Assembly: GCA_034670405.1 (NCBI GenBank)
Contig: JAXDDX010000018.1
Coordinates: 3,410,501-3,474,500, forward strand
DNA from: Hoplostethus atlanticus
Lineage: Eukaryota > Chordata > Actinopteri > Trachichthyiformes > Trachichthyidae
Direction: 5' to 3'
Length of the DNA: 64,000 nucleotides
Shown here: positions 1-64,000 of the stretch, piece after piece
How positions within the stretch are numbered: the first letter of the stretch is position 1
How the letters are laid out: each line of letters begins with the position of its first letter
The notes under the pieces: generated by a model
What the model saw: the letters and a program-made list of their open reading frames with translations, nothing else
Database searches by the model: none
What the model was told of the DNA's origin: nothing
Translations under genes and position numbers: made by a program

Positions 1-619
1 GTACAGACAGCAGTTACAGTATTTTAGGCCATGAACTGTTAAACAACTTTTTGGCATATGAGAATTGTTCTTATCAGTATAAAGTAGCTGGATGGGCTGG
101 TGACATTGCTAGTATTGTGTAAAAAAAACATTTTGCAACTAGTGGGTAGGAAAGGATGGTATTAGAAGGCCATCTGTCCCTGTGCAGTGACTCAAGTGTG
201 CGGAAGCAAAGGAAAAACACGTCTGAGACGCCACCTACTTCCCATAAGTGGGAAGCTGTTAGATGGTCATCAGCTGCATTCCACCTCCTAGCAAAGCAGA
301 CTGATTTGCCTTCACTTGCTGGGAGGGTCTTAATGTTCAGACATGTTTATTGAGGTTGAAGTTATGAGAAGAATGAGAGGCTGCTTAAAAAACTGACTAT
401 CTGTTTAGGGCAGTGTGAAATTCTTTAGCCTGAATTATTTGAGGGAGTATCCATAACTCAGTGTGAAGTAGTGCAACACTCAGCCTGGCACTCAAAACAC
501 ATGTGCACGATCAGCCTTACAGGCAAGCAAAAACATCCATAAATAGAATAGGGCAAGTCCTTGTGTTTATCTTGACTGCCAAACTGAAAAAAGTCCTTCC
601 CAAACTGAAGAATGGGGAA

Positions 620-683
<64 letters not shown>

Positions 684-1946
684 CAGTGAAAGACCAGCAG
701 TCTCCACTCACTATTCCCTGAGGTAATGGTACAGGAGGTCCGACTGAAGACGATGAATTCACAGATCTGCATCTATCTGGGGAATATTTTGGCAAGATTG
801 TAGCTGAACTGAAAATTGCTGATGTCAGGAAAGGAGTTTCCTCACAAGGCTTCCTTTCTCCGTTTCCCTCAGTAGCTCAATGCTGACTTTTCAGATTCAG
901 AGAAATAGTTTAGCACATGAACTTGCTATATACTGGTTACAGGGCTGGGGGTCCTCAAGGCCTAGCAAAATATAAATGATTTAGATGATGAAAGAAGGTA
1001 TTGGAAGAATAGGTATCCTGATAGTAGGCTTCACCCTATAACATTCTTTTACTAACAAAGCCTAGAGCAAAAATAACTTTTTTGTGGTCAGATATGTTTG
1101 GTTAATGTTTTATATTAATGGGAAATACTCAACATCTAGAATTAATTTCACAACATATTAATCAGATTTTAATGGGAATGGAATACTTGAAGTAACACCA
1201 TGTTATGATGTCGTAAACATCCAGGCTAAGAGGTTCAGGCCTCAACACTACGACTTCAGCTTGGTGAGGTGAGGCAGAACTCTTAACAGTGTGATAAGTT
1301 AGATATCTATATAAATTCAACTTATATCAGCATTTATCGCTCAACAGTCTATCACAGATGGTTTAGTTGTGTGAAAATGTTCCAATAAATACTGATCTTA
1401 TTGATTTATTTACATAACTGAGGCTATATGTTAACATTAACACTGTAGATCTATTTTTAACTTCCGGAGCTCTAAGCCATTGACTATGCCAAGAAAAAAC
1501 ATAAACCTCTCATTGTTGTAGCTGGAAATATGGGCCTCACAGCACTTGATATAGCTTGATCTTTCCATTTGTCCCGTGATTTTTACATCTGCTTTTGGAA
1601 ATCGCAGAAGTGAATCTGCCGATGACATGTCTGCTGGATTCAGAACTCACCAGATTGAACTCAGACTGATGCTGACCAAGCAATACCGAGCAATGCAGTG
1701 GTGGCTAACTGAACGGAAATATACACAACCACAGGACTTGGCATGACAAGGCAGACCTCTGTGGCGCAACCTTCAAAATGCTCTAGGCTACACTTTGATA
1801 AAATATTGCATTTCACAGATCTTGTAATGGGCGCACAAGAACACAACAACCTTGTCATGTGGCTATCTACATCTTACCCTCTACTTCCCGGAAGCAAACA
1901 TACACAGCAAAATTTAGGGTTAAAAAAGGATAAAACTACACCCTAC
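1..1946. other. Non-coding, probably first intron of mpp1-like gene
   Basis: No convincing exon was found on either strand. The stretch lies downstream of the mpp1-like first coding exon on the minus strand, so it is probably intronic. It contains a (CA)n/(TG)n microsatellite near 625-686. The open frames across that run are repeat artefacts. Confidence 0.4.
625..686. repeat. (CA)n microsatellite
   Basis: Long CA dinucleotide run with one imperfection (CAAAC) near 667. It creates Thr-His and Cys-Val pseudo-ORFs on the two strands, which are not genes. Confidence 0.95.
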
Positions 1947-2069
1947 CTTTTCAGACTTTGGCTTGTTTTGAAGAAGCTGCGCCAGGTAGAGATCGGAGAG
2001 GGCTGTCCGGACGCTGTTGATCGGCTCCAGTGTGACAGCGGGTTCGTTTTTATTGGATTTTAACGTCAT
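1947..2069 (-). CDS. mpp1: mpp1-like (p55 MAGUK), first coding exon
   Basis: On the minus strand an ATG at 2069 opens a 41-codon exon that ends exactly in frame at a GT donor (GTAGGG, 1946 downward). The peptide starts MTLKSNKNE and contains RTALSDLYLAQLLQ. This resembles the start of vertebrate MPP1, which opens MTLK and soon reads TALSDLYLEHLLQ. MPP1 is a palmitoylated membrane-associated guanylate kinase-like scaffold of the cytoskeleton (PDZ, SH3 and GK domains); those domains should be encoded by exons beyond the left edge. The bases just upstream (CAACAG then GGAAAG before ATG) could be a splice acceptor, so a separate 5' UTR exon is possible. Identity rests on one exon and on the presence of tmlhe and a GABA-A beta gene nearby, which matches Xq28 in mammals. 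Confidence 0.65.
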
Positions 2070-2420
2070 CTTTCCCTGTTGGCAAAAAGACAAGTGAACC
2101 CAACGTGCCCCAGTTCAAGGTCCGCAAGAGGCTGGCAAGATATTTCTACCGAAGAGAATGCGACTGATAAGAAGTCCTGACGCTGTGATAAATCACTGCG
2201 CTGGGTTAAAAGTCCAAGGTTTTGATCAGTAGCAGGGTAGCAGGTGGGGTTTAGCCACTATCTGCTGCGGGGACACCGCTGACAAAGCAAGTAAACATGC
2301 GATTGCTTTCTCAGAGGGGCAGTCCCATGCTGCCTTCACGTGCTCCTAATAAGCTCCTACTTCCGAGCTCAAAAGTGGTAAATACGCGCATTCGGTTGCT
2401 TTTGGACGGATATGGTAACA
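2070..2420 (-). promoter_or_regulatory. Probable mpp1-like 5' UTR/promoter region
   Basis: This is a CpG-richer stretch directly upstream of the mpp1-like start codon, in contrast to the AT-rich surroundings. No TATA box is placed with confidence. The call is an inference from position and composition only. Confidence 0.3.
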
Positions 2421-2450
2421 AAATGGACCCTATAACGAACGTTGTTTTAT

Positions 2451-2690
2451 TCGGCAGGTTGGCCTAGCGGTTAGAGAGGCCGACCCATCACCGGAGTATT
2501 CCAGCTGTGAGCTGGTGATTGAAAAAATGACTGGTGTCACAGCTATGGTGCCTACCAACACTGCCCTTGAGCAAGGCACTTAACCCCCAAACTGCTCTAG
2601 GCGCGCTGTTCAATGGCTGACACCTGCACTCTATCCTCTGACCTGAAAATGCATGTGCATGTGTGTGGGGTGATATGTTGTGTGTATATC
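2451..2690 (+). repeat. V-SINE-like tRNA-derived SINE
   Basis: A tRNA-like A-box region (GGCCTAGCGGTTAGAGAGG) is followed by the conserved V-SINE central segment that includes GCCCTTGAGCAAGGCACTTA and the CTAGGCGCGCTGTTCAATGG stretch. The 3' end fades into a TG-rich tail. This SINE superfamily is widespread in fish. Confidence 0.8.
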
Positions 2691-4100
2691 TAGTCAGGGG
2701 TGTGGTACAGAGCTACTTTGGGCTGCAGCAGCAGAATGAAGAGGAAAATAATGTGCACATATGACACTTTTGCTGTGCTGTGTGTTCATACAAACCTATA
2801 TTTACACATACAATAATCTTTTTTTTTTTTAACACAGTTGATACTTTTTCAAGAATACTTCTTGAAGTTCTTGAAGTAACTCATGTAACTGGTTAACTGA
2901 TACAAATCAACATTTTTACAGCTTTGAGAAATGCTAGAATTAAATTGTCACACCATATATTTCTTTCAAATATTAACACATGTATGCTCCTAATACACAG
3001 TCACTGTGTATTACTCAGTCACTCAGGCTTTTGGACCCCACTGTATATATCTACTTACATTTTCTTGTATTTATATATACTCCACTTATTTCATACCTAT
3101 TAAGCCATATTTAAGTAAGCACTCAGGACTGTTACTTACATCTGTAAGTAACAATGTAAGTAAATTCATATATGCAAATAATCTATATTCTTGCTTGGTT
3201 GCTTTGCTATTTTATTTTATTGCTTTATTATTTTTCACTATTCTTATTGTTTCTACTTTTTGCCAATTATATTTCCGTGCTTATATTCTATTTATCATGT
3301 CACTGTTCACTTATTATTTGCTCCTAATTTCTCCATCAGGATCAATCAAGTTTCATCATACCTTATCTTAGCTTATGTTAATTAATTTATACAAAACAAA
3401 ACAAAGCAAAACGTGTGACAGTTTAAGGTTAAAGAAAGAGTGAAAACAGAAACACTTTTGATATATGATATCTTATATCACTTTTACCATAACCTGTTGA
3501 AACGGCTTCCATGCTCCACGAACCCCTAGATGTCACATCTTGGCAACTCGGGTCTCAGAAAATTCCCATGTTCCCCATCTTAGTTATCAATTTAATGGAG
3601 TCGTTCATGCATGCTCAGCACGTAACGGCAATATTTCCTACAGCGCTTAAATGCAGCATTGCTGCAGCGTTCTCAGCAGAGCATAATGATCGGGTGACGT
3701 AGTTTACAAATGGTGAGGAAGCAGAACCAAGGCTCCTACTGACTGTAAGTACAGGCTTCGGCCATTTGAAAGGCTGAAGCTGTGGATCGTAGTAGAGATA
3801 AGAAAGCCGCATATCACTATGAGGGTTACTCCTCGGAAATGGCGTTTTCCGGTAAAGGAGGAGCAGTTCATTCACGTAGAAAAACAAGCGCTAGCGTCAG
3901 CGCTTACGCAAAATAACTATAGTTAATGCTCTCGTAGGAGTATGGAAAGACGCTATACAAGTTAATATAAGTCCCTGGAAGTACTAAAGGAGATTTATCT
4001 TTAGGGAAGCTAGGGTTTATAATTTCCAAAATTAGAATCCTTGTGACAAATTTATGGTTCAGTTTATTTTTTTTGGAGAATTTGAATACACCAAATTTAA
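2691..4100. other. AT-rich intergenic sequence
   Basis: No gene was recognised. The open frames near 3006-3385 and 3511-3887 lack family resemblance, splice sites or composition bias. A poly(T) run lies at 2819-2830. Confidence 0.5.
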
Positions 4101-4113
4101 AACCTATTTAGAG

Positions 4114-4114
<1 letters not shown>

Positions 4115-4147
<33 letters not shown>
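4115..4147. repeat. (CT)n microsatellite
   Basis: Uninterrupted CT dinucleotides adjoining the LINE fragment. Confidence 0.9.
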
Positions 4148-4151
<4 letters not shown>

Positions 4152-4154
4152 AGC

Positions 4155-4540
4155 CCCTCCCTGAGAGGAGGATTAGGTGGTTCCCCAGTCAGACAGGTCC
4201 AAGTATATCAGGACAGATGAGAGAGCTTTTGCTCTAGCAGTGTGGAGCGACTCTGTCACTGCAAGGAGGGCCGTCTCGGTTGAGTGACCTGCATTGAACC
4301 CGGTTCGGTGGGGGTCCAAGAGGTAGGTTGTTCTGGTTGAGATACGAAGATACTTGATTAAAGACAGCACGTTCAAGGGTTTTAGATAGGAAGGGAAGAA
4401 GGGAGACCGGTCTGTAGTATTTGACCTCAGAGGGGTCAACTTTTTTTCAGAAGCTTTTTCAGCAGTTTTGAAAGCAGAGGGGAAGCATTCTGTCACCAGA
4501 GACGTGTTGATGAGGTGGGTTAGACCGTACCACACATAAA
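4155..4540 (-). mobile_element. LINE reverse transcriptase fragment (L2-like)
   Basis: A minus-strand open frame of about 120 residues reads through the early reverse transcriptase motifs of fish L2-type LINEs: a PLNVLSLIKYL-like block, then LLDPHRTGFNAGHSTETALL, then SVLIYLDLS. It stops just where the catalytic aspartate motif should follow, so the copy is truncated and inactive. Confidence 0.75.
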
Positions 4541-4746
4541 CCCTAAATTCAGTGTACTTAAGTATAATAAGTGCTGAATTGATTTGAATTCAATATGTCA
4601 ATGCAATGTAATGTATGTCACACTCATAACACACACATACCATAAAGCAGTCCGTTGTCATCAAGCCAAAAACCAAAAGCCAAGAAAGTACCAATAAATA
4701 AATAAATAAGATCAAGCTAGACATGAAATGATGAAATATTGTGACA

Positions 4747-4752
4747 GAGGAG
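4747..4752. other. Left target site duplication (GAGGAG)
   Basis: GAGGAG abuts the AGTAGTT terminus of the Polinton-ended segment. An identical hexamer abuts the other end at 19521-19526. Six base pairs is the usual Polinton/Maverick duplication length. Confidence 0.85.
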
Positions 4753-5264
4753 AGTAGTTAATATGACCCGCCTCCTGTCAAAAATTAAATTTATGACCCC
4801 CTGTTGATTTATGACCTGTCAATACTTGACAGTTGATTGACAGCCTGTCAAAATTAGATGTATGACCCCCCTGTTGATTGACAGCCTGTCAATATTTGAC
4901 AGTTTTGATTGATGACCTGTGTGATGTGTCATGTTGTGACCTTTTAATTATTTAATGATCCTAATGATGAGGTATTTCCGAGCGTGTGGGCGGAGGCGTC
5001 ATTTGTTCTTTTGATCCTGAATGGGGTGTATTGACCAGTGTCAAATGTGGGTCATTGGGGGTTGTGTGACACTTGAAGTGCTATGGGAAAGTGTTTTTGT
5101 TTTATGATCCTGTTGATCAGAAGCGTATTTTCGACCGGAAGGGTTAGGGATAGAAAAAAGAAAAAAGATTAAAAAAAAGAAAAAAAAAGATTTTTTAAAA
5201 TAAAAAAAAAAAGGTTAAATACGGAGACACGGAGACTAATGGCGTCATCATTTGGAAGCTCATT

Positions 5265-6111
5265 TTGGAAGCAATACCAACCGCTATGGCCGCCTCTCCA
5301 ACACCCTCACAACCCATCGAGGATCAACCCATGCCGGGTAACTTGAGCTATCAGAGCCCGGACCCTGAGAACCGATACGATGATGTGCCGGTGGTCGCTC
5401 CGAATGCGCCCGTCAAAAGAATCAAACCCCGGCGTCTGACTAGCGATGACCCGTGGATATGTTGCAAGCAGTTGTTCAACAAGACACTGCCGCAAGATGA
5501 GACAGCAAGATGTGGGTATGATGATGAAGATAAAGAAAATAAACCATGGCTGTGTGGACATGGAGAATACCTAGGCCGACAGAACCTCACATTCCTCAGA
5601 GAAGTGGAAGAAGATATGAACGGGATCGACGTTGCTGAGCAAACAGGTCAAGCGAAGACAGATGTTGGAGGGTCTGCTCAAGACTTGTCCCCACGTCTAC
5701 CTTCAGAGGCTGTAGGTCTTTTAAAGGCCACTACATGCCTATGTATCGAAAAGATTCTTCAAACAAAGCTGGAGCAAGACTCTTGGGGTTGTCAAACAAA
5801 CCACCCTAGCCAAAGGAGGCATTCTGTGTATATGGAGTACCAGCCTATTACTTTACTGATAATTTTGACAAAGTATGTGATAAGTTATTTACAAAGTCTT
5901 TCTTAGAAATATTAATACTAGTTTTAGGGCGCACTCTGAATATATATACAACACCTGACAAGATTCTTGGTGTGGCTGAAACAGTGGCTGTCGAGCTACA
6001 AGCAGAGAGCGACATTGACAAGAAACTGGTTGAGATAAAAGAAAAACTCATCACCCCCGCCAACGAATCTAACATCTTTGAAGCTGTACAGAGCTGGGTG
6101 GTATCCTTCTA
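5265..6111 (+). pseudogene. Polinton-associated ORF, left copy (frameshifted)
   Basis: An ATG at 5265 opens a frame that runs to 5906. From about 5826 the family-like reading continues in another frame and ends at a TAG near 6109. Compared with the right-arm copy, one base is missing here (CATTCTG against CATAACTG). The predicted product is about 280 residues and begins with a Pro-rich region; it includes a KENKPWLCGHGEYLGR stretch and an acidic, helical C-terminal part ending QSWVVSF. I do not recognise a function. Its position next to the terminus and beside the integrase fragment suggests one of the minor Polinton proteins. Confidence 0.5.
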
Positions 6112-6364
6112 GAGAATTGAATGAACGAAACGATGAATACAGCTGACTGACAACAAACCATATATCTATTTTTATTATTTTTTATTTCAATAATCATGTA
6201 GGGTGTATCGATGTTGTGAATAAGATTGGGTGTCTATGTATCTATTTGTACATGTATGTTGATGAATGAGCAAAAACAAAACATGTAAAAATAAAATGAC
6301 CCATTCCATAACATAATGACTGTTTGACTCCCATTCTCTTCTCATTTGGTTTACGGCATCACAC

Positions 6365-6706
6365 ATGGATAGTACCTTAGAAAAAATGTATTATGACCCT
6401 GCAAACCCAGGGTCATTTGGCAGTATTAGCAAATTACATACAGCTGTAAAAGAAAATATCGGCGTGGCTCCACCTCTACAAGATATAAAGAAATGGTTAT
6501 TTAAACAAGATGCTTATACATTACATGCACCGCTATTCAAAAACTTTAAGAGGAATAGGGTTCTAGTTAAGGGGATAGATGGACAGTTTCAGGCAGACTT
6601 GGTGGAAATGGGGCAGTATTCAGATGCAAACGATGGTGTGCGATATCTTTTGACAGTCATTGACATCTTTTCAAAATACGCATGGGTTCCCACTAATCTC
6701 GCTTCG
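6365..6706 (+). pseudogene. Polinton integrase, N-terminal part (truncated), left copy
   Basis: The frame opens with MDSTLEKMYYDP and shows the features of Polinton/Maverick c-integrases: a Tyr-rich start, YTLHAPLFKNFKRNRV, the first catalytic Asp in GQFQADLVEM and the second in VIDIFSKYAWV. This is a retroviral-type DDE recombinase that inserts the element and makes the 6-bp duplication. The frame breaks right after YAWVP, where unrelated sequence starts, so the catalytic Glu and the C-terminal chromodomain region are missing. The remnant cannot be active. Confidence 0.85.
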
Positions 6707-7255
6707 TGAGACAGGCCTCTGGCTAGTTTATTAATTTAGGCTAAATTTGCAGATACACAAACACTAGTAATTTAGCTACATAAAAACAGTGAAATAACAA
6801 GCAACATGGCAAGCCATGGGACCCTGCGATGAGTGAAAATCAAACAATAACTGATCATCTGATTATTCAATCGACAAAGTCAAAGTAGACCTGTATTTTA
6901 GACAAGGAAGGAATAATCTTGACATAGTTGAATTATCCGATCCGAAACGGCAATCTTCTTGTCAAGTGATGATGTACTGACGCACGAGCGCGACTGGGGT
7001 ACCAGGTGTGGAATTGGGCATGTTGAGCTCGAGCTGAGCTGAACGCTAACAAACATCCTCATGGATACTTGGAAAGGAAAAAAAAATCTTCACGCACTTC
7101 AGCCTATAGATGTCCTCAAATCCTCTCCATTTCACTCGTGCAGCTCATAACACCAATTTTTTTTTTGTAATGGATCTGCATGATTCACATGGGTCACATT
7201 TTCAGGTCGGAAAATTCGGAATTCCGGATTAATCCGGAAAAATCACATCCCTGAA
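6707..7255. mobile_element. Unclassified TE-like segment in left arm
   Basis: It joins the integrase fragment to the ANKMY1-like 3' region and is mirrored in the right arm at about 17317-17865. The inner end, read on the minus strand, is CAGGGATGTGATTTTTCCGG followed by a second CCGGAATTCC stretch. CAGGG is a common hAT terminus. I could not find a matching far end or an 8-bp duplication, so the class is uncertain. Confidence 0.35.
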
Positions 7256-7848
7256 CAGTGCATTGCCAAGTCATTACTGATCTGTGTTGTGTTCTCATTT
7301 GTTGCTGTTGTTTTCTGAGTCTGCCAGTAGGCCAAGTTATTGATAAGGCAGAGTAGGACATAGTTGGAACCAATGCTGTTGGGAGAGCAAAAAGACAAAT
7401 GCTGTTGCACTAAACGTCATGGTACAATCAATTTGTACCATGAGGAGTTTTGTTTATTTTTCTGTAGTGCACATCTGTAAATGACAAAAAGCAATGGGGC
7501 TGAAGTAGCTTTTGTTGAATTACCATTACAATCTGACCTAAACTAAACCAAGCATGATGTGTGGTGGATGTTCTGTGTTACACTCTGTGTTATTGTACAA
7601 TATAAAAGGACGGTTATCAAGTTGGTACATAATTTCCAAGATGCCACAAGACCACTGCTATTACTACCACCAGTACTCTGAGTTTTGTTATTACTGTTGT
7701 TTTTTATTGTACGTTTACATACATTTGTTCAACCCTCACTTCTCTCCCACTCAATTGGACAGATAGTTGTTGTTTGCGTCACTGTAATGATTAGATCAGG
7801 TTGTAGATCAGCTGTTATTAGCCATGTGAACGTGTAGTCCGTTAGGAT

Positions 7849-8285
7849 CGGTCAGTTGGAGCTAGTTTTCCTTCAGGTCAAGGTGGCTCTCTGAGACCTT
7901 CTGTGCCACGCTGAAGGGCCCGGGGGTTCTTTGGGACTTCAACTCGACACTGCTGGCTGCCAGGTACCCTCGCTGGAGGGAAAGAGAGAGAAAGGACATC
8001 ATAGTGGTTTCATGCTGTATTTACAAAATGTATCACGCATGCATACCCCTTCAGTAATAGATTGTGGGTTGATGTGGCAGGGTTGTTTGGGTTTGTTGGT
8101 GGTTAGGGCTGGTTGAGAGGCCATGTTTCCCACCTTGTACCCAGATGCACTCATCCCTGTGTCTTTCATCCCATGCTTTCAGTTTGCAGGTCTTGGAGCA
8201 ATAGAAGACTTGATGGCAGCGGCTACAGGCCATCAGCGACACAGACACAGAGCGACCGCACTGGTAGCAGAACTTAAACGGCTTC
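7849..8285 (-). pseudogene. ANKMY1-like 3' exons, left copy (frameshifted)
   Basis: The exon at 8285-8134 is bounded by CAG acceptor and GTGGG donor. It encodes a MYND zinc finger with [12 protein letters not shown], a CSRC pair and a [19 protein letters not shown] tail, the C6HC pattern of MYND domains. The terminal exon starts at 7972. Compared with the right copy two bases are missing (CAGCAGTGTCGAG against CAGCAGAGTGCCGAG), which shifts the frame early in the terminal exon. Transcription would run outward from the element centre. The closest remembered match is the C-terminus of ankyrin repeat and MYND domain protein 1 (CYQCGRSIGVRL); no ankyrin exons are present. Confidence 0.6.
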
Positions 8286-8293
8286 CTGGGAAG

Positions 8294-8299
<6 letters not shown>

Positions 8300-8321
<22 letters not shown>
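8300..8321. repeat. (CA)n microsatellite
   Basis: Short CA run just upstream of the MYND exon. The right-arm counterpart (16210-16259) is much longer, so the two arms differ in repeat length. Confidence 0.9.
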
Positions 8322-8324
<3 letters not shown>

Positions 8325-8734
8325 GATTGGCTGGTTAGTTAAAAGTTAGCTAGTTATTAAAGGGTATTTTACCCATGATACATCTGAACTGTATTTTGTT
8401 TCAGCCTTAAGTGTTATTGATTCTCCAAGAAAGACTCTCACTGTGGTCTTCAATTCATTAGATGTTTAGTAGTATTGCTTTGTTTTGAATTCCTAAAAAG
8501 TCATGATCATTGTAAATGAATGGCGGTTTTTCATGCTCCAGCACAAGCCACAGGGGTACCGGAGCCAGAGTAGATCAACAGATGAAATCAGCTACAAACC
8601 TGACAAAGTTTGACTTACGAAGATGTAGTTGGTTTAAACCTTAGTCCTCGCACCTAATAAATTAAATTGAAACTATCCGTGTGCCTTCTTTGGGTAGCTG
8701 CATGAGTATGTGTCTGTTTGTGTATGTGCAAGCA

Positions 8735-8740
<6 letters not shown>

Positions 8741-8782
<42 letters not shown>
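8741..8782. repeat. (TG)n run at inner edge of left arm
   Basis: Arm homology ends inside this run. The matching inner edge of the right arm is also an AC/TG run (15754-15791), suggesting that the arm boundary formed at a microsatellite. Confidence 0.85.
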
Positions 8783-8785
<3 letters not shown>

Positions 8786-8909
8786 CGCGCCGTGCTCTGC
8801 GCTCTGTATATTTTCCTGCTTTTTTGTCCTTTGCCAATCACATGCCTGTCGTGAGTAAACATCACAGGCCACCCTGCCTTGAAAGCCTCTTTGAGCCCCC
8901 CCACCCTCT

Positions 8910-9042
8910 TTCTGCTGTAGGCCCCCTGGGTCAGAGCATGAGATTCTGCACCCCTGGGTGACGGTGAACCTGGTGGTGGCGCTACTGGTGGGCCTGGCCT
9001 GGATCTTCATCGCCACCCGGCCCGAGATGGACTACACTGAGG
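8910..9042 (+). CDS. Orphan exon encoding one membrane segment
   Basis: A polypyrimidine tract and CTGCTGTAG acceptor precede an open stretch that reads [16 protein letters not shown] and then a hydrophobic helix ([15 protein letters not shown]), followed by TRPEMDYTE and a GTGAG donor. Base composition is GC-rich in third positions, unlike the surroundings. It looks like a genuine internal exon of a single-pass membrane protein, but I do not recognise the gene and see no partner exons. It lies in the central region of the Polinton-ended element, so it may be captured cargo. Confidence 0.4.
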
Positions 9043-9564
9043 GTGAGAAGCGCAGACACGAGGGGTGGGAGATTGGAAATTCCCTTGTCAATGTTTTGGG
9101 TGACTTAAATTGGATGGATGTATGGATGTTGCCAGTGAACACTAAATGTACTCCTTGCTTGTGGTAGATTATTTTTGTATTTTCACGAATGAAATGTGAT
9201 TTATGTTCATCTTTTGAAATACAGAGTTTTATCCAACTACAGTGATGAGCGTCTTTATTTCCTTTTGAGGAAGGTAGATGTTTGTGTGTGAATCCTGTTT
9301 GGGGATGGGTATTCTCTGTCTGTATCTGCAAGTTGTAATCAAGATATCCTACTGTCCCTGAACACAATCCCTACTGTATCCCTATACTATTCTCATTGGT
9401 GTGTCTGTGGTACTCACGTCCACTTCTACTAACTACATCTGAATAAAAGCTAAAATAAAAGTGAATATATACTACTGCTAAAACACACAACTGACAACAG
9501 TGAATTTGTTTTTGAGCGACTGGGTTTATTTGTGCTCATTCAGTAATTTAGTGAAAGAGAAAAG

Positions 9565-9815
9565 ACCCTGGACAGGTCGCCAATCCGTCACAAGGCCAAC
9601 ACAGATCGACTGTCAATATCACTTTCAGGGCAATTTAGAGTGTCCAATCCACCTGACCTGCATGTCTTTGGACTGTGGGAGGAAACCGGAGGACCCGGAG
9701 GAAACCCACGCCAACACGGGGAGAACATGCAGACTCCACACAGAGAGGAACCGTGTCCTTCTTGCTGTGAGGCCACAGTGCTAACCACTGGGCCACCGTG
9801 TCGCCCACAGGGAGA
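9565..9815 (+). repeat. Dispersed non-LTR repeat (LINE/SINE 3' segment)
   Basis: It contains the very common fish repeat blocks GGACAGGTCGCCAATCCGTC, CATGTCTTTGGACTGTGGGA, GGAAACCGGAGGACCCGGAG and GCTAACCACTGGGCCACCGT. The open frames on both strands here belong to the repeat. Confidence 0.8.
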
Positions 9816-10144
9816 CCTATGAAGCTTTCTGCTAGCCAAACACCTGAGAACCACCTTGATGATGGCTTTTACACTCGGAAAATATTCACCCACCCGTTAA
9901 TCTGAAGTCAGAGAAGCAGCTGCACACTTGAAATATATTAGCTCAGATTTAATCACTTGGGCATCAAATTCTCTGCAACAATTTTATGTGCAGATTGAAC
10001 ATTTGTGATGCCCAAGACGCCATCTGAGAAGTTGCAGTGGCAGATTCAATTTGTTCTGCCAAGTGCAAGTTTCAAGTGCGGCTGCTACCACATTCATTCA
10101 GATGTTCACTTTTACATCTGTAAATGTTTTCTGTCTTCAATCAC

Positions 10145-11128
10145 GGGTGGGTGGATATTTTCTGAGTCGTTCTCAGGTGTTTGGCTAGAAAACCTCCATA
10201 GGGAACTTCACTCCACATCTTCGGCTTTGGTCGCACAGCAGCAGAATGTCCTCATCCACCTTCTTCTGCTTCTTCTAGGGCTTGCTGACCTCTAAAAATC
10301 GAAAGAGGACAGTCAAGCGACCTTGTTGGAATTAACTACAGTGTGGAAGGACTTGACAATTCAGACACAAGTGGAGGTGAATGTGCTACCAGATGTGGAG
10401 TGGACCAGGTCATTGTTCAAGGGAGGGCCTGCAGGGCTGCTCAGGGGAACCGAAGGGGTGGCCACAGTGGCAGAGTCCACAGTGGGGCTTGCTGTTGGAG
10501 CTCCAACCTGTGAGGAGACCATTAGTACTATTAACAAGAATCACATTCATTCCTGGTTGAGTCAATTTTTCATTTTTCATTCAGAGATTCCTACCTCTGT
10601 GGTGTCCAGTGATGGAGTCCCCTCAGTTATCACAGCCAGGTGTTTTTATCTCAGAGTCCAGAACCGCCTGGGGGCTAAACACACACACACACACCATTTT
10701 AAGTTCAAGTTTCTAAGAGCAGTATTTGTATCTCCATTGTTTTTGATGTCATTTGGCAGAGACCAATATGTGCTCAAAGTGTCTGTCCTGATATTGGTGA
10801 TCAAAAACTGCACTTCTAGTGTACTAATGCCTTTTGTCATCAAATCTTGCAAATTTCACATATGGATGCACAAGGTCCCTGATCTGCTCACAGTATGGCC
10901 TAACTGGACCATTTCCCTCCTCTTCCACCCTCATCTGAGGGGGGAGTGGAGCTCCGGAGGAAATAATCTTACCTAATTTGGGGGCAGTTCCTGTCCTGTT
11001 CAGGTTCCCCATCACTCAGATTGGGGGCCATGTCTGAGTTAGGGTGAACCAAGATGGCACCTGGCTGTGCTTCAGTGGAAGTTCCCCTAGCGCTGGTGAA
11101 TGAGGACACATGCAGTTAACATATACTG
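10145..11128 (-). pseudogene. Tandem duplicate of the HIPK-like 3' end (degenerate)
   Basis: This block is a diverged copy of about 11155-12140, the last two exons of the kinase gene. Shared landmarks in the same order are the TTGCTGACCTCTAAAAA stretch, GACAATTCAGACACAAGTGG, AGGGGAACCGAAGGGGTGGC, CATTCATTCCTGGTTGAGT, and the CAGCGCTAGGGG/CTGGTGAATGAGGACACATG junction. It holds only one 51-bp repeat unit and has an interrupted frame, so it is probably non-functional or only alternative 3' sequence. Confidence 0.65.
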
Positions 11129-11339
11129 ATACCTCAGATTTGTTGTAGGTGAGTGAATGAATAGATGAATATTTTCTGAGCGTAGTTCTCAGGTGTTCTG
11201 CTAGAAAAAAACCTACATAGAGACCACAGGTCTCACTCCCCAGGTGAGGCCACAGGTCTCACTCCTCAGGTGAGACTGTGTACGAGCCAGAGCAGCAAAA
11301 TGCCCTCCTCAACCAGGAGAAGAAGCGTCTGACTCCCTT

Positions 11340-11373
11340 CTTCTTCTTCTTCTTCTTCTTCTTCTTCTTCTTG
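11340..11373. repeat. (TTC)n microsatellite
   Basis: About eleven TTC triplets. In the duplicate block near 10259-10275 only a few TTC-type triplets occur, so the run expanded after or during the duplication. Confidence 0.85.
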
Positions 11374-11463
11374 GGCTTGCTGACCTCTAAAAACCGAAAG
11401 AGGACAGTCAATGCCTCAAGTGACCTTGATTGAATCAACTACAGTGTGGAAGGACTTGACAAT

Positions 11464-14346
11464 TCAGACACAAGTGGAGGTGAATGTCTTACCAGATGTG
11501 GTGTGAGCAGCGTTTGTGTCAACCAGGTTGTTGTTTTCTATGACAACCTGGTTCACAGCAATGGCGGGTTCAGCAACAGAGCTGCTCAGGGGAACCGAAG
11601 GGGTGGCCACAACGGCAGAGTCCACAGTGGGGCTGCCCAGGGCAACCGAAGGGGTGGCCACAAGAGCAGAGTCCACAGTGGGGCTGCTCAGGGGAACCGA
11701 AGGGGTGGCCACAACGGCAGAGTCCACAGTGGGGCTGCTCAGGGGAACCGAAGGGGTGGCCACAACAGCAGAGTCCACAGAGGGGCTTGCTGCTGGAGCT
11801 TCATCCTGTGAGGAGACGATTAGTACTATTAACAATAATCACATTCATTCCTGGTTGAGTGAATTTTCAACTGTACATTATTGCTAATATATAATTGACA
11901 CTGAGCAAGCAGTGATTCCTACCTCTGAGGTGTCCAGTGATGGAGTCCCCTCAGTCACACCGAAGGACACGGAGCTGGAGTCCAGAACAGCCTTGGGGCG
12001 AGACCAACCCAGCCCCGTTGCATCCCAGCCCAGCTGGCTAGATATGCTCTCGTTGGAGGACATGTCTGGCATTGGCTGAACCAAGATGACACCTGAAGTG
12101 GAAGTTCCCCTTGCGCTGGTGAATGAGGACACATGCAGTTAACATATACTGCTAGCTCAAATTTGTTGTACAGGTACATTCAGGTACCTTCCAAAAGGAC
12201 AAACTCAGTTATGCTCATAGCCAGGAAGCAAGACTTCCCACTGGACAAGCATGCCAATCAATCAATCAGTTGATCAATTGATGAATCATTCACCTACAGC
12301 GCCTACCCTTGTCTGATAACCGATGTGCAAAGCAGCAATATAAGGACTCACGCCACACACACACACACACACACACACACTTACTGAGAGCTGTGGTGGG
12401 AGCTGCTGGCGAGGTCGCTCATTGTGATGAATGGATGTGTGAGGATTTCACTTGGTGTGATCCTCTCACTGGCATCCATCTGGAGCATTCCTTTCAGGAG
12501 GTCAACAAACTGCCTCCTATCAGTGACCTCAGCCCTGTCCTCTTCCTTCATGTTGAACTAAATTACCAAATGATGAGAAAAGTCCAACAGGAAATCAGTG
12601 GAATCATCTTCCTGACTCACTCCTGTCTTCAGCAGCTACCGCCTACTGGACTACCTACCTCTGTCAGCTCATCCAGAGATCTGAATGGGATCCTGTTGTC
12701 TGTGGACAAGTCGTCATACTCCTCTGGTGTCTAAAAGAAGGTAACGTGTATTTGAAACGTCTTATCACTTTAGATGAATTACTGATTGATACTGACATAA
12801 ATATAAATATTATTTATAATAGAATAAATATTCTCAAGAAAATGTTCAAGAGAAAATTATATTTGGTCAATAAAGCGGTGTTGTGGTACCATGAGCCTCC
12901 AGCCCTCCTGAAGATGAATAACTCCTCTGTTCTACACCCAGCATTCAGGAGGTGGTCCGCTGGCTGACCCAGGAGGTCGATGATGAATCGCATCTGGAGG
13001 CAAAACACAGGATCACATCAGTCTAGACTATCAGGACTCCATATGGTTTTATTACTTGTCTGCTGTGATCATCATCTGCTGGTCTTAGAGTAGCTACTGC
13101 TATCAATAATTAAGGGTTAGTGTAGAAAGGGAGCAGAGTCCAGTTATAGTAAGGTACTGACCACGTCATGTTCATGTTCCCCAGGGAAGAGTATTCTACA
13201 GGTGAACAAGTCCGACATCAGGCAGCCCAGCGACCACATGTCCACGGCCTCAGAAAACGGGAGCCCCAAAAGGATTTCTGGAGACCTGAGTGTGGAAGAA
13301 CAGCAGCACACCAAATCAGAAACATTGTCGTGCTTTGAGGAATAACAATACAACATGGGGAAACAGGGCAGAAATGAAACAAGGAGGCATCAGTAGGAGA
13401 ATGTCACAACAGCTGAGACTTATGTAGCCCTGAATTCAACATTTGTCCTCACAGGTATGGACAGGAAACACACACCCTGCTATGTATTTACAGTAGAAGT
13501 GAGAAACTGCAAGCCCTCTCCAGTAGATCTCACCTGTAGAAAAGGGGCTGAAGTCTAGAGCCTTGCTTAGCTTCAGTCCTCAGACGGGCCACGCCAAAGT
13601 CTATCAGCTTTACCCTCAAGGGCTCTCTCAGACGATCCGCCAGCATGATGTTGTCCAACTTCAGATCTGCGTGGATCACTCCGATGCTCTTCAGGGCCTT
13701 GAATGCTGTGGCCATCTGCAGGGACAAAGTCGGTCATAGAATATAGAGCATGAACTACAGTGGAACATTCTGAAGCTTTGAATTTACTTCCTGTCTGATG
13801 GCGTCTGTACCTGTCGGAATATGGACCTTATGACGTTTAGTCGCAGAGGGGTGAACTCCCTCTGCTCCAAGTAGTCACATAAGGCGATGTCCAACATCTC
13901 AAACACCAGACAGGTTAGACCGTTCATCTTGACGTCCTGATAGAACGTCACGATGTTGGTCTCATCCGCATCCAGACATCTGAGACGGTTCAACATGGAC
14001 AACTAGGGATACATGACAAGTTTGACATGGTGATGTTATCAACAGGTAGTTTATGTGATACACAGACTAAATCTGACCAACAGAGCAGATGTAACATAAT
14101 CTTTTGCATGACAGTAAAATCACCCACCTACTTTATGGCCATATGGTTAGATTGTATACCCTTTGGTATCTTTATGGCCAGAATCTCCCCGGTGTCCAGT
14201 TTCTCACATTTGGCTACAGTACCAAAGTACCCCTTTCCAAGGAATTCCAGTATCTTAAAGTTACTGGACTTCTTGGGTGGACAGAGCCAGGGGAGACAGC
14301 ATGCCATGTTTGCTATGGAGGAAAACTGAAAGGAAAATGGAGACAT
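11464..14346 (-). CDS. HIPK-like protein kinase gene, nine exons
   Basis: Exons by GT-AG signals (minus): about 14310-14180, 14002-13811, 13715-13534, 13285-13162, 12993-12890, 12730-12659, 12557-12385, 12115-11923, 11805-11464 (stop TGA). The product starts MACCLPWLCPPKK. It shows the Gly loop GKGYFGTVAKC, the Lys in AIKIPK, CLVFEMLDIALCDYL, catalytic loop GVIHADLKLDN, Mg loop IDFGVA, YRSPEI, DMWSLGCLMSDL and a LLKGMLQMDASERITP C-lobe. These mark the HIPK branch of the DYRK family, which is expanded in fish. The C-terminal exon is a Ser/Pro/Val-rich 17-residue repeat. Phases do not fit at exon 1/2 (the alpha-C Glu codon is not found) or at exon 5/6 (one base short at the acceptor), so the gene may be decaying or my boundaries may be off. 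It lies wholly inside the Polinton-ended element. Confidence 0.7.
11585..11788 (-). repeat. Coding 51-bp tandem repeat in HIPK-like last exon
   Basis: About four in-frame copies of a 51-bp unit encode the 17-residue motif SSPTVDSAVVATPSVPL with few changes (GSPTVDSALVATPSVAL variants). Copy number differs in the adjacent duplicate, which has a single unit. Confidence 0.85.
12354..12380. repeat. (CA)n microsatellite in HIPK-like intron
   Basis: CA dinucleotide run directly downstream of the exon 7 donor site. Confidence 0.9.
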
Positions 14347-14950
14347 GGAGAGAATAGAGAGAAAATAGTTACTTCAATCCCTTTAAATATCCAATTAACA
14401 CAACAGTTAACCTCTCAGTGTTAACTTGTCATTCAACATTGAGCGTATTCCTATCTGGTGTCAATGTTTAACATCAAGTTGGTAAATGTATCCTGCACTT
14501 TTACTGCTACACATATTAACTAAGATACTTTCCCAATATTTACCGTGCAGAGTAGAAATGGCTGAAACACTGGAGACGATGTAACACTCTACATGAAGGT
14601 CATGTTAGTGTGAACACAGTACATTACAGAAGATGGCTACTTTTAATTGAGTCAAATCATTTTTCTGACCTTTCCTCAAGTCGGAGTTTGAAGAGAGAAT
14701 ATACTTGTCTAGAAACCTGCTCAAGTCAAATCAAAGTTCACTTTAATAGAATTGAGGAGAAAATGCACAAAGTGGGTGGGGTGTGGTGGTGGGTGACTTT
14801 CTCTTGCCACTATACTAAATGGATGGGATGATAGATGTGCTGCAAAACATCATTAATGATGAGTGTTCAAAATAGTGAATAATATCCATAAAGAGATTTT
14901 CATACAACTAATAGAGTAATTACAATTATTTCAATGAAGAAATCCAATAC

Positions 14951-15086
14951 CATGTTAATGACTCCTCCTGTGTAAGTGAGTGCATGGATGACTATGTGGT
15001 CTTCAGTAATGTAGGGCCTGGTTTTTATGTTGGAAACCTCAAATCCATTTTGATCAATGGTGGGGACAATGACTGATCCAACCAAT
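14951..15086 (-). CDS. Orphan exon-like open stretch
   Basis: On the minus strand, CAACTCCACAG is followed by 136 open bases and a GTATTGG donor-like sequence. The peptide contains VGSVIVPTIDQNGFEVSN and ITEDHIVIHALTYTGGV. I do not recognise it. It lies upstream of the HIPK-like first exon in the same orientation, so it could be an upstream exon of that gene, part of another captured gene, or chance. Confidence 0.25.
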
Positions 15087-15239
15087 CTGTGGAGTTGACA
15101 TGTCAAACACACTTTAGATGTCTCAGTTAGTGAGGACAAGGCCACCGTCTTCTAAACCGAACCTCCTGCTGGGTCCCCACATGACAAGCATGTTTTAACC
15201 CATCATGTGATGAGATCTGAAATAAGGAACTAATATGTA

Positions 15240-15412
15240 TATGGTTTGATGTCAATAATAATGTTCACAATGTGTTGTCAATAATGTCTATGGTTTGATA
15301 TCAATAATAATGTTCACAATGTGTTGTCAATAATGTCTATGGTTTGATATCAATAATAATGTTCACAATGTGTTGTCAATAATGTCTATGGTTTGATGTC
15401 AATAATAATGTG
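15240..15412. repeat. 49-bp tandem repeat, about 3.5 copies
   Basis: The unit begins TATGGTTTGATATCAATAAT and recurs at 15240, 15289, 15338 and 15387 with almost no divergence, which indicates recent expansion. Confidence 0.9.
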
Positions 15413-15546
15413 TAGTGGAGGTGTAGGACAGTGTAGGGCCTCCTCCTATTCTGGTCCAGTGCATACTCTCTCTGTCTCTCTCTGGTTTCATTGGTGAGGA
15501 GGAGGCTCTCTGTCCTGCATATATTGACATCACTGACTCTTCAGCT

Positions 15547-15717
15547 TTAGGTTTTTCTCTCTTCAGTTAGATTCTGTAATATCAGTAACCCATGTCTGTA
15601 GTTGTCTTTCTGAGAAGGACACAAATCCTCATGCAACAATTCATTTTCATCCACAACAATGAATAGATGATGCTGGGTATAGAGAACATTATCATTTTCC
15701 TCTGTTGACTCTTCACC
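15547..15717 (-). CDS. Orphan terminal exon-like open stretch
   Basis: On the minus strand, TTTACATTTACAG precedes an acidic open stretch (GEESTEENDNVLYTQHH onward, with HEDLCPSQKDNYRHG) that closes with TAA at 15549-15547. It has a good acceptor and its own stop, so it looks like the last exon of something. I do not recognise the family. It sits just inside the right arm boundary. Confidence 0.3.
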   Translation of the reverse strand, partial: GEESTEENDNVLYTQHHLFIVVDENELLHEDLCPSQKDNYRHGLLILQNLTEERKT

Positions 15718-16206
15718 CTGTAAATGTAAAGAGGATGGCAGAAGATAAAAAGCAACACACACACACACAACACACACACACACACACACAAACACATGCT
15801 TGCACATACACAAACAGACACATACTCATGCAGCTACCCAAAGAAGGCACACGGATAGTTTCAATTTAATTTATTAGGTGCGAGGACTAAGGTTTAAACC
15901 AACTACATCTTCGTAAGTCAAACTTTGTCAGATTTGTAGCTGATTTCATCTGTTGATCTACTCTGGCTCCGGTACCCCTGTGGCTTGTGCTGGAGCATGA
16001 AAAACCGCCATTCATTTACAATGATCATGACTTTTTAGGAATTCAAAACAAAGCAATACTACTAAACATCTAATGAATTGAAGACCACAGTGAGAGTCTT
16101 TCTTGGAGAATCAATAACACTTAAGGCTGAAACAAAATACAGTTCAGATGTATCATGGGTAAAATACCCTTTAATAACTAGCTAACTTTTAACTAACCAG
16201 CCAGTC

Positions 16207-16209
<3 letters not shown>

Positions 16210-16259
<50 letters not shown>
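16210..16259. repeat. (TG)n microsatellite
   Basis: TG run of about 25 repeats directly before the acceptor of the right-arm MYND exon. Confidence 0.95.
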
Positions 16260-16260
<1 letters not shown>

Positions 16261-16267
16261 TTCCCAG

Positions 16268-16705
16268 GAAGCCGTTTAAGTTCTGCTACCAGTGCGGTCG
16301 CTCTGTGTCTGTTTCGCTGATGGCCTGTAGCCGCTGCCGTCAAGTCTTCTATTGCTCCAAGACCTGCAAACTGAAAGCATGGGATGAAAGACACAGGGAT
16401 GAGTGCATCCGGGTACAAGGTGGGAAACATGGCCTCTCAACCAGCCCTAACCACCAACAAACCCAAACAACCCTGCCACATCAACCCACAATCTATTACT
16501 GAAGGGGTATGCATGCGTGATACATTTTGTAAATACAGCATGAAACCACTATGATGTCCTTTCTCTCTCTTTCCCTCCAGCGAGGGTACCTGGCAGCCAG
16601 CAGAGTGCCGAGTTGAAGTCCCAAAGAACCCCCGGGCCCTTCAGCGTGGCACAGAAGGTCTCAGAGAGCCACCTTGACCTGAAGGAAAACTACAGCTCCA
16701 ACTGA
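16268..16705 (+). CDS. ANKMY1-like 3' exons, right copy (open frame)
   Basis: The MYND exon at 16268-16419 (acceptor TTCCCAG, donor GTGGGA) joins in phase to the terminal exon 16581-16705 (acceptor CCCTCCAG). Joined, they encode a MYND zinc finger ([29 protein letters not shown]) followed by a 41-residue tail ending LKENYSSN and TGA. An AATAAA lies at 16849-16854, about 145 bases past the stop. The MYND domain is a C6HC protein-interaction module. The best remembered match is the C-terminus of ANKMY1, but upstream ankyrin and MORN-coding exons are absent, so this is a 3' gene fragment. It reads outward from the centre of the element and could act as a captured last exon and poly(A) site. Confidence 0.65.
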
Positions 16706-16848
16706 CCGATCCTAACGGACTACACGTTCACATGGCTAATAACAGCTGATCTACAACCTGATCTAATCATTACAGTGACGCAAACAACAACTATCTGTCC
16801 AATTGAGTGGGAGAGAAGTGAGGGTTGAACAAATGTATGTAAACGTAC

Positions 16849-16854
16849 AATAAA
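16849..16854 (+). promoter_or_regulatory. Poly(A) signal of ANKMY1-like fragment
   Basis: AATAAA downstream of the right-copy stop codon. Confidence 0.5.
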
Positions 16855-17316
16855 AAACAACAGTAATAACAAAACTCAGAGTACTGGTGGTGGTAATAGC
16901 AGTGGTCTTGTGGCATCTTGGAAATTATGTACCAACTTGATAACCGTCCTTTTATATTGTACAATAACACAGAGTGTAACACAGAACATCCACCACACAT
17001 CATGCTTGGTTTAGTTTAGGTCAGATTGTAATGGTAATTCAACAAAAGCTACTTCAGCCCCATTGCTTTTTGTCATTTACAGATGTGCACTACAGAAAAA
17101 GAAACAAAATTTATGCAAAATGTATGCAAATAAATTGATTGTACCGTGACGTTTAGTGCAACAGCATTTGTCTTTTTGCTCTCCCAACAGCATTGGTTCC
17201 AACTATGTCCTACTCTGCCTTATCAATAACTTGGCCTACTGGCAGACTCAGAAAACAACAGCAACAAATGAGAACACAACACAGATCAGTAATGACTTGG
17301 CAATGCACTGTTCAGG

Positions 17317-17865
17317 GATGTGATTTTTCCGGATTAATCCGGAATTCCGAATTTTCCGACCTGAAAATGTGACCCATGTGAATCATGCAGATCCATTATA
17401 AAAAAACAATTTGGCGTTATGAGCTGCACGAGTGAAATGGAGAGGATTTGAGGACATCTATAGGCTGAAGTGCGTGAAGATTTTTTTTTCCTTTCCAAGT
17501 ATCCACGAGGATGTTTGTTAGCGTTCAGCTCAGCTCGAGCTCAACATGCCCAATTCCACACCTGGTACCCCAGTCGTGCTCGTGCGTCAGTACATCATCA
17601 CTTGACAAGAAGATCGCCGTTTCGGATCGGATAATTCAACTATGTCAAGATTATTCCTTCCTTGTCTAAAATACAGGTCTACTTTGACTTTGTCGATTGA
17701 ATAATCAGATGATCAGTTATTGTTTGATTTTCACTCATCGCAGGGTCCCATGGCTTGCCATGTTGCTTGTTATTTCACTGTTTTTATGTAGCTAAATTAC
17801 TAGTGTTTGCGTATCTGCAAATTTAGCCTAAATTAATAAACTAGCCAGAGGCCTGTCTCACGAAG
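17317..17865. mobile_element. Unclassified TE-like segment in right arm
   Basis: Mirror copy of 6707-7255. Here CAGGGATGTGATTTTTCCGG is read on the plus strand at the inner end, and the other end runs into the integrase remnant. Confidence 0.35.
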
Positions 17866-17869
17866 CGAG

Positions 17870-18202
17870 ATTAGTGGGAACCCATGCGTATTTTGAAAAG
17901 ACGTCAATGACTGTCAAAAGATATCGCACACCATCGTTTGCATCTGAATACTGGCCCATTTCCACCTAGTCTGCCTGAAACTGTCCATCTATCCCCTTAA
18001 CTAGAACCCTATTCCTCTTAAAGTTTTTGAATAGCGGTGCATGTAATGTATAAGCATCTTGTTTAAATAACCATTTCTTTATATCTTGTAGAGGTGGAGC
18101 CACGCCGATATTTTCTTTTACAGCTGTGTGTAATTTGCTAATACCGCCAAATGACCCTGGGTTTGCAGGGTCATAATACATTTTTTCTAAGGTACTATCC
18201 AT
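17870..18202 (-). pseudogene. Polinton integrase N-terminal part, right copy (stop codon)
   Basis: Same truncated integrase as in the left arm, reading from the ATG at 18202. The frame is stopped after GQFQAD because TTG has become TAG, directly next to the first catalytic Asp. The family-like reading continues beyond the stop to the SKYAW region and then ends at the same breakpoint as in the left arm. Confidence 0.8.
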
Positions 18203-18454
18203 GTGTGATGCCGTAAACCAAATGAGAAGAGAATGGGAGTCAAACAGTCATTATGTTATGGAATGGGTCATTTTATTTTTACATGTTTTGTTTTTGCTCA
18301 TTCATCAACATACATGTACAAATAGATACATAGACACCCAATCTTATTCACAATATCGATACACCCTACATGATTATTGAAATAAAAAATAATAAAAATA
18401 GATATATGGTTTGTTGTCAGTCAGCTGTATTCATCATTTCGTTCATTCAATTCT

Positions 18455-19147
18455 CTAGAAGGATACCACCCAGCTCTGTACAGCTTCAAAGATGTTAGAT
18501 TCGTTGGCAGGGGTGATGAGTTTTTCTTTTATCTCAACCAGTTTCTTGTCAATGTCGCTCTCTGCTTGTAGCTCGACAGCCACTGTTTCAGCCACACCAA
18601 GAATCTTGTCAGGTGTTGTATATATATTCAGAGTGCGCCCTAAAACTAGTATTAATATTTCTAAGAAAGACTTTGTAAATAACTTATCACATACTTTGTC
18701 AAAATTATCAGTAAAGTAATAGGCTGGTACTCCATATACACAGTTATGCCTCCTTTGGCTAGGGTGGTTTGTTTGACAACCCCAAGAGTCTTGCTCCAGC
18801 TTTGTATTAAGAAGCTTTTCGATACATATGCATGTAGTGGCCTTTAAAAGACCTACAGCCTCTGAAGGTAGACGTGGGGACAAGTCTTGAGCAGACCCTC
18901 CAACATCTGTCTTCGCTTGACCTGTTTGCTCAGCAAACGTCGATCCCGTTCATATCTTCTTCCACTTCTCTGAGGAATGTGAGGTTCTGTCGGCCTAGGT
19001 ATTCTCCATGTCCACACAGCCATGGTTTATTTTCTTTATCTTCATCATCATACCCACATCTTGCTGTCTCATCTTGCGGCAGTGTCTTGTTGAACAACTG
19101 CTTGCAACATATCCACGGGTCATCGCTAGTCAGACGCTGGGGTTTGA
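18455..19147 (-). pseudogene. Polinton-associated ORF, right copy (N-terminus deleted)
   Basis: The C-terminal 142 residues are open (18883-18455), including the stretch that is frameshifted in the left arm. Upstream there is a one-base insertion (GACGTTTGCTGAG against GACGTTGCTGAG in the left arm). The start codon and roughly the first 50 codons were removed by the deletion at about 19147. The two arms therefore carry different inactivating lesions. Confidence 0.55.
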
Positions 19148-19520
19148 TTTTAAAAAATCTTTCTTTTTTTTAAATCTTTTTTCTTTTTTCTATCCCTAAC
19201 CCTTCCGGTCGAAAATACGCTTCTGATCAACAGGATCATAAAACAAAAACACTTTCCCATAGCACTTCAAGTGTCACACAACCCCCAATGACCCACGTTT
19301 GACACTGGTCAATACACCTCGTTCAGGATCAAAAGAACAAATGACGCCTCCGCCCACACGCTCGGAAATACCTCATCATTAGGATCATTAAATAATTAAA
19401 AGGTCACAACATGACACATCACACAGGTCATCAATCAAAAGTGTCAAATATTGACAGGCTGTCAATCAACAGGGGGGTCATAAATCTAATTTTGACAGGA
19501 GGCGGGTCATATTAACTACT

Positions 19521-19526
19521 GAGGAG
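19521..19526. other. Right target site duplication (GAGGAG)
   Basis: Directly follows the terminal AACTACT; identical to 4747-4752. Confidence 0.85.
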
Positions 19527-20192
19527 ACTGGGGCTCCAAGGCTGTGGCAACTCTGGAGCTTGGGAAGACATGCACAGCCACACCACTACTGAGCCACGGG
19601 GCTGCCGATGGTCCCCATCAGTTTTTAGTGTGATGGGCACTGGAAGCTGTGAGGCTAGAGGTGGTGAAGAAGGGGCCGGCACCATGTGGAGATGATTAGC
19701 ATGCCAGTGGGATCTGTCACTGAACATGTCCAACCCCAGCTGATGAGCACTCTGGAGAGGCTGAGACCAGAATAAAAGCTGTTTTGTTGCAACACTGTGG
19801 TTTGGCGGGCACAGGCCCAGGCTGACATCTGTGGAATAATCTCCTTTACTGCAGGCTTCCTCTCAAAGTGGTGCTTCCCCTCCCTTTTGACGGATGTACA
19901 CTGCTGCTTTTGTCAGACTGCAGTCTGCTGGAGATGCTGATGGACCTGGTGCCCTGGGTCTCTAAAGGGACAGCGCCATCTCCCGTCCAACCATAAAGGA
20001 TGAGAGGGAGGCCTATGTACCTGTGTGCTCAGTGGTTCTGCCGTGCATCAGGGTCCCTGAGGAAGGCGGAAAATTCTGATGAGGTCATCTGCAGCAAGCC
20101 TGTGGTGATAGTGAGTGGCATGACCCGCCCGGTAAAAAGGCTTTCCAAGATGTTTTTGGAAGGAATCAGCTCCTACTACCTGGGTCAATGCA
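19527..20192. other. Unassigned sequence, possibly LTR-element derived
   Basis: No gene was recognised. An AATAAA followed by a TG-rich stretch near 19772 and the adjoining reverse transcriptase fragment make a degraded LTR retrotransposon possible. I see no terminal repeats. Confidence 0.3.
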
Positions 20193-20429
20193 TCACGAGT
20201 AACAAGGATGAACAAAATGTCTGAGCACAGGAAGTGTTATAAACTGGGCTTTCAGTGTGCAAGTGGCTTCTGAGCCGGCTGGGGTCAATGTCCATGGATC
20301 CTCCTTCTTGAGTAGCTGGTGGAGAGTTGATGTGCTCTGTGAGCACTGGGCCTTGACATAATAGGCTCTCGTGCCAAGGAAAGAGGCCACTTGAGAAGCT
20401 GAAGTGGGCTCAGCTTTCTGGTGCACCAT
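20193..20429 (-). mobile_element. Gypsy-type LTR retrotransposon fragment (RT-RNase H linker)
   Basis: A minus-strand frame of 78 residues contains the spaced motifs of the Gypsy polymerase connection region: EPTSASQVASFLGTRAYY, then LHQLLKKEDPWTLTP, then LPVLRHF. These correspond to the usual FLG..NYY, L..LL.K...W.WT and PVL.HFD blocks. The catalytic YxDD region and LTRs are not seen, so this is a remnant. Confidence 0.65.
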
Positions 20430-21235
20430 GTCAATGTTATAGTAAATGTGGGAAATGTGCAGTAAATGTATATTATTTATACATATATCGTATATGCATA
20501 TTTGAATTTACACAAACTGAAAATATCTACACACCCATGCTCTATATTTGAAGTCACAGAAAAGATTTACAAATGTGCAAGTCAATATTTTAAAGAATGC
20601 AATAGCAGCTACAAACTGGGCACTGGGATACTAATGCAACTACAACTCAATGATTACAACTTCTCGAATCTGCCACTGCAACCTCTCAAGTGCCGTCTTG
20701 TTACAAATGTCTAATCCATGTGGTCTCATTTTTGCTGCAATTTGGTGCCAAGTGATTTGTAGACCTCAAGACAATGCAATGTTCAAGGCAGCTTTTTCTT
20801 GTTTTTATGATTGGCAGCAGTGCTGTTAAACATAGATCTTGATTTGAAATGACTTTAGTATTTTCTTGAATTGCTTGAAGTCAGTGTTGAACTGCTCTTG
20901 TCTGAATTGATGCTGGTTCAAATGTTTTGTGGTCAGCTGATGGTGCTGTTTGATTAGTTTAACTATCATGTTCCTGAACCTGTGGCCTACAGATGATGCA
21001 AACTTCAATACAACATACAACAGCAAAGAAAAGTGCACTGGCCAAAGGATTGAGGGATGAGAGAGGCAAAAAATCTAACATCGGTGAGTCGGATGGGCAA
21101 ACCAAAGTTACAATAGAAAATTTCATATAAAACACAAGATGTGGGATAACTGTTCTATCTATGGTCACCCAGCTTGCTATGTTACTAACTGCACAATTAA
21201 CCACATTTGGCCTGGTCGGAGACCATATTACTAGC
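20430..21235. other. AT-rich intergenic sequence
   Basis: No gene or repeat family was recognised. The open frames are short and lack family resemblance. Confidence 0.45.
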
Positions 21236-21325
21236 TACAGTTGCGAGAAAAGGTTTCTGAACCCTTTTGAATTACCGGCATTCCTGCATAAATGGCTCCT
21301 AAAATATGGTGTGATCTTCATCTTA

Positions 21326-23313
21326 GGCCGGACTCACACTAGAGGATAATTGGGCCGATTTATCCCCGATTCGGCAATCGGCGGAGTGATCTTGTTCGGC
21401 ACCGATGTTCGGCACCGATTATCTGGTAATGTGAGCGGTTTACAGATCCAATAGATCCGCTCGGGGACGCATCGGGGCCGCCCCGATAATATCAAACGTG
21501 TTTGATATCTAGGATTTCAAATCGGGATGATTACGTCACTGCTTTCCGCGCGGGACCACAATAGCCAATGAGAGAGACAATCTACAAGGACACGGAAGTG
21601 AATGAAGAAACAACAACAAACTGTTGTGCGTTGGACAGCTGAGATGGAGGAAAGGCTTGTCGTTATGTGGCAAGAACACGATTGCCTATATAATGTGTCT
21701 TCCAAGCACGGGCGCCGGATTAATTTAAGAAGTGCGGGGGCCAAAAAGAGTGTATGTGTGACTGTGTATGCACTAAACTTCTGCGGAGTAACTATAGCTT
21801 GCTTGCACCACAGGCTGGCGGACGCCGTCATCTCCACATTTGGAGAAAGTTACAAACTGTTTGACAGCAGCAAATAATTAACCGCTCTCTATTTTTGTAC
21901 CAATTTGCATTAAAGTACCTTTCTCTTTGGCCAAACGATCTAGCGGTCTCCTTTTTGTCTACAATTAGCTGTGCAGCTTTATCCGTCTCTATGTCCCGAC
22001 AACAACCCTCCAGGCAGTCGGAGCCAGCGCTAGCCTGTTTTGGTTCAATGCCGGCGGTTTGACAGTCTCAGCGGGCACAGAGCTGCTGCTTTGGGGTTCT
22101 TCTGGCTGCCGCTGCGCTGGTTCTAGTGGAGGGCCAGGCTCCAACGGAGTTGTGGACGTCAGGGATGTAACATTATTAACGTTGAAGTTCAGTTTTGTTT
22201 GACTGTATTTTCCTTTCTGATGCACTGGTTCTTTTGACATGTTTGCAGAAGCATATTTGCAATATTGATAGTTAAGGTTAGTTCAGCTAGTTTAACGGCT
22301 CACTGTAAACAAGGTAACACACATCACAGCATTTAAACTATTTTATTGGTTGCAATGTACACTGTATGCATTTGATTCTGTCCTCTTTGATTGGATTAAA
22401 ATTTAAATATTCTTCCCGTTTTATGTCTATGCTTTATTTTACCTAATGTGGGCGGGAATGAATGAAACGTCTTTTACCTTGCGTGTTGCAATATAGGGGC
22501 ATTTGAGGGGAAACAGTGATTCTTTCTCACTGCAAAGCATAAGTAAAGCAAGTTGCACCGGTTTCACCATGTCAGTCTACATTTTGTTTACATTTACTTC
22601 CCCATGAGATCACGTGAGGCGGTGCATTCAGGCACCCTCTGGCACGATAATCTTAGTAATATCCTCTAGTGTGTGATGCACCACTATTTTCAGATCTTGT
22701 AGTCTGTGCGTGTTTGAGATTAGAGAGAAGAACATCTGTGACGATTCTCCTCGTGCGTGATGCAACCCGATTTCAAAATCGGTTAGGATTTTAAAACCTA
22801 ACCAACAGTTTGTTGTTGTTTCTTCATTCACTTCCGTGTCCCTGTAGATTGTCTCTCTCATTGGCTATTGTGGTCCCGCGTGGAAAGCAGTGACGTAATC
22901 ATCCCGATTTGAAATCCTAGATATCAAACACGTTTGATATTATCGGGGCGGCCCCGATGCGTCCCCGAGCGGATCTGGATGTTAAGATTGGATCTGTAAA
23001 CCGCTCACATTACCAGATAATCGGTGCCAAACATCGGTGCCGAACAAGATCACTCCGCCGATTGCCGAATCGGGGATAAATTGGCCCAATTATCCTCTAG
23101 TGCAGGGGTGTCAAACCATGTGCCATGGAGGGCCGAGAGTATGCAGGTTTTCGTTCCAACCGAACAATACACCAGGTGATTCGACCGGTTATCACACCCT
23201 TAACCACAGAGGAGGGACTAATCAGTGAAGTCTTTGGTTGGAATGAAAACCTGCATACTCTCGGCCCTCCATGGCACATGGTTCGACACCCCTGCTCTAG
23301 TGTGAGTCCGGCC
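21326..23313 (+). mobile_element. Harbinger-like element with about 300-bp terminal inverted repeats
   Basis: Termini are GGCCGGACTCACACTAGAGG and its reverse complement, flanked by TTA (21323-21325) and TAA (23314-23316), compatible with the TWA target of PIF/Harbinger elements with one change. The inverted repeats run from 21326 to about 21630 and from about 22805 to the right end, including a GATATCAAACACGTTTGATATT-type internal palindrome. A short frame at 21602-21877 begins MKKQQQTVVRWTAEMEERL, resembling the MADF/Myb-like accessory protein of such elements; it is truncated. No transposase was seen. Confidence 0.65.
23103..23294. mobile_element. Palindromic hAT MITE, 192 bp
   Basis: It begins CAGGGGTGTCAAACCATGTG and ends with the near-perfect reverse complement (about 60-bp inverted repeats). 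It is flanked by an exact 8-bp duplication CTCTAGTG (23095-23102 and 23295-23302), the hAT signature. It lies inside the right terminal repeat of the Harbinger-like element. Confidence 0.9.
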
Positions 23314-23853
23314 TAAGGCAGTGGTCTTCAACCCTGGTCCTCAGGACCCACAGCCCTGCTGGTTTTCATTCCAGCCGTCTCATCAGGGGCTGATTAACAT
23401 GGCTGATAAATACCTGGGAGTCAACATCACCGAAGATCTGACATGGTCCACAAACACTGACACTCTGGTGAGAAAGGCGAGGCAGCGCCTTTACCACCTC
23501 AGGCAACTGAGGAAATTCAAAGTCTCCCGGAGGATCCTTCAGTCCTTCTACTCTGGAGCTGTGGAGAGTATCCTGACAGGAAGCATCACTGCCTGGTTTG
23601 GCAACAGCTCCGCTCAGGACAGGAAGGCTCTGCAGAGAGTAGTGCGTTCGGCCGAGCGCACTATTGGAATTACACTCCCCACCCTGCAGGACTTGTACAC
23701 CAGGAGGTGCAGAACCAGAGCCTGCAGGATCATGAAGGATCCTCACCACCCCAACAACGGACTGTTTCAGCTGCTGCGGTCAGGCAAGCGCCTCCGCAGT
23801 CACGCTGCAAAAACAGAGAGACTGAGACGGAGTTTCTTTCCTCAGGCCATCAG

Positions 23854-25043
23854 GGGCCTGTTCCAAGAAGCAGGTTCAGCAAACTCTGAGTCTAACCCTG
23901 CACTCTGAGTTGATTCATTCCGAGATGGCCAAGTCTGAGTTTTCGGTTCCAGAACGGCTGATTTGAGTTAGTTCAATCAATTTTGAGTATGTTCACCTTG
24001 AGTTAAGCGCGTGCGCGACGACAATAAAAAGCCATCATCAATGGAGGTCCGATACTACGATTCACCATGGCAACCAGCAAGCAGAAGGGTCGTAAAGGAG
24101 AGGGAATTGGCGTGGGAGAGAATCGCTGCCCGAGTCAATGCGTACGTTTGAATGCAGCAGTGTATTCATTTAACATTTAACCACACTTTCTTATAATATT
24201 ACCTACATGTGAGAAAGTGGTGGAATGGTATTGGAAAAAAAATATTTTCATTTAGGTGCAATCCCACGGGCGCAAAGCGCTCTTGGCAGCAGCTGAAAAT
24301 GAAATATAAAAACATTACAGTCATTTAGCAGAGACTTTTATCCAAAGCGACTTACAAAGGTGATAGTTAACACTATGTGAGGATCGAACCCACAACCCTG
24401 AGACTGAGAGTCTAATGCTCTACCAACTGAGCTGTCTGGACCAGACATACTTCAAATGGTGTACTTGGGGTGACAAATTAGAAATGCAGATCTAGAAATT
24501 GAATTACTGGAACATAAGTTAGAGGTGGGTGCATGGTCACAGGTGAAATGTGTTGTTGGAACAATATAAAATACTAACTGTTGCTTTTGTATTTGTAGGA
24601 AATAAAGAAGACCAAATGAAATGTGTCTTTATTTGACTGCTCGGGGTGGTGGTAGCTTAATCCGTGAAGTGTAAACGGCATATTATATCTCGGACAGCTC
24701 TTCCATCCTGGACATAGAACATCTAATCGGGGTCTCAAAATCCTCTCTCGACATAAGGCTATGCGAATTACTTCCGCTTGAATATCGATCGGGTTACCGA
24801 GGAAAGGACACGCCATGTCCGACAGCTGCTTCAGGTTCAGCAGAGGGAGGAGACAGGGAGAAAGTCAGGGTTTGTTCAAGAAAACCTGCCAGCGAGCAGG
24901 TTAGGTTCACAGAGTCAGTTACCATGGTAATTGACTCAGAGTTTGAGTTACCTCTCTTTCTGGAACGGAAAACCCAGAGTTTCCCTCATCTCAGGGTTAA
25001 CAAACTCAGAGTTTTCACTAAACCCGCTTCTTGGAACAGGCCC
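23854..25043 (+). mobile_element. Second Harbinger-like element inside the LINE
   Basis: Termini are GGGCCTGTTCCAAGAAGC and GCTTCTTGGAACAGGCCC, flanked by CAG on each side (23851-23853, 25044-25046). Inside are remnants of a Myb/SANT-like protein on the plus strand: MATSKQKGRKGEGIGVGENR near 24067 and, after an intron-like gap, CNPTGAKRSWQQLKMKYKNI at about 24259-24318. The AAACTCTGAGTTT-type subterminal blocks occur at both ends. Confidence 0.75.
24312..24443 (-). repeat. tRNA-Lys-derived SINE
   Basis: Read on the minus strand it has a tRNA-like head (CAGCTCAGTTGGTAGAGCAT then GGTTGTGGGTTCGATCCTCA) and a tail with AAGTCGCTTTGGATAAAAGT and CTGCTAAATGACTGTAATGT. The second part is the tail shared by fish SINEs and L2-type LINEs. 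The mutated anticodon arm and appended tail rule out a working tRNA gene. Confidence 0.85.
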
Positions 25044-25900
25044 CAGGACTGTGAACTCCGACCTCACCAGGGCCCCCACCAAGACACACACACTGCCCCT
25101 CTTATGCACACACACACACTTAGGTAAAGACTACACATAATTTATAATTTATATTACACATACAATTTTCCCTTTTTTTACTATATTTTTTTATAAAGTG
25201 CTCTTATTGTAAATATTGTGTTGTTTTTTTATATAGAGCTCTTAAAAACTGTGACATTGTAAATATTGTGTTGGTTTATTGTAAATAGTGTGAACCTGTT
25301 ATTTTGCACATTTCTGCTGAGCATGGCCACTTTGCATTTCACTACACACCTTGTGTGTGTATGTGACAATTAAACTCCTTGAATCTTGAATCTTGAATCT
25401 TGATTAACATGTGGCACACCAGGTGAATCTAATTAACTACCTGGTAGGAAGGAAAACCAGCAGGGCTGTGGGTCCTGAGGACCAGGGTTGAAGACCACTG
25501 ATCTAAGGTATAACAACAGATAAACGCTGGCTGGTTAACAAATAACTCACAAAAAATACTTTTACATGTTTTTATTGAACATATGGTTCAAACTTGAACA
25601 GCCTAAGCTGGAAAAAGTATGTAAACCTCTAGGATAATGACTTCTATGAAAGGGGTAATTGAAATCAGGTGATCCAATCAATGAAATGATAATCAGGTGT
25701 GGTTTAGAGGTGTCCTGTCATATAAAAACCCCACGAAGTTGGCTACCAACAGAATCTGCTCTCCAAAAAAACCAGATCTGTTGAAGTAGAATATGCACCG
25801 ATCAAAAGAAATTTCAGCGGACCTCCGGAGAAGAATTGTTGAGGCTTATAAGGCTGGAAAAGGATACAAAAGTGTTTCCAAACGCCTCCATCAGCCTACA

Positions 25901-28047
25901 GTGATTATACTTAGCTAGGCTATAGCTAGTTAATACAATGTCAGAATGCAACAGTGAATTTGACTATATTTTCACAGAGCTGTATCTTATCGATGATAAT
26001 ATCATACAACACATCTGTAAAACCAAATTTAATTTCTATCGGACGTGGGCATGTTTTTATGATCCACTAATTTACGGTTTAGCAATACATTTTACAATGC
26101 TGTTGGACGATAAAATGTTTACGGTTTGTCATCGACTTGTTTTGAGGTTTGGTGGTTTTTGGGCTTGTTTTATTGGTCATTAGGCTGATGTGGTCACAAA
26201 GACCTGGCAACCCTGCTGTAGTGTTCATCAGTTCAAAATGGAGTTGCTAACTGCTAACTGCAGTAGACACATTGATGGAGATAAGGTTAAAGAAATGGTG
26301 GAGTGTCCTTTTAACAGTTAGTTTGAACATGAGATCAAACCCTACTTGAATAGACTGTGGATCTTAACATCCTGTGATATTCGCCAGTTAGAAGTCTACT
26401 GTAAAGGTTAACAAAGCGAGCAGTGCAACATCACTTTCCTGGTCTAGAGCCATATCCCTTACAAGGGAAGTGATTTCAAAGTGTAGTGATATATTATATG
26501 GCCTAACTTAATCTAGGTCACTTCTGCAATGATTAACATTACATGAGCCTCAATAACCTTTGTTAGTATACTGTCACTATGCTATCATCTTAGACTCTGC
26601 TATCATCTTATACTATGCTATCATCTTTGTCCAGTTGTCCAGTGACTGAACAATGAACAATGATCTACCACTGCCACACCAAACCAAACCATTTTCATGT
26701 AAACATTGCCTAGAACAACCTTATAAAACTCTAACAGCAGAAATTAAATGGAAGTAACATTAAGTAAGTAACGTTAAGTAACATTAATGACTGAAAAATG
26801 CACTTAAATGAGCAAAGGTACACAATTACATAAGATAGAGGCATGAAATTAACTTCATTCTGTTCAGACACTTCCCCTCAGATGCACAGGCCTTCATCTT
26901 TACATTTTTTACTGAAGCGCTTTTTAATGACAGAGAAATGCACTTAAATGAGCAAAGGTAAACAATGACAGACGATGGAGGTTTGAGATCAGCTTCATTG
27001 TGTTCAGGCACCACCCCCATGCACTATGCACGGGCATTCATTTTTTAAGTACTTTACTTTAGTGCTTTTAAATGGCTGAAGAAATGCACTTAAATGAGCA
27101 AAGGTACGCAATGACGTAAGATATAGAGGTATGAGCTCAGCTTCATTCTGTTCAGGCAATCCCCCTCTACCATGCACGGGCACGTGCAAAAAGACAACTA
27201 AGAACACCTTGTGACTGAATATGAAAGAGGAAAACAACTAGAGACAAGATTACGCCCTGTAAGACTGTTGTATAAAATGCTGTTGTAACCACTGAACTGG
27301 AGCACACTCATGGCTCATGCTTGCAAGCATTAAAGGAGACTCATAAAGGACAGATATTGTGTAATGCTTTATTGAGCTGTTCTCACCACTTAGTGCAAGT
27401 TAATTTCTTGCCAGGACAGTTAGGTTTAAATGAAAGGATCCATTGCCTTTGCATGGATATCGTATCCAGCCAAAGGTCCAGTTGTAACAGTAGTTCTGTT
27501 CTATTGGGGGTACATTGTAATACATTTGGGCAATAAGCTTAGAGCTGTTGTAGTCTCATCATGGTGAAATAGTACTACTTCAAAGATTCCTCTCTCATCT
27601 GTCTTGCCTGATCACTTTCTTACCTGGCTGTTGTACATTTTCTGTGGTTCTGCTGCTTTTCATCAAGTACTTTCTTCTATCCATCTATGGAAAAACAGGT
27701 CTATTTGTAGGCTATCTATGTTATAGATTGTATTGATATTACACCTGGCAAGTTGCAAAGCTAGTGTGTGTTGTAGCTAGCTAGCTAATGTTAGCTAACT
27801 ATAACAAAGGGGAGTAACATGCCTTGTAATTTCTATTACAGTAATAGACTATTGAGTGTGTATTTCCAAGTTTACTACCTCTAAAAAAGTTTTTGGGAAA
27901 AGCTAGGGGGGGCTGAAGATGTTTTAGGCGGGACTGAGTCTAGCATCGCCCCTGGTACCGAACTTGCTCTGCCCGCCCAGGATTTCCCAATCCAGCTATG
28001 GGCGCCTTCACATAAAGGGGCGGTGCGTATAACAATGGACAGATCGA
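25901..28047. other. Intergenic sequence
   Basis: No gene was recognised. It contains the 140-bp tandem array listed separately and AT-rich sequence. A short block near 27880-28040 is GC-richer and flanks the hAT insertion. Confidence 0.45.
26790..27190. repeat. 140-146 bp tandem repeat, about three copies
   Basis: The core ATGCACTTAAATGAGCAAAG recurs at about 26798, 26938 and 27084. Each copy is followed by a GCTTCATT-T-TGTTCAG block and a CATGCACGGGCA-like block. The copies are diverged, so this is an old minisatellite-like array. Confidence 0.8.
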
Positions 28048-28786
28048 GTGGACAGCATTGATGCCAACTTAGCACTTTTGTTGCTAGATTTAGCAACTTT
28101 TCAGACTACCCTAGCAACTTTGTTTTCAAAAAGCACCTAGCAACAAATTTAGCTGCTTTTAAAATTTATTTGGAAACTTTTAACAACTTTTAACACGCAT
28201 TTTCCCTCTAAATGACACAAAACGATTTTCTCTGTCACACACTCAGTCACAACAACACACGGTCTGTCTGCCCGGCTGCAAAAGTGCATTGTGAGTTACG
28301 TCAGCAGTAGTGACGGCTCAGCTCAATAGAGAGGCAGACAGTCACAGGCAGTAGCAGCAATCATTGTTGGCTGACTGCAGCAGCAGTAGCATGCGTTTGA
28401 TGAGACAAACGATGGGCTTGTTTTTTTTGGTCAAATCATTTAAACACATTCAGTTCAGAGTACAATTGTTTGGTTAGGAAGTCACGATTAAAAAAAAAAA
28501 ATTTAGAATTTAGAATTTCCTCCGCACAGTAGCATTAACAATCTGAAAAGGGCTAAGCCTTCAGTAACTACAGTTACTACATGCTAGTGCACTCACTCAC
28601 TGCAGACGAAAATCAAGCTAGTCTTGAAAAAGGTTTTCAACATTTGATTTAAAGACATATATGTATTTCTCTGGTGGCTTGTTTGCTAAACTTACTTGAT
28701 ACGTTTAAATAGTTCAACAACCACAGTTAAAACCCAATGAATATAGTTGGTCACGAATGTTTGATCTTGAACAGAACATCAACCAA

Positions 28787-31148
28787 CATGTCTCAATCAA
28801 AATTGTACAGCCAGAAGTACCAAAAGGAGTGGGAGTCTGTACCTGAATTTAAAGGGTGGCTGAAGCCAGTAATTGGGGATGATTGTAGGGCATACTGTGC
28901 GTACTGCAAATCCGATATGCTTGCAAAAATGTATGACATCAAAAACATTGTGCTACAGCAAAGCATATAAATAAATCAAAACCGTACAACCCCGCAACGC
29001 AGTCTACATTACCACAGTTGGTTAAGAAAGTGGATAACTGCAAAAGCGCAGAAGCTACTATGGCAATGGCCATTGCGGAGCATTGTTCGCTGCTAGCATG
29101 CGACCATTTAGGTATGGCTTGCAAAGCTGCCTTTTCAGATTATGTGGCAGCAACAAACTTCCAAATGCACCGCACCAAGTGCACAGAAATGATTAGGGGA
29201 GTACTGGCTCCTTATTTTCTCAAAAGGGTAACATCAGATGTGGGGGATGAGAAGTTCAGTCTCCTTTTGGATGAGTCCACTGATGTCAGTGTCTCGAAAT
29301 ACTTGGGCGTGGTGATTCGGTATTTCAGTGCCAAAAAAAGAACAGTTGTGTCCACATTTCTCGGGCTGGTTGAATTGGAGGAGGGCGATGCCAGATCAAT
29401 AGCAAAGGCGGTAGTTGAATTTCTTGAGAAGTGTAACCTTAAAAAAGAGAATCTTCAGGGTATTGGCACTGATAATGCGTCAGTGATGACTGGGGTGCAC
29501 AACGGGGTGCACAAGATTTTAAAGGAAGAATGTGCATTGCCCAATTTGGTACTCATCCGCTGTGTGTGCCATTCTTTACAATTGGCTGTCAGTGCAGCAT
29601 CCAAAGAAACCATCCCTAGGAGTGTTGAGTACTTAATCAGGGAAACCTACAACTGGTTTTCGATTTCCCCAAAACGGCGGGAGGCGTACAAAGCAGTGTA
29701 TGCCACCATTAATTGTGGCCAGAAACCCCTGCAGATCACCAAAGTGTGTGCCACACGTTGGCTATCGATTGAGCCTGCCGTAAACCATATATTGAGCCAG
29801 TGGATATAACTGAAACTCCACTTTGAGTTGACCAAGGCCAGTGAGCATTGTTACATGGCAGACGTGCTCCACGCCATGTACATTTGTCGTCAATTATGTG
29901 TCTGAGCTCTTGTTTATTGGCTCTTGTTTATTTGATACACTTATTTGTCTTAGCTCGTTTATTTGGTTCACTTATTTGTCTTAGCTCTTGTTTATTTGAT
30001 TCTCTTATTTGTCTCATTTGTTTAAGATAAAGTAGGTTGCTAACTTATTGCACTCTTAACTTAACACTAGTTATGCTCTTAGTTGCTTGTTTAGGAAGGA
30101 AATGCACTTACGATTTCTGGTGACTAGTAGTTTTCTTGCCTACCTATGTTGAATGCACTCATTGTAAGTCGCTTTGGATAAAAGCGTCTGCTAAATGACT
30201 GTAATGTAATGTAATGTAATGTACATGGACAAGACCAACTATGTCTACCTGACATTCTTGAAATCAATCCTGTCCGACGTACAAGTTGCAGTGAAGTCAT
30301 TTGAGGGAGAGCAAACAGATCCTGTCAAGCTTTTGGACAATCTGGTACACCTCTTAACATCAATTTGCATCAGAGTAGTCAACCCTATGGCAAAAATTGA
30401 TGTACTGAAGGATGCCATTGATGGACATCTCAGTCCATCACCATACCTCGGGTACCTTTTCGAGAGCATGGTGTCCCAACTCAGTCTTGCGCCAGAGGAT
30501 GAAAAGGTCATTCGGAGACGGTGCATCAACTACATTGTTGCTTTAAGCAAGGAGCTGCAATCTAGGCTTCCAGACAACCTAGAAGCCTTGCGAAACATGG
30601 CCTTGTTCAGTGTTAAGGAAACACTAAAGCACAATAAAGGCACCACTGAAATTATTAAAGTAGCTGAGCTACTGGGGTACCAGCCCGAAACAATTGACAA
30701 AATTGTTTCCCAATGGAGAAACATCCATCTGTTGAGGTGGGACTCAACTGAAAATACAGTCGAGTTTTGGAGTGAAGTGAATAACTACACGGACTCTTCC
30801 GGATCAAATCCATTTGAAGAACTGTGCAAAGCTGCACTCGCTGCCCTCTCCTTGCCACACTCAAATGCGGAGGTTGAACGGCTGTTCAGCCAAATGAGTG
30901 TGGTCAAGTCAAAGTTAAGAAATAGAATGTCACTGCACACTCTCAACTCCATACTCCTGGTGCGGTATGGACTGAAGCTGGCTGGTGAAACCTGTTACCA
31001 GCATAAACTACCAAGTGAAGTTCTGCAGCAGTTTGGCACCACAGCAGCATACAGCTTCAAGGCCACTCCATCCTCCTCTGCTGGTTCCAGCTCAGTGACA
31101 ATGCAGTTGGACAGTGAAGATGAAGAGGATTACCTTGCCAATCTATGA
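28787..31148 (+). pseudogene. hAT transposase, broken by frameshift, stop and SINE
   Basis: Coding parts in order: an N-terminal zinc-finger region (MSQSKLYSQKYQKEWESV with a CRAYCAYC pair) from 28787; a frameshift near 28960; the catalytic part at 29018-29809 with FSLLLDESTDVS, GIGTDNASVM and IRCVCHSLQLAV; an in-frame TAA at about 29807-29809, after which the same frame continues for about 22 codons; a SINE at 29884-30219; then the C-terminal part to 31148, with the hAT dimerisation motif LSLPHSNAEVERLFSQMS and an acidic tail DSEDEEDYLANL. This family cuts and pastes DNA with 8-bp duplications. Three lesions make it inactive. Confidence 0.85.
29884..30219 (+). repeat. SINE/L2-type insertion with (TGTAA)n tail
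   Basis: It is flanked by ATGTACAT (29876-29883 and about 30219-30227). Its 3' end reads AAGTCGCTTTGGATAAAAGC, GTCTGCTAAATGACTG and then several TGTAA units, the tail type of eel UnaL2/UnaSINE and related fish elements. The 5' half contains an internal CTTATTTGTCTTAGCTC repeat. It interrupts the hAT transposase gene. Confidence 0.8.
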
Positions 31149-32240
31149 TTCATCATATTTACGCATGCAAGGAGTGGACTTTCTGGAACTGGTGGAGACA
31201 CACAGCTGATGGTGGCAGTGTGCTCTGCAGTGTGAGCGAGAACAGCGCCAATATCTGGAGGAAACCATTGAGCAGCTAGCCAGCCAAGCAGCACAACAGC
31301 CTGGAGAGAGCTGGAGAGAGGTGCTTAGCGCACACATCATATTTGAGTTAAGTTGCTAGCTGCAATTGTTCAATAAGATAGCATATATGATATACCTTGT
31401 TATTAGCTTGTACCTATAATTGTTGATCAGTTAGGTAGCATGTTAACTAACTACCAATACACTGCTTAAAACAGATAACTATAATTGTTCAGAATGTGTA
31501 GTTTTACTAGGTAATAAGAAAATAAAACAAAAAAAATCTATGATACACCTTGTTTGAGCTTGATAGCTGTAATTGTTCAATAATCATACACCTTGTTGGT
31601 TTGATACCTTGTTGTTGTTATCGTGTTAGCTATCTAGCAATAAGCCACATAAAACAGCCAACTACAATTGTTCATGTGTGGTTTTACCGTAGGTTTTACT
31701 ATGTAACAAGAAAAATATGAATAAAACAAACCTATGATGTGTTAAAAATAAAAATATCTGATCATAAAAAAATGTGTTGTGTTTATATTACTTTTACAAA
31801 TAAAAATATGTGATAATAAACAAACTAATCTAAAATAACAAATTTCAAATCATATTTTTTGCCGAGATGGCCGGTCAATTTGAGTAATGTCATTGTGTAA
31901 TCTACGTAATGACGCAGTTTTACGTCATTACGTAATGACGTCATCGCGCAATGACATCACAACGTCATTTAGCAACTTTTAGCAACAAATAGACCTGCCT
32001 GTAGCAACTTCCCCTGAAAATTAGTTGCCAACACTGGTGGACAGATCCAGAGAGCGCTACAACCTCGATGCCCAAACCATACAGCGTCTCCCTGAATGAT
32101 TAATAATTAATCCGGTAGGTAGTATAAAAACTACCAGTGCTGTGAGTTCTGCTGAAGCAGTTTGTTTCTAAATATCTGCATGAAGTGACTTATGAAGAAG
32201 TGGAATCTGCCATTCTATTTTACTTGACTGATTACAGACC

Positions 32241-35200
32241 ATGTTTATGACCGGGGTGTTTTGCCGTTTAACTGGAAAATTGCGACCTGCATTGAAACAG
32301 GCTCACTTGACCGTAAAGACCCCTATACAATGGAGATACGCGCAGAAGATGCACTACAGTACCACCCATTCAACAACTTGGCAGTTACGTGAAGATTGTC
32401 TGGGTGAGTTTACAATAAAAAAGTCTATAAGGACGAGGATTTGTTAGCTAGACAACGAGACATTACCTTACACGTATTTGAATCCTCAGAGCTCAATTAT
32501 GGAGGCATGTCGATGCACTTGGACTATGTGTGGCTGCGGGATCACTGTCGTTCTGCCTCTTGCTTCGATGCTAAGACAAACCAGAGGAACTTGGATACAG
32601 CAAGTGTAGACCTCAGCATTCGTCCGGCCCAAACTAGGGTGGACGATGGCCATCTCGTCCTCACATGTAAGTCACTCGTGGTTTTGATTGCCCACTCTCT
32701 CGCATGGAAGGTGAATTGTGGTTTTAGTGATGCTGAGTAGAGCCCATCAGACAAAACATTTAAAGACCAAGTGTGAACTCCCTGGTTTCCATACTACACA
32801 AAATATTTCTAACTTATACTGCAGAATGTGCTGAGAGATGCTTCATAAATAAATACACAACAATTGTCATTCAGCATTGGCACTGACATTCATTTGAAAT
32901 ATATTTTGAGTGGCAAAAATGTATTTTGGATATACTTGTAGATGTATTATATGTTGTCAATAGTGCAAAGAAAAAAATTAAACTTACATCTCATGAATGC
33001 ATTGAGGTTCTATTAGGTAACATCTAGTTCAAGATAGTGAGACACCTAAGAAACAAACAGTATTATTACAGATTTCAAACTAAACAGCCAATTAATCACC
33101 AATGAATCAAATGGGTGTTTACAGTCAACATTACGGTGGATCCATTACCATGACTACAGCATCACTTGGAATGCCATTTGTGAGTGGGTTTGGAGACTAG
33201 GCAGGTAGGTTTTGATGAAACGAGAAGTGATCAGCTAGTGTTTGACTATGTCTCCATCGTCTGATCATTTCAGTATTGCCTTATACGTATACGCCATATA
33301 TGACTTGGTGAAAGGAAGCATCTCGCCTCCCCAATAAGAGTAGATTTGGGGCCACAGGGTCAGGGAGGTGGTGATACATAACCAAGTGGGTTTGAGTTGA
33401 GTGTACTTCATTTCAACCACAATCCCATATGAGTTCAAAGGAGGCATCACAGGCGTGGTATGAATCGACAGAGGGCCATCAGGAAACTGTCAGTGTCAAG
33501 ACTGTTAAGGATTTCGACAGTGGGTAGTTTGACATTCTATTGCCATGTGTTGTCTCCTCTCACTAAGCTGCTGGCAGTGAGATAGGTAGTGAACAGGGGA
33601 CTTACAATATGAGCATTATAGGTTTTAACATTGAAATCAATTGCTTGTAGGAAATAAATAATTTCAAAATATTATTGTTTTAAGAATTACAGCTTTACGG
33701 ATTTATTTCCTGCAGCAGGACATGTTTTCTCCATTCCGTTCAGTCAGTTCAGAAGTCCAACTTTTGGCTAAAATAAGATTTGCTCTCACTACTGTTGCTA
33801 CTAACTGCTAGCTGAAAGGGAAGAGTCTGTTACTTTAGGTGGGGATGCAGTTTTCCCTCCCTCTGCAGATTCAGCTGCCCCTCCCTATAACAAAACCAAG
33901 ATCATCATTATATTCAACGATCATTTCAAAAATGCAAACTTTGGACATGCACTAACTGTTGCACTCTGTTCTTCAAGGAAGAACAGGTGAAGTGGACTTT
34001 TCCCCCATGTCATCTTTGATTGTGTAGTCAGGTGACTGGGGCTCCAAACTGTTAACCCTCCTGTTCTGTTGCAATGCAAATTGATCTGTTTCATGTTTTA
34101 ACATCCTGGTAACATACTAGTATTAAAGATGTTTCTTTCAGCATGATACCTTTGCTGCCTTAATTCATGTAATGAACATGTAAAAAAGGAAAAAAAATAA
34201 TTTTGAGCATAGATATCCCCCAGCATGTTTATATCACAGATATCACAGATGGATTAGTTTGACCTAGTTGTGGGAATGGAGGCAAAATAGGGTTAAAAGC
34301 GTCAAAATTAGGTCAAAACGTGTTTCATCTTTGCAAATGTAAGCATTTCTTCCAGGCCTTCTAAAGCTCAGAGCGAAAAAGTTTGATCACATTACGCCAG
34401 TTCTCAGGTCCCTGCATTGGCTTCCAGGGTGTCAGAGAATTGACTTTAAAATATTGTTGCTAGTCTACAAGTCTCTGAATGGCCTATACATCTCCAACAT
34501 GCTCTCTCAATGTGAACCCTCTAGACCCCTTTGGTCATCTGGGACAGGTCTGCTAACTGTTAAAACCAAACAGGGTGAAGCAGCGTTTAGCTACTATGCA
34601 ACAAATAGTTGGAACAAACTTCCAGAAGAACTGAGACATGCTCCTCAAATAACTACTTTTAAATCTAGATTAAAAACATTTTTGTTCACCACTGCATTCT
34701 GCTAAACTATAAACCTAGTCTCGATTCTAAATCCTGCACTTCAAATGCCCTATCTGCACTGTGATTTTATTCTGTGATTTTCTGTGATTTTATTGTATTT
34801 TATTTTGTTTTTATTTTATATGTTCTTCTTTTTAAATCTCTCATGTCTTCTTTTTAAAAAATATCTCATGTAAAGCACTTCCATGTATGAAAGGTGCTAT
34901 ACAAACAAACTTGATTGAATGTGCACAGTCCCTGCTAAATTAACATGAAATTAAAATTGACATTGACATGGAACTAGTAAAAATTTAGTCAAGTATTGAA
35001 TGCACTTCAAGTAATTCATTCCATTTTCATTTCTGTATCCCAGGGCTTGATGGTCATGTAACAAAGTATAACCTGAGCTGGTTGGCCAAGAACAGCTATG
35101 AAGGAAAGAAGCAGAGGACCATACAGCCACGCATCCTTTGGAATTCTGACATCTACACAAATTCAAACGTCCCTTCTGCAAAATGGGAAAAGTTTATGAG

Positions 35201-35887
35201 CTGTGATGATGAGCTGAAGAGTTTTCTTCAGAACTTTCTGCTCTATGGGATCGCTTTTGTAGATGATGTCCCAGCGACAGTTGAGGCCACAGAGACAGTT
35301 ACCCAAAGGGTCAGCATTATCAGGTATTAAGTGCTGATTTGTTCGGCTTATGCCAAGTTGTGGAATTTCTCTGTTTTTATTATAGATTATGTTTGAGGCA
35401 TTTTTTGCCTTTATTTGATAGCTGACAATAGAGATACAGGAAAGACTGGAGTGACATGCCTCAAAGTTCCCAGCCTGGATTGCGGATGCCCCGGGCCTAC
35501 TCTGTTTGTATTAGATCATGATCAATTATTTTCTTGTCTCCTGCTCTGTATGCCAGGTCCTTTTGTCTTTGTACCTTGTGTATGTATGCAATGTGAAGTC
35601 TCTGAGTTGTCAATGCAACTGCACCAATGTCACCAATTCCTGAACATTTAATGTACTGGACAATTTTAGTGATTCTGATAGGCATCTGCTGTTGCCACTG
35701 CTAATTCACTTTATATTTTGTGTGTTTACCAGAGAGACTACGTATGGGAGAATGTGGTGCTTCACCTCCGATTTCTCCAGAGGAGACACTGCCTACTCCA
35801 ATGTGGCCCTGGACCGTCACACAGACACCTCATACTTCCAGGAACCATGTGGGTAGGTATTAACTGCAGTCTTTTAGGTGTATGGAG

Positions 35888-35941
<54 letters not shown>

Positions 35942-38061
35942 TTATTTATTTTTGGGCATTTCTATTTGATCGTAACAGTAGAGAGAAACAGGAAAGATTG
36001 TGTGAGAGAGGAGGGATGACACAGATTTGAACCCAAATCTGTAGACCTATTTGTCTTTTGTCTGAGTCTGACTATAGGACACAGTCAAGAATGTTAAATA
36101 ATACAGATCGAATTGTCAAAAGGCATAAGAACAATTCTGTGGTATACCCTTTTCACTGTGTCCATTTGGGTGTCTGAAGTTTAGAATGATGAATGAAGTC
36201 ATACTGAGTGGTACTCCTGTATCTTTTAGTGATGGTAGTATTTTTGTGTCTGTGATAAATGTGACTTTCATTTTGGTATTTTATAAATTAATCTAAGAAA
36301 ATGTGTATGTTTTATTGCCAGTAATTCTCGCTTAGCCAAACAGTCACACGAAGAAACATATTGACTTTATCAAATTATATTTGACTTGATGCCATGGTTT
36401 GTTGCTGCAGAATTCAGGTGTTCCATTGCTTGAAGCATGAGGGAAGTGGGGGACGGACACTGCTTGTGGATGGATTCTACTCTGCAGAAAAACTGCTGCA
36501 GCAGTCACCGGAAAACTTTGAGCTGCTTGCTCGTGTACCAATCAGGCATGAGTACATTGAAAATACAGGCAAACACCGAAACCACATGATTGGCATTGGC
36601 CCTGTCCTTAACGTGTATCCTTGGAACAATGAAGTTTACATGATCCGGTATGACAGTATTTTTATTTTGAATGACATGTTATCTTATCTTGTGTCGGTGC
36701 AGTAATATATGAATTTATCTGTGATTGTATTTTACAAGGCCTTCTAAGAGTAAGAGTTAATCCTAAGTAGCAAATTTACCTTAAATAAGTGAGGATGCAT
36801 TTTAGTGGAGCTAAATGTACTCCTCACTGGTGCTCAGTTTCAATTCCTCATTCTATCAAAATGAAAATGAAAATGCGAATCATTTACTTTTCACTATTTT
36901 CCACAATAATGAACCTCTTGAAAAAACAATTTGCAAGAGGTTGTTGCTTCATATATATATATATGTTTTCCACAGATACAACAACTATGACCGTTCAGTG
37001 ATAAACACAGTCCCTCACGACATTGTTCAGCAATGGTATGTGGCACATCGAGAGCTGACCACGGAACTAAGGCAGCCAGAAAATGAGCTATGGTTGAAAC
37101 TAACACCAGGGAAAGTAAGAAAGCAATGCTTCTTAAAAAGGATTTTTTTACAAATTGAAAGAATTTGAAATTGAATTTCAGTATTCAAATATTTCAATGC
37201 CGGAAAAAACTTTTGTTTGCATTACTGAACTTATATAACTATATCCCATTGCCAAAAGGGTTATGTCCCAAAGGTTATGTCAGTTTTCAACTTTAACTGA
37301 ATTAAGAATTATTTAGAAAAGATGGAAAAGGTAACTTTGAGAATACCCAGGATGATTATCTGGGTATTTAAAGCTCATATGGCGATAAAGACTTCAAAGA
37401 AACAATATGTTGATTCACTCATTAATACAGCAGCTCTAGGCTTTATGTCAGTTCATATTCCCAGATGCTGATTGGACTGTCTGAGACAACATCTGTGAGA
37501 CTTTCTACATTCAGTTGTATTCCCCTTTAAAATTGTTAATTGACCATTGACGAGATCCATAACAGGTTCTTCACATCCGTTCAAAGATCATTCATTATGG
37601 TCTCTTTCAATGCTATTCACGGGGTAAATTTCCATGTGTCCTCGGCATCTATTGCACTCGGCATCTGACCGTCCTGGTAGGGGGATCCCTCTCTGAGTAG
37701 CCCCTCCCAAGGTTTCTTCCATTTGTTACTAAACGGTTTTGTGGGAGTTTTTCCTTGTTCTCTGTGAGAGTCCAAGGCTGGGGGATGTTGTGTACTAACC
37801 ATTTATTGTTTTCACACATTGGGCACTGTGAAGCCCTTAGAGACTGTAACCGTGATTAAGGGCTATACAAATAAAATGTGATTTGATTTGAATGTGATGT
37901 TTGATGATTTTACACTCCTGTTTTTATAGGTGATTTTCATAGACAACTGGCGTGTCATGCATGGGAGGGAGTCTTTCACGGGCCTGAGGCAACTCTGTGG
38001 GTGCTACCTGACCAGAGATGATGTCCTCAACAATGCTCGCTCCTTTGGTCTGCAGGCCTGA
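32241..38061 (+). CDS. tmlhe: Trimethyllysine dioxygenase, mitochondrial (seven exons)
   Basis: Exons: 32241-32403, 32490-32666, 35044-35323, 35733-35852, 36411-36647, 36976-37114, 37930-38061. All have GT-AG borders and matching phases; together they make 1248 nt, 415 residues plus TGA (human protein about 421). The enzyme is a mitochondrial Fe(II)/2-oxoglutarate dioxygenase that hydroxylates N6-trimethyllysine, the first step of carnitine synthesis. The N-terminus is basic and Ser/Thr-rich, as expected for mitochondrial import. The N-terminal metal-binding domain includes YVWLRDHCRSASC (67-79). Iron ligands are His236 and Asp238 in ALDRHTDTSYF and His383 in NWRVMHGRESF; Arg391 is likely for 2-oxoglutarate. 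The protein ends LTRDDVLNNARSFGLQA. Introns 2 and 6 hold LINE fragments. It appears intact. Confidence 0.95.
34360..34920 (+). mobile_element. L2-like LINE 3' end in tmlhe intron 2
   Basis: The frame reads FDHITPVLRSLHWLPG, then LLVYKSLNGLYISNML, AFSYYATNSWNKLPEELR and TTFKSRLKTFLF, the C-terminal region of fish L2-type LINE polyproteins. It is followed by a T-rich 3' UTR and GTAAAGCACTTCCATGTATG, GGTGCTATACAAACAAA. Confidence 0.8.
35887..35940. repeat. (TA)n microsatellite
   Basis: Pure AT/TA run in tmlhe intron 4, just after the exon 4 donor. Confidence 0.95.
37618..37895 (+). mobile_element. LINE 3' UTR fragment in tmlhe intron 6
   Basis: It contains GGAGTTTTTCCTTGTTCTCT, AGAGTCCAAGGCTGGGGGAT and GATTAAGGGCTATACAAATA followed by A/T-rich tail units, a common 3' end of fish non-LTR elements. 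No coding part remains. Confidence 0.65.
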
Positions 38062-40962
38062 TCCTTGATGAACAACCCTTCATTTCTCATGCTTTATAAA
38101 ATGTATAGGATGTACTTACCTATAACGTAGGTTTCATCCTAGTTGAGCGAAGGATCTTCTTCATGACAGCCAATCAGCTTCACTCTTTTACTTTATTGTG
38201 TCTTACTCCATGACACATAGTGCCTTGACATTTGTAGATGAAACTTTATATTTTTAACAAAACATTCAAGTAATAACTGCTGGGAATATCAAATGGTTAT
38301 TAGATTTAGTGATGCATTAAATGTCATGCTATTGTCAATGATGCACTAAGAATTTCAGCTGTACTAATCAACCAGTCACCTTTTTGTAGTTGAATTCATA
38401 ATTACTTGTGATGTGTTGAACTTTCTCAAACAGCTTTTCCATGTTTTCCTTGTTGAGCTCATACAATTGCGTGCTTACATGCAACTGATCACACAAATAG
38501 TCAGAAGTCATGTGGTGCTTCTTTCCAGTACGACTACCCTCCAGATATTAGTAATTTCAGTACATTATAGTTATAGTGTTACTCAATAGTATGGTTTGGA
38601 CATATTTGTCCAAAGCAACTTGTACCTCTCTAACTAAATGCAGACTTATGTTTAACATATATAACATATACCAGACAATATTTTTATAATCACGTCATCA
38701 CCAATACAAGCACCTGTTTCAAAGATATGTCATCATAATAAAATGTCATTAAGTGTACATGCGTATAAGCATGTATGTATTTGTTCTTCTTTAAATTATG
38801 AGTTTTAATTATGAGTTAAATTATGTGTTATGATAGATTGTTCACTAGATAATTTTATAAACATTATTTTAAGCATTCGGTAGTCTTTTCTAGATTAAAA
38901 GAAAACATATAGCCATATATGGCTTGTCAAACAGACTATTTACAACATAACAGTATCATGTGGGGTTATTGATTATATTTAGAGATGCCACAAAAAATGA
39001 TTAATCACTTAGATCCTTTCAAATAAATTTCACACGTATACCTTTTACATACACACTGAGTTGGTTTAAGTTGGTGCATTGGTTGTTCTTAATGACTTAG
39101 TGATGCAGTAGTGATTCGTCTGTACCACAGTATGAGTGAAGAGTGGAGCCGCCCCCTAAATGCTGCCAAGAACTTATGTTTGAATCAAATTATTATTTTG
39201 TCTTTGACAGTGACAAGGTGCAGTCATGTTTCTGATACCATATCACATCGCCATCTGGTGGTAACATTTTGGCCTTGGTCTATACTACAGTAGCACATTG
39301 GATAACATGTAATTCTCCATACAAATTAGGTGCTTAAAAGCAATTCTAACACTAACTGAAAAGAAGACTAGGAGCTCCAGCCTATATAAGCTGAAGATGT
39401 AAGGGATATTTGAGGCAGGAGCAGAGAGAGTTGCATCTGAACTAGAAGACATAAACACATGGATAAAAGTAAAGCCTGAAAATGGTTGAAATTATTTGTA
39501 AGTCAGAATTCTGATTAGTTAAAAGAAACTTCTTTACTCTGCACAGCCCTCATGACCTGCCTGTCAAATCGCCATAACTTTGTGGGTGCTGGCTTTGCAT
39601 TTACAGAAGGGTACCTAGGTTATTTTTTAAATTAAATTCATCAATTTGTTGTGTCTAAAAATAACTATTGCAGATTTGCTTTTATAAAAGGGGAAAGCAC
39701 GTTTTTTACTTCTCTATAGTGCAAAATGATTTCTGGCTTTCAAAACTGACTGTGCAGCCCATACTCTCAGTTTTGGAACAAAAACTTTCTCCTTGAGTTG
39801 GATAATTCAATGCTTGCTCTTATAGTGGGGATTTTATTGCTAAAAAATGTTGCAAATTGATTGTACTTGATTGCAGAAGATGGATTGCCAGACAGATTGT
39901 TTCTGTACTAGGTTCTTCCATTTGGGGTACATTGTGTGCCAGCCACTCATGGAGAAGATACTCCCTGGCCCCACTGTGAGTATGCTGCCACCTACTGTAT
40001 CTAGATGATGTTGTCATTTAACAAGACTAGGCAATGTTGTCCATTGCAAACAGGCAAAAATGCTTCATAAAAATACAATTCACAACACAGACACGTTTTT
40101 ATTTAATCAGGATCTGCCTTGCTTCTTGTATGTGTTGGTAAACAAAATATTCATATTTCATCCACAATTGCTTGTCAATTCCTATTACCTATTCACTTGA
40201 GCAACATCAGAGATCAGTGAAACCTTTCCACCCCTTTCTGGATTAGTTAGTTTACTGTTCTTTAAACTATTTTATAATTTGAAAGAAAATATTTAAATGT
40301 ATGTTTTTATAATTGGGTTTTATTTTCCAAAATAAAGGCTGCTTTACTAATAAAATATTGTCTTGAGCTTGTGGCACACAATAATATTAGTATAACTGTC
40401 AACATTAACAAGACAGCACAAATCAATTTATCAAAATGAATCTTTGCATGAAGCCAAATCTCCCCATGCCATCTCACTTACAACTCAGTTATTACATGTA
40501 TTCATAGTGATTCAGACAATAATTTAAAATATTGCTTCTGATATAATATACATACATGTATGATACAATGTATGATACAATAATACAATAAATGTCTCAT
40601 TCATACAAGATGCCAGCTAATTAAGAATGAATGAGTCATCAATTTGGTTTGAATATCACACTGAATATGAAATGGAAAAAAGACTACAAATACAAATGCA
40701 ACTGTTAGTCTAACACCATATTGGGATTTTTTTCATGCCATCTGTACTAGAGCTTAATTTTAAGTTAAAAAAAACAAATGTGTCCTTCAATTATACAACA
40801 GTTTAAAAAGTGAATTTAACACAAGCATGAAAACTTTCTTGATTCAACACATGTAACAATACAATGCAACTTATTGTATTGATTACATTTGAAAATGACA
40901 CATCTTGAACATTTGCCCAACACGTTGCCCCAGTTTAAATAGGTGTTTTTGACAAGCCTTTT
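38062..40962. other. tmlhe 3' UTR and convergent intergenic region
   Basis: A candidate tmlhe poly(A) signal AATAAA lies at 38737-38742. The rest is AT-rich without a recognised gene; it separates the converging tmlhe and VSIG1-like genes, whose 3' ends face each other. Confidence 0.5.
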
Positions 40963-41588
40963 TTAAGCTTGTGGCTCATCTCCCTCAGCATGGAGGTTGC
41001 TGGATGCAGTTGCCATGGGAACCTCATCTGAAGTTACAGGGGCCTGTTGAGTGCCCCTCCTGGTGGAAGGAGAGAGAGTTTATATCGCACCCTTAAATCT
41101 CAAAATTGCTACTACATTACATGCAATGCAACAAAAGTGAAAATTCAAACTCTCACTTCATCTCGCTAGCTTCTGGGTTCTTGACAGCTCTGTATTTTTG
41201 CCTCTTCACAGAGTGTGCGATGAACCACACAACTAGGACGATTAGAACACACCCAAGCAATGCACCGATCACTGCACCAGCAATCACCCCGTCTTCCAAT
41301 TCTGTACAATGACAACATTTTATGTCAATGAATGTGACCTATTTTTATGCCTTTGTTAAATACATGTATATGTTTGCATAGATATTCTCAAGAAAGGAAA
41401 ATTATGTGCAACCATACCAGCATTAAGCTCTAGAGTGCAAGTGGAAAATCCCACCACATTTGTAGAGGTACACTGGTACTCCCCAAACTCAAACTCGGAT
41501 AGGTTTCTGATTTCCATTAGTCCAGTTGTAGTCACTGAGGAAAGAAAATGCACACATGTTCGTAGAAGCTTGAGTGCACCTGTGTGTG

Positions 41589-41657
<69 letters not shown>

Positions 41658-44600
41658 CTCACTTCTTCCCAGTACAGGCCCTTGTCTTAGCCTGATCCAG
41701 TCTGCTCCAGATGTATGTGGGGGCCGGACTCCCACGTTCACTGTGGCAGGTCAGAGTGACCAGGTGGCCCGATTCCACATCACCATGCACAGCGCAGAAA
41801 GGAACAGAGGGCTTTTCTGACAGACCACGAACAGGATACAGTGGTTTTATTATGATACTTTCTCCAGTAAAGTTCACCAGTTGAAATTGTTGACATTGTA
41901 CATGAATTATAACACACACATACAAACGTGAGCAAGGGCTTCATAACAGCTACATGGCATACTCATAAATAATGGATCAATTCTTATGTCAGCTTTTCTT
42001 AGGTGTTTGCATGCACTCATGGCACTTGTGACAAAGTGGTGGGACCCTGCTGAATATATAATTTTCCCAGTGCCTACTGGTCAGTGGGCTTTCCATTATA
42101 ATGATGTACTAAAATAAATATATATATGAACCATACTGAGCTATACAGTTCTGCTGAAATATCTTTAAAAAATGCCAATACTCTATATTTTATATCTTCT
42201 CTATACATTTTTAAAAATGTATTCATTAGGTGAATACTACTGTATGCAGGAAGGAGAGCCATTAAAATGATCTGTGATTCATGATGGACTGCCCACTCCT
42301 TAAAACTGCCACGATCACGATCAGATTTAGTGTATTGAAATTGTCATATCCTGCAAACATTTTCATAAATGTGGAGGTTCTGAAATCCAAGCAGTATGGT
42401 TAACATGCTGTAGATACTGTTATATATTCTGTATGCAGTACAAGGATTCAGTCACAGTCCTACTCTAATTTCCAACTCTGACAATGAGGAGACTGCTGCA
42501 GTTACCATGGAAACTACTGTGGATACTGAGGCCTGCGAGGTTGTCCTGGTAACTCTGAATGAGAGGATTCAGACAGAATGTAATTCCCTGATCATACAAC
42601 TCAGGGTCACTATTTTAATAGATTTGTTTATGTTACAACAGTGGTGACAGACACAGTACAGAGTATAGCCACCTCAGAGGTGGCAAGCGCACTGAAATAT
42701 TTTAGTGAATTAGACATACTTTTGCTTCAGTCAAATTTTACTGAATTCACAGTGAGATTTCTTGTTAAAAATAGTAGCTCACTAAACACTACTGAAATTC
42801 TTTCAAATAAAAATATTTCAAGAGCCAAAAACACAACTGGGGTGGAGGAAGGGTACCTCTGCAGCATGCAATCAGCTTTAGAAATGTGTCTGACGCCTAT
42901 AATGGATGAAATGACAAGGCACCAGTTTGGCTTGAGTTAAACTAAATGATAGCAACCTTTTGTTTAAATTTTCATTTTCATTAGGCTCTTTCTATATCAT
43001 ATCTCCTATTATTATGTATTACATATTATTTAATTTTGCCTATGTTTTTTTGTGTACTATGTCTCATGTTAAGGATAATGTACGTGAATGATTATATGGA
43101 TTGTCTACTGCATTGCATTGGGATAGACAAGACAGTGCTGTAAGAGCTACACTAAACTAAACGGAAAAAACATCAAGATACAAATAACTTGTTTTATCAT
43201 AGAAACCCATGCATATTGACTGCTCAGTTGATGAACATCCCTTTTTAAACCCTTTGAAGTTAACAAAACTTACCAAGAACATGTACATGTATATTTGCCT
43301 CAGATTGTCCGACAACATCAGGGAAGTTGTGAACCTCACAGCTGTAGACCCCAGCATCCGATTTTTGCATGTTGCTTATCGTTATTGAGGCGTTTTTGGT
43401 CACATTGGGAGCAAAGGGAGGCTGAAGCCTGCCCCGATAGGATTCTGGAATGACAGCCTTTCCTAATTGATAGTAAAAGACCTGAAATCAAAGGGCAACA
43501 TTTCAGAATAGCTAACAACAACCACTGGAAGCCATGTAACAAATACATATTTACAGTGCCAGTTCTATACTCATTGTTATTGCTGTCATTGTTATTATAT
43601 TATATTACCCATTCTTGACTAAGTGAGAAAAATCACAACAGTTCACCTCCATTACCGCTTAAAGTTATGACTTGTGGTGTGAGTATCCTTTATTTCTTTA
43701 CTAATCTCATGTATGGATCACAGCTGTGTTGATACCGTCAAGAGACTTTTTAATACGTAAAAATGACTCAACTATCTTAAAAAAGTCAGAGCACATGTGA
43801 GTATCTGACCGATTACGTGTCAAACAATAACACAAGAAATCTGCTTAATTTTTTCAAAAAGTTCAAAAATAAAGGTTTTAGACAGGCTCACAAATAAAAA
43901 CCACTCACCTGAAACTTTGATAAAACTCTGAATAATACCCATAATAATTCTGAGATATGAATGAATGTTTTGTGATTAAATCTCTCCCATGCAGATTTAT
44001 CTCATTTTGAATCACAGCCTTTGTTGTCTTACCAAGGTGTGTCTCCAAGCAGGCATTCAAAGGCAAACGGCATATTGCAAAAAAGAGCCCGCCTGTTTTT
44101 TTTTTTCTGTTAATGCTGAAGCCTTGTAATAAAACGTCTTGTTGTATAAGCTTTTTTTGGGGATTAAATTGAAATACACAACATTTTATACTTTGAATAT
44201 CCTCATAAACATTGAGTTCTCTGATCATATTACCTAGTGTAATTACATAATTAAACATAATATATGTGTGCCTGTGCCTGTAAACTCAATAAATTGAATG
44301 AATTACAGTATAGTGCAGTGATTTTTACCCTTTATGGTGCTGAGGCACATTTCATCAAAACAACAAACTAACAAGGCAAAACCAAATGATTGATTGCTTG
44401 GCACACAATGGCACACAAAGCTTTGTATGATCATGAGACTAACACAGTGGACTTATCCTTTAACTTGGAGGAAAAAAGGATTGGTTATGTACTCAATAAA
44501 TATGTTCATTAGTTTGTTTGACGTAGATTTTCTTCACATTTAAGCAAGACGTCACAGCACATTGTGATGACTCAGACTTTCACCAAGCCGCACCAAGCAC

Positions 44601-44994
44601 GATACTGCCTAGTGTATCTCAACATGAGGCTTTGAGAAGACCTAAGCACACATCTACCTGCTGTGGATTCACGGAGGACGGCGAAACAAAATTCCACTGG
44701 ATGATAAGGCCGGTGGTCTCTTGAGAGGTGGTAAAGGTACACTGGAGTAGGGCACTTCCTCCCATGGTCACATTGACAAATTTCTGAGGAGTCGTGACTG
44801 TGATCAGTTCAACACATCCTGCAAAACAAAAATAGTTTATCAGGCTCTCCATTACACGTCACTTAGCACACAGTGTGCTAATAGTGCCGTTGAAAACTAA
44901 ACCCTTACACTTAAATGAATTATAAAAGGGAAGAAGCAGAGGAATAGTTACCCATCATGCTTATCAGCACCATTAAGCGCAACGTGGAGCACAT
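40963..44994 (-). CDS. VSIG1-like immunoglobulin-superfamily receptor (one excess base)
   Basis: Exons (minus): 44994-44952, 44818-44658, 43481-43274, 41816-41663, 41534-41418, 41301-41157, 41059-40963. A short signal peptide (MCSTLRLMVLISMMG) is followed by a V-set domain (Cys41, Trp56, Cys116 in DAGVYSCEV, three Asn-glycosylation sites), a C2 domain (VTLTCHSERGSP, FGEYQCTST), a transmembrane helix (GVIAGAVIGALLGCVLIVLVVWFIA) and a short tail ending EGDEPQA. Domain order, seven exons and the KPSVPFCAVHG-like C2 start fit VSIG1, an adhesion molecule of epithelial junctions; the tail is much shorter than in mammals. The exons total 925 nt, one more than a multiple of three: exon 4 shifts frame near 41682, and the shifted frame (PVLGR) fits exon 5. 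It may be a mutation, a sequence error or an unseen splice variant. Confidence 0.75.
41591..41654. repeat. (CT)n-(CA)n compound microsatellite
   Basis: CT run followed by CA run in the intron next to the exon 4 donor of the VSIG1-like gene. It causes Ser-Leu/Thr-His pseudo-ORFs. Confidence 0.95.
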
Positions 44995-47131
44995 CTTCAA
45001 GAAGGTCTCGGTGTTCACTCACTGATCTTCTTAAGAACTTAACTTTTCCCAATCTATGCCTCTGCAGCCTCAGCTCTTGTAAGCAGCACCCAAACAGAGG
45101 ATAATAACGTTACAGTGTGATAGGCAAGGTTACAGTATGGTAGCTAATGAACTGATACTGTGCATGTAGATAACACAATGTTTGCATATCCATGTTTGCC
45201 GGAGTGGGTGTGTACACCCTGTTGTTTCTCCAAACCTTAGTTTTGGCAGTTTCGATTATGAAAATGAAAAACTACCTGAAAGCGCTTGAGAAAACACTAA
45301 AGAAAAACGTATACATGCAGTGTATCTGTATACAGTGTATACAGATCTGGTTGACTTGCAGATTAGGACCACAATGTGTTGTGACACTAATGGTTAATTC
45401 ATTTTTCAGTACTTTGCCAGTAGTTTAGCTATTGCTCATCCCTCCATCCTCTGTGCCTTGTAAGTCATTCTGGGTCAGGGCCTCTGGCAAAGGAATTAAT
45501 GTAATTTAATTTCCACCTGGCCTTTATCACTTGCCTCAAGGAAGTGTAAGCCAGAACACTGCAACACTCTGCTTATCTGAGGGGTGTTCACTCCCTGGTG
45601 CTGCTTACTTATTAAAGGCAGTTTCACCTTTGTCATTTTGCTCACACAGTGTGGAGTACAATGCTGATGGAGGGGCAGTGAATCACACATGATTAATTGT
45701 CTATAATTACGAGAAGCCGACATAAGTAATTAACAATGTGGAAAATGTTTGTCAGCGGTGACTGAAGGGGCAAAGGAGGGAAGCTGGGGATAAGGTGGAA
45801 TGTGTTGGGAGGACAGGGAAGGAGGGGTGCATCGCTCGTTAAACAGAAAACATTTACGTGAGAGGTTAGGATGTTCGACCGTCTTGATGTCTGTCTTTTT
45901 TCCAGTATGTTTTCGACAGAACTGTATTGTGCAAGAACAAGCAATCTTTATATAAATGAAATCTCATCAACTGCATGACTCACGCCCAGACAAATGACCA
46001 CGTGAGAGGAAACTGAAACTCGTCACTGAAACTCCCACAATCAGAAATCAAGCTGTTGGTATGAAGACTAAAAAGGTAAAATGACACCTGAGGAACACAG
46101 AATCAAACCTTAGAAGTAAATAACAAAGTGATGGTGAATGGTTATTGTATTTCTGTTCTGATTCCATAAAAAGTCAAGCAGGAAAACAAACACAAAAATA
46201 ATGATAAATAATGCATAAAGTGTGCATGATTGTAGCTAAATGTTGGTACCAAGAATCCATTCTGACATCAGATCAGGAGACTGTCATCTATACAAATGTT
46301 GATCCTACATATAAAACCAACAGCTTAGACATCTTTCCAATTATGGATCTGTTTGTATGCAGTAATACAAAATGCAATACAAGTGATACTAAATCTAGAA
46401 TCTGAAATGTCATGCCAATTTTTGGTCAAGATAGTCTAATCACTGCTGCCATGCAGAAAAAAATCAAACGGACTGACACAAAACAAACATTATTTTATCT
46501 TCAATTTCAAATATATCACCAAACTTGTAATGGATGTTACTCCGTAACTGTGAGGTTCCAAATAATAGAAAGAATAATCAGTCATAGAATCTGTCACCAC
46601 AGTTTTGTGCTGTGTATTTTCAAGTGTTACATGTGCATGGTTTGGTGCTTTGGTGGTTTTTGTGTATTCTCATGCAGGCTATTATTTCCTGTGTGTGGTT
46701 TAAATATTTGCTCACACAAAAAAAAATGAAAAGAATCCCACTCAAAAAAATGTGCCCGCAAATTACAATATCATGATCCTAAAATCGAAATACTTACCAC
46801 CACCTAATTGGACATGTGCAGTAGTCCAATAGAACACATATTTCCATCTCAGTCATTATAAATGGCAACTAACAACATTCAAGTGAGATAAACATTAACA
46901 TTAAGATAATATTCAAGCAGGATTTAGTTCTTTGTTGAATTTCTATTGGTGATTTTGGGAGAATTTGTAAATGGTGGGCATGCTTTTTCAAAAAGATGTG
47001 AACAAAATTGTAACATATGGAAGTTGTAATGTGGAATTCTGAAGTCAGTTTATGTTTTTTCTACTACCTGGCACCTCAGCAATTCTGCAGGATGTCGAAT
47101 ATGGTAAATCATTTTATATTTTAATCATACT

Positions 47132-47660
47132 TGTTACGTCCCCTGAAGGCTGTCTAGGGTCGGAGGGGAGTAACACAAATGCTGTTTAACGGTTTAGACA
47201 AAGACACGTGAGGAAGTGAGCATAAACAAAGGTTTTATTGTACACTAAACAAAACAGGAGCAACTAACCTTCGGGGGGAGCCAAGGCCAAAGTAATAAAT
47301 AAAAAACCCCACCCTGCTCAGAAAAGAAACATACTAAGCCTAGCGAAATCCAAGCAAAATGGCGGCACACCCCCCTACTGAGCTCCAACAATGATGCCTA
47401 GTCTCAACAAATTGAAAAACACTAGAGCCTATAGCTGTACATAGAATACCCAACAGAAAGGCTAACATCAACGCACACCAATACTGCAAGGCGGCTGGAG
47501 ACTGGAGCTTCATCCTGGCTTTTATGCTGGTGCTCATTGGCAACGAGGTCCAGGTGCTGACGCTTCAGTGGTGGGCCAAGCGCAGCAGGAGGGCAGGTCT
47601 GGAACTGAATACACACCCACACAAGGACACACCTCCAAAACACGATTAGGGGCCGTAACA
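47132..47660. mobile_element. Solo-LTR-like element, 529 bp
   Basis: It begins TGTTACGTCCCCTG and ends AGGGGCCGTAACA, so it has TG...CA termini within a 12-bp imperfect inverted repeat. Flanks are ATACT and ATATT (4 of 5 match), consistent with a diverged 5-bp duplication. No coding sequence is present. A related TGTTACGGCCCCTTTGTTGAG fragment occurs at about 50703. A solo LTR is the simplest reading; a small DNA element is an alternative. Confidence 0.55.
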
Positions 47661-48015
47661 ATATTAACGATTCATGAGTTAGTGTTTTTGAATGTGACTG
47701 GAGAGCCTTTGACCAAGCCACACTCCAGCATGCACAAACCTGCAGAGCTGGTTCCCAGAACACAGTGGAGGTTGTTGAGCCCTCCCAGCCAACCCTGGAC
47801 AGAGCTGTGTCCTCCTACAACACAGGCTTCAACTCTACAGCTTTTATTTTATGGCTTTTATCCTAAAATATCATTTTGTTGTTTTAAGTTTGGTTATAGT
47901 CATGTGGTTTGGTTGAGACTGCAATTGTTTATCAAGCAGGGCAGGATTGCAATTCAAAAGTTGACCAGCAGATGACAGGCCTGGCTGTTAAATGTTAAGA
48001 GCGAGCAGGAGAGAG

Positions 48016-48081
48016 AGCGTGAGAGAGAGAGCGAGAGTGTGTGCGTGTGCGTGTGTGTGTGCGTGTGCGTGTGCGTGTATG
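48016..48081. repeat. GAGA/GTGT-rich simple repeat
   Basis: Imperfect GAGAGA followed by GTGTGC units, giving artefactual frames on both strands. Confidence 0.85.
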
Positions 48082-48619
48082 TGTTGGGGGTGCAGGGAGC
48101 TTGAGGCAACTTATGACAACAGAGACAAGAGCGCCACACTCTGTCCTCAACATGCCTCACTCCTTACCCTCCCCCCTTTCTCAGCAGCCTAAGAAAAAAT
48201 AGGCCAGACATTTAGCATGACTTCACACTGTCCCTACAGCCACAGAACATACCACTTACAAAAATGGGGATGGTACACTGCCAAATCACACGTGAGAATA
48301 GGAACACATAACCACAAACTAGTGTGAAACATCATCTGACTTGCACAGAGAAAAAACGTCTCTTTTGCGTGGCATTTTTGCTCCTCACTAAAAGCCAAAT
48401 GCAGTGACACTGAACTATCATCTTGCATTGCCATCAAATGTAAGTATAAAACACTGCTTTCACAAAGATTGACTCAGATGTCGAAAGGAACCTACAACAA
48501 GTGGGGCATAGGCTGAGTCAGAGCCAACATTTCCTGACACTTTTGTCATCTCTGCCATTCAAAGTCTGTTATTGGCGAATGTGTCCTACTATGTGTTGTC
48601 CACGGGAAGAACGCGTGAG

Positions 48620-48662
48620 ATGGAGAAGGGATGGAGAAGGGATGGAGAAGGGATGGAGAAGA
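48620..48662. repeat. Short GATGGAGAAGG tandem repeat
   Basis: About four copies of an 11-base unit (GATGGAGAAGG). Confidence 0.85.
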
Positions 48663-50702
48663 GATGGGGAGTAGACATCAAGAAACAACCTAATAGACTG
48701 TCAGTTGTGGGTTTTAGCTATAACCTTGGAGGACAACATTCATACATTCTGCAATGAAAAAGAGAGAGCACATATCTGACCCTTATTGGCACAGAGAAGC
48801 ATTACACTTTGCTCTCTCCACAAAAGTTATGACACATTATGTTCTCATATCTGCTTTGTTCCATTGTTAAGAATCTGAAGTCTGTCTGTCAGCGATTGAC
48901 AACGTCGTGTCAGGGAAAATGTCGTAATAAATTGAGAAGCAGGCTGTTAAAATATGCCAGAAAAGCAGAATTGTAGGTATATGTATATTTGACTTGTAAT
49001 CTCAACACCATTTAACTGAAAGATTACATTTGACTAGAATCATTCTATATTTTTCAAGCATCACACCAAACTAACATTTCTAGTGATGTGCGTAGTGCTC
49101 GCCATACCTTTTATAAGAATACTGGAGAGAGAAGATCTTGAGTTCTTGTGCACTGATTATTCTTCATAGGATAATGCAGATTGACAAGCTGAAACACTGA
49201 CAGTGTTATATTATATCAATTAATCGTAATAATTTACTTAGAGATTGACTGAATGTTTGCACATCTTCTTAGTTACAGTCACCATTCATAGTATTTTACA
49301 TTTTCTCTGGCTTATATTTACGTTAGTCTCACCTTTACCACCCACACCCCCACCAACCATTTGCTATACCCTAGGTTTTCAAGAACTCCACAGCAACATA
49401 GATGAACATCCTGAAAATGGAAAATAGATGGACGTACTTGTGCAAAATGGCCTACCTAAGAGGGCAAGAGACACCGGTCTACAACTGGAGCATGGCTTCC
49501 GTGGATGAATAAGTAGTTGGGACATTGTGCCAAGCATTGTGCAACTTTACACATTGTTCCACTAGTTACAGACCTAACTGTTGTCTGGTCAAATGATTGA
49601 TGGTTTAAGTGGACATTATACCTCCAGTCTATCCCAGAAGAATTCTTTGCAAATCTTGATTTTTTTTTCTCATTTCTAACAAGGCAAGTTTTTTTTGCTC
49701 CCTAAAGCGGTCAATATTCTAAAGTGAACTCAAAGGGATCCCCAAGATCTATCTGCACATACTAGCTGTAGAACAATCCACAACTTTTATGCTGTTACAG
49801 TTTATGCTGTATTTCAAACGCAGCACACGTGAAATAGTTTTGATCAATATATGTATTGCCATCTATAGCATTTGCTTGTGGGCCTATACCCTTTATAATC
49901 ATATAATCAAAACGGTTTATCGCAGATTTGTGGTTAGTTTCAGTAAAGACAACTGATCAAAAACACATCTGCGGCAGAAAGCACAAAAAAGGCAAAAGCC
50001 ATGAAGCTAAAGCATCTGCTGCTTTTTCACCATTTTCTTCTTTTTTTCCACAGAGGAGCAGCCATTGGTTTCTGACCCATGTTAATGCACCCTTTCAATA
50101 TTTGATGTTTTTATATGGAGTGCTGACAATAGAACACGGAAATGGAGGGCACATTTTGCCGAGCTACTTCAGTGGCTCTGTATCCATCTTCTTAACAGAG
50201 CTATGCACTCCAATCCAGCGAGAGCATATCCATGCAAAGAAAGATGAAAATACAGGGGGAAGCAAGCAATAGCAGACCTGCCAAGAGATGTGTACATTAC
50301 TGTTTATCTTTCATCCACGCTAAACATAACTGTTGATGAAGATGACCAAAGAGAGGGTGGAACACATTCTTAATGTTTTCCAAGAAGTCAAAGGTCAACG
50401 ATGCTGTATTGGGTTATAATGAGTTTTAGATTTAGAACAGGTGATTGCTATACATCAGTTGGACATCTAAAGCTCTTCTCAAGGTCAACTGGTATAATCA
50501 AGAGCCTGGCAGCAGTGACTGAGACTAAATTAAAATAATTCAATTAGGAGAGAGAACCCTATACATTAAATGTGTTTGTATCTGAGGGAGTCCGAGGCAG
50601 GAAAGAGTTATTACTCAATAAGTCAAGGCAGCTAGGGGATTGCTCAGGATAGTTAAATACAAGCAGACATATAGGCACCAGTCTAAGACCTGACCTGGTG
50701 TT

Positions 50703-50760
50703 GTGTTACGGCCCCTTTGTTGAGCTCATTGCTGGCATTGGAAGATGTGCTAGACCAGGT
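50703..50760. mobile_element. Fragment related to the LTR-like element
   Basis: TGTTACGGCCCCTTTGTTGAG followed by CTCATTGCTGG resembles the terminus of the 47132-47660 element read on its minus strand. Confidence 0.35.
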
Positions 50761-53700
50761 CTATGAAAAGAAAAAAAACTCAGCCAAGAGTCAAATTAAC
50801 AATGCAAATATGAATCCAAGGTGCACCTTTAGATTACCCAGGAGGTAAGAGATGTGCTCAGAGATTACCTCAGACCTTAAAGGCAGTATCAGAAACAGAC
50901 AAAAAAGCAGTCAGTGACTCTGGCTGACAAGAAAGAGTACTTTGGGGGCCACATTATTGGGTCTAAAGCAGTGGCTCTCATAGTGGGGACTCCTAGGGGT
51001 AATTAATTATCCCAATTATAGAATGTATAAGAATGACTCTCCCATATGGGGGTCCCTTGGTCCATGGCCCAATGTCTGTCTTTTTGAGGTTCAGTGACAT
51101 GAAAGTGAGAATCCCTCTAAATGTCAGTGGTGCAGCATGAGGGTAGTGTATTACAGATGTGTCCAGGTCTGTTCAGTATTGACAGCAGGTATGGGCTGGG
51201 GGTGGTTCTGGGATGACAGAATTTACTGTGTGGCCTTCTGGAGGTGTCATGGCCCTAATTCAACAAAACACATCTTGGGCGGTGCCCATTTGATAACCAG
51301 TGGCATGCCCCCTCTCACCCATCCCCCTTTTCTATATGTAGGTGCTCACTCTAATAGCAATGTTGTTGATGTGCAATGAATTTTCTATAAACCTCATACA
51401 TAAAATGTGTCGTTTGAAAGAACAAAGTCGTATTTGCCAATGGAGTCTTCTAATAAAATGTTATATTGATTTGTTGTTATTGTGCGTCCTCCTTTAGGCT
51501 AAACTTTGTGTTTTCATTTATTTATCTTTTCAGCCTATCCCATGAGGCATGTCACCTGTCCTTTATATCTGCTTACAGCTCGCAGACAACCAGGATTCCT
51601 AAAACACTTCAAACTGGAAAATGTGTCATATTTATATGATTTATCTGAAGACCTACATAGCCTGATTTAATTGTGATATTTTGTTTTGTTTCATGTTTCA
51701 TAGAGAAATTAGTGGTATATGTCTTGACTAAATACATGACTGCATTGTATTAGGCAACAGAGAAAAAATCCTTGTGTGTAAAATGCATTGGTAGACATGT
51801 ATAAAACAGATTTAGGAAATTATTCTCCTCTTAACGGTGCTGCTCTATGGCATTTCTTGGCCCTATGCATCATTTATAGCTAAATAGCTATGTCTCAAAA
51901 AAGAACTGATATGAAGCAGAAAAAGGGAACAGGAGAAAAACAAGAGAAAGGTAGGCTGTAGCTATTACTGTAATGCATGCTGTGTGGTTGTTTTGCATGG
52001 TAAGAGTGAAGCCTACAGTTGCTATCCAGCTTGCTTGTGTGCTTGGTAACCTAATCTGTTTTTCACCATTATCGAATCATAAACAGGGGAATTGTTATTA
52101 TATTAGTATTTCAGCATTTGAAAAGAAAATAGGTGATGCAAATGTTTAGTCCGGAGGATTTGTAGTGGACAGTTTTGCTACAGTCAAAAAGCAATTATTA
52201 GCTAGCTAACTGGCACAGATTGGTGAACAAGGTAAAGCCTACAGATTTTCTTTAATTTTCACATTATTAATATTTAACATGTCTGAGTTATTTTGTTTTG
52301 CATTATTGCATTATGCTGTTATTATTCTCAGGATCTGGTGAATTTAATGGACCTTACATTGTGCAGGAATATGATGTTTTAGGATTGCCATTTAATACAC
52401 TTTGTTGCCAAAGTCTGCCATTGTCTTCCACCTATTCCAAAACAGTAAAATTACATTGATTTCAATGTTGTCACAGATGTTAATTCATTGTGGTTCAATA
52501 GTTAAGTTGTAATTGTTGCATCCTTTACTGTTTACTAAGCAGAAGGAGCGATGAATGAGACATCTAAACGAACGTGTGGCACTGCATGCAGGAACATCAG
52601 AGCTGAATTAAATATCACCTCTTGTCAACTTGTTGCATATAGAGGCATTTTCAACTCTTAAGTAGTCATCATAAAACTAATTTGATCTCATTTGAACATG
52701 TTATAATAACTGCAATTAATTCCAATCTGAGCAGGCCTACAAGGTGAAAAGGCAGGTGCGTGGTACAGCCTACATTTCTTGGATTAGTCCACCTTTATTA
52801 TTCAGCATCGCCATATCCAAATCCTCTCAAAAATATGCATACTCATGGTGTGGAGAATGCGCTGTGGAAAACACTCTCACATCCAATTTGCTTTTTATAA
52901 ATCCCAAATGTTGCATGGGAAAATGTGCACGCATCCTTTATGCGCATGTGCACCGTTTACACATGGCCCCGTGTCCTGCTCCTGATGACAGCAGTAGAAG
53001 TGTTAGTGTCCATGACCGCTTATGAAACATTAATCAACACTGGGACTGAGGACTAATTGAGGCTATTACACTGTGCAAAAAAATGAATAGGACATTCTGC
53101 TGCATGTTGATTTTGGCTGAAGTCAACTTAATCAGGTTATTGTTTCAAATGGGAGTCATACGTGGAGCAGGGGGCCCACCCAAAGTGATCTTTGCCAAAG
53201 GCCCCCAAACCTCTAGTGCCATGAGTCTATGTAATCAATGAACTGCTCTGGGTTAGAGTACATAGTTTCTTCCAACACATGATCAGTGAGTATGTGGAAT
53301 ATAATATTTAGAAACTCTTGGTGCATCATGACTGTACTGTGTGGTTTTGTACAGTCCTGGTGCAGTCTATCAATATTAATCTCTGCCAAGTTCAGTGATC
53401 ATGTTCAGCACGTCCTGTGTTCTCTTCGCGTCACTACTTTAACGTCATTCACTACTGTTCAAGACCAGAATGCACCCAGAAAGAACATCCAGAGAAAACT
53501 AACTCTACCTTATACAGCCTCATGTCCTGGACCACAGGCAACTGTTTATAGTTTCACTTCAGAAGACAAAAGTCCACCTGCTCTTCTGACAAAGTGAATT
53601 AGGTATAGTACTCAAACTAGAGAAAGAAAATATAAACTGCCCCAGACGGACCACAGAGCCACATTGTCCAGCCTGTACTGTACTATATCTTTTTTATATC

Positions 53701-55974
53701 ATTTTATATTTGCTAACAGTGTAAACAATTGCTAATTAATAGTGCCTGAATTGAAAAAGGGGCAAATATTACACTTCTCAGCAGGAGTCACTTTGCGTCT
53801 TTATTCAGGAAATAGGGTATGAAAGGAGGTATATTCTCATAAACGCGCAATGTTTTGTAATCAAATTAAAAGAAGACACTCTTGATTTTTCTTAAATTTT
53901 GTTAGCGGACTGTCTTCATATCCAACAGTCCTTATCAAAAGCAAGACACCAACTAAGAGGTGAGAGCTCTGACAACAACCTGGAATAGCAATGGTAAATA
54001 CCTGATTTTATCCTCTTATTTTGCAACATTGTATGCTATTTACCTTTTGGGGACTAATATGTCAAAATAAATGAATAAAAAGTCAAATGAAACAATGTAG
54101 TATATTAGTCCTCAAAGGGCAAATGAAAAGACATTAGCATTCTTTACTGTATAAGCCTTTATTTGTAAAAAGTCTGTTGTTTGAATGATAACCCTTTTTA
54201 TACCACATACTTGAACACCTTGTATTTGTAAAAAACACATTTTGTTCAAACACCTAAAAAAGCTGATTGACACTATAACATTAATTTGCACTGACAAAAA
54301 AAATACAACTTCATACTACACAAATGTTGATTTCATGAGTACTGATACTCCAAATGAAATCAAACACCTTATTAAACAACTGAATTAAATAAGCGCCCAA
54401 TGTGAACAAAACAATTACAGTACAAAAACCAAATGCATTTTTCTTCCAGTGCCAGTATATCAGATGAATTACATTTCCTTCTTATGATAAAACAACAAGA
54501 GTAAGAATAACAATCCATAACAAATGCAACAAATACAATAAATCAGAAATGAACATATAAATGAATAAAATAATTTACCAATTTATATTTAAAAATAAAT
54601 GGGCTGTTGGTCTTGTGTTTTTCTTTTCTTTCCTTTTTTTTTTTTTTTTTTGCCAATTTCAAAGTATTGGAATATCTTTCTTACCTACTGGTTTAACAAG
54701 GTATATTCTCCCTGGTAAAGGCTCTTTCAAAGAGGGAGGTATACTGATGTATAACTGGGAATCAGCACAGCTTCTTGCAAGTATCATCATACAGTAATCG
54801 ACAACAGACCATAACCAGAGGCAACTTATTAAAGAGAAAATGCAGGGAACACCCACTCAGTGTGCAATCACATGGCTTACGTTCAGATGCTACTGGTGAG
54901 CATCCTTTACATCCTTTGTTGAAGGGCGGTTGATGTTAATGCTAATGCTGAACCTGATAAAACTACAGCATGCACTTTGTGCATCTATTCCAAATTGCGG
55001 GATTTACAGTAAGTACATTTCATAGAGGTTCATATTCATGACTCACATGAATCATATAGTGTACGTCCTATGTTTACGTTTTTCCTCCAGTTTTACGTAC
55101 AGTTTCACAAGATTTATTGAGCTGGCTGTAAAACAAGTGCAATTTGAGCATGTAAACACAGGATCTTTCTTTTCCTGGCTGTGGAGATGAAACTGATGGT
55201 GTGGAATAGAAAAATATGAAAATAAACCTTTCAAAACGTAGGTCATGCAAAACAAAACCTACAAGGTATACAACATAATGAAGGCGCCAACAAAAATTCT
55301 TCCAACACCGAGGAGTCCGGCAGCTCTGTACTGGTGTTAGGTGGATGTGATTTTCTGGCATGGCTGTGATCCACCCTTCCATTAGACATCAGCTTCGGTG
55401 CTATTAATAACTAACACAACAGTTTGTGTTCTCGTTTTCTCATCGCATTATGCATATCTTTCGGCTTGGGAGTGGTGTAATCCAGGATGAAATGCCCTAA
55501 CATGAAGGCACAAGTCATCCACTTGTTTGAAAAGTGTGACAATGATGTTAGAGAATAGCATGGTTTGTGACTGTGACCAGATGAGAGCACAACTGGTAGT
55601 TATGGGAGGGTGTGGAATGGCAACTGACATGATGCTTTCCAAACATCAAATGGTTTGTTGGGCCACCATGAGTCACCTAAACAGCTTAAATGTGCTACGA
55701 CATTGGGTGTGCTTTCCTACAGAGGACAGTCCTGGAACTGAGAGAGTGTGACAGGAAATCCTGCCAAAAGTACTGTTGGTAAAGAAGTGGATGTTATATT
55801 GTTTATCTGCTGATAGTAGTATTGTTTCTACTGGTTATCCATCAATATCAAGAAAAGGACATCTACGTTCTTATTTCTTATATTTATCCAGGGAAAATAG
55901 CGTGAGCACATATGCTCTTCTCCAGCAATTTCCTGCTTCACACTCACACCGTTACACTCATTCACATCTGGGAT

Positions 55975-56075
55975 CCAGTGCAAATATAGTCTTTTTGATG
56001 TTGAGTACTGAGCAGCTCCACTCGGGCAATTGGGGGTTAAGTGGCTTGCTCAAGAGCACATTGACAGTACTTGTT
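55975..56075 (-). repeat. V-SINE-type remnant
   Basis: Contains GGGGGTTAAGTGGCTTGCTC AAGAGCACATTGACAGTACT, the minus-strand form of the conserved SINE segment seen on the plus strand near 2570. Confidence 0.6.
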
Positions 56076-56232
56076 GAGAAATTCTCATTTACCTTCTAAT
56101 TGTCAGCCCGCTTCTCTAAAGTCTCGGCTAATGAGACAAACACCATCATGTACTTATGTACGTACTACCTTTGTTTTCAAGTTCAATTATTCCATATGGA
56201 CAGTACTCAACGATTGATGATTCAGGGATGAT

Positions 56233-56520
56233 TTAATGCGTTGCTGATGGTTGCCCTAAGCACAGTATCAGGTACTGCTTTGAAATGTCCCACAAACCCT
56301 CAGATAAGTTCAGATATGGTGATTGGGAAAGCCATGCAAGATGCCTATTAACTTTATTAAACCTTTTAAACCTTTGAATTAACAGTTTTGCCCTGTGAAG
56401 GGGGATTTTCATTCTGGACAGGTGTCTCTTCAAGACACCGTCCCATTGGTATGGGAATGAATCATGGCATAATCCCTAGGAATCTTTACGATAGCAGTGA
56501 TTAGCATGAGCCTTGTCCTT
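56233..56520 (-). mobile_element. Possible Tc1-like transposase remnant
   Basis: A minus-strand frame of 66 residues contains HLAWLSQSPYLNLSEGLWD, which recalls the WPSQSPDLNPIENLW motif of Tc1 transposases. The rest is not recognisable, and the resemblance could be partly chance. Confidence 0.35.
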
Positions 56521-58839
56521 GAGGTTACAGGTGAACCAACGCCATGCTCGGAAACGTGACCAACACCTCTACAGAGCCATCAGAAACTTCTCCACTGTGA
56601 GAGGACTTTATGTTGACGTTTCCATTATTTTGTTCACACCATGTATTTCTTGTGTTTAATTTTTTAGAGGTTTCGTTTGCAGAAGTATGCCAATGCTAGA
56701 GAAGCTGTCCATGCCATTAGCAGTGAGGCTAGCTGGTATTACGAACTGCCATGTTTTTGTTCATGCATTAAGAACTATTAAGTGAAAGATATCATATTTA
56801 CAGTACAATTCACATGTAATTACACATATACACTAGAGGCAAGAAAATTCACATTGAAATCAGTTCAACAGTTTTTTTCTCCTCCTCTTCTCCTTGAACA
56901 TATGTGTCAAAAGAAATGTATTTTCACTATTGTATAAGCAAATATCCAAAAGTAAAGCATAGAACATAAAATCCTCACAGCTTTTGGGATGAATGTGCCA
57001 ATTTCATGTCCAAAAAGCAGGTAATACATGTTTTTAGTGAAATGAGTTGTGAATATATTTACTGCAAGCATGCAAGGGCTGCTAATGTTTCTCCTGTGTA
57101 TGTGTTTGGAGTTCATTGAAAAAACGCATCAAATACGTCGAAAAATGAGGAAATACCTGAATAGGCATCGTTGCATTCATTTCTGGGAATAAACTAACCT
57201 GAATGAGAAATTTATACTTGTTTTGTCTTATATTTAGTTTGTGTTACAAAATGTTAGTGCATTTCAGTGAGCCACAGAATAGATGGATTAGGCTTCCTTC
57301 TGGTCAAACAAATTCCACTGTTTTAGTTAAAATAATACTTCTGGTTGCCTTATGTCTCATATTTTTACAAACAGTATGTGCTGTTCTTGCACTGGAACAA
57401 TAATATCATCTGGCCTCATAGTCTGACTTGATTCTTAAGATCCATCATATTGCCTTTGAACAGTTTGACAAGCCGTTTTGGTCCAAACCAGGATGAAATG
57501 TCGCATTGCCGGAACATTTCCAAAATATACCTTTTTCATTTTTAACTGGTCAAACCGTACTCCAGGACAAGGTCAGCTGAAATGTGTGTGTGAATGTGCT
57601 GGCACACTGGTAATCACCACCTCACATCTGATCTGATCATCTATACACAATGAAGCGCCTGAACATCCCTGATTCAGATGCCCACAATCCGCCGTGATCA
57701 TACATCATTCAACAAATCACGGGGTCTTAAATTGTATGTATTGATCTGTGGGAACTCAATCAAAATCTATTCTTCATCTGATTGCAAAAAAGCAAATGTC
57801 AAAAAGAGCACCAGATCTCGTAATGACTAGATTGGAATCTGTCACTTCCATTAGAAGCTTCCATTACAGAGTGTTCATCTTTTAGTGTCTGAAATGAGAA
57901 TTGCTTACAGCACAGGGATTCTTATTAAACTGGTATTAGGCTTAAATGTTCAAACCACTGCAGCCATTGCATCCAAGTTCACATCAAGGTAATTTATGAT
58001 GCATACAAAGTTATTACACAATTTCATGTATGCATTTCAACCTCAGCTAACTTCCACATAGCACCTGAAACCCTACACGATGTTTGATATGCCAGTGGTC
58101 ATGTGACATGAAGCATTTTAAGCCATGTTTGTGAAGATGTCAGTAACTATTATGTTTGCCACCATTTCAGTCCTTCCTTTTCCTGGTCTCCTATACGATT
58201 GTATTTCCTCTATACAACACAATAGAGTCTGATTGAGTGCAAATTCAGTCAATTGTTACAGCTTACAGGGAGAAACATTTTAGTCCAGAGGCCAGTTTCC
58301 CAGAATATTTTTGTGCCTCTTGTTGACCCATACTTATTTCTCTCTGAAAACAACAAATTAAAAAACTTCTTCACAAAAACGATTGATTACTCTGTATTGG
58401 TTATTTCATCCTTTTGACCTTGCAGCTGACCAAGACACAAACAACAAATTACTTACTTACTTAATTACAGCTGCAGACAAAACATAGAACTGATCAATAC
58501 GTACTTCTGATCATCTGAGATACATACATCCTCCGATCATTTATTTTCATGGATTCCCTTTTTAACGGTGATCAACTGCTTTTTGCTTCCACATAATAAC
58601 AATGCATAAAACTTACATAAAAAGAAATACTGATCTAGGATTACCGGTTGGGTCACATCACTATATGAACTTCACTATGATTTAAGAGACAAACTAGTCT
58701 CTGATCAGTACTTCCTTTTTGAAGACATTTTATGCATACACACCCTGCGCTCGAGAAGGGAGTGCATATTTTGAATAATAGCTTGTTTCTCCTCCTTTTC
58801 CATCTTCATCTTATTATTTGCAGCCCCTCCACCTCCTCC

Positions 58840-58852
58840 CCCCCCCCCCCAT
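58840..58852. repeat. Poly(C) tract
   Basis: A run of C after ACCTCCTCC; creates a poly-Gly artefact frame on the minus strand. A comparable G-rich tract lies at about 60554-60571. Confidence 0.9.
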
Positions 58853-60786
58853 GTGTTTGTATACATGACAATTTCTTGCGTTCTATTTCTCAGCACCATG
58901 CTGCGTACTTAATACAATGCCCCAATCGCTTTTTCCGCTATGGGACCCGGTGGAATATGTTCTGCTTTAGGTCTCCTCAGATCCTCCCACGCTCCCAGTA
59001 GATCGTATCTATGCCTGTCTAGCAGAGACTCATTGAGAAAGAAGATGCTGAAACTCAGGGGAGGCCTTCAGTGAGATCTGCACTTCAGCTGCTCTAAACA
59101 AGCATACAAGGACGCAGACTTTTCTCTTTCCTCTCTTCCCTCTTACTTAGAATGTCCATTGGGCCAAAGTGTTTCTATCTTGCCCATCTCTGGTGCTCTG
59201 CCTCGATCTTTACTTCTGCGCTACTTGATTACTACACAAACCAAAATGGTTTTGATTCAACAATCCTCTCTGACAGATAAAATCTTAACATCCCAAATGT
59301 TTTGTCATTCCAACTGTCTGCTGCATATGGATACTTCACATCATTTCATTGTTGAATCTAAGCAAGCTAGTTTGAACAGAGGAACCCATCACATACATGT
59401 CTGTGAACCTAGAAACACATATGACTATTCAGTCTGCTTTTAACTCATACCCTGTAACAGATCAAGGGCCTACAGGGTATCAGCCTTGCAGACAGCATTT
59501 TTTTGTGAATGAACCTGAGCACTGGAAACGCAGTGTCTGGAAGAGCAAAACAGAACAATGAAAATATATGGATTATAGGCCTTTTGGTCATAATTTCAAT
59601 TCATGGCTATTTATCACACATCTTGTTTTGTTCCCAAGACTCACTGTATCACGCCTGATTACATTGATGTTACTGATCCTTGGGGATGTCAAAGACAGAA
59701 CATTTGCGGGGATAGGATTGATTGAGTAGTTTGAGTGTGAAAGGTTGAACCCCTCTCCCCCATGTTTTACCTGGGCTAGCCGTTACTATCCATACTAAAT
59801 AATCATTCCTTCAGCATTGCAGTGGGGCTGCAATGGCAACTCCAACATTCAAGAAACGCTTAACCGAAAGAAACTGTATACTGCATGACAACTGGTCAAA
59901 CTGTGGGCTGATATGTTGACTCTTTTGAAAAAACACGTTTTTACATCTTTACAGTGGAATCACTTTAAATCAATCACAGAAGTATCCCCCTTTTCCTTAC
60001 CAAACACAAAGCAGGATATGATGTCAATGAATACTGCATCTAAAGAGCATGTGAATCAATAGGAGGAAATAAACAGTACAAGTATACTTTCAAACTATGC
60101 CCATGAGAATACTGAATGATAAAATGTATATAATATGTCTATTTTCAAAACAATCATAATGAGTAATGCATACCTTTGACTCTTTATCTAATAATGCCCT
60201 AGCTCTAGAACATGTTCTGACACTCTCCGAAATCACAGTATTTTTCAAGACAAAATCCTATCTACAATAATCAGCATTTGTTTTGACCATAATGAAAAAT
60301 ACCCCCCAAGGACCTGTTCTAAAAATAACATGAGAAGAGAAAGAAAGAGAAGTTTGCTTTGACTCTGGGCAGGAATGCAGTGGTCTAACATCCCATCCAC
60401 AAGGCCCTCAAACGGAGACCATTAGGCCAGAGCTGATGTCTGATAAAGAGAACGATATCACTTCAAAGAACCCAAGGAACAACACATAATCCAAACAAGG
60501 TTGCTGTACATAGTAGAACCGGAGATTTCCGTGCATGTTATCCATGGGTAATGGGGGTGGGGGGGGGGGGTGTCAAGGATCTCACTCAGCTGATGCCTGA
60601 ACAGACAAGCCACCACTGATTTCATGAGCTGCAGTAGAGGATTTTGATTACAATAAGTATCAATAAAAAGTCAATGGGACTCTGAGACATCTTTTCTCTC
60701 TCAAGAGCTTTCACTTTCTTTTTTTTTTTTTAGCAAAAATATCATGCAGTCTTTAGTCTTTCCCAACCCCTGGTGGGATCTCGTGT

Positions 60787-60812
60787 TTGTTTGTTTGTTT
60801 GTTTGTTTGTTT
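60787..60812. repeat. (GTTT)n microsatellite
   Basis: About six GTTT units upstream of the GABA receptor stop codon, in likely 3' UTR or intergenic sequence. Confidence 0.9.
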
Positions 60813-61065
60813 CAGGAGGAAAAAGAAACTCAAAGCCTTGAAATTCTTCTCTCACAATTATTCTTAAACATTCAAGTCATCCTATTAATACTTTGTACAG
60901 CAGAAAGGTCCTTCAGATTTCACACGTGTATATATAAATATAATATATATAAATATGCATATACATATGTTCAACTTGTATATGTGTATACATATTTTGG
61001 AACTGTATCAAAGCCAATTTAATGTGCTCTCAAAATATGGCCCATGATTCCTAGTGGGATGCACA

Positions 61066-64000
<2,935 letters not shown>

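What the first reader, a model, noticed from the sequence alone, without database searches (positions are those of the whole stretch)
4747..19526. A 14.8-kb Polinton-ended fold-back element carrying host gene parts
The sequence shows AGTAGTT...AACTACT termini, a perfect GAGGAG duplication outside them, and inverted arms of about 4.0 and 3.8 kb. Polintons normally have much shorter terminal repeats and encode polymerase and capsid genes; here those are missing and the space is taken by a MYND-finger gene fragment (both arms) and a HIPK-like kinase gene (centre). A host-DNA block bounded by Polinton ends with its own target duplication implies transposition of the whole unit, so Polintons may mobilise host genes as non-autonomous fold-back elements in fish. 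I know of no described family with this layout, though I cannot search.
Basis: partly seen in the sequence, partly recalled or inferred. Interest (0 to 1): 0.92.

Follow-up and report, generated by a model that had tools for sequence, protein, structure and literature searches.

The report
Jumping Polinton shells carrying fish genes
In this fish genome the two ends of a virus-like transposon (a Polinton) have moved a patchwork of about 9 kb of ordinary fish gene pieces to several places, and one version folded back on itself and kept moving, which shows that such elements can carry host DNA around even where their own core genes were not found.

Summary
The unit is window 4753-19520 (14,768 bp): AGTAGT/ACTACT ends, perfect GAGGAG duplication, inverted arms of 4.03 and 3.75 kb. 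Each arm is a Polinton integrase end (integrase cut before two of three catalytic acids), a 560-bp interspersed repeat and the 3' end of ANKMY1. The centre holds a TMEM237 last exon and HIPK-like kinase exons. Family scans found no polymerase, capsid, protease or ATPase. The genome holds a family: six sites carry the same Polinton break joined to this DNA; both ends were found at five, and all five have perfect, different 6-bp duplications (GAGGAG, AATGTA, TCCCAC, ATCATT, ATCTAT). Three are asymmetric (15-20 kb) with a second, different Polinton end; the window copy and a 6.9-kb copy are fold-backs sharing one junction inside a GT microsatellite, and their four arms form one clade (0.989). The ANKMY1 part matches the native gene elsewhere (about 95%, introns kept). 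Kinase exons show no sign of purifying selection. Best reading: non-autonomous Polintons whose core was replaced by mosaic host DNA, mobilised in trans, with a secondary fold-back that also transposed. Trans-mobilisation and the direction of change are inferred; no relatives were available, so no empty site was tested.

The parts
4747..4752 (.). left target-site duplication GAGGAG
   Evidence: sequence
19521..19526 (.). right target-site duplication GAGGAG
   Evidence: sequence
4753..6689 (+). left arm, Polinton integrase-end part (terminus, subterminal repeats, broken accessory ORF, integrase N-part)
   Evidence: the 15 loci L006-L020 match the window only up to 6689
6320..6709 (+). ORF with truncated rve-type integrase; lacks the second Asp and the Glu of the D-D-E triad
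6690..7253 (.). ~560-bp interspersed repeat between Polinton and ANKMY1 DNA
   Evidence: 31 further genome places at 83-94% (40 of 90 candidates scored)
7254..8782 (-). captured 3' end of ANKMY1 with last two exons (about 7852-7974 and 8134-8285, limits read by eye) and introns; the copied arm
   Evidence: native gene C64:2669197-2670589, about 95%; zf-MYND; PDB 9ijj ANKMY1
8738..8782 (.). GT microsatellite in which the fold-back junction lies
   Evidence: alignment with asymmetric copies and C73
8921..9042 (+). TMEM237 last exon (limits read by eye)
   Evidence: Pfam PF15383
12390..14307 (-). HIPK-like kinase exons; two of six joins do not keep frame in a simple model
9119..15606 (.). kinase unit that is itself multi-copy in the genome
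15770..17312 (+). arm taken as original: CA microsatellite and ANKMY1 3' end (exons 16268-16419 and 16581-16705, limits read by eye)
   Evidence: contiguous with the centre in C18:3031695, C76 and C12
17313..17877 (.). right-arm copy of the interspersed repeat
   Evidence: mirror of 6690-7253
17878..19520 (-). right arm, Polinton integrase end

Best explanation
A family of non-autonomous Polintons. SHOWN: units bounded by Polinton ends, without detectable core genes and with about 9 kb of mosaic host DNA inside (ANKMY1 3' end, a TMEM237 exon with a HIPK-like kinase unit, an interspersed repeat), sit at five sites with perfect, different 6-bp duplications, so whole units were inserted. SHOWN: the window copy and C73 share one junction inside a GT microsatellite and differ in duplication, so a fold-back form was inserted at two sites at least. 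INFERRED: the fold-back arose from the asymmetric form by a switch between inverted GT/CA microsatellites 7 kb apart, which replaced the far Polinton end by an inverted copy of the integrase-end arm; integrase, and perhaps the protein-primed polymerase, were supplied in trans by complete Polintons; template switching at microsatellites assembled the mosaic; the cargo is a passive passenger.
For: Perfect duplications at 5 of 5 sites with both ends found. Same Polinton break and same following DNA at 6 sites. Asymmetric copies keep a second Polinton end: the outer ~3.1 kb of C18:3031695-3046762 matches the far end of one ordinary Polinton at 81-91%. Fold-back junction shared by window and C73, with a shared base that the asymmetric copies lack; the four fold-back arms are one clade, support 0.989, in a tree of 12 sequences. 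Native ANKMY1 at C64, with an upstream MORN ORF. 4 of 15 ordinary loci have an uninterrupted 373-aa frame with D-D-E motifs, so a helper is plausible. No third-position excess in kinase exons.
Against: No relative or second individual was available, so no empty site was seen. The sixth site (C12) has one recognisable end only; 27 kb on the other side held no second end. C114 and C909 are counted as one site: they share the left flank and about 29 bp of the right flank, after which they differ; C114's centre is only 80-85% like the window, which I read as noisy assembly. Inside the fold-back clade support is 0.77-0.89, and of the variable columns one groups by arm and one by element. The direction asymmetric to fold-back is not proved. 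Absence of core genes rests on Pfam, which also missed the truncated integrase. The inner 1.3 kb of the far region is unidentified. Terminus types vary between copies (C76 and C12 carry the other type at the integrase end), so recombination complicates the history. Helper activity and replication mode are untested.
Confidence: 0.85

Rival explanations
1. Segmental duplication: host blocks that happened to contain Polinton copies were copied around the genome by ordinary chromosomal duplication, with no transposition of the unit.
For: C114 and C909 share a flank; kinase unit and TMEM237 are multi-copy anyway.
Against: At the five sites the flanks next to the Polinton ends differ and each has a perfect duplication of its own.
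Confidence: 0.05
2. Assembly artefact: the inverted arms are a false join of haplotypes or a fold-back chimeric read.
For: Fold-back artefacts exist in long-read data (recalled); the arms are 99% alike.
Against: Arms differ by about 37 substitutions and several indels; C73 has the same junction at another site with another duplication.
Confidence: 0.03
3. Chromosomal origin: host DNA was trapped between Polinton ends by chromosomal deletion and rearrangement, the fold-back formed in the chromosome, and integrase from complete Polintons then moved the units. (Same product as the best explanation; it differs in where the rearrangements happened.)
For: Interspersed repeat at the capture junction; C12 has integrase end, repeat, ANKMY1 part and kinase unit but no second end in 27 kb, and its left limits (window 9328 and a 35-bp match at 9119) recur in kinase loci on C566 and C5, so it could be a chromosomal intermediate or a later recombinant.
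Against: Needs several rearrangements at one place before any transposition; C12 can as well be a damaged insertion.
Confidence: 0.45
4. Selected cargo: the element spreads because its kinase is useful to the element or host, as reported for nematode Maverick cargo.
For: Kinase exons open in the window, with consensus splice sites.
Against: Variable columns by codon position 17/11/8 in six exons of five copies, and length changes in single exons of four copies; two of six exon joins out of frame in a simple model.
Confidence: 0.08

Closest known systems
Polinton/Maverick elements of vertebrates (PMC8097293, passages and one section)
   Same: (AGT)2//(ACT)2 ends, 6-bp duplications, size inside 12.7-24.6 kb for the window and the asymmetric copies, integrase near one end
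   Different: no core gene found; host DNA instead; arms of about 4 kb against a reported 46-1,447 bp; C73 is 6.9 kb
Nematode Mavericks with wosp/krma cargo (Widen; seen only as one passage of PMC10680173)
   Same: Maverick carrying genes acquired from the host, including kinases
   Different: here the cargo is intron-containing mosaic genomic DNA that takes the place of the core and looks passive
Adenovirus type 12 SYREC symmetric recombinants with cellular DNA (recalled; not found in the paper library)
   Same: viral terminus plus cellular DNA in an inverted arrangement, in a protein-primed linear DNA virus
   Different: here integrated with target duplications, unique 7-kb centre, in a fish genome
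Gene-capturing Helitrons (passages of PMC6431247) and Pack-MULEs (recalled)
   Same: transposon ends carrying host gene fragments
   Different: other superfamilies and other transposition chemistry

Membership tests
Polinton/Maverick | (AGT)2//(ACT)2-type ends and 6-bp target duplication | tested here: met
   definition in PMC8097293
Polinton/Maverick | c-integrase of rve type | tested here: inconclusive
   only the N-part is present, truncated
Polinton/Maverick | protein-primed PolB, ATPase, protease, capsid genes | tested here: not met
   none by Pfam in left arm and centre or in the far region of the C18:3031695 copy; sensitivity control only for integrase
Non-autonomous Polinton derivative | Polinton ends, relatives at other sites with their own duplications | tested here: met
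   five sites
Non-autonomous Polinton derivative | moved by proteins of complete Polintons | not testable with these tools
   candidate helpers exist: 4 of 15 loci
Fold-back element | long inverted arms with a unique centre, moving as a unit | tested here: met
   window and C73 share the junction and differ in duplication
SYREC-like symmetric recombinant | extrachromosomal, packaged replicon | not testable with these tools
   needs DNA from cells or particles

The most novel reading that the evidence does not exclude
The cargo and fold-back forms arose on extrachromosomal linear Polinton DNA during protein-primed, strand-displacing replication (the displaced strand primed on itself at inverted GT/CA repeats), as in adenovirus symmetric recombinants, and may have been packaged and delivered by helper particles before integration. 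That would make these units fossils of an extrachromosomal, virus-like Polinton phase in a vertebrate and a route for moving host genes between cells or species.
Probability: 0.27. Interest if true: 0.9.

Novelty: new variant of a known kind. Interest (0 to 1): 0.74.

Why it matters
Five target duplications show that units made of Polinton ends around about 9 kb of mosaic vertebrate genomic DNA, introns included, were inserted as wholes, and that a fold-back form with long inverted arms was inserted too. That gives Polintons a gene-fragment-carrying role in vertebrates and makes testable the open question of whether vertebrate Polintons pass through a replicating extrachromosomal phase.

Tried and rejected
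Protein search with the accessory ORF piece: 47 candidates, none passed. Scans of viral contigs with the terminus (0), the integrase fragment (7 stretches, 0 confirmed) and the integrase alignment (33 stretches, 0 confirmed) gave nothing. Pfam did not recognise the truncated integrase directly; PDB gave only chance hits for it. The idea that the kinase is a complete intact gene was dropped: by exon lengths and open frames two of six joins break the frame. The idea that ANKMY1, kinase and TMEM237 are one contiguous host block was dropped: beyond the GT repeat the native ANKMY1 locus has no match to the element, nor has 7 kb on its other side, and an upstream ORF there has MORN repeats (an ankyrin match stayed below the cut-off). 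TMEM237 and a kinase unit do lie near each other: upstream TMEM237 exons about 3.6 kb from a kinase unit on C19 (the last exon was not listed there), and the last exon beside a kinase unit on C113 and C121, so that pair may be one captured block. C12 as a complete sixth insertion was not shown. Rows left out of the family: C283:104641-105100, which matches only the interspersed repeat, and C113/C121, which have TMEM237 exon and kinase unit but no integrase-end match. C114 was left out of the kinase count because of its noisy centre.
Full report
What is there. The window (no N) holds a unit at 4753-19520 with ends AGTAGTTAATATGACC..GGTCATATTAACTACT, flanked by GAGGAG. The published description of vertebrate Mavericks gives (AGT)2//(ACT)2 ends, 6-bp target duplications, sizes of 12,723-24,620 bp and terminal repeats of 46-1,447 bp (PMC8097293, passages and section 7). 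Ends, duplication and size fit; the 4.03- and 3.75-kb arms lie outside that range. The arms differ by 57 raw substitutions over 3,692 columns, 37 without two misaligned patches, plus indels.

Arm content. ORF 6320-6709 is the N-part of an rve-type integrase: 48 of 51 candidates scored at or below 1e-3, the best 54% identical; longer relatives continue with the second Asp and the Glu motifs, which the window lacks. Fifteen fetched Polinton loci (L006-L020) match the window only up to 6689. Then follow a ~560-bp interspersed repeat (31 further places at 83-94%) and the 3' end of ANKMY1 (zf-MYND 2e-12; best PDB match ANKMY1). The native locus on C64 matches window 7254-8782 only: 93% and 99% in the two pieces, about 95% over 1.2 kb and 98% over the inner 187 bp. 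Beyond the GT microsatellite the native locus does not match the element; an ORF further upstream has MORN repeats.

Centre. A TMEM237 last exon and HIPK-like kinase exons. In one search, 868 of 2,525 candidates passed; the 120 listed are mostly fish HIPK-like proteins, best identity 52%. The kinase unit is itself multi-copy: 92 matches with only 22 of 1,718 candidates scored, at 18 further places on 16 contigs, none of which appears in the integrase-end list (the former list is also capped). TMEM237 has several copies (42 matches); on C19 upstream exons lie about 3.6 kb from a kinase unit, and on C113 and C121 the last exon lies beside one. Pfam found no core Polinton gene in left arm, centre or the far region of the C18:3031695 copy. 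The scan is not fully sensitive: it missed the truncated integrase; on one ordinary locus it found integrase core and chromodomain.

The family. The first genome search gave 63 matches to the Polinton end (302 candidates, 40 scored). Sites that extend across the break into the same DNA: window, C73, C114 (same site as contig C909), C12, C18:3031695 and C76. Both ends were found at five sites and each has a perfect duplication: window GAGGAG (14,768 bp), C73 AATGTA (6,923 bp), C114/C909 TCCCAC (15,914 and 16,320 bp), C18:3031695-3046762 ATCATT (15,068 bp), C76:1138170-1158017 ATCTAT (19,848 bp with a ~4.9-kb interruption). At C12 only one end was found. An ordinary Polinton on C120 (14,634 bp) has AATGTA on both sides too, the same six bases as C73 at a different flank. 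Chance of one 6-bp match is about 3e-4.

Asymmetric copies and fold-back. In C18:3031695, C76 and C909 the DNA beyond the TMEM237-side GT repeat is not an inverted arm but 4.4-9.1 kb (with interruptions in C76 and C909) ending in a second Polinton end of another terminus type; in C18:3031695 the outer ~3.1 kb matches the far end of one ordinary Polinton at 81-91%, and the inner ~1.3 kb is unidentified. The integrase-side arm and the kinase unit are contiguous in C18:3031695, C76 and C12, so the right arm of the window is most simply the original and the left arm the inverted copy. The switch point lies inside the GT repeat; window and C73 share it and share a base next to it that C18:3031695, C909, C76 and C114 lack. 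In a tree of 12 sequences the four fold-back arms form a clade with support 0.989; inside it the copied arms of window and C73 group weakly (0.77), with one column grouping by arm and one by element. So one fold-back event most simply preceded at least two insertions. C73 lost further inner parts.

Age and selection. Cargo copies are 1.3-2.6% apart in the Polinton piece and 0.4-3.3% in the 460-bp repeat piece compared; the native ANKMY1 is about 5% away, so capture looks older than the spread. Kinase exons of five copies vary at 17/11/8 columns by codon position in six exons (the seventh, seen in three copies, at 1/0/0), and single exons of four copies differ in length: no sign of purifying selection, on few columns.

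Mechanism. Shown: unit insertion, mosaic cargo with introns, a fold-back junction inside a microsatellite, and insertion of the fold-back at two sites. Inferred: direction of change, and integrase in trans. Four of fifteen ordinary loci have an uninterrupted 373-aa frame with D-D-E motifs, so a helper is plausible. Whether the rearrangements occurred in the chromosome or on replicating linear DNA is open. For the latter: Polintons encode a protein-primed polymerase (PMC6431247, section 10), the fold-back lies at inverted repeats, and four of the five complete sites are within the reported Maverick size range. Against: C73 at 6.9 kb is below it, so packaging is not required for movement, and C12 may be a chromosomal intermediate.

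Known or not. Paper searches for Polinton with host genes, fold-back, capture, non-autonomous and cargo terms listed no description of such vertebrate elements among the titles and abstract starts shown; only PMC8097293, PMC6431247 and PMC10680173 were opened, each in part. Searches for the adenovirus parallel found no such paper, so SYREC rests on memory. The library lacks most subscription journals, so this is no proof of novelty. Nematode Maverick cargo including kinases is known (PMC10680173, passage).

Noticed in passing
window 9119-15606; places: The HIPK-like kinase unit is present at 18 further listed places, mostly 87-96% in the large pieces, with two copies about 10 kb apart on C99; how this family spread is unexplained.
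   Followed up: partly
window 6690-7253: A ~560-bp interspersed repeat (31 further places at 83-94%) sits exactly between the Polinton break and the captured ANKMY1 DNA.
   Followed up: partly
C73:2364386 and C120:442165: Two different Polinton-type insertions have the same duplication AATGTA, a possible target preference or chance.
   Followed up: no
C12:1634412: The left limit of the cargo in C12 coincides with limits of kinase loci on C566 and C5, which may mean a chromosomal intermediate or a recombination with a resident kinase copy.
   Followed up: no
window 28937-31148: hAT-like transposase ORFs interrupted around an UnaL2-type LINE tail (30154-30204).
   Followed up: no
window 24315-24433: tRNA-like stretch next to an UnaL2 tail on the minus strand, probably a SINE using a LINE tail.
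   Followed up: no
C114:638764-646573: The centre of this copy is 80-85% like the window while its ends and the same-site contig C909 are 95-98%; probably noisy assembly.
   Followed up: partly
C76:1138170 and C12:1644332: These copies carry the other Polinton terminus type at the integrase end, which suggests exchange between the two ends.
   Followed up: no
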